Positions 1 through 33,331 of a stretch of 33,331 bases of DNA are shown piece after piece. The notes beneath the pieces are model-generated. The model searched no databases. It had not been told where the DNA came from and saw only the letters and a program-made list of their open reading frames with translations. The position numbers were made by a program, and so were the translations under genes. Numbering within the stretch: the stretch's first letter is position 1; the number at the start of each line of letters is the position of its first letter. Origin of the DNA: Gammaproteobacteria bacterium (GTDB lineage: Bacteria; Pseudomonadota; Gammaproteobacteria; Steroidobacterales; Steroidobacteraceae); the NCBI GenBank assembly GCA_003137095.1, contig PLET01000077.1, forward strand, positions 10,822 to 44,152. Direction: 5' to 3'.

Positions 1-521
1 CCGGGCTCGCAGCCGAATTTGCGCGACAGATCGCACACCGCGTCGGGGCTGCGGAAGGAGATGCGTACCAGCAGTTGCACTCGGCTGCGGAATTTGACGA
101 ATTTTCGCAGCTCGTCGGGATTGTCCACCACGAAGGTGTCGACGCCGAAGCTCTGCGCCGTGCGGATGTCGCGGTCACGCTTGATCGGATGTGTGTGGAT
201 GCAGCGCGCCGCCGGTACCCCGGCCGATCGCACCAGCTCCACCTCGCCGTTGGTGGCCAGATCGAAGTGCGCGCCTTCGGCGAGCAGCGTGCTGATCACC
301 GACGGGTGCGGCAGCGGTTTGAGCGCGTAATGCAGATCCACCCCGGGCAGCGCCGCCGCGAGCCTGCGGTACTGGCGGCGGATGCGCTCGGCGTCGATGA
401 TGAACAGCGGCGAGCCGTAGCGGCCGACCAGGTGCCGGATGGCCGCCGGCTCGAACGGATCGAGCCCGGGATCCAGCTCCGGAGCTTCCTGGGTTGAACG
501 GCGGTTGCCGGCTTTTGCCAA
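1..521 (-). CDS. Fold-type III PLP-dependent decarboxylase (ornithine/diaminopimelate decarboxylase family), N-terminal part
   Basis: The first 173 residues are present; the gene continues beyond the left edge. The reading frame matches the alanine-racemase-like barrel of type III PLP enzymes (ornithine, lysine, arginine and diaminopimelate decarboxylases). The motif HYALKPLPHPSV carries the expected Schiff-base lysine (K68) and is followed by FDLATNGEVELV, HTHPIKRDRDI, FVVDNPDEL and DLSRKFGC, all in family order. The usual YAVKAN/YALKAN motif reads ALKPL here, so the substrate cannot be told from this part. The start is taken as TTG because no ATG or GTG is in frame nearby and a GGGAG Shine-Dalgarno lies 6-7 nt upstream. 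The gene lies 35 bp downstream of tsaC on the same strand and may be co-transcribed. Family assignment is firm; the exact enzyme is open. Confidence 0.8.
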   Translation of the reverse strand, partial: MAKAGNRRSTQEAPELDPGLDPFEPAAIRHLVGRYGSPLFIIDAERIRRQYRRLAAALPGVDLHYALKPLPHPSVISTLLAEGAHFDLATNGEVELVRSAGVPAARCIHTHPIKRDRDIRTAQSFGVDTFVVDNPDELRKFVKFRSRVQLLVRISFRSPDAVCDLSRKFGCEP

Positions 522-556
522 AAGGATCTCCCATGAAAAAAGCGGGGATTGTAGGC

Positions 557-1546
557 TCAGCCGGCGCCAATTTCCAAGGGGTCGCCGGCGAGCCCGCTCG
601 CCCGCTGCAGCCGGTCGCGCACCGCCGCCCAGCGCTCCTCGCGGGGCGGCGCCTGCACGAAAATGCGCACGCAGCCGGCGCGGTCGAGCACCCGCAGATT
701 GCTATACATATGATGAGCATAGGCGTCGGGCTTGTTGCCGGCGTTGATCCAGGTCATATGGCGCCGGGTCTGCAGCGGCGGCCGTAGGGCGAGCACCGCC
801 ACCTTTTCCGACCGTTCCGCGATCTCCAGCGCGCGCGCTTCCAGGGCGTCCGCGGGAACGATTTCCAGGGGAGTGGCCGGCGCGTAGTGCAGCAGCCGGT
901 CGCCCGGCACCCGCGGCGCCGCGCCCGCATCGCCGATCCTGCCCGCCACCTGTTCGATCTGCGAGCGCGTGATGGAGCCCGGGCGCAGCAGGCGCACCGT
1001 CCCGCCGATGCACGAGACGATGCTCGATTCGAGACCGAATTGCGACTCGCCGCCGTCGAGCACCACCCGCACGGTATCGCCGAACTCGTCGCGGACATGC
1101 TCCGCGCGGGTCGGACTCAAGCGGCCGTAGCGGTTCGCCGACGGCGCGGCGATCCCGCCGCCGAAGGCGGTGAGCAGCTGTTGGGCCATGGGATGCGAGG
1201 GTACGCGGATGCCGATGCTGTTCTGGCCGCCGGTGACGATGTCGTTGACGTTGCCGGCCTTGGGCAGGATCAAGGTCAGGGGACCGGGCCAGTAACGGGC
1301 GGCCAGCCGCTCCGCGGCGATGGGCACGTCGGACACCCAGCGATGCAGATACTTCGGGCTGTCCAGGTGCACGATCACCGGATGATCGGGCGGGCGCCCC
1401 TTGGCCGCAAACAGCCGGGTGACGGCCACCGGATCGGCGGCGTTGGCACCGAGACCGTAGACGGTCTCGGTGGGAAAGGCCACCAGATCGCCGGCGCGCA
1501 GCGCCTCGACGGCCTGTTCGATATCTGCCTGTTTGGCTCGTACCAC
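557..1546 (-). CDS. L-threonylcarbamoyladenylate synthase, long Sua5 form
   Basis: This enzyme makes threonylcarbamoyl-AMP from threonine, bicarbonate and ATP, the first step of t6A37 formation in tRNAs that read ANN codons. The N-terminal YrdC/TsaC domain (about residues 5-190) shows FPTETVYGLGANA, KGRPPDHPVIVH and the APSAN segment. A linker with PGDRLLHYAP leads to a C-terminal Sua5 domain, giving 329 residues against about 190 for short E. coli TsaC. The GTG start at 1546 has no good Shine-Dalgarno, but a TATCAT hexamer sits 6 nt upstream, suggesting a leaderless transcript. The family is certain. The long architecture is why I describe it as Sua5 and leave the symbol empty. Confidence 0.93.
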   Translation of the reverse strand: MVRAKQADIEQAVEALRAGDLVAFPTETVYGLGANAADPVAVTRLFAAKGRPPDHPVIVHLDSPKYLHRWVSDVPIAAERLAARYWPGPLTLILPKAGNVNDIVTGGQNSIGIRVPSHPMAQQLLTAFGGGIAAPSANRYGRLSPTRAEHVRDEFGDTVRVVLDGGESQFGLESSIVSCIGGTVRLLRPGSITRSQIEQVAGRIGDAGAAPRVPGDRLLHYAPATPLEIVPADALEARALEIAERSEKVAVLALRPPLQTRRHMTWINAGNKPDAYAHHMYSNLRVLDRAGCVRIFVQAPPREERWAAVRDRLQRASGLAGDPLEIGAG

Positions 1547-1552
1547 GGCCCC

Positions 1553-1558
1553 ATGATA
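1553..1558 (-). promoter_or_regulatory. Putative -10 element of tsaC/sua5 (leaderless type)
   Basis: On the minus strand the hexamer TATCAT is followed by six bases (GGGGCC) and the GTG start. With the usual 6-8 nt from -10 to the transcription start, the mRNA would begin at or next to the start codon. No convincing -35 was found. The same TATCAT hexamer precedes gcvT, yciH and ygfB. Confidence 0.5.
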
Positions 1559-1606
1559 ACAAGACTGGCCGGCCGCCCGACGACGAGCCCGTCCGGTTTC
1601 CGCAGG

Positions 1607-4492
1607 CTATCGCTTGTCGGCGGCCATCACGTCCGGAGAATCGAGTTCGGTGCGCGTCCAGCTGCCGTCGCTCTGGCGATCGAGTTCGTACGCGGGCCAG
1701 TAATGCTGGTCGAGCTTCAAGGTGATCACATCGACCTGACCGTTCCAACTGACCGTCTTCAGCCGCACCGACGCCCGGTATGCCTTGCCGCGCACCGCCT
1801 TGATGAACGCATCGAGATCCGGCGTCGGCCGGCCGTCGACCTCGGTGATGCGCCGGCCCGCGTACAGTCCGTAGTGGGTGGACGGCGAGCCGTAGTAGAA
1901 GTACGCCACGAACACGCCGGTGGGCGCGATGCCGCGTTGCGCGGCCATGGCACGGTGCGGCGCCTGCAGCGTGGCGCCGGCCCAGATGAGCACACGATCG
2001 ATGTCGCGGCCGTCGAGCGCGACGGTCTCGAGCTGCAGGGTCTTCTCCGCGCCATCGCGCCAGACCGTGACCGCGACCTGCGGCTTTTGCACCGCGCGCT
2101 CCACCTCGCGGAAGCGGTTCACGACCTTGCCGTCCACGGCGAGCAGCAGATCTCCGGGCTCGAGCGCCTTGGCGGCGGGCGATCCGGCCACCAACCGGTC
2201 GATGCCGAGCACCTCGCGCCGCTGTTCGTTATGCTCCTCGAAGCGGCGCACCCAGGCGTCCGGCAGCCCGAGTTTGCGCGCGCCGGCCAGGGATTGCAGA
2301 TTGAATTCGGCCTCGAAAGAATACAGCGGGCGGCTCGCGTCCACCACGTCGATCATCTCGGTGACCAGTTCGGCCGGTATGCCGCGGTTGGTCTGCTCGA
2401 CGTCGCGTTGCGTCTCGAAGGCGAAGCTCGACCACAGCGCGAGCACCTCGCCTTTCTCGTTCGCGAGCACGCCGTCGTAATCGGTGGGCGGATTGATCAG
2501 GCTGACCGCTTCGAGGTTGCTGTCGCGGAAGCGCAGCGTGCGCGACAACGGGAAGGACACCACGTCGAGGCTCGCGATCTGCGTCTTCTGCGACATGATC
2601 TTCGAATCCGCGCGCTCGCCCACCGCCCATACGTCGTCGCCGGCGCGCAGCTCCCGGGTGACGAAGGTGGCGGCGCGCACCGGGGTGTCGCCGATGGACT
2701 TCGGATCGTAGGAGACGACCGCCAGGTTGTGCAGCGGATGGATGAACACCACCTTGCCCGGCACCTCGACGGCGCCGCCGAAGGTGACGCGCACATCGCC
2801 CATGGCCACCGGCACGGTGTTGCGGTCGATGACCACGAGCCCGCGCCTGGCATCGACGATCACGCCGGTGCCGTGGTAGTACTTCTCGGTGACGCCGGAC
2901 ACCGAATACGGCATGTCGAAGCCCACCATCACCAACGAGGCGGCCAGCCGGTCCTCGCGCGGGTCGCCGGTCTTCGCAAACTGGGTGGCGGCGGGCGCGG
3001 GCGGCGTGGGCGCGGGTCCCGGCTGCAGGTCGACGCAGGGCCACAGCCCAATGGCATCGTCGCGTTTGCACTTGCGCGCCGGGAACCAGCGCCGGTCCAT
3101 GCGGATCACCTTGAGCTGCTGGGCGCGCGGATCCTCGAGCGTGACGAAGCGCACGGTGGCGCGGGCGCCGTCGGCGAGACCCGCTAGCGCGGATTCGAAA
3201 TCCTCGAGCCGATCGGTCTTGGTGCCGTTGAAGGCGCTGATCAGCGCGGCGCGCGGAATGCCGGCACTGCCGAAGACGTAGCCGGGGTTGGCGACGTAGA
3301 CCCCCTTCACGGGCAGATTGAAATGCCGCGCCTGCTGGTAGGACAGCGTATGTACCACCGCTTCGCCGAACTCGATGTACTCATCGGCGGTGATCGCGTG
3401 CAGGCTCTGCACCTCGATGGCATGCACGACGGTGGCGTCGCCGCGCCGCACCTCGATGTCGACCCGGCGGTTGACGTGCGCGTCGAGCACGTCTTCCAGC
3501 GAGAAGAATTCCGGCACCGGCTTGCCGTCGATTGAGATGAGGATGTCGCCGGATGAGAGCATGCCGTCGGCCGCCGAACCGGGCTGCACCTCGTCCACCA
3601 CCAGCATGCCGGTGAGCTTCGGATAAACGCCGCGCATGCGCGCTTCGGTGGCCGGGTCGAGTCCGAGGCGCCGCAGCTCATCGTAGGGCGTGTACTTGAA
3701 CACGGTCTCGAGGGTGCCGCGCGGCACGGGCTGGCCGGCCTTGATGTAGCCGAGCGCCCGCGTGACCGCCGTCAGCGGCAGATAGAAGCTCGACGCGGCG
3801 CCGGTGGCGCCGCCGGCGTTGAGCGCCACCACGCGGCCCTCGATGTCGATGACCGGGGAACCGGAGGAGCCGCCCGATGTGCCGGAGGCGGCCTGGAAAT
3901 AGAACGTGTTGAAATCGTTGTACTTGCCGTAGCCGTACTCCGGCGCCTCGCGGTCCAGGCGCGCCAGCGTACCGGCCAGAATCGACAACTGCTCGCCCGC
4001 GTCGTTGCCGACGACGCGGATCTCGCGCCCTACCACCGCGCCCGCCGGATACAGCGGCAGCTCCGCCGGCTGGATGAATTTGAGCTTCGCCGGGTCATAG
4101 CGGTAGATGCCGAAATCATGCACCGGGTCGCGATACACCGGATACAGTTGCACCTCCTCGCGGTTGAGGAAGGTCGCCTGCGCCGTGACCGGGCCCGGCG
4201 TCACCACGTGCCGGTTGGTGAGTATCAGTCCGCGCTTCGCATCGATCACGAAGCCGGTGGCCTGCGCCGTCGTATTCCACTCCGTGTCGAAGGCGCGGAC
4301 GCTGTCGATCTGGATGCTGACCACGCCGGTGGCGATGCGCGACAGCGTCTGGGCCCAATTGGCGGTCTCGGGGGCGGACGGCGGCGCGGCCAGCGCGGCG
4401 GGTGCCGCTTGCACCGCTTGCGCGGCATGCGCGGGCTGACCCGCGGCGATCAGCGAGGCGCACAACATCACGGAAGCGGCGAAGCGGGGCAT
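1607..4492 (-). CDS. Secreted tandem HtrA-like serine protease with PDZ domains (Nma111-like layout)
   Basis: The protein has 961 residues with an N-terminal signal peptide (a hydrophobic run ending PAHAAQA near residue 25), so it is probably periplasmic. The first trypsin-like domain has a plausible triad: H95 in LTNRHVV, D126 in DPVHDFGIY and S210 in GGSSGSPV. PDZ-like segments follow (around 330-400, with LSSGDILISIDG). A second trypsin-like domain starts near residue 575 but lacks the triad: the His position reads IDRNTV, the Asp position HPLHNLAVV, and the Ser position DYDGVLANEKGE. More PDZ-like segments follow (LEPGDLLLAVDG and GRRITEVDG). One active plus one degenerate protease domain with multiple PDZs is the layout of fungal Nma111. 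The start is the ATG preceded by AAGGA. The gene begins 26 bp after dgkA. Substrates are unknown. Confidence 0.85.
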   Translation of the reverse strand: MPRFAASVMLCASLIAAGQPAHAAQAVQAAPAALAAPPSAPETANWAQTLSRIATGVVSIQIDSVRAFDTEWNTTAQATGFVIDAKRGLILTNRHVVTPGPVTAQATFLNREEVQLYPVYRDPVHDFGIYRYDPAKLKFIQPAELPLYPAGAVVGREIRVVGNDAGEQLSILAGTLARLDREAPEYGYGKYNDFNTFYFQAASGTSGGSSGSPVIDIEGRVVALNAGGATGAASSFYLPLTAVTRALGYIKAGQPVPRGTLETVFKYTPYDELRRLGLDPATEARMRGVYPKLTGMLVVDEVQPGSAADGMLSSGDILISIDGKPVPEFFSLEDVLDAHVNRRVDIEVRRGDATVVHAIEVQSLHAITADEYIEFGEAVVHTLSYQQARHFNLPVKGVYVANPGYVFGSAGIPRAALISAFNGTKTDRLEDFESALAGLADGARATVRFVTLEDPRAQQLKVIRMDRRWFPARKCKRDDAIGLWPCVDLQPGPAPTPPAPAATQFAKTGDPREDRLAASLVMVGFDMPYSVSGVTEKYYHGTGVIVDARRGLVVIDRNTVPVAMGDVRVTFGGAVEVPGKVVFIHPLHNLAVVSYDPKSIGDTPVRAATFVTRELRAGDDVWAVGERADSKIMSQKTQIASLDVVSFPLSRTLRFRDSNLEAVSLINPPTDYDGVLANEKGEVLALWSSFAFETQRDVEQTNRGIPAELVTEMIDVVDASRPLYSFEAEFNLQSLAGARKLGLPDAWVRRFEEHNEQRREVLGIDRLVAGSPAAKALEPGDLLLAVDGKVVNRFREVERAVQKPQVAVTVWRDGAEKTLQLETVALDGRDIDRVLIWAGATLQAPHRAMAAQRGIAPTGVFVAYFYYGSPSTHYGLYAGRRITEVDGRPTPDLDAFIKAVRGKAYRASVRLKTVSWNGQVDVITLKLDQHYWPAYELDRQSDGSWTRTELDSPDVMAADKR

Positions 4493-4518
4493 GCAGATCC
4501 TTGGGTGATTGATGAATC

Positions 4519-4896
4519 TTATGAATGGCGGTGATCGGACAAGACCAGGAACCAAACGGTTCCCAATAGGCCGAAACTCAGCATCACCGCCGCCGAGCCC
4601 ATGTCCTTGGCCATCCCTGAGAGCGGATGGCATTCGGTGCCGGATCGATCGACCACCGCCTCGACGGCGCTGTTCAGCAACTCGACCACCAGGATCAACA
4701 GCATCGGGCTGACCAGCAGTGCCCGCTCGATGCCGGTGCGCCCCAGATACCAACCGGCCGGGATGACCACGACCGACAGCAGCACCTCCTGGCGGAACGC
4801 GGCCTCCCCGCGCCAGCTGTGCGCGAAGCCCTGCAGCGAATAGCCGAAGGCGCGTATCAGGCGCGTGATTCCCGTCGGTTTGTGTCGGTCGGTCAT
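4519..4896 (-). CDS. dgkA: Diacylglycerol kinase, prokaryotic integral-membrane type
   Basis: DgkA phosphorylates diacylglycerol to phosphatidic acid in the inner membrane, recycling lipid released during periplasmic glucan and envelope synthesis. The 125-residue length is typical. The signature ELLNSAVEAVVDR (which contains the catalytic Glu and Asn of the family), the amphipathic start with EAAFRQE, and KDMGSAAVML are present with three predicted membrane helices. The gene begins 29 bp after the gcvPB stop on the same strand, so it may ride on the gcv transcript. AAGGG lies very close upstream of the ATG. Confidence 0.95.
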   Translation of the reverse strand: MTDRHKPTGITRLIRAFGYSLQGFAHSWRGEAAFRQEVLLSVVVIPAGWYLGRTGIERALLVSPMLLILVVELLNSAVEAVVDRSGTECHPLSGMAKDMGSAAVMLSFGLLGTVWFLVLSDHRHS

Positions 4897-4925
4897 TGCC
4901 CTTCGAGGGGCCGCTCACGCGTGAG

Positions 4926-6413
4926 TCAGGCGGCCGGTTTCCAAGCCAGGTCCAGCTGTTTGGCCGCGCGCACATCGTCCAGGCGCCGCACCGGCATTGT
5001 ATGCGGTGCCGCGGAGAGTTTCCCGGGATCGTGGGCCATTTCGTGACGTATGGCGCTCATCGCCTCGCAGAACCGGTCCAGATCTTCCTTCGCCTCGGTT
5101 TCGGTGGGCTCGATCAGGAGGCACTCGGGCACCAGCAGCGGAAAGTAGGTGGTCGGCGCGTGGAACCCGTAATCCAGCAGGCGCTTGGCCACGTCCATGG
5201 CGGTGACATCATGATCGCGGTTCTCGCGCTTCAGCGTGATGATGAACTCGTGGCTGGCGCGGCGGCCCGGGTAGGCCGCCTCGAAACCGGCCGCCTGCAG
5301 GCGCTTCATCAGATAATTGGCATTGAGCGCGGCGTACTCGGCCACGCGGATCATGCCCTCGCGGCCGAGCAGGCGCATGTAGATGTAGGCACGCAGATTC
5401 ACGCCGGCGTTGCCTGCGAAACCGGACAGACGGCCGATGGATTGCGGTGCGTCCTTCTCGGTCAGCCAGCGATACCGCCCGCCCTCGCGACCGACCAGCG
5501 GAATCGGCAGAAAAGGCAGCAGGCGCGCGCCCACGCCGACCGCGCCGGAGCCCGGGCCGCCGCCGCCGTGCGGCGTCGAGAAGGTCTTGTGCAAATTCAT
5601 GTGGATGACGTCGAAGCCCATGTCGCCGGGGCGCACCTTGCCGAGGATGGCGTTCAGATTGGCGCCGTCGTAATAGAGCAGGCCGCCGGCATCGTGCACG
5701 ATGCGCGCGACCTCCTCGATGCGGCGTTCGAACACGCCCAAGGTCGACGGATTGGTGAGCATGATGCCCGCGGTTTGCGGACCGGCCGCGGCGCGCAGCG
5801 CATCCAGATCCACATCGCCGTTGGCATCGCAGGGGATCTCCCTGACGCTGCAGCCGCACATGGTCGCGGTCGCCGGATTGGTGCCGTGCGCGGCCTGCGG
5901 CACGATGATTTCGCTGCGCGCGAGATCGCCGTGGGCGCGGTGATAGGCACGGATCATGGCGACGCCGGCGTACTCGCCCTGGGCGCCGGCCATGGGCGTG
6001 AGGCTCACGCCCTGCATGCCGGTGATGTCCTTGAGCATCTCCTGCAGTTCGTACATGCAGGCCATGAATCCCTGGCCCTGGGATTCCGGGGCGAGCGGAT
6101 GGCGGCCGAGGAACTCCGGCAGCGAGGCGAGGGTGTGGCACACCTTCGGGTTGTACTTCATGGTGCATGAACCCAGGGGATAAAAATGGGTGTCGATGGA
6201 AAAGTTCATCTGCGATAGGCGCGTGAAGTGGCGCACCACCTGCAGCTCGGACACCGCGGGCAGCAGCGGCGGCGCGGCGCGGCGCAGATGCGCCGGCACC
6301 TGCGCAGTGCCGGCGACCCGCGGCGGGAATTGCGTGCCCGCGTGGCGGCCCGGCCTGGAGAGCTCGAAGATCACCGGTTCGCGCAAGCCAAGTTCCGCCA
6401 TGGCAGTGCTCAC
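4926..6413 (-). CDS. gcvPB: Glycine dehydrogenase (decarboxylating) subunit 2, P2-protein
   Basis: This is the PLP-binding half of the split P-protein of the glycine cleavage system. It decarboxylates glycine and transfers aminomethyl to lipoyl-GcvH. The PLP lysine is in NLHKTF (K276 from the GTG start), followed by the glycine-rich [23 protein letters not shown] and [12 protein letters not shown] are also diagnostic. The chosen GTG start overlaps the gcvPA stop (GTGA), giving 495 residues and fitting the coupling seen elsewhere in this operon. An ATG at 6401 (starting MAELGL) is the alternative. A perfect 12-bp palindrome, CTCACGCGTGAG (4914-4925), directly abuts the stop codon. Confidence 0.96.
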
Positions 6414-7798
6414 GCGGCGCCGCGCGCCGCCCGCAGCCCCTCGCCTTGCACCGCGGCAAGCGCCTCGGCATAGGCGCGGATGTCGGCGTCGGTCTTGGTC
6501 TCCGTCGCACACACCAGCAGCGCCTGCCCGAGCTCCGGGTAGCGCTCGGTGAGATCCAGGCCGCCCAAGATGCCGCGCGCGGCGAGTGCGGCGAGCACCG
6601 GCGCCACCGGCCGGTCGAGCGTCAGCACCGCCTCGTGAAATCCCGGCGGCCCGAAGGCCGGCTTGACGCCCGGTACACGGCACAGCGCGTCGACCAGGTC
6701 GTGCGCGCGCTGCAGGCATGCCTGCGCCACGCGCTCCAGACCCTGCGCGCCGAGCAACGACAGGTGGACGGTCGCCGCCGTCACCGCCAGTCCCTGGTTG
6801 GTGCAGATGTTGGAGGTCGCCTTGCTGCGGCGGATGTGCTGTTCGCGCGCCTGCAGCGTCAGGGTGAACCCAGGCCGCCCTTCGATATCGACGGTGCGGC
6901 CGACGATGCGCCCCGGCATCTGCCGCACGTATTGCATGCGCGTGGTCATGAAGCCGAAGTACGGACCGCCGGAGGCGAGCGGCACGCCGAGCGGCTGGCC
7001 CTCGCCGCACACGATGTCCGCGCCGCGCCCGCCCCACTGCCCCGGGGCGCTGAGCAGCGCCAGTGAGATCGGGTTGACCACGCCGATCAGCAGCACGTTG
7101 TTCTGATGCGCCCAATCGGTCAGTTCGTGCACCTCCTCGAGGTTGCCGAAGAAGTTCGGCTGCTGCACCACCAGGGCGGCAAAATCCTCGCCGCCGTAAG
7201 CCCGCAACGACTCGACCGGCGTGCGCCCGAGCGCACGGTCGAAGTCCACGATCTCGAAGGCGATGTTCTGGTTGGCGGCGATGCTGCGCGCCACCTGCAC
7301 GTAGGTCGGATTGACGGTGCGCGGCATGAGCACGCGCCGCGAGTTCGAACCTCGGTTGGCACGCACCGCCATCAGGCAGGCCTCGGCGAGCGCCGAGGCG
7401 CCGTCGTACAGCGAAGCGTTGGAGACCTCCATGCCGGTCAGGCCGCACATCATCGACTGGTATTCATAGATCAGCTGCAGCGTGCCCTGGCTCGCCTCGG
7501 CCTGATAGGGGGTGTACGCCGAGTAGAACTCGCCGCGTGAGGCGATGGCCCACACCGGCGCGGGGATGTGATGCTCGTACGCGCCCGCCCCGAGGAAGCA
7601 CAGCGGCCGGCCGTCCTGCGCGGCGCGTTCGGCGAGCAGCCGGGCGACTTCCATCTCCGACAGCGCCGGCGGCACCCCGGCGAGCCGCGCGCCCTTCAGT
7701 CCGGCCGGGATTTCATCGAACAGCTCGTCGATCGACGCCGCGCCAAGCGTCGCGAGCATGCCGGCGACGTCTTCGGGGGTGTGTGGTATGAAGGGCAT
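6410..7798 (-). CDS. gcvPA: Glycine dehydrogenase (decarboxylating) subunit 1, P1-protein
   Basis: This is the non-lysine half of the two-subunit glycine decarboxylase, which pairs with GcvPB. It has 462 residues and starts [15 protein letters not shown], typical of the family. [18 protein letters not shown] and [10 protein letters not shown] are conserved segments. It lies 4 bp downstream of gcvH and overlaps gcvPB by 4 bp. E. coli and Pseudomonas carry a single fused GcvP of about 950 residues, so the split form is informative about lineage. Function is firm by family and operon. Confidence 0.96.
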
Positions 7799-7802
7799 CG
7801 CC

Positions 7803-8194
7803 TCAATGCGCCGTTTCGGCCACGTAGGCCGAATACTCGGCCGCCGACATGAGCACGGCGGGCGCGACGCCGGCAGCGGGCTCGATGCGCATCAGCCAGC
7901 CGCTGCCGTACGGGTCCTGGTTCAGCAGTTCAGGCTTGGCGGCGAGTTCGGCATTGCCGGCGATCACGGTGCCGCTCACCGGCGCATAGACGTCGGAGGC
8001 GGCCTTGACCGATTCCACCACCGCGCAGGCCTCACCGGCCTTGACGCCGCGGCCGCTGTGCGGCACCTCCACGAACACCAGGTCGCCGAGTTCACCTTGC
8101 GCATGATCCGTGATGCCGATCTCGAGTGCGCCGTCCGGCAGCCGGCGCACCCACTCGTGACTTCGGGTGAACTGCAAATCGTCCGGAATCTTGC

Positions 8195-8198
<4 letters not shown>
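7803..8198 (-). CDS. gcvH: Glycine cleavage system H protein (lipoyl carrier)
   Basis: GcvH carries the aminomethyl group between the P-, T- and L-proteins on a lipoyl arm. The protein has 131 residues. The lipoylated lysine is K65 in [14 protein letters not shown], and the flanks [17 protein letters not shown] and [12 protein letters not shown] are typical. The ATG overlaps the gcvT stop as ATGA. A longer in-frame reading reaching to 8315 lies inside gcvT and was discarded. Confidence 0.97.
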
Positions 8199-9295
<1,097 letters not shown>

Positions 9296-9304
9296 CGCGT
9301 GCTC

Positions 9305-9324
9305 ATGATACACGAAGGTAGAAT
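9305..9324. promoter_or_regulatory. Back-to-back -10 elements for gcvT (minus) and DUF885 gene (plus)
   Basis: On the minus strand TATCAT (9305-9310) lies 9 nt upstream of the gcvT ATG. On the plus strand TAGAAT (9319-9324) lies 7 nt upstream of the ATG at 9332. Only 8 bp separate the hexamers, so two polymerases could not open both at once. Both positions imply transcripts starting at or very near the start codons. No good -35 is visible on either side. Confidence 0.5.
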
Positions 9325-9331
9325 GCACGGC

Positions 9332-11158
9332 ATGAATCGCAAAACCCGCCGCCTTCCGCCGTTGCTGTCCGCGCTAGGCCTGTGCGCCGCGCTGTGCCTG
9401 ATCGATGCCCTCGGCTCGCCGCGGGCGGCCGCGACGGCCGGCGTCAAGGAGGATCTCGACCGGATCTACGACGCCGAATGGCAGCGCTGGCTCACCGAGG
9501 ACCCGCTGCTCGCCACCGAGGTCGGCGATGCCCGCTACAACGACCGCTGGCCCGATCTGTCGCCGGGCGCCCTGGCGCACACCGACGCGATGGACGCGGC
9601 GGCGCTCGCGCGGCTCTCCGCCGTGGATGTTTCCGGGCTCGCCGCGGCCGACCGGCAGAACTACGAGATCGTCAAGCTCGAATTCGAGAGGCGCACGGCG
9701 CGCGCACCGTTCAAGCCCCACCTGTACGACATCAATCATCAGGGCGGCATTCAGACCGCGGACGAGACGGCCGAGATCGCGCCGTTCCGGACGGTCAAGG
9801 ACTACGAGGATTGGATCTCGCGCCTGCGCTCCTTCGGCCGTTATATGGATCAGAACATCGCGCTGCTCGAGGTGGGCATCCGCGAAAAGCGCACCCAGCC
9901 GCGCGTGATCATGGAGCGCATCACGCCGCAGATCGCGGCGCAGCGGGTCGCCGATCCCAAGGACAGCCCGTTCTTCAAACCCTTCACGCAGATGCCGGCT
10001 GCGTTCTCCGCGGCCGACCGCGCGCGGCTCTCGGCGGCGGGGCGTGAGGCGATCGCCGCCGAGGTGCTGCCGGCCTTCGCGCGCTTCGAGCGATTCTTCA
10101 CCGGCGAGTATCTGCCGGCGTGCCGCCGCAGCGTCGGCATCTTCGACACCCCGGATGGCCGGGCGTTCTATCGCGAGCGCATCGCCTATCACACCACCAC
10201 CCATCTCAGCGCCGATGAGATCCACCGCATCGGCCTCGAGGAAGTCGCACGCATCCACGGCCGCATGCTGGAAGTGATGGCCGCGGTCGGCTTTCGCGGC
10301 AGCTTCCAGGAGTTCTCGCAGCAGCTGCGCACCGACCCGAAATTCTTCTACACCGACCCGCAGGACCTGCTGCGCGGCTACATGGTGATCGCCAAGAGCA
10401 TCGATCCGAATCTGGTCAAGCTGTTCGGCAAGCTGCCGCGCACCCCGTACGGCGTGCGCCCCATCCCCGCCGTCAAGGCGCCGAACACCACCACTGCGTA
10501 CTACGAGCCGCTCGCCGCCGATGGTTCGCGGGCCGGCATCTACTTCGTCAATCTATTCAAGCCCGAGGCCCGGCCGAAATGGGAAATGGAGGTGCTGACC
10601 GCGCACGAGGCCGTGCCGGGCCATCACCTGCAGCTCGCCCTGCAATACGAGGAGGGTGCCGGCATGCCGATGATCAGGCGCATGGCCGATTTCACCGCCT
10701 ACGTCGAAGGCTGGGGTTTGTACGCCGAGAGCCTCGGCGATCAGCTCGGGCTGTACACCGATCCGTATCAGAAATTCGGCCAGCTGACCTACGACATGTG
10801 GCGCGCGGTGCGGCTGGTGGTCGACACCGGCATGCACGATGAGGGCTGGTCGCGACAACAGGCCATCGATTATTTCGCGGCCAATGCGCCGAAGAGCGAA
10901 CTCGACATCACCAACGAGATCGACCGCTACATCTCCTGGCCGGGCCAGGCGCTCGCCTACAAGATCGGCCAGATGAAAATACTCGAACTGCGCGCCGCGG
11001 CCATGAGCGCGCTCAAGGATCGGTTCGACATCCGCAAGTTCCACGACGCGGTGCTCTCCACCGGCGCGGTGCCGCTGCCGGTGCTCGAGCGCGTCGTGCG
11101 CGAGTGGATTGCCGTCCAGCAGGCCCAGCCGGCCCAAGCGGGCACACGCGGGGGCTGA
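9332..11158 (+). CDS. Secreted DUF885-family putative metallopeptidase
   Basis: The protein has 608 residues and starts with a basic stretch and a hydrophobic segment (LLSALGLCAALCLIDAL) ending near PRAAA, a probable Sec signal peptide. DUF885 proteins are uncharacterised predicted peptidases. The conserved HEAVPGHH is at residues 425-432 (H425, E426 and H431/H432 are candidate zinc ligands and catalytic residues). Also visible are TTTHLSADEIHRIGLEEV, YYEPLAADGSRAGIYFVNLF and YVEGWGLYAESLG, all typical of the family. ATG 9323 (with an AAGG nearby) and ATG 9305 are in-frame alternatives. I prefer 9332 because a -10-like TAGAAT overlaps the earlier ones. It is divergent from gcvT. Substrate unknown. 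Confidence 0.88.
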   Translation: MNRKTRRLPPLLSALGLCAALCLIDALGSPRAAATAGVKEDLDRIYDAEWQRWLTEDPLLATEVGDARYNDRWPDLSPGALAHTDAMDAAALARLSAVDVSGLAAADRQNYEIVKLEFERRTARAPFKPHLYDINHQGGIQTADETAEIAPFRTVKDYEDWISRLRSFGRYMDQNIALLEVGIREKRTQPRVIMERITPQIAAQRVADPKDSPFFKPFTQMPAAFSAADRARLSAAGREAIAAEVLPAFARFERFFTGEYLPACRRSVGIFDTPDGRAFYRERIAYHTTTHLSADEIHRIGLEEVARIHGRMLEVMAAVGFRGSFQEFSQQLRTDPKFFYTDPQDLLRGYMVIAKSIDPNLVKLFGKLPRTPYGVRPIPAVKAPNTTTAYYEPLAADGSRAGIYFVNLFKPEARPKWEMEVLTAHEAVPGHHLQLALQYEEGAGMPMIRRMADFTAYVEGWGLYAESLGDQLGLYTDPYQKFGQLTYDMWRAVRLVVDTGMHDEGWSRQQAIDYFAANAPKSELDITNEIDRYISWPGQALAYKIGQMKILELRAAAMSALKDRFDIRKFHDAVLSTGAVPLPVLERVVREWIAVQQAQPAQAGTRGG

Positions 11159-11236
11159 CGGCGGTCGGCCCGGCGCCCCGGCGTCCGGCGCCGGCGGCCG
11201 CGGCGGTTCGGCGGGCCGCGGCGGGCCGCGCCGGGC

Positions 11237-11584
11237 TCAGCCGCCCGATTTCTTGGCGGACCAGCCGAGCTTGATCAATTCGGCCACCACCACGTCCCGG
11301 TGGTCGCCCTGGATTTCGATGACGCCGCCCTGCACCGTGCCGCCCGCACCGCAGCGTTTCTTGAGCCGGGTCGCCAGGGCTTGGATGTCCGCCTCGGGCA
11401 GCGCCAGTCCCCGCACCGTGGTGACGCCCCGCCCGGCGCGTCCCTGGGTCTCCCGGCCCACCCGCACGCCGGCGGCCCGCACCGCCCCCGGCGCGCCCTT
11501 CGGACAGACGCATTCGCGCACCGGCCGGCGGCAATTGGGGCACAGCGACCCAAGGCCGGTCGAATAAACGATCCGTGAAGTCAT
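11237..11584 (-). CDS. yciH: SUI1/eIF1-like translation factor YciH
   Basis: This 115-residue member of the SUI1 family is related to eukaryotic eIF1. The bacterial protein is thought to influence start-site fidelity, though its physiological role is unsettled. The N-terminus has a small Cys cluster (CPNCRRPVRECVC, a likely zinc knuckle). The SUI1 core follows, with GVTTVRGLALPEADIQ, LKKRCGAGGTVQGGVIEIQGDHRD and a C-terminal LIKLGWSAKKSGG. The ATG at 11584 fits E. coli YciH; the longer reading to 11824 runs into ispG. It is divergent from ispG with only 31 bp between starts. Confidence 0.93.
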   Translation of the reverse strand: MTSRIVYSTGLGSLCPNCRRPVRECVCPKGAPGAVRAAGVRVGRETQGRAGRGVTTVRGLALPEADIQALATRLKKRCGAGGTVQGGVIEIQGDHRDVVVAELIKLGWSAKKSGG

Positions 11585-11591
11585 GGCGGCC

Positions 11592-11607
11592 ATGATAGCG
11601 GTAGAAT
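11592..11607. promoter_or_regulatory. Back-to-back -10 elements for yciH (minus) and ispG (plus)
   Basis: Minus-strand TATCAT (11592-11597) lies 7 nt before the yciH ATG. Plus-strand TAGAAT (11602-11607) lies 8 nt before the ispG ATG. Four bases separate the two hexamers. This is almost the same arrangement as between gcvT and the DUF885 gene, including the octamer GGTAGAAT. Both mRNAs would be leaderless or nearly so. Confidence 0.5.
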
Positions 11608-11615
11608 GAGCGCCG

Positions 11616-12845
<1,230 letters not shown>

Positions 12846-12862
12846 CCGCGAGGAGCCCGCCC

Positions 12863-13195
12863 ATGAAGGATCTGACCCTGAAAAAGTGCGCGCCCTGCGA
12901 GGGCGGCGTGCCGCCGCTCACGCGGGCCGCCGCCGATGAGCTGCGCGCGCAGCTGCATGCGGACTGGAGCATCGCCGCGGACACCAAGAGTCTGCGGCGC
13001 TCGTTCAAGTTCAAGGATTTCTACCGCACCATGAGCTTCGTCAATGCCGTGGCGTACGTGGCCGACCGCGAGGATCACCATCCGGATCTCGAGGTGGGCT
13101 ACGACCATTGCCGCATCACCTGGTCAACGCATTCAATCGGTGGTCTGTCGGAGAACGACTTCATCTGCGCGGCCAAGGTGGATCGGCTCGGCTAG
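12863..13195 (+). CDS. Pterin-4a-carbinolamine dehydratase
   Basis: The 110-residue protein belongs to the PCD/DCoH family, which dehydrates 4a-hydroxytetrahydrobiopterin during pterin cofactor recycling. The core motif HHPDLEVGYDHCRITWSTHS is complete (active-site His pair and the later His), followed by GGLSENDFICAAKVD. The ATG at 12863 has a good AGGAG 7 nt upstream, unlike most genes nearby. No phenylalanine hydroxylase is in the window, so its role with phhA is not shown; stand-alone copies are common. It converges with ubiI across 28 bp. Confidence 0.93.
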   Translation: MKDLTLKKCAPCEGGVPPLTRAAADELRAQLHADWSIAADTKSLRRSFKFKDFYRTMSFVNAVAYVADREDHHPDLEVGYDHCRITWSTHSIGGLSENDFICAAKVDRLG

Positions 13196-13223
13196 CCGGC
13201 CGGATCGCGGCCACGCCGAATAC

Positions 13224-14453
13224 TCAGACAGGCTCCTGGCGCAGGAACGCCGGGATGTCGCCGTCGAGACCGAGCGCGTGCCGCGCGAATCCCCGCTTCA
13301 GGAACGGCAGCCGGCCGACCGCCGACAGGCCCGCCGAGCGCAGGCCGGCGAGCGCCGGGTTGGCATTGGAGAACAACCGATCCAGGCCGTCGAAGGCCGC
13401 GGCCGCGAGCAGGTTCTCGCTCTTGCGCCAGCGCTCGTAGCGGCGCAGCAGCCGCAGATCGCCGAATGAGCGTGCATCGGCGGCATCGCCCAGCACTTCG
13501 ATCAGCGCTGCGCAGTCCATCAGGCCGAGATTCAAGCCCTGACCCGCCAGCGGGTGCACGGCGTGCGCGGCATCGCCGAGCAGCACGGCATGCGGGCGCA
13601 CATAGTCGAGCGCGTACTGCAGCTTCAGGGGAAAACTCGCGATGGACGTGGTCAATTCGCAGGCACCTAGCACCTCGGCCGAGGCCACCGTCAGTTCCGC
13701 GCCGAAGGCCGCGGCATCCAGGGCGCGCAGCCGCGCCGCTTCGGCGCGCGCCGTGCTCCACACAATCGAGGAGCGGCCGTCGGGCAACGGCAGAAGCGCC
13801 AACGGTCCGCCGGGCAGAAAGCGCTGCCAGGCGGTGGCGCGGTGCGCCTCAGCGGTGCGCACGTGCGCGACCAGCGCATCCTGCTGGTAGGCATGGCCCG
13901 CGGTCTCGATGCCGAGCAGCGTCCGGCAGGCCGACTCGGTGCCGTCGGCCGCCGCCAGCAGCGGCGTGCCGAGCTCCCGTCCATCGCGCAGCCGCAGGTA
14001 CGCACCGCCCTCGTGCACCGCAATGCCCTCGACGGCCGCTTCGATCAGGGTGATCCCCGCGGCGCGCGCGCTTTGCAGGCCCTGCCACTGCAGGGCGCGC
14101 CCCTCGACGATGCAGCCGAGATTCGCCTCGCCGATCTCGGCGCAATCGAAGCTCAGCGAGCCGGCGTCCGCTGCCCCGCTGCCGGACCACACGCACATGC
14201 GCTCATACGGCGCGACGCGCGCCGGCGGTAGGCGCTGCCAGATGCCCGCCTGCTCGAGCAGGCGCTGTGAGGCGCGCCCCAGGGCGAACACCCGCAGGTC
14301 CCAATCGGCGCCTGCCGGCGGTGCCTCCGGCAGGCGCTCGGCGATGAGTGCGACGCGCGCGGCAGCGCTCAGCTTGCGCGCGGCCATCAGGCAGGCGAGC
14401 GAGGCGCCGATCGGGCCGGCGCCCACGATCACCAGGTCGAAGTCGCGGCTCAT
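13224..14453 (-). CDS. UbiH/UbiI/Coq6-family FAD-dependent monooxygenase, probably UbiI (VisC) equivalent
   Basis: The protein has 409 residues and is a flavoprotein hydroxylase of the ubiquinone family. It has an N-terminal dinucleotide motif (VIVGAGPIGASLA), the DG segment AAADGTESACR and the second FAD motif LLGDAAHAVHPLAGQGLNLGLMD. These enzymes hydroxylate the benzoquinone ring in ubiquinone synthesis. In E. coli the order is ygfB-pepP-ubiH-ubiI, and this gene is in the ubiI place, but ring-position specificity cannot be read from the sequence. The ATG overlaps the stop of the preceding ubiH (ATGA). Confidence 0.85.
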   Translation of the reverse strand: MSRDFDLVIVGAGPIGASLACLMAARKLSAAARVALIAERLPEAPPAGADWDLRVFALGRASQRLLEQAGIWQRLPPARVAPYERMCVWSGSGAADAGSLSFDCAEIGEANLGCIVEGRALQWQGLQSARAAGITLIEAAVEGIAVHEGGAYLRLRDGRELGTPLLAAADGTESACRTLLGIETAGHAYQQDALVAHVRTAEAHRATAWQRFLPGGPLALLPLPDGRSSIVWSTARAEAARLRALDAAAFGAELTVASAEVLGACELTTSIASFPLKLQYALDYVRPHAVLLGDAAHAVHPLAGQGLNLGLMDCAALIEVLGDAADARSFGDLRLLRRYERWRKSENLLAAAAFDGLDRLFSNANPALAGLRSAGLSAVGRLPFLKRGFARHALGLDGDIPAFLRQEPV

Positions 14454-15673
14454 GTGAGAGCCACGCCGCGCGCGAGCTTCGGCGTGCGCCGCGAGGCGCC
14501 GCTGCTCAAGGCCGACAGCGCCGATTTCGCCGGCGGCAGCAGATCGAAGGCGAGCAGCCCGAGGTTGCGCAGCTGCCGGACGGGCTCGAACGGATTGGCG
14601 AACACCCGCACCAGGCCGTCGGTGAAGCCGATGATCCCGCGCCGGTCGGCGGCACGCCAGGCATCGTACTCGGCCAGCAGCCCGGCATCGGCATCCGCGC
14701 GGCCGCGGTGTTCGGCGAGCAGCTCCGCCAGGCACGCCACATCGCGCAGTCCGAGATTGAATCCCATGCCCGCGACCGGGTGCAGGCCCTGCGCGGCGTT
14801 GCCGATGATGACGCAGCGTCCCGCGCTGGTGCGACCGGCCACCGTCAGCGACAGCGGGTAGGCCACGCGCCGGCCCACCTTGAGGAAGCGGCCGAGCCGG
14901 AAGCCGAAGCGCCGCTGCAATTCGGCGAGGAACTGCTCATCCGTCCACGCCAGCGCCGCATCGGCCAGCGCGCGGCTGAGGGTGAGCACCAGGGTGCAGC
15001 GCCCGTCGGCGAGCGGCAACAGCGCCAGGGGTCCTGAGTCGGTGAAGCGTTCGTAGGCGATGTGATCGTGAAAGCGCTGCGGCAGCACCGTGGTGATCAC
15101 CGCCGTCTGCCCGTAGTCGCGCACCTCGGCGGCCACGCCGAAGGCCTGCCGCACCATCGATTGCGCGCCGTCGGCCGCAACGATGAAGCGGGCCTCGATG
15201 GCCGCATCGCCGCGCTGGCCGTGCACCGCGAGCGCCACCTTGTCCGCGAGCGGCGTGATGGCGGACACCTCGGCCGGGCAGAACACCCGCACATTGGCAT
15301 GCGCGCGCAGCGCCGACCACAGGCTGCGGCCCAGAACCCGATTCGCCACCACATGGCCCATGGCGGTGAGACCCTGCGCGGCGGCGTCGATGCGTGCGAA
15401 GCCGAAGCGGCCGCGGTCCGAGACGTGAATCCTGCGGATGGGTGTGGCTTCCGCCGCAATGTCCGGCCACACCCCGATGGTCTCGAGAATGCGGCGGCTG
15501 CCGTTCGATAGGGCCGTGGTGCGCTCATCGAAGCTCGGCTGGGATTCGGCCTCGGGCGCAACCGCCTCGATGAGCGCCACCGACAGCCCGAGCGGCGCCA
15601 CGGCCACCGCCAGGCTCGCGCCCACCATGCCGCCGCCGACGATGGCGAGGTCGTAGCGGACCGGCGCGCTCAT
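14450..15673 (-). CDS. ubiH: 2-octaprenyl-6-methoxyphenol hydroxylase
   Basis: UbiH is the FAD monooxygenase that hydroxylates C4 of the ubiquinone ring. It has 407 residues, with AIVGGGMVGASLA at the N-terminus, AADGAQSMVR in the middle, and YERFTDSGPLALLPLADGRC and FGFRLGRFLKVGRRVAYPL, which are very close to E. coli UbiH. The second FAD motif reads GNAAQGLHPVAGMGFNLGLRD, with the NAAQ variant of GDAAH also found in E. coli UbiH. It starts at an ATG overlapping the pepP stop (ATGA). Confidence 0.93.
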   Translation of the reverse strand: MSAPVRYDLAIVGGGMVGASLAVAVAPLGLSVALIEAVAPEAESQPSFDERTTALSNGSRRILETIGVWPDIAAEATPIRRIHVSDRGRFGFARIDAAAQGLTAMGHVVANRVLGRSLWSALRAHANVRVFCPAEVSAITPLADKVALAVHGQRGDAAIEARFIVAADGAQSMVRQAFGVAAEVRDYGQTAVITTVLPQRFHDHIAYERFTDSGPLALLPLADGRCTLVLTLSRALADAALAWTDEQFLAELQRRFGFRLGRFLKVGRRVAYPLSLTVAGRTSAGRCVIIGNAAQGLHPVAGMGFNLGLRDVACLAELLAEHRGRADADAGLLAEYDAWRAADRRGIIGFTDGLVRVFANPFEPVRQLRNLGLLAFDLLPPAKSALSALSSGASRRTPKLARGVALT

Positions 15674-17007
15674 GCGGCCTGCACCAGGGTCTCGATCTCG
15701 TCCGGATCCTTCTCCAGGGCGGCGGTGAGCACCTCGGGCGCGCCCGCGGTCACCAGCACATCGTCCTCGATGCGCACGCCGATGTTCCAGAATTCCCGGG
15801 GCACCTTCGGCGCGGGCCGGATGTAGATGCCGGGCTCCACCGTGAGCGCCATGCCGGCCTCCAGCACGCGCCACTCGCCGCCGACCTTGTAGTCGCCCAC
15901 GTCATGGACGTCGATGCCCAGCCAATGGCCGGTGCGGTGGTCGAAGAAATCGCGATAGGCCTGCGCCTTGAGCAGCCTCGGCAGCCGTCCGCGCAGCAGG
16001 CCGATGCGGATCAGGCCCGCGGTGACCGCGCGCACCGCCGCCTCATGCGGATCGTTCCAGTTGTTGCCCGCGCGCACCTGGCGGATGGCGCAGGCCTGCG
16101 CCTCGAGCACCACCTCGTAAACCGCGCGCTGCGCCGGGGTGAACCGGCCGCCCACCGGGAAGGTGCGCGTGACGTCCGAGGCGTAGTAATCGACCTCGCA
16201 GCCGGCATCGAGCAGCAGCAGGTCGCCGTCGCACAGCGGCTGGTCGTTGTCGCGATAATGCATCACGCAGGCATTGGCGCCGCCGCCGACGATGGGGTGA
16301 TAGGACAGATCGGCGTTGTGCGAGCGGAATTCGTGCAGCAGTTCGGCCATCACCTCGTATTCCATGCGCCCCGGCCGCACGAAGCGCATCGCGCGGCGGT
16401 GCGCGCCGACCGCGACATCGGCGGCGCGCCGCAGATTCGCCTGTTCGGCGCGGCTCTTGTATAGGCGCATGTCATCGAGCACGTGCGACAGGGCGACGAA
16501 CTCCTGCGGACCTCCGGCGCCCTGGCGCGCCTGCGCCCGCAGGCCGTTGACCCAGCCGACCACGCGCGGGTCGAACTCCAGGTGGATGCCCATGGAATAG
16601 AAGATCCGCGAGCGGTCCTCCATGAGGCCGGGCAGAATTTCGTCGATGTCGGCGATGGGAAAGGCGTCGTCCGCTCCGAAGCGCTGCACCGCGCCCTCGG
16701 TGCCGGCCCGGCTGCCGTCCCAGGACTCGCGCTGCGCATCGCGTTCGCGCACGAACAGCAGGTATTCGGCCTGCGGCCGCCCGGGCACCAGCACTGCCAC
16801 GGCTTCGGGTTCGGGGAAGCCGGTCACGTAGTGGAAGTGGCTGTCCTGCCGGTAGGCGTATTCGACGTCGCCGTTGCGGTGGCGCACCGGCGCGGCCGGT
16901 AGTATGGCCATCGCATCCCGGCCGATCACGCGCATCAACTCGCGCCGGCGGCGCGCGAATTCGGCCCTGCCCACCCCGCCGTGCGCGTGATTCACCCGGG
17001 CGCTCAA
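15670..17007 (-). CDS. pepP: Xaa-Pro aminopeptidase P
   Basis: PepP is a cytoplasmic di-manganese peptidase that removes an N-terminal residue preceding proline. The protein has 445 residues. The N-terminal AMP_N domain shows YRQDSHFHYVTGFPEPEAV. The pita-bread domain shows the metal ligands in LLLDAGCEVDYYASDVTRTFP (two Asp), GHWLGIDVHDVG (His), TVEPGIYI (Glu) and IRIEDDV (Glu). The TTG start overlaps the ygfB stop (TTGA), matching the coupling of neighbouring genes. GTG 16995 is the alternative. Confidence 0.95.
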   Translation of the reverse strand: MSARVNHAHGGVGRAEFARRRRELMRVIGRDAMAILPAAPVRHRNGDVEYAYRQDSHFHYVTGFPEPEAVAVLVPGRPQAEYLLFVRERDAQRESWDGSRAGTEGAVQRFGADDAFPIADIDEILPGLMEDRSRIFYSMGIHLEFDPRVVGWVNGLRAQARQGAGGPQEFVALSHVLDDMRLYKSRAEQANLRRAADVAVGAHRRAMRFVRPGRMEYEVMAELLHEFRSHNADLSYHPIVGGGANACVMHYRDNDQPLCDGDLLLLDAGCEVDYYASDVTRTFPVGGRFTPAQRAVYEVVLEAQACAIRQVRAGNNWNDPHEAAVRAVTAGLIRIGLLRGRLPRLLKAQAYRDFFDHRTGHWLGIDVHDVGDYKVGGEWRVLEAGMALTVEPGIYIRPAPKVPREFWNIGVRIEDDVLVTAGAPEVLTAALEKDPDEIETLVQAA

Positions 17008-17570
17008 TGCAATCGCTGCTGCGCCGGGTACACCTGTGCGCGCAGCGGCAGCAATTCCTCGAACACCACCTGGGCCGCGACCCGGATGAACTCCACCAGT
17101 TCGGCATAGGCCTGTTCATTGGACTCGTCGGCGTCTGCGTCATCGCCGGTGGCGCGTGAGATCTCGGTGAAATCGCGTACGATCTCGCCGACGTCGCCGG
17201 ACAAGCCGGACAGATCCGAGATCGGGCCCGCGCCCAGGCCGTACAGGAAGCCGGTGCACCACAAAGCGAGCGCGTTGGCGCGGCCGTTGAGCGGCGATTC
17301 ATCGTCGGGCAGCAGCGGCTCGAATTCCATGCCCTGTTCGCCGAACGAGGTGGAGGTGGCGGTGAACACCTTTTCGAGCACCGCGGCCGACTCCTCGGAC
17401 ATGGCTGCCCCGTCGGGCAGGATCTCATTGACCCAATCCTGCATTTTGTAGGGCGCCATCGAACACAGCGCGCCGCACAGCGACCCATGAGCTTCCGCGG
17501 CATCCGCCAGGCTGCCCGCCGACGCCAGGACGTCCTCGAAGTCCTTGAATCTGATCTCGGACATCATCAT
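17004..17570 (-). CDS. ygfB: UPF0149 family protein YgfB
   Basis: This 188-residue member of the YgfB/YecA-like UPF0149 family is acidic. It shows LADAAEAHGSLCGALCS, LWCTGFLYGLG and ISRATGDDADADE. In Pseudomonas the orthologue has been linked to control of a programmed-lysis and antibiotic response, but its general function is not established. It is the first gene of the ygfB-pepP-ubiH-ubiI operon. Three ATG codons stand in tandem at the start (MMM). A TATCAT hexamer 6 nt upstream of the first favours 17570. Confidence 0.93.
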   Translation of the reverse strand: MMMSEIRFKDFEDVLASAGSLADAAEAHGSLCGALCSMAPYKMQDWVNEILPDGAAMSEESAAVLEKVFTATSTSFGEQGMEFEPLLPDDESPLNGRANALALWCTGFLYGLGAGPISDLSGLSGDVGEIVRDFTEISRATGDDADADESNEQAYAELVEFIRVAAQVVFEELLPLRAQVYPAQQRLH

Positions 17571-17576
17571 TTTCGG

Positions 17577-17582
17577 ATGATA
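17577..17582 (-). promoter_or_regulatory. Putative -10 element of the ygfB-pepP-ubiH-ubiI operon
   Basis: TATCAT on the minus strand is separated by CCGAAA (6 nt) from the first of three tandem ATGs. The spacing places the transcript start at the start codon. No clear -35 is present. Confidence 0.5.
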
Positions 17583-17620
17583 CCGCAGAGCAGGCGGCCT
17601 GAGCCCATTGCATTGCCCCT

Positions 17621-17649
17621 TTGCATTGAAAAGGTCGGCGCTCTATATT
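17621..17649 (+). promoter_or_regulatory. Promoter of zapB-like/zapA/6S unit
   Basis: TTGCAT (17621-17626), a 17-bp spacer and TATATT (17644-17649) form a good sigma-70 promoter. The ATG follows 6 nt after the -10, so the mRNA would be leaderless. The octamer TTGCATTG occurs twice (17608-17615 and 17621-17628), the second copy covering the -35. Confidence 0.65.
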
Positions 17650-17655
17650 GGGCCA

Positions 17656-17886
17656 ATGAGCGATGCCACCCCGAAGTCCGCCGTCGATTTGGAACTGAAG
17701 CGCCTGGAGAAGCGCCTCGAGGACCTGATCATCACCGTGGCTCAGATCAAGGAGGAGAACCGCGCCCTGCGCCAGCGCCAGGAGACCCTCACCTCCGAAC
17801 GCGCCAATCTGCTGCAGAAGAACGAACAGGTGAGGGCGCGGGTGGAGGCCATGATCGGCCGGCTCAAATCCATGGAACAGGTATGA
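17656..17886 (+). CDS. ZapB-like coiled-coil cell-division protein (TIGR02449-type)
   Basis: This 76-residue protein is almost entirely coiled coil: LKRLEKRLEDLI, then IKEENRALRQRQETL, then ERANLLQKNEQVRARVEAMI, with heptad Leu/Ile/Val. Small proteins of this type are encoded directly before zapA in many gammaproteobacteria and are called ZapB-like or TIGR02449. A role at the Z ring with ZapA is inferred from neighbourhood. The stop overlaps the zapA ATG (ATGA). An upstream in-frame start at 17608 overlaps the promoter and was rejected. Confidence 0.85.
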   Translation: MSDATPKSAVDLELKRLEKRLEDLIITVAQIKEENRALRQRQETLTSERANLLQKNEQVRARVEAMIGRLKSMEQV

Positions 17887-18200
17887 ACGACACGGCCTAT
17901 GCCCGGGTGAGCGTGCGGATACTCGAGAAGGAGTATCACATCACCTGCCCGGTGGCCGAGCGCGCCGACCTCCTCGACTCGGCCGAGTTCCTCAACGCCA
18001 AGATGCGTGAAATCCGCGACGGCGGCAAGGTGGTCGGTCTCGACCGCATCGCGGTGATCGCGGCGCTGAACATGGCCAATGAACTGCTGCAGTTCCGTAA
18101 TCGTGACACCGATCTCGATTCGGATCTGGGGGGGCGCTTGCGTATCCTGCGCGAGCGCGTAGAGTCAGCGTTGGCGAAGGGCCAACAGCTCGAGTTCTAG
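17883..18200 (+). CDS. zapA: Cell division protein ZapA
   Basis: ZapA is a small cytoplasmic protein that bundles FtsZ filaments at the division site. The protein has 105 residues. The N-terminal domain shows VSVRILEKEYHITCPVAER and LNAKMREIRDGGKV. The helix LDRIAVIAALNMANELL is a ZapA hallmark and leads into a C-terminal coiled coil. It is coupled to the zapB-like gene by ATGA and followed by 6S RNA, the conserved gammaproteobacterial order. Confidence 0.95.
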   Translation: MNDTAYARVSVRILEKEYHITCPVAERADLLDSAEFLNAKMREIRDGGKVVGLDRIAVIAALNMANELLQFRNRDTDLDSDLGGRLRILRERVESALAKGQQLEF

Positions 18201-18224
18201 TCCCCTTCGCGCACGTTCAAGTTT

Positions 18225-18413
18225 GGCGCTGCCTGCGGTGTTCGATGCGGATCGGGTTACCTCTCGACCCTAATTTGTAAACCCCAGGGGCCATTGCTTG
18301 CTGGCAACATTGTGCAAGTCCGCCTCGAGCGGAAAGCCTTAAGTGCCGCAGTTAGCCCCACCTGTTGCTCAGGTCGGGAGCAACGGTCCAAAACGGCATA
18401 TGCGGGTGGCGCC
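18225..18413 (+). ncRNA. ssrS: 6S RNA
   Basis: 6S RNA binds the sigma-70 RNA polymerase holoenzyme by imitating an open promoter. The region lies between zapA and the 5-formyl-THF cyclo-ligase gene, its conserved location. The ends GGCGCTGCCTGC (18225-18236) and GCGGGTGGCGCC (18402-18413) pair over 12 bp (9 Watson-Crick, 3 G-U). Inside are the family-typical GCCTTAAGTGC segment and a strong local hairpin, GTTGCTC/GAGCAAC. The exact ends are estimated from the closing stem; processing sites cannot be seen. Confidence 0.87.
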
Positions 18414-18448
18414 ATCTCCCTTCGAGGTTGCTTGGGCGGTTGTCCGGG

Positions 18449-19033
18449 ATGAGCACGCAGAAAGCGGCCTTGCGACTGAATCTACGCGCCCGCCGGCGTT
18501 CGCTGCCGGCGGCGGAGCATCGGCGGCGGTCGGCTCTGGCCGCCAAGGCGGTGATGCGGCTGGCGGCGTTTCGCAGCGGCCGCCGGGTCGCGATGTATCT
18601 GCCCTTCGATGCCGAGATCGACCCCGCGGTGCTCATCGCCGCCGCGCGCCGGCGCGGCGTGCGCATCTACGTGCCGGTGGTCGTCAGCCGCCGCCACCAC
18701 ACCTTGAGATTTCATCCCTTGGGCGGCGGCACGCGCCGCGGCACCTTCGGCATCCACGTGCCGCGCCGCGCTGCACCGCCGGTAGCGCCGCGCTGGATGA
18801 ACCTCATGCTCGTGCCGCTGGTGGGAGTCGACCCGCAGGGACGGCGGCTGGGCTTCGGCGGCGGATTCTACGATCATGCGCTCGCTTTCCGTCGCTCGCG
18901 GCGGTCTTGGATGGGTCCCCTGCTGGTGGGGTTCGCCTTCGACTGCCAGCGTGTGCCGTCGGTGCACGCGCAACCCTGGGACCTGCGCGTCGACGCGCTG
19001 GCGACGGAAAGCGGATTGCTTCGCCTCCTATGA
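18449..19033 (+). CDS. ygfA: 5-formyltetrahydrofolate cyclo-ligase
   Basis: This enzyme converts 5-formyl-THF to 5,10-methenyl-THF with ATP, returning a folate storage or inhibitor form to the one-carbon pool fed by the glycine cleavage system. The protein has 194 residues. It shows a basic N-terminus (LRLNLRARRRSL), AMYLPFDAEIDP-like ligand residues, and the diagnostic PLVGVDPQGRRLGFGGGFYDHAL near the C-terminus. The ATG at 18449 is used because the earlier in-frame start lies inside 6S RNA. The position directly after 6S RNA is conserved and suggests co-transcription. Confidence 0.95.
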   Translation: MSTQKAALRLNLRARRRSLPAAEHRRRSALAAKAVMRLAAFRSGRRVAMYLPFDAEIDPAVLIAAARRRGVRIYVPVVVSRRHHTLRFHPLGGGTRRGTFGIHVPRRAAPPVAPRWMNLMLVPLVGVDPQGRRLGFGGGFYDHALAFRRSRRSWMGPLLVGFAFDCQRVPSVHAQPWDLRVDALATESGLLRLL

Positions 19034-19064
19034 AACCCTCTCCCAACCGTACTTGAGATAGACC

Positions 19065-19532
19065 ATGAACCACTGGCTGTTGAAATCCGAACCGGGCACC
19101 TTCAGCGTCGACGACCTCGCCAGGGCGCCGAAGCGCACCTCCGCCTGGGATGGGGTGCGCAATTTCCAGGCGCGCAACATGCTGCGCGACTCCCTGAAGA
19201 AAGGCGATCTGGCGTTCTTCTATCATTCGAGCTGTGCGGTGCCCGGCATCGCCGGGATCGTCGAGGTGGTGCGCGAGGGCTACCCCGACGCAACCGCGCT
19301 CGATCCGCGGGATCCGCACTACGACGCCGCCGCGGCCGCCGCGTCGGCGCCCCGCTGGTTCGCCGTGGACGTGAAGCTCAAGCGCAAATTCAAGCGCGTC
19401 ATCACCCTCGATGAGCTGCGCGCACATGCCGCCAGGTCGCTCGCCGGTCTGCTGATTCTGCGCCGTGGCAATCGCCTGTCCGTCACGCCGGTATCGAAGA
19501 AGGATTGGGATTTCGTTCTCACTCTCGAGTGA
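19065..19532 (+). CDS. EVE domain-containing protein
   Basis: This 155-residue single-domain EVE (PUA-like) protein starts MNHWLLKSEPGTFS. WDGVRNFQARNMLR, KGDLAFFYHSS, GIVEVVREGYPD and the late NRLSVTPVSKKDW are family signatures. EVE domains are predicted to bind modified bases in RNA or DNA; the biological role of stand-alone bacterial copies is not settled. The gene starts 31 bp after ygfA on the same strand. The upstream GAGATAG may serve as a weak Shine-Dalgarno. Confidence 0.93.
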   Translation: MNHWLLKSEPGTFSVDDLARAPKRTSAWDGVRNFQARNMLRDSLKKGDLAFFYHSSCAVPGIAGIVEVVREGYPDATALDPRDPHYDAAAAAASAPRWFAVDVKLKRKFKRVITLDELRAHAARSLAGLLILRRGNRLSVTPVSKKDWDFVLTLE

Positions 19533-19570
19533 CTCGACGCGTGTGGCTATCACACATCGGGCTACGAGTC
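19531..19570 (+). other. Nested inverted repeats after the EVE gene
   Basis: An outer pair, GACTCG (19531-19536) and CGAGTC (19565-19570), encloses a hairpin with stem GTGTG/CACAC and loop GCTAT (19541-19555). The element begins inside the EVE stop codon and ends about 13 bp before the next promoter. There is no T run, so it is not a standard intrinsic terminator. Confidence 0.4.
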
Positions 19571-19582
19571 GCGACGTATTGC

Positions 19583-19610
19583 TTGTAATTTGATTATTCG
19601 TGTATATACT
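19583..19610 (+). promoter_or_regulatory. Sigma-70 promoter of the lysine-rich micro-gene
   Basis: TTGTAA (19583-19588), a 16-bp spacer and TATACT (19605-19610) sit in a strikingly AT-rich patch within GC-rich DNA. The predicted start lies around 19617, giving a leader of about 30 nt with a good GGAG at 19635-19638. This is one of the best promoter matches in the window. Confidence 0.7.
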
Positions 19611-19646
19611 CGGACCCCGGACTAACCCGACAACGGAGTTTCTAAC

Positions 19647-19712
19647 ATGGCAGCGAAAGCAAAGAAGGCGAAGAAGAAGGTAGCTAAGAAAAAGGCCGCT
19701 AAGAAAAAGTAA
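19647..19712 (+). CDS. 21-residue lysine/alanine-rich micro-protein (histone H1 tail-like)
   Basis: The 66-nt reading frame encodes Met followed by 12 Lys, 7 Ala and 1 Val, in short repeats of the AKK/AAKKK type. It is not a conserved family I recognise. Its composition resembles the C-terminal tails of bacterial histone H1-like and AlgP-type proteins, so binding to DNA or RNA is an inference. Evidence that it is real: a near-consensus promoter, GGAG 8 nt before the ATG, a TAA stop and a strong intrinsic terminator 15 bp later, all spaced as in a compact, highly expressed gene. An alternative is that it is a leader peptide whose translation influences read-through into rpiA. Confidence 0.75.
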   Translation: MAAKAKKAKKKVAKKKAAKKK

Positions 19713-19727
19713 GCCTTCGAAAGTAAT

Positions 19728-19761
19728 CAACTGTGCCCGCGTAAGCGGGCACAGTTGTTTT
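19728..19761 (+). terminator. Intrinsic terminator after the micro-gene
   Basis: A perfect 13-bp stem, CAACTGTGCCCGC with GCGGGCACAGTTG around the loop GTAA, is followed by TTTT. It ends only 16 bp before the rpiA start codon, so any transcript reaching rpiA from the micro-gene promoter must read through it. Confidence 0.9.
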
Positions 19762-19777
19762 GGGAGTACGGAATATC

Positions 19778-20449
19778 GTGCCCGCCCGGGAGAAAAAGCG
19801 CCGCGCCGCGCAGGCGGCCCTCGGCCACGTCAAGGACGGCATGGTGCTCGGCATAGGCACCGGATCCACGGTCGCCGAGTTCGTCAAAGCCCTTCTGGAC
19901 AGCGGAATCCGGCTCGCGGGCGCGGTCTCGAGCTCCAACGCCACCTCCGCACTATTGCGCGCCGGGCACATTCCGGAACTGGATCTGAATGCCGTGGATG
20001 AGCTCGCGCTGTACGTGGACGGCGCCGATGAGGCCACCTTCCAGGGCGCCCTCATCAAGGGCGGCGGCGCGGCGCTCACCCGCGAAAAGGTCATCGCGGG
20101 CGCAGCAGCCAGGTTCGTTTGCATCATCGACGACGGCAAACTCGTGGAGATCCTCGGGCGCTTCCCCCTGCCGGTCGAGGTGGTGCCGATGGCCCGCGCC
20201 TATGTGGCCCGGCAGCTCGTGAAGCTGGGCGGCCGGCCCGTATGGCGCGAAGGGGTGGTCACCGACAACGGCAACGTGATCCTCGACGTGCACCAATTGC
20301 GGCTCACCGACCCGGCCGCATTCGAGACCGCGGCCGATCAGATCGCCGGGGTGGTGACCGTGGGGCTGTTCGCCCGGCGCCGCGCCGACGTGCTGATCGT
20401 GGGCGGCGACGTCGGGGTGCGCACCCTCGTGCCCCGGGAGCCTGTCTAG
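19778..20449 (+). CDS. rpiA: Ribose-5-phosphate isomerase A
   Basis: RpiA interconverts ribose-5-phosphate and ribulose-5-phosphate in the pentose phosphate pathway. The protein has 223 residues (219 in E. coli). It shows [37 protein letters not shown] and DNGNVILDV, containing the catalytic Glu/Lys/Asp region. The GTG at 19778 is chosen. An in-frame TTG at 19760 lies within the T run of the terminator and is unlikely. No convincing promoter lies between the terminator and the gene. The TAG stop lies in CTAG, which on the other strand is also the kup stop. Confidence 0.95.
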
Positions 20450-22320
20450 ATTTCCAGGCGCGTGCCGATTTCGATCACCCGGTTGTGGGGCAGATTGTAG
20501 TAGTCGGCGATGACCTGGGCACTGCGTGCCATCTGCATGAACGCGCGCCGCCTCAAGGGGCTGAGATCCGAACGCTGGCCGGCGATCAGTTGCTCGCGGC
20601 TCAGGAAATACGTGGTGTGCTCCGGGTCATAGGGCACCCCATGCGCCTCCGCCTCGCGCAGGATCTGCAGGATGTCCGGCTTCTCCATGAATCCCACCTG
20701 CGCCACGATGCGCACGATGCCGTCGCCCACCGGCGTCACGGTCAGGCGTTTGCTCGCCGTGACGCGCGGCTGCTCGCGGGTCACCACCGTGAGCAGCACC
20801 ACGTGTTCGTGCAGGATGCGGTTGAACTTGATGTTGTTGAGCATGGCGCGCGGGATGCCCGAAGCCTTGGCGTCGAGGAACACCGCCGTGCCCGGCACCC
20901 GCACCGGCGGGTCGCGCTTCAGGTCCTCGAGAAAATCGCGCACCGGCTTCTGTTCCCGCAGCAGCCTTCCCATCATCGAGGCGCGTCCGGTCTGCCAGCT
21001 CTGCATCAGCCAATAGATGATCAGGCCCGAGGCCAGCGGCAGCCAGCCGCCATCTTCGAGCTTGGTCAGGTTGGCGAACAGGAAGGCCAGGTCGATGATG
21101 AACAGCAGCGACAGGCCGGTGCGCAGCGCCAGGCTCTGCCGGCCGCTGCGGGATTTGATCAGGCTCAGGATCAGCGGCGTGACGATGGTCATGGCGCCCG
21201 ACACCGCCAGGCCGTAGGCCCCGGCCAGTGCGGTGGAGCTGCCGAAGCTCAGCACCAGGGAGATGGCCGCGATCATCAGCAGCCAGTTCATGGTGGGCAC
21301 GTAGATCTGTCCGACGTTCTCCGCCGAGGAATGCTCCACCCGCACGCGCGGCAGCAACCCGAGGCTGACCGCGGTCTGGGTCACGGAGAACACGCCGGAG
21401 ATCACCGCCTGCGAGGCGATCACCGTGGCCGCGGTGGCGAGGATCACGAGCGGCCACAGCGACCAATCGGGCGCCATCAGGAAGAACGGATTGGAGATGG
21501 CGGCCGGGTTGTGGATCAGCAGCGCGCCCTGGCCGAAATAATTGGCGACCAGCGCCGGCATCACCACGAATATCCAGCCGAGGCGGATCGGCGATTTGCC
21601 GAAGTGGCCCATGTCGGCGTAGAGCGCCTCGCCGCCGGTCACGCACAGGAACACGCCGGCGAGCACCGCCAACGCCGCCACCTGGTGTCCGGCCAGCATG
21701 CGCACGGCCTGCGTCGGGTCAAGGGCGAGCAGCACCCGCGGTTCGCGCACGATCCAGCCCACGCCCATCACCGCCAGGATCGCGAACCAACCGAGCATGA
21801 CCGGACCGAACATCCGGCCCACCGAGCCGGTGCCGCGGCTCTGGATGAGGAACAGCCCGATCAGCACCACCACGGTGATGGGCAGGATGGGAAACTGCGC
21901 ATTGGGCGCGGCCACGTGCAAACCCTCGATGGCGCTCAACACCGATATCGCCGGCGTGATCGCGCCGTCGGCGAAGAACAGCGCCGCGCCGAGGATGCCG
22001 AGGGTGCCGTAGACCTTGCGGCGCGGACTCTGCCTTTCGGTGTTGACCACCAGGGCGGTCAGCGCCAGCACGCCGCCCTCGCCCTTGTTGTCGGCGTTCA
22101 GCACCACGCTCACGTACTTGACCAGAATCACCAGCACCAGGGACCAGAACACGAGCGACAGCACGCCGAGGACGTGATCCGGGGTGACCGCGATGTTGGG
22201 GCCGGTGAAGCAGGCCGATATGGCGTACAGCGGACTCGTGCCGATGTCGCCGAACACCACGCCGAGGGCCGCAATCGCCAGTTGCGCGGTCCGTTTACCC
22301 GAGGAGTGTTCCACCGACAT
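20446..22320 (-). CDS. kup: Low-affinity potassium transporter Kup
   Basis: Kup (TrkD) is an inner-membrane K+/H+ symporter of the KUP/HAK family. It has 624 residues (622 in E. coli), about 12 hydrophobic helices and a cytoplasmic C-terminal domain. The first-helix signature [16 protein letters not shown] is complete, as are [27 protein letters not shown] and [13 protein letters not shown]. It follows tRNA-Gln on the same strand, separated by a strong hairpin. It converges with rpiA, with the two stop codons sharing CTAG. Confidence 0.96.
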
Positions 22321-22345
22321 TCCGACTGGTGCTCCGGGCGGAGGG

Positions 22346-22369
22346 AAGGGCCCACCGCTGTGGGCCCTT
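22346..22369 (-). terminator. Hairpin between tRNA-Gln and kup, possible terminator
   Basis: AAGGGCCCAC and GTGGGCCCTT form a perfect 10-bp stem with a 4-base loop immediately 3' of the tRNA. No T run follows on the minus strand, so efficient intrinsic termination is uncertain; it may act with Rho or in tRNA 3' processing. Confidence 0.5.
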
Positions 22370-22372
22370 GTT

Positions 22373-22446
22373 TGGCTGGGGGACTAGGATTCGAACCTAG
22401 GTAAACGGTGTCAGAGACCGTTGTCCTACCACTAGACGATCCCCCA
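22373..22446 (-). tRNA. tRNA-Gln (anticodon CTG)
   Basis: This is a 74-nt cloverleaf with encoded CCA. The acceptor stem is TGGGGGA/TCCCCCA with discriminator G. The anticodon stem ACGGT/ACCGT encloses the loop CTCTGAC, giving anticodon CTG (22412-22414 on the complement). The T arm reads CCTAGGTTCGAATCCTAG. The acceptor start TGGGG and the anticodon identify glutamine. It lies 33 bp downstream of rpsI and may be cut from the rplM-rpsI transcript. Confidence 0.96.
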
Positions 22447-22479
22447 AAACCGATCGCATACCGTTGCGGTGGACTGCGA

Positions 22480-22884
22480 TTAGCGCTTGGAGAACTGCGT
22501 TCCGCGCCGGGCCTTGCGGCGGCCGACCTTCTTGCGCTCCACTTCGCGCGCGTCGCGGGTGACGAATCCCGCCTTGCGCAGCGGCCCTCGCAGCATTTCA
22601 TCGTACGCCATCAGGGCGCGCGTGATGCCGTGGCGCAGGGCGCCCGCCTGGCCGGTGATGCCGCCGCCCTCGACGAAGGACCGGACGTCGAATTTGCCGG
22701 CGAGCTGCACGGCTTCGAACGGCTGGCGCACGATCATGCGGCCGGTTTCGCGGCCGAAGAATTCATCGAGGGTGCGGCCGTTGATCGACACCTTGCCGGT
22801 GCCCTGGCTCAGGTACACACGGGCACTCGAGGTCTTGCGCCGGCCGGTGCCGTAGAACGAGTTGACGGCTTTTTTCGTTGCCAT
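22480..22884 (-). CDS. rpsI: 30S ribosomal protein S9
   Basis: The protein has 134 residues. It shows [50 protein letters not shown] and the basic tail [12 protein letters not shown] that reaches the ribosomal P-site tRNA. The ATG has an AGGAAG Shine-Dalgarno. It lies 13 bp after rplM, the universal L13-S9 operon. Confidence 0.98.
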
Positions 22885-22897
22885 GGAGCTTCCTAGA

Positions 22898-23326
22898 CTA
22901 GATTTCCAGCGCTTTGGGCTGCTGGGCTTGATGGGGGTGTTCCTTGCCGCCGAACACGTGCAGTTTCCGGTACATGCGCCGGCCGAGCGGCCCTTTTGGC
23001 AGCATGCCCTTCACCGCGAACTGGATCGCCCGCTCCGGATGCTCCGCGAGCAGCTTGCCGAGGGCGATGCTCTTGAGATTGCCCACGTAGCCGGTGTGCT
23101 GATGATAGAACTTGTCCGTCAGCTTGGCGCCGGTCACCTTCACGGTGCCGGCGTTGATCACCACGATGTGATCGCCCAGATCCTGGTGCGGCGCGTAGTT
23201 GGGCTTGTGCTTGCCCTTCAGGCGATGCGCGATTTGCGAGGCCAGGCGGCCCAGGGTCTTGCCCGCGGCATCGACCAGATACCAGTCGCCGCGGGTTTCT
23301 TCAGGCTTGGAGAATACCGTGTACAT
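22898..23326 (-). CDS. rplM: 50S ribosomal protein L13
   Basis: The protein has 142 residues, as in E. coli. It shows [54 protein letters not shown] and the ending [11 protein letters not shown]. The ATG at 23326 matches the family start MYTVF; a longer in-frame reading was rejected. It leads the rplM-rpsI operon and is divergent from coq7. Confidence 0.98.
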
Positions 23327-23367
23327 GGGGACACTCGACAATATGGGTCTTGAACGAAAGGCGCGAA

Positions 23368-23396
23368 AGTGTACAGAACGGCGCGGCCCGTTACCA
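23368..23396 (-). promoter_or_regulatory. Candidate promoter of rplM-rpsI
   Basis: On the minus strand TGGTAA (23391-23396), 17 bp and TACACT (23368-23373) could drive rplM with a leader of about 35-40 nt, where L13 autoregulation usually acts. The hexamer matches are moderate. Confidence 0.35.
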
Positions 23397-23420
23397 GTCC
23401 CGCACACTCGCGGCGGGACC

Positions 23421-23431
23421 TATAATATAAT
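23421..23431 (+). promoter_or_regulatory. Overlapping TATAAT elements ahead of coq7
   Basis: Two perfect TATAAT hexamers overlap by one base (23421-23426 and 23426-23431). The second is 7 nt from the coq7 ATG, so the transcript would start at the start codon. No clear -35 is found at 16-18 bp from either. Confidence 0.6.
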
Positions 23432-23438
23432 GTGTGCC

Positions 23439-24083
23439 ATGGAGACTCGCCGACATGGCTTGATCGACCGCTTCATCGGCGAAATAGACAAGGCAATCAA
23501 GGTGTTGAGCGTACCGGCCCGGGCCGCCCGCGGTACCCCGACAGCCCCCGCGGAGGCAGAGGACCTGAGCGAATCGGAGCGCCGGCGCTCGCGGCGCCTG
23601 ATGCGGGTGAACCACGCCGGCGAGATTTCGGCCCAGGCCCTGTACCAAGGCCAGGCGCTGACCGCCCGGGACCCGACGGTGGCCGGGGCCATGCGCAAGG
23701 CGGCGGCCGAGGAAACCGACCACCTGGCCTGGTGCGCGCAACGCCTCGATGAACTCAACGGCCGGGTGAGCCGCTTGAATCCCCTGTGGTACGCCGGCTC
23801 CTTTGCCATCGGCGCGCTGGCCGGCGCACTCGGCGGCGACCGCGCCAGCCTCGGCTTCATCGCCGAGACCGAAAGACAGGTCGAATCGCATCTCGAGGAT
23901 CATCTTGGCCGACTGCCGCCGGCCGACGCCCGCAGCCGCGCCATCCTGGAACAGATGAAACATGACGAAATCCAGCACGGCGCAACGGCCGCGGCGATGG
24001 GCGGCCGCGAGCTGCCGTTGCCGGTGCGCTTCGGCATGCGCCTGATGTCGCGGGTCATGACGCGCACCACATATTGGATCTAG
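23439..24083 (+). CDS. coq7: 2-polyprenyl-3-methyl-6-methoxy-1,4-benzoquinone monooxygenase (Coq7)
   Basis: Coq7 is a diiron, membrane-associated hydroxylase of the penultimate ubiquinone step; it replaces the flavoenzyme UbiF in many gammaproteobacteria. The protein has 214 residues. Iron ligands are visible in the four-helix core: E62 in HAGEISAQ, E92 and H95 in EETDH, E143 in FIAETERQ, and E177 and H180 in HDEIQH. The ATG at 23439 is preferred; an in-frame ATG at 23430 overlaps the -10 hexamer. It precedes a CRP-like gene, a neighbourhood also known around Pseudomonas vfr. Confidence 0.95.
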
Positions 24084-24186
24084 CAATCGCGGTAGTTCCC
24101 GTTTAATGCTTGCGATTCCGGTACTTATGTAATAAAACGTCCGCCAGTACGGGCATTTCAGCGATATTCGAGACCAGGGAGAGACC

Positions 24187-24948
24187 ATGGAAGAAGGGGC
24201 CAAGGCCTTAAGCGACATTCCGGCGATCAATCGCTTTCTGAGCTATTGCCGGATCCGGACCGTCCCTTCCAAGACCGTGATCATTCACGCCGGCGATCTG
24301 CCGGACATCCTCTACTACATCATCAGCGGCTCGGTCGAGGTGATGATCGAGGACGAGGATGGCAATGAAATGGTGCTCGCCTACCTGAACAAGGGCCAGT
24401 TCTTCGGTGAGATGGGCCTGTTCTATGAACAGCCGACGCGCAGCGCCTGGGTGCGCACGCGCCAGCAATCCGAGCTCGCCGAGATGACCTATCCGCGCTT
24501 CCGGCAGATCGCCGCCGAGAGTCCGGGACTGATATTCGAACTGGCCACCCAGCTGGCGACCCGGCTCGACCGCACCAACCGCAAGCTCGGCGATCTGGCG
24601 TTCGTCGACGTCACCGGCCGCGTGGCTCACGCCATCATGGATCTGTGCGGCGAACCGGACGCGATGACACATCCGGAGGGCATGCAGATCAAGGTGAGCC
24701 GCCAGGAATTGTCGCGCCTGGTGGGCTGTTCCCGCGAAATGGCAGGCCGCGTGCTCAAGGTGTTGGAGGAACAGGGACTGCTGCGCGCCACCGGCAAGAC
24801 CATCGTCGTGTTCAACGCCCGCCCCAAGGTCAAGACGCGGCCGCTCATCGTCCCGGTCAAGGCGGGCACCGCCGCCGGCGTCAAGGCCGCGCACTCGCGT
24901 CCGCCGGATGACGAGGAAGACGATGAGGACGAGGACGACGAGGAGTAG
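24187..24948 (+). CDS. CRP/Vfr-type cAMP receptor protein with acidic C-terminal tail
   Basis: The 253-residue protein resembles E. coli CRP over its first 210 residues. In the cAMP pocket E75, R85 and S86 (in GEMGLF and RSAWVR) match E72, R82 and S83 of CRP. T130 matches T127, but the next residue is Asn (N131) where CRP has Ser128. The recognition helix VGCSREMAGRVLK keeps R183, E184 and R188, so a TGTGA-type half-site is expected. After the normal end at GKTIVVFNAR there are about 42 extra residues: a basic-hydrophobic linker, then 13 consecutive Asp/Glu (241-253) to the stop. GGGAG precedes the ATG. The family is firm; the effector and tail function are open. Confidence 0.9.
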   Translation: MEEGAKALSDIPAINRFLSYCRIRTVPSKTVIIHAGDLPDILYYIISGSVEVMIEDEDGNEMVLAYLNKGQFFGEMGLFYEQPTRSAWVRTRQQSELAEMTYPRFRQIAAESPGLIFELATQLATRLDRTNRKLGDLAFVDVTGRVAHAIMDLCGEPDAMTHPEGMQIKVSRQELSRLVGCSREMAGRVLKVLEEQGLLRATGKTIVVFNARPKVKTRPLIVPVKAGTAAGVKAAHSRPPDDEEDDEDEDDEE

Positions 24949-24953
24949 CGCGA

Positions 24954-25628
24954 TCAGGCCTTGCTGCCGGCCTCGATCTGCGCCCGCAGGGCCTTGATGG
25001 TCGCCGCGTAATCGTCGCTGCCGAATATGGCCGAGCCGGCCACGAAGGTGTCGGCACCGGCGCGCGCGATGGCCGCGACATTGTCCACCTTCACACCTCC
25101 GTCGATTTCCAGTCGGATGTCGCGCTTCGCCGCCTGGATGCGCCGGCGTGCCTCGCTGAGCTTCGGCAGCGCCTCCGGGATGAAGGACTGGCCGCCGAAT
25201 CCCGGATTCACCGACATGATGAGGATCAGATCGATCTTGTGGATGACATAATCCAGCCAGTTCAAGGGCGTGGCCGGATTGAACACCAGCCCCGGGCTGC
25301 AGCCGCTGTCGCGGATCAGCTGGATGGTGCGGTCGATGTGCTGCGTCGCCTCGGGGTGGAAGCTGATGCCGCTGGCGCCGGCCTTGGCGAAATCCGGCAC
25401 CAGCCGATCGACCGGCGACACCATGAGATGCACATCGATGTGCGCGGTCACCCCGGCCTTGCGCAGCGCCTCGCACACCAGCGGACCGATGGTCAGATTG
25501 GGCACGTAATGATTGTCCATGACGTCGAAATGCACCCAGTCGGCGCCGGCGGCAAGCACCGCCCCGACCTCCTCGCCGAGCCGCGCGAAATCAGCCGACA
25601 GGATGGAGGGCGCGATGATGCTTGACAT
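24954..25628 (-). CDS. rpe: Ribulose-phosphate 3-epimerase
   Basis: Rpe interconverts ribulose-5-P and xylulose-5-P, the companion step to RpiA in the pentose phosphate pathway. The protein has 224 residues forming a TIM barrel. It shows [33 protein letters not shown] (metal-binding His/Asp), [24 protein letters not shown] and [11 protein letters not shown]. It converges with the CRP-like gene (5 bp between stops) and starts 11 bp after the djlA-like stop. A weak TAGAGT lies 5 nt upstream of the ATG. Confidence 0.97.
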
Positions 25629-25639
25629 GAATCACTCTA

Positions 25640-26428
25640 TCACTGCATGCCGCGCACCGCACGAATGCCCTCGTAGGCTTCCTGGATGCGCTGGGTCTTC
25701 TCCTTCGCCATCTCCGCCATCGATTCCGGCAGCCCGTTGGCCACCAGTTTGTCCGGATGGTGGCGGCTCATCTGCCGGCGATAGGCCTTGGTCAGTTCCT
25801 GATCGCTGACGTCGGCCTCGACCTCGAGCTCGGCGTAGCAGGCGGCCAGCGACGGGTACAACCCGCTCACGTGGCTCGAACCCGCCTGCCCGCTCTGCCG
25901 CTGCGCCCTCATGTAGGCTTCCATGCGCGCGAATTCGACGCCGGAGATGCCGAGCTTCTCGGCCAGGCGGGTGAGGATGACGCGGGCCGGCGGCGAGATG
26001 CCGGCGGTCACCGCCGCGCGCAGCTGCAGTTCGACGAAATTTCTCAGCAGATCATGGCGCTGGCCGCACGCCAGGCGCAGCCGCTCGATGCTGGCCTCGG
26101 CGCGGAAGAATCCCGACTTGCCGGCGCGGAAGAAGTCGATGGCACGGGCCGTGTCCGCCGGCGTCAGCTTGAGCTGCTGCATCACGCGGCGCGCGGCCTC
26201 GATCTCGGCCTCGGAAACCCGGCCGTCGGACTTCGCGATATAACCCATCATTTCGAAGGTGCTGCGGAAGAACACCTCGGATACCGACGGCGGCGGCGGG
26301 GCGCGGCGGCGTGAGGCGGTGGACTGATCGAACAGATGGCCGATGGCCATGCCGACGACCGCGCCCCAGACGTTGCGGGTGATCAGGAATCCGGCCACTG
26401 CACAGATGACTTTGCCTTTCCACACCAT
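25640..26428 (-). CDS. djlA: DjlA-like membrane-anchored J-domain co-chaperone
   Basis: The protein has 262 residues. An N-terminal membrane segment (KVICAVAGFLITRNVWGAVVG) ends in GHLFDQ, like the dimerising transmembrane start of DjlA. A TerB-like helical domain follows (FFRSTFEMMGYIAKSDGRVSEAE to about residue 165), then a C-terminal J domain with the invariant HPD in SRHHPDKL. It probably stimulates DnaK at the inner membrane. The ATG at 26428 is chosen from family N-termini. The gene diverges from purC. Confidence 0.92.
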   Translation of the reverse strand: MVWKGKVICAVAGFLITRNVWGAVVGMAIGHLFDQSTASRRRAPPPPSVSEVFFRSTFEMMGYIAKSDGRVSEAEIEAARRVMQQLKLTPADTARAIDFFRAGKSGFFRAEASIERLRLACGQRHDLLRNFVELQLRAAVTAGISPPARVILTRLAEKLGISGVEFARMEAYMRAQRQSGQAGSSHVSGLYPSLAACYAELEVEADVSDQELTKAYRRQMSRHHPDKLVANGLPESMAEMAKEKTQRIQEAYEGIRAVRGMQ

Positions 26429-26511
26429 TCGCGTTGACCTATCCCACCCATCCCGCCACAATCGCCGCCGCCCCCAATAGTGCAATGGTAGCAGCAGGCA
26501 GCCGGGTACAC

Positions 26512-27417
26512 ATGCAACCATCACAGTCATCGGCACCGCTGTTCGAATCGCGGTTGAAATCGCTCAAGAAAATCCATCAGGGCAAGGTGCGCGACATCTA
26601 TGACGTCGACGCCGACCACCTGCTCATCGTGACCACCGACCGGCTGTCGGCGTTCGACGTGGTGCTGCCGGATCCCATCCCCCGCAAGGGTGAGGTGCTG
26701 ACCCGCATCTCGCTGTTCTGGTTCGCCCGCACCCGCCAGCTGGTGGCCAACCATGTCAGCAGCGTCGATGTACGGGAGATTATCACCGATCCGTCCGAGC
26801 GCGCGCAGCTGGCCGGCCGGGCGATGGTGGTCAGGAAACTGGCGGCGCTGCCGCTGGAGGCCGTGGTGCGCGGCTATCTGATCGGCTCCGGCTTCAAGGA
26901 TTATGTCCGGTCGGGTGCGATCTGCGGGATTGAATTACCGCGCGGCCTCAAGCTCGCGGATCAGCTGCCCGAGCCCCTGTTCACCCCGGCCTCGAAGGCC
27001 CCCGCCGGCCAGCACGATGAGAACATCGATTTCGACGCCATGGCGGCGCGGGTGGGTGCCGAACACGCACACGCCATCCGCCGCATTTCGCTGGAGATCT
27101 ATCGGCACGCGGCCGTGTATGCGCGCTCGCGCAACATCATCATCGCCGACACCAAGTTCGAGTTCGGGATCGACACATCCGGCCGGCTGCTGCTGATCGA
27201 CGAACTGCTCACGCCCGACTCCTCGCGCTTCTGGCCGGTGGAATCCTACGAGCCCGGGATCAGTCCGCCGAGTTTCGACAAGCAGTTCGTGCGCGACTAT
27301 CTCGAATCGCTGCACTGGGACAAGCGGCCGCCGGCGCCGCATCTGCCGCCCGAGATTCTGGCGCGCACCAGCGACAACTATGTGCGGGCCCTGGAGTTGC
27401 TGACCGCGGGAGCCTGA
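26512..27417 (+). CDS. purC: Phosphoribosylaminoimidazole-succinocarboxamide synthase, long form
   Basis: PurC (SAICAR synthase) joins aspartate to CAIR in purine synthesis, the step right after PurE. The protein has 301 residues, the long type rather than the 237-residue E. coli type. It shows IHQGKVRDIYDV, LLIVTTDRLSAFDVVLPDPIP, VVRGYLIGSGFKDY, ADTKFEFGID, and LLIDELLTPDSSRFWP. The start is uncertain: the ATG at 26512 is preferred, the ATG at 26485 is possible, and neither has a clear Shine-Dalgarno. It converges with pmbA. Confidence 0.95.
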   Translation: MQPSQSSAPLFESRLKSLKKIHQGKVRDIYDVDADHLLIVTTDRLSAFDVVLPDPIPRKGEVLTRISLFWFARTRQLVANHVSSVDVREIITDPSERAQLAGRAMVVRKLAALPLEAVVRGYLIGSGFKDYVRSGAICGIELPRGLKLADQLPEPLFTPASKAPAGQHDENIDFDAMAARVGAEHAHAIRRISLEIYRHAAVYARSRNIIIADTKFEFGIDTSGRLLLIDELLTPDSSRFWPVESYEPGISPPSFDKQFVRDYLESLHWDKRPPAPHLPPEILARTSDNYVRALELLTAGA

Positions 27418-27464
27418 CGGTCCGCGCGCGCCATCCCCCGCCACGAGCGGCCGGCGCCGCGCGG

Positions 27465-28817
27465 CTACTCGCCGGCGACGGTCATTTCCGACAGCAGCAC
27501 CGAGCCGACGCGCACGCCGCCGCGGCTGTCCACATCGTCGCCCACCGCCGCGATGTTCGCGAGCATGTCCTTGAGGTTGCCCGCGATGGTGATTTCCGCC
27601 ACCGGGTACTGGATCGCGCCGCCCTCCACCCAGAAGCCGGCGGCACCGCGCGAATAGTCGCCGGTCACGGTGTTCACACCCTGGCCCATGAGTTCGGTGA
27701 CGAGCAGCCCGGTGCCGAGCCGTGCGATCAAGGCGCTGAGCCCGCCCTGCTGCGTGGGCGCGACCAGCAGGTTGTGCGCGCCGCCGGCGTTGCCGGTGGT
27801 CTTCAGCCCGAGCTTGCGCGCCGAATAGCTCGACAGGATATAACCGGTCAGCACACCGTCGGCGATCAGCTCGCGGTCGACGGTAGCGACGCCCTCGTCG
27901 TCGAAGGGGGCGCTGCCCATGGCCTTCGGCAGATGCGGCCGCTCCGCGATCGAGAACCCGGCCGGAAACACCCGCTCGCCGGCCGCCTGCAGCAGGAACG
28001 AGGACTGGCGGTACTGGCTGCTGCCGCGGATCGCGGTGAGGAAGTGCCCCATCAGTCCGCGCGCCAGCTCCGGCACCATCAGCACCGGCGTGCGCCGGGT
28101 CTTGAGCTTGCGCGGCCCCAGGCGCGCCAGCGTGCGGCGCGCGCTCTCGCGGCCGATGGACTCGGCGCTCTCCAATTCGCGCCAGTCGCGCGAGCTGCTG
28201 TACCAATAGTCCCGCTGCATGTCCTCGCCGCTGCCGGCGAGCACCACGCAGCTTAAGGTGTGCGAGGTGGTCGGATAGCCGCCGACGAAGCCGTGCGTGT
28301 TGCCGTACACGTGCAGCCCCTGGTGGCTGGAGAGCGAAGCGCCCTCGGAATTGTTGATGCGCGGGTCGTAGGACAGCGCCGCGGCCTCGCAGGCCTTGGC
28401 GATCTCGATCGCCCGGTCGGCGCCGACGGCCCAGGGATGCGAGAGGTCGAGGTTCGGCTGGGTGCCGGCCATCAATTCGGCGTCCGCCAGGCCCGAACAG
28501 GCATCCTCCGCCGTGAAGCGGGCGATGCTGCAGGCCTTCGCCACGGTCGCCCGCACCGCGTCAATCGACAGATCCGCGGTGCTCGCGGAGCCCTTGCGCC
28601 GTCCGAAATACACCGTGATGCCCATGTTGCGGTCGCGCTGGTGTTCCAAGGTTTCGACCTCTCCGAGTCGCACTCCGACCGAAAGACCCGTATCCTGGCT
28701 GACGACCGCTTCGGCCTGGGAGGCGCCGCGCGCGTGCGCCTCCTCGAGCCCTCGCTCGATGATGGATTCCAGATCGGTCTGGGCGAGGCGCGGGGGGCTT
28801 TGCGGCACGACGGCCAT
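27465..28817 (-). CDS. pmbA: Metalloprotease PmbA (TldE)
   Basis: PmbA/TldE is the partner of TldD in a cytoplasmic protease that matures microcin B17-type peptides, degrades CcdA, and in some lineages acts on other modified peptides. The TldE subunit lacks the metal motif. Signatures are GEVETLEHQRDRNMGITVYFG, RKGSASTADLS, GTGLLVTELMGQGVNTVTGDYSRGAAGFW and ITIAGNLKDM. The chosen ATG at 28817 has GGAG 6 nt upstream and gives 450 residues, exactly the E. coli length; ATGs at 28823 and 28829 are in-frame alternatives. It diverges from yjgA. Confidence 0.96.
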   Translation of the reverse strand: MAVVPQSPPRLAQTDLESIIERGLEEAHARGASQAEAVVSQDTGLSVGVRLGEVETLEHQRDRNMGITVYFGRRKGSASTADLSIDAVRATVAKACSIARFTAEDACSGLADAELMAGTQPNLDLSHPWAVGADRAIEIAKACEAAALSYDPRINNSEGASLSSHQGLHVYGNTHGFVGGYPTTSHTLSCVVLAGSGEDMQRDYWYSSSRDWRELESAESIGRESARRTLARLGPRKLKTRRTPVLMVPELARGLMGHFLTAIRGSSQYRQSSFLLQAAGERVFPAGFSIAERPHLPKAMGSAPFDDEGVATVDRELIADGVLTGYILSSYSARKLGLKTTGNAGGAHNLLVAPTQQGGLSALIARLGTGLLVTELMGQGVNTVTGDYSRGAAGFWVEGGAIQYPVAEITIAGNLKDMLANIAAVGDDVDSRGGVRVGSVLLSEMTVAGE

Positions 28818-28857
28818 CGGCATCTCCATGGGGGTCCAAAGGGGGTTCCGGCACGCG

Positions 28858-28882
28858 ATTCTACCGGCCCCGGTGATAGCAT
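28858..28882. promoter_or_regulatory. Divergent -10 elements for pmbA (minus) and yjgA (plus)
   Basis: Minus-strand TAGAAT (28858-28863) would start a pmbA transcript with a leader of about 30 nt that includes GGAG. Plus-strand TAGCAT (28877-28882) lies 7 nt before the yjgA ATG. The hexamers are 13 bp apart. The minus element carries the octamer GGTAGAAT shared with ispG and the DUF885 gene. Confidence 0.45.
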
Positions 28883-28889
28883 GGGCAAT

Positions 28890-29405
28890 ATGACACCCGA
28901 AAACGAGGCCGGCGAGGCCGGCGAGACGGAGCAGCAGCGGCTGAGCAAGAGCGCCCGCAAGCGCGAGGCCTCCTCCCTGCAGGAACTGGGCGTGAAGCTC
29001 TCGGCCCTGCCGGATCAGGAAATCAAGGAACTCGAACTGCCGGACAGCCTGTTTGTCGCGCTGCGTGCACTGCGCCGCCTGCCCTCGCACGGCGCGCAGG
29101 TGCGCCAGCGCCAGTACATCGGCAAGCTGATGCGCGAGATCGATCCGGAGCCGGTGCTCGCCAAGCTCGCCGAACGCAAGCAGCGCCACGACCTGGAGAT
29201 CCGGCAATTTCAGCAGATCGAGCGCTGGCGCGACCGGCTGCTTGGCGAGGACGGGGCGATCGATGACCTGATGCGCGACCATCCGAACGCCGACAAGGAC
29301 GAGGTTTCGCGGCTCATCGACAAGGCCGCCCGCGAGCGCATCGAACAGCGCTCGCCCGTGGGTGCGCGCGAACTGTTCGCCTATCTGCGGCAGCTCCTGG
29401 GTTGA
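28890..29405 (+). CDS. yjgA: Ribosome-associated protein YjgA (DUF615)
   Basis: The 171-residue protein belongs to the DUF615 family, reported to bind late 50S assembly intermediates. It has a charged N-terminus, then [60 protein letters not shown] and the ending [12 protein letters not shown]. Two in-frame ATGs compete (28881 and 28890). I choose 28890 because the first overlaps a -10-like TAGCAT. In E. coli yjgA is divergent from pmbA, as here. The purE start lies 4 bp after its stop. Confidence 0.93.
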
Positions 29406-29409
29406 GCCT

Positions 29410-29892
29410 TTGATCGGCATCATCATGGGGTCCTCGTCGGACTGGGAAACCATGCAGGCGGCCGCCGAAACCCTCGCCGCCTTGGGGATCGCGCACGAGG
29501 TGAGGGTGGTGTCGGCGCACCGCACCCCGGATCTGCTGTTCGAGTACGCCGCGGGCGCGCGGGCGCGCGGCCTGAAGGCCATCATCGCCGGTGCGGGCGG
29601 CGCAGCCCACCTCGCCGGGATGACGGCGGCCAAGACCTCGCTGCCGGTGCTCGGCGTGCCGGTGCAGACCAGGACCTTGAACGGGCTGGATTCGCTGCTC
29701 TCCATCGCGCAAATGCCGGGCGGCGTGCCCGTCGCCACCTTCGCCATCGGAACGGCGGGCGCAAAGAATGCGGCGCTGTTCGCCGCCGCGATTCTTGCCA
29801 ACGAATCGGCCGAAATCCGCGCCGCCCTGGACGCATTCCGCCAGGCGCAAACCGCCGCGGTGCTCGCGCAGCCGGATCCGCGCGGGTCTTGA
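29410..29892 (+). CDS. purE: N5-carboxyaminoimidazole ribonucleotide mutase
   Basis: Class I PurE converts N5-CAIR to CAIR in purine synthesis. It has 160 residues. It shows [41 protein letters not shown] and [20 protein letters not shown]. The only suitable start is TTG at 29410, giving MIGIIMG as in the family. It lies 4 nt after the yjgA stop, suggesting translational coupling. Its stop overlaps the purK start (TTGA). Confidence 0.95.
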
Positions 29893-30998
29893 CGGCGCGC
29901 CGGGTTTCCCGCATCGGCATCGTCGGTGCGGGCCAGCTGGGCCGCATGCTGGCGCTCGCCGGCTATCCTCTCGGTCTGCGCTGCTGCTTCCTCGATCGCA
30001 GCGCCGACAGCCCCGGGGCCCAGGTCGCTCCGAGTCTCATCGGCGAGCTGGAGGATGGCGCACTGCTCGAGGAGCTGGCGGCGCGCAGCGACGTGCTGAC
30101 CTTCGACTGGGAGAACATCTCCGGCGCGGCGCTCGCACCGCTCGCCAGGCTCACCACCATCCGGCCGCCCGCCGCGGCGCTCACCGTGTCGCAGGATCGG
30201 CTGCACGAGAAAGCGCTGTTCAAGCGCCTGCGGATCCCCGTCGCCGCGCATGCGGCCGTGGACACGCGCGGCCAGCTGCTGCGCGCGGTGCAACGGCTGG
30301 GGCTGCCGGGCGTGCTCAAGACGCGCCGCATGGGCTACGACGGCAAGGGACAGTTCACGCTGGCGGACAGGGCAGCGATCGATGCGGCGTGGTCGGCCTT
30401 GGGCGGACAGGCACTGATCTATGAGAAATTCCAGGCCTTTTCGCGCGAGCTGTCCATGGTCGGTGCACGCTCACCCGGCGGGGAGACGGTATTCTATCCG
30501 CTGTCGGACAATCGTCATCGTGACGGCATCCTGCGTCACAGTCTGGCGCCCTACGCCGACGCGCGGCTGGAGCGCAGCGCGCGCAGACACCTCAAGCGGG
30601 TGCTCGAGGCGCTCGACTATGTCGGCGTGCTCGCCATCGAATTTTTCGTGGTGGGCCGCAGACTGGTCGCCAACGAGATGGCGCCGCGAGTGCATAATTC
30701 CGGCCACTGGACCATCGAGGGTTGCGTGACCAGCCAGTTCGAGAACCACCTGCGCGCGATCTGCGGACTGCCTCTCGGCAGCACGCGCGCCCTGGGCCAC
30801 GCAGCGATGATCAACTTCATCGGGGAAATGCCCGATCGGGCGCGTTTGCTCGGGGTGGAGGGCCTCGCTTACCACGACTACGGCAAACAGCCGCGCGCTG
30901 GCCGCAAATTGGGCCACTGCACAATTGTCCGAAAACGTGCGGCCGATCGCAACCGGGCCTTTTCGGATACACTTGAGATGATGGGCCGCACCGACTGA
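29889..30998 (+). CDS. purK: N5-carboxyaminoimidazole ribonucleotide synthase
   Basis: PurK makes N5-CAIR from AIR, bicarbonate and ATP, the substrate of PurE. The ATP-grasp protein has 369 residues. It shows [21 protein letters not shown] at the N-terminus, [13 protein letters not shown] (ATP-binding), [12 protein letters not shown] and [18 protein letters not shown] with the metal ligands. It starts at a TTG overlapping the purE stop. Confidence 0.96.
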
Positions 30999-31033
30999 GG
31001 TCGGCCGCCGGGCGCGAGTTTCACGGAAGACCG

Positions 31034-32299
31034 ATGTATTTAGAGCTGTTCAAATTGCATGAATTGCCGTTCCGACTGAGTCCGGACCCGCAATTCCTTT
31101 ATCTCAGCAAGCAGCACGCCCGCGCCAAGGCGTACATGGAATCGACCATCTGGTTCACGGACGGTTTCGTCGTGATCACTGGCGAGATCGGCGCCGGTAA
31201 GACCACCCTGATCGAAACCTTCCTGAAGGAGCTGCAAACCGACGTGGTGGTGGCGCAGATCAACCAGACGCAATTGTCGCCGACCGCGTTCCTGCAGACC
31301 GTCCTGGTGCAATTCGGCTTCTCGCCCTTCGCGATGAAGAAACCGGAGGTGCTGGCCACCTTGAACCAGTATCTGATGGAGCAGCACCAGAGCGGCCGCA
31401 AGATCCTGCTGATCGTCGACGAGGCGCAGAACCTCTCCAGCCGGGTGCTCGAGGAGATCCGCATGCTGTCCGGGGTCGAGACCACCAAGGACAAGGCGCT
31501 TCGGATCATCCTCGCCGGACAGCCGGAACTCAACGACAAGCTCAATTCGCCCGAGCTGGTGCAGCTCGCCCAGCGCGTGCGTCTGCGATTCCACCTGTCG
31601 GCCCTCAGCAAGACCGAGACCGCCGCCTACATCGAGCATCGCCTCGAGGTCGCCGGGTCGCAGGGCCGCCACATCTTCGCCGAGGACACCTTCCCGGTCA
31701 TCTACCGCTACACCGGCGGCGTGCCGCGCCTGACCAACACCTTGTGCGACACCTGCATGATGTCCGCATTCGCCGCCAACCGCGATCACGTGACCGTGGC
31801 GGATGTCGAAGCGGCCGTCAAGGAGCTGCAGTGGAGCGAATTCACCAGCAACACCAACCGCGTGCCGGCGCTGCCCACGGCGAGCGCCGAGCCGTCGGCG
31901 GAACCGGCCGCCGCGCGGGCATCCGGGACCTCATCGCCGCAGACCGTGGGCCGGATACTGCTCGCGCAGAAGGGCGAGACCGCGATCGAACGGGAGCTCA
32001 AGCCGGGGCGCCTGGTGATCGGCCGCACGCCCGACAACGACCTGCAGATCGACAGCAAATTCATCAGCCGGCATCACTGCCAGATCGTGACCCAGCCGGA
32101 CTCCTGCGTCATCGAGGACTTGAACAGCACCAACGGCATCTACGTGATGTCGAAGCGCGTGAGGCGCCATAATTTGAACGACGGCGACGTGGTGCACGTG
32201 GGTCAGCACGAGATCATGTACATCGATGAGCGCGTGCCGCGGCACCGGCCGAGCGATATGACCGACACCGAGGTGCTCGACAAGGACAAGGTGGAGTAG
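31034..32299 (+). CDS. ExeA/GspA-type AAA ATPase fused to a C-terminal FHA domain
   Basis: The protein has 421 residues. The first 265 form an ExeA-like ATPase: FKLHELPFRLSPDPQFLYLS start, Walker A GEIGAGKTT (K56), Walker B ILLIVDEAQ (D129, E130), a sensor region at LRIILAGQPEL and RVRLRFHLSALS. A Pro/Ala-rich linker (277-300) leads to an FHA domain (about 305-398) with G330-R331, S345-R346-H348 and NSTNG (364-368), so phosphothreonine binding is likely. No transmembrane segment is evident, unlike ExeA of Aeromonas. No gspB/exeB or secretin gene is in the window. GGAAG precedes the ATG. The role may be phosphorylation-controlled assembly at the envelope, which is inference. Confidence 0.9.
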   Translation: MYLELFKLHELPFRLSPDPQFLYLSKQHARAKAYMESTIWFTDGFVVITGEIGAGKTTLIETFLKELQTDVVVAQINQTQLSPTAFLQTVLVQFGFSPFAMKKPEVLATLNQYLMEQHQSGRKILLIVDEAQNLSSRVLEEIRMLSGVETTKDKALRIILAGQPELNDKLNSPELVQLAQRVRLRFHLSALSKTETAAYIEHRLEVAGSQGRHIFAEDTFPVIYRYTGGVPRLTNTLCDTCMMSAFAANRDHVTVADVEAAVKELQWSEFTSNTNRVPALPTASAEPSAEPAAARASGTSSPQTVGRILLAQKGETAIERELKPGRLVIGRTPDNDLQIDSKFISRHHCQIVTQPDSCVIEDLNSTNGIYVMSKRVRRHNLNDGDVVHVGQHEIMYIDERVPRHRPSDMTDTEVLDKDKVE

Positions 32300-32321
32300 C
32301 GGGCGGGCGGATGCGCGCCGT

Positions 32322-32489
32322 TCAATCCCTGCCGACCAGCTTCTCGGCGAGGCGCGACAGCCATGACGTGCGCCACTGCTCGACGTTCAGCTTGTCTTTC
32401 TTTGCGCTGCTCCTGACGCGGCTCGCCTCGGCGAGCAGATCCTGCGGAAAGGCGACCCTGTATGAACCCGTCATTGAATCATCAGCCAT
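32322..32489 (-). CDS. Small hypothetical protein, 55 residues
   Basis: This short frame starts MADDSMTGSYRVAFPQDLL and continues with a charged helical stretch containing SSAKKDKLNVEQWRTSWLSRL. I do not recognise the family. The ATG has a clear AGGAG 5-6 nt upstream, and the frame ends 22 bp from the convergent ATPase stop. The much longer in-frame reading upstream overlaps tldD in another frame and is not credible. It may be cotranscribed after tldD (176 bp gap). Composition suggests a soluble basic helical protein. Confidence 0.6.
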   Translation of the reverse strand: MADDSMTGSYRVAFPQDLLAEASRVRSSAKKDKLNVEQWRTSWLSRLAEKLVGRD

Positions 32490-32665
32490 GGGAGCTCCTC
32501 GATTGATGCGCCAGCCTACCGGCCTGCGCCGTCGCCGGATGCGAAACAGTGCGCGGAAATACCGGGCCGGCGTTCCATCGGGCGCGCCGGGTGTAGCCGG
32601 GTTGCGACATAAAGCGCCGGCGGGTGCGACCGGGTGCGCAGCGGAAAAAGACGCGGGCAAGCCGG
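32490..32665. other. Intergenic gap between tldD and the 55-residue gene
   Basis: These 176 bp are very GC-rich. On the minus strand a CCGG-CTGA-CCGG hairpin spans the tldD stop and CTTTTT follows some 15 nt later, a weak terminator at best. No convincing promoter, RNA gene or reading frame was seen. Confidence 0.4.
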
Positions 32666-33331
32666 TCAGCCGGTGCCCCCGACGGTGAGCGCATCGATGC
32701 GCAAGGTGGGCTGGCCGACGCCGACGGGCACCGACTGGCCCTCCTTGCCGCAGGTCCCGACGCCGCCGTCGAGCTTCAGGTCGCTGCCGACCATGCTGAC
32801 GCGGGTGAGCACATCCGGACCGTTGCCGATCAGCGTCGCGCCCTTGACCGGCGCGCCGATCTTGCCGTGCTCGATCAGATAGGCTTCGCTCGCCGAGAAT
32901 ACGAACTTGCCGGAGGTGATGTCGACCTGGCCGCCGCCGAAATTGACCGCATACAGGCCCTTCTCGACCGATGCGATGATCTCCTCGGGCGCGCGTGTGC
33001 CCGCGCGCATGTAGGTGTTGGTCATGCGTGGCAGCGTCATGTGCGCGAAGGACTCGCGCCGGCCGTTGCCGGTGGCGGGCATGCCCATCAGGCGCGCGTT
33101 CAGCTTGTCCTGGATGTAGCCGCGCAGCACGCCGTTCTCGATCAGCACCGTGCACTGCGTGGGAGTTCCCTCGTCATCGACGTTCAGCGAGCCGCGGCGC
33201 CGCTCGAGGGTGCCGTCATCGACCACGGTGATGCCGTCGGCGGCCACCTTGTCGCCGATCCGGTTGGAGAACGCCGAGGTGCCCTTGCGGTTGAAGTCGC
33301 CCTCGAGTCCGTGGCCGATGGCCTCGTGCAG
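32666..33331 (-). CDS. tldD: Metalloprotease TldD, C-terminal part
   Basis: The gene is cut by the right edge; about 221 C-terminal residues are present. The first visible codons give [14 protein letters not shown], the HExxxH zinc motif of Tld[53 protein letters not shown] and [24 protein letters not shown] follow and are highly conserved. TldD is the catalytic metal-binding partner of PmbA/TldE, also encoded in this window at 27465-28817. A weak hairpin with a TTTTT downstream of the stop (about 32644-32690) may end the transcript. Confidence 0.96.

Follow-up and report, generated by a model that had tools for sequence, protein, structure and literature searches.

Among described proteins, the locus reported here resembles most closely the histone H1-like proteins of the Hc2 type (Hc2/HctB and BpH1, PF07382), which have Lys/Ala-rich repeats and change in length by the number of these repeats. 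Hc2 condenses DNA, has a high affinity for RNA, and varies with repeat number between 165 and 237 aa, as against 14–26 aa for the peptides of the family considered in this work (PMC2848022). A comparable H1-like, Lys/Ala-rich polycation forms the C-terminal KPAA domain of AlgP and PhaF. AlgP combines an N-terminal helical domain with KPAA repeats and associates with polyphosphate granules, and KPAA peptides bind DNA (PMC9239181). The micro-peptide described below shares the Lys/Ala composition of these proteins, and its locus the Hc2-type variation in length by repeat units; however, in contrast to AlgP, it lacks both Pro and an N-terminal domain. Some long forms encoded next to rpiA match the HC2 model, two of the four tested doing so below the PF07382 gathering cut-off (40 bits), whereas the micro-peptide itself matches no profile.

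In attenuated operons such as trp and his, the leader peptide is encoded by a short ORF, with a hairpin carrying a T-run and an enzyme gene downstream. The micro-gene has the same arrangement but, unlike these leaders, its locus also occurs in long forms and shows no antiterminator in a consensus fold of 25 family sites; to our knowledge, Lys has no link to rpiA. By description, very short length and high basicity are traits that the micro-peptide also shares with bTHX and other tiny ribosomal proteins.

The micro-gene and its neighbourhood

The analyzed DNA, referred to as the window, is a stretch of 33,331 nucleotides from a member of Steroidobacteraceae. The features relevant to this work are the following:

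19065..19532, plus strand: gene of an EVE-domain protein, upstream of the micro-gene (Pfam EVE, 168.3 bits)
19583..19610, plus strand: sigma-70-type promoter TTGTAA-16-TATACT (-35 box at 19583-19588, -10 box at 19605-19610)
19611..19646, plus strand: leader with a GC-rich start CGGACCCC, the element CGGACTAACC, and a GGAG Shine-Dalgarno sequence
19647..19712, plus strand: micro-gene encoding 21 aa, MAAKAKKAKKKVAKKKAAKKK, with an ATG start and a TAA ending at 19712
19728..19761, plus strand: perfect 13-bp GC-rich hairpin with TTTT (stem 19728-19757 with a GTAA loop, T-run 19758-19761)
19778..20449, plus strand: rpiA, ribose-5-phosphate isomerase A, with a likely GTG start at 19778 (Pfam Rib_5-P_isom_A, 179.6 bits)

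The preliminary description had listed the promoter, a GGAG 8 nt before the ATG at 19647, the Lys/Ala frame with its TAA, and the 13-bp stem with TTTT, and all of these were found exactly as given. The promoter is the sole promoter-like match between 18500 and 21000 (shuffled sequence mean 0.3), and it lies in a patch (19570-19615) of 39% GC, compared with 68% in the whole window. After Met, the peptide contains 12 Lys, 7 Ala, and 1 Val, with no acidic residue. Of the 356 ATG-to-stop frames of 12–60 aa in the window, counted over both strands, it is the richest in Lys at 57%, followed by one at 17%; judged by Lys content among the short frames of the window, it is not a chance frame. The micro-peptide gave no match to Pfam or NCBIfam models, and there was no Rfam match at its location.

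The region of the micro-gene has an RNA fold z-score of -4.0, the longest helix being the 13-bp stem. The terminator scan reported this stem (19728-19757) on the minus strand only, because the T-run on the plus strand is below the scan threshold. The hairpin begins 15 nt after the stop codon and ends 20 nt before the GTG of rpiA; as the T-run is directly followed by GGGAG and GTG 19778, no room is left for a separate rpiA promoter 3' of the hairpin.

The Pfam-confirmed order of neighbours is 5-FTHF cyclo-ligase, EVE, (micro-gene), and ribose-5-phosphate isomerase A. Just 5' of the 5-FTHF cyclo-ligase gene, which precedes EVE, lies a 6S RNA (18227-18412, plus strand; RF00013, 76 bits). A tRNA-Gln (CTG) gene (22373-22446, minus strand) adjoins a 624-aa minus-strand ORF (20446-22320), which we take to resemble a Kup-type potassium transporter. 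A 308-aa antisense frame (18804-19730, minus strand) spans both the micro-gene and the EVE gene and bears no sign of being a gene.

Conservation within Steroidobacteraceae

In named species genomes, the promoter-leader pattern gave at least 119 matches; among 296 genomes of the order it matched 65, every one of them within the family of the window. After pooling and removal of duplicates, 119 distinct sites were obtained, the agreement of the two figures being coincidental. Because part of the leader is built into the pattern, leader conservation at these sites is partly circular. An intact Lys-rich ORF with an ATG start is present at 114 of the 119 (113 of 14–26 aa and one of 61 aa); four of the remaining five are cut by contig ends and one is interrupted beside an N. 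The preliminary description had proposed a search before rpiA in relatives for a short Lys/Ala frame with conserved start, stop, and terminator, and these 114 sites bear out its expectation; its refuting case, a promoter and terminator kept with the frame lost, was not seen among the family genomes examined. The interrupted micro-gene (L024/L103, contig PKXS01000012.1) is the only such site among the 119, and its break, beside ambiguous bases, may be an assembly join. The 61-aa version (L124, 8000 bases) is a possible re-expansion by repeats.

Without exception, the 113 ORFs no longer than 26 aa begin with MA, end with KKK, and have a GGAG-ATG spacing of 6–9 nt; Lys makes up 54–64% of the family micro-peptides. 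A sample free of the circularity of the leader pattern was taken through rpiA: of 24 family genomes without the exact pattern, 20 were queried, one yielded an rpiA fragment only, and the 19 readable ones all carry a Lys-rich frame of 15–26 aa. A DNA search matched 46 of 60 relatives (own genome included), with the repeat part alone matching outside the family; within the genus, 21 of 22 other genomes were matched. Among 30 loci that were read, 29 have the Lys-rich frame and 21 encode the identical 21-aa peptide. In 1.75 million strand-bases (L032–L150), 115 ATG ORFs exceed 45% Lys, and all encode peptides of the micro-gene.

The micro-gene is apparently single in its genome. In G000 its region is single-copy, the second DNA match being the hairpin palindrome, and the KKK-x-KKK codon pattern matches the micro-gene only; of the 16 family genomes tested, four (G111, G020, G031, and G241) have this pattern at other sites. 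The HC2 profile had no match in G000 and five other genomes of the genus. A mobile origin was considered and rejected, as there was no plasmid or phage match and no pattern match in viral contigs. Among the literature matches listed, judged on titles and abstract openings, we found no report of this gene, and nothing joining Steroidobacteraceae with histone or rpiA with ‘histone H1-like’.

Linkage to rpiA and the downstream hairpin

Of the 115 sites whose ORF is complete, 112 have rpiA downstream on the same strand (at the remaining three, the contig ends within 186 nt), and the gap is 64–190 nt in 108 of these 112. A hairpin with the core GCCCGC/GCGGGC follows the stop codon at all 112 family sites with 200 nt of sequence. 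A strict stem-plus-TTT script recognized a terminator at only 74 of 111 sites; T-runs are often short, and therefore termination across the family may be weak. The hairpin is probably a partial terminator before rpiA. At intact sites where the script found the stem, its distance from the stop codon ranges from 15 to 74 nt.

Alignment of 25 sites with 16 or 17 aa, out of 67 available, revealed a second hairpin between the stop codon and the terminator. Of 26 predicted pairs, 12 changed on both sides, all within the two hairpins, with a covariation term of only -1.7 kcal/mol; the six core pairs are invariant. The single consensus fold of these 25 sites, which exclude the window sequence, contains no helix competing with the hairpin.

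Of 118 family rows, 87 have the EVE gene upstream and 96 have fau. Among sites of the 17-aa subgroup (e.g., L032, L060, L101), fau is usually next upstream and EVE was mostly not found, which indicates that linkage to rpiA outlasts linkage to EVE.

Selection on the encoded peptide

Changes were counted on minimum spanning trees of distinct haplotypes and compared with a null in which the same base changes were placed at random; the approach is coarse, but the observed counts lie far from the null. The 16-aa group has 46 synonymous and 11 nonsynonymous changes (null mean 35.8 nonsynonymous, minimum 26 in 2000 trials), the 17-aa group 15 and 0 (null mean 9.6), and the 21-aa group 61 and 24 (null mean 58.6). 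In each of the three length groups, the observed nonsynonymous count is below all 2000 null trials. The 52 sixteen-codon rows (51 after removal of a duplicate) comprise 29 DNA versions and 5 peptides. Across 116 rows, three duplicates included, Lys is encoded by 1016 AAG and 237 AAA codons, and all four Ala codons are common. Ala is kept as well as Lys, and replacements are mainly Ser, Thr, Val, or Gly. Stop codons interchange (TAA 74, TAG 28, TGA 11). Mostly synonymous changes together with interchanging stops point to selection on the protein; from this comparison of sequences we conclude that purifying selection acts on the peptide and that the micro-gene is genuinely protein-coding.

Long Lys-rich genes at the same place in other families

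RpiA was searched for in a selection of 58 genomes, 20 from the family and 38 from elsewhere in the order, and found in 56. Among the 36 from other families, three loci were cut too short, leaving 33 checkable genomes, and 25 of these have a Lys-rich gene on the same strand, 75–257 nt before rpiA. At 23 of these loci the product is a Lys/Arg/Ala-repeat protein of 75–201 aa; two genomes of family f15 encode 20 and 23 aa. A TATAC[T/A] box stands in the matching place at 24 of the 25 loci, GGAG is present at all 25, and the GCCCGC/GCGGGC hairpin core at 18, several with T7-8 after it. The window and its family have all four features: the place before rpiA, the box, GGAG, and the hairpin. No credible Lys-rich ORF before rpiA was found, even at loose thresholds, in the other eight of the 33 genomes (G051, G079, G055, G126, G060, G047, G048, and G061). 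Outside the order, one of 48 inspected rpiA loci (133 available) has a relative, of 74 aa (L264).

Four long forms compared with the Pfam HC2 model scored 25.8 bits, 32.9 bits, and, in two cases, nothing (cut-off 40). A six-frame HC2 search of six other-family genomes known to carry an rpiA-linked gene recovered it in one, G053 (41.5 bits, with two stops read through), and missed it in G098, G121, G063, G075, and G040; in four of the same six genomes it matched other loci. A second H1-like gene not located at rpiA, L238 (G025:C7:420600-421700), encodes 77 aa, and GGGACTAACCT, which resembles the leader element of the micro-gene, stands directly before its ATG.

In the RpiA tree (57 rows), 19 of the 54 inner branches are starred; its resolution is poor, and it does not recover the family as one clade. 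Within f15, carriers of the 20-aa and 140-aa forms are sisters (100/89), indicating that length changed more than once.

Origin and possible function of the micro-protein

The relatives of the locus form a length series from 14 to 201 aa. The micro-gene is probably a miniaturized syntenic orthologue of the rpiA-linked histone H1-like protein; this assignment draws on synteny and flanking signals. The repeats are too simple to be aligned safely, and the lack of such a gene in eight of the 33 other-family genomes speaks against it. The H1-like nature that the preliminary description had guessed from composition gains backing from the syntenic long repeat proteins of other families. Most simply, these genes represent a single locus in which the coding part gains and loses repeat units and has stayed small in all of this family; the distribution over families suggests that the change ran from long to short.

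We regard as fairly probable the complete account, in which a real micro-gene with its own promoter encodes a free polycation that is a reduced orthologue of the rpiA-linked H1-like repeat protein and has a tail-like function. Confidence in this account is slightly tempered because the hairpin is found at 18 of 25 other-family loci and the Hc2 model misses most linked genes. By analogy, the likeliest function would be that of a free polycation binding DNA and/or RNA. The peptide would work like an isolated tail of the Hc2 or AlgP type, through charge; ribosomal RNA or polyphosphate may be among its targets, and binding would help to condense or shield nucleic acid. Compaction of DNA in the manner of Hc2 may require a longer chain than 14–21 aa. 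The hairpin would end many transcripts and the rest would pass into rpiA, so that one promoter would yield more micro-protein than enzyme.

The main rival is a leader peptide or attenuator, in which ribosomes slowed on the Lys run, close to the hairpin, would alter read-through into rpiA and the peptide would be discarded. It holds this place because rpiA seems reachable mainly by hairpin read-through: a short ORF and a terminator stand just before the gene that would be regulated, with no room in the window for an rpiA promoter between hairpin and GTG. The constant place before rpiA (112 of the family sites, with the narrow gap given above) also fits a cis-acting leader, as do the two hairpins that covary in the 25 aligned sites (12 of 26 pairs). 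However, 23 of the 25 other-family loci encode proteins of 75–201 aa, a length that a leader does not need, and several of these long-form loci have T7-8 after the hairpin. Moreover, Ala is conserved as well as Lys, the stop-to-stem distance varies from 15 to 74 nt, and in the one consensus fold of the 25 aligned sites no helix is seen that would compete with the hairpin. We consider this explanation unlikely.

Instead of coating DNA, the peptide might be dedicated to the ribosome or rRNA and work like bTHX or basic ribosomal tails. Its size and charge speak for this, as does the GC-rich stretch after the -10 box, a feature that occurs in growth-rate-regulated promoters. Hc2 itself has a high RNA affinity (PMC2848022); against this reading stands the resemblance of some long forms to Hc2, and we judge it rather improbable. 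If the locus made a small regulatory RNA in which the ORF was incidental, its own promoter, conserved leader, and stable hairpin would be explained, but codon-position bias, interchanging stops, in-frame changes of length, and the retention of ATG and GGAG indicate selection on the protein and make this very improbable. Returning to the polycation account, the balance of probability leans modestly towards the whole family having kept a histone H1-like protein only as its bare tail, a free gene product of 14–26 aa.

Significance

Common gene callers stop near 90 nt, and the micro-gene points to a family of conserved proteins smaller than these programs usually accept. If the bare-tail reading is true, the micro-protein would be among the shortest conserved bacterial proteins. 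Its locus offers a natural length series bearing on the number of Lys repeats required by an H1-like polycation, and on the same reading the range of 14–201 aa would show how short an H1-like tail can be and still suffice in vivo. The locus further allows tests of whether DNA, RNA, or ribosomes are coated by such a peptide, and of the reason for its link to rpiA.
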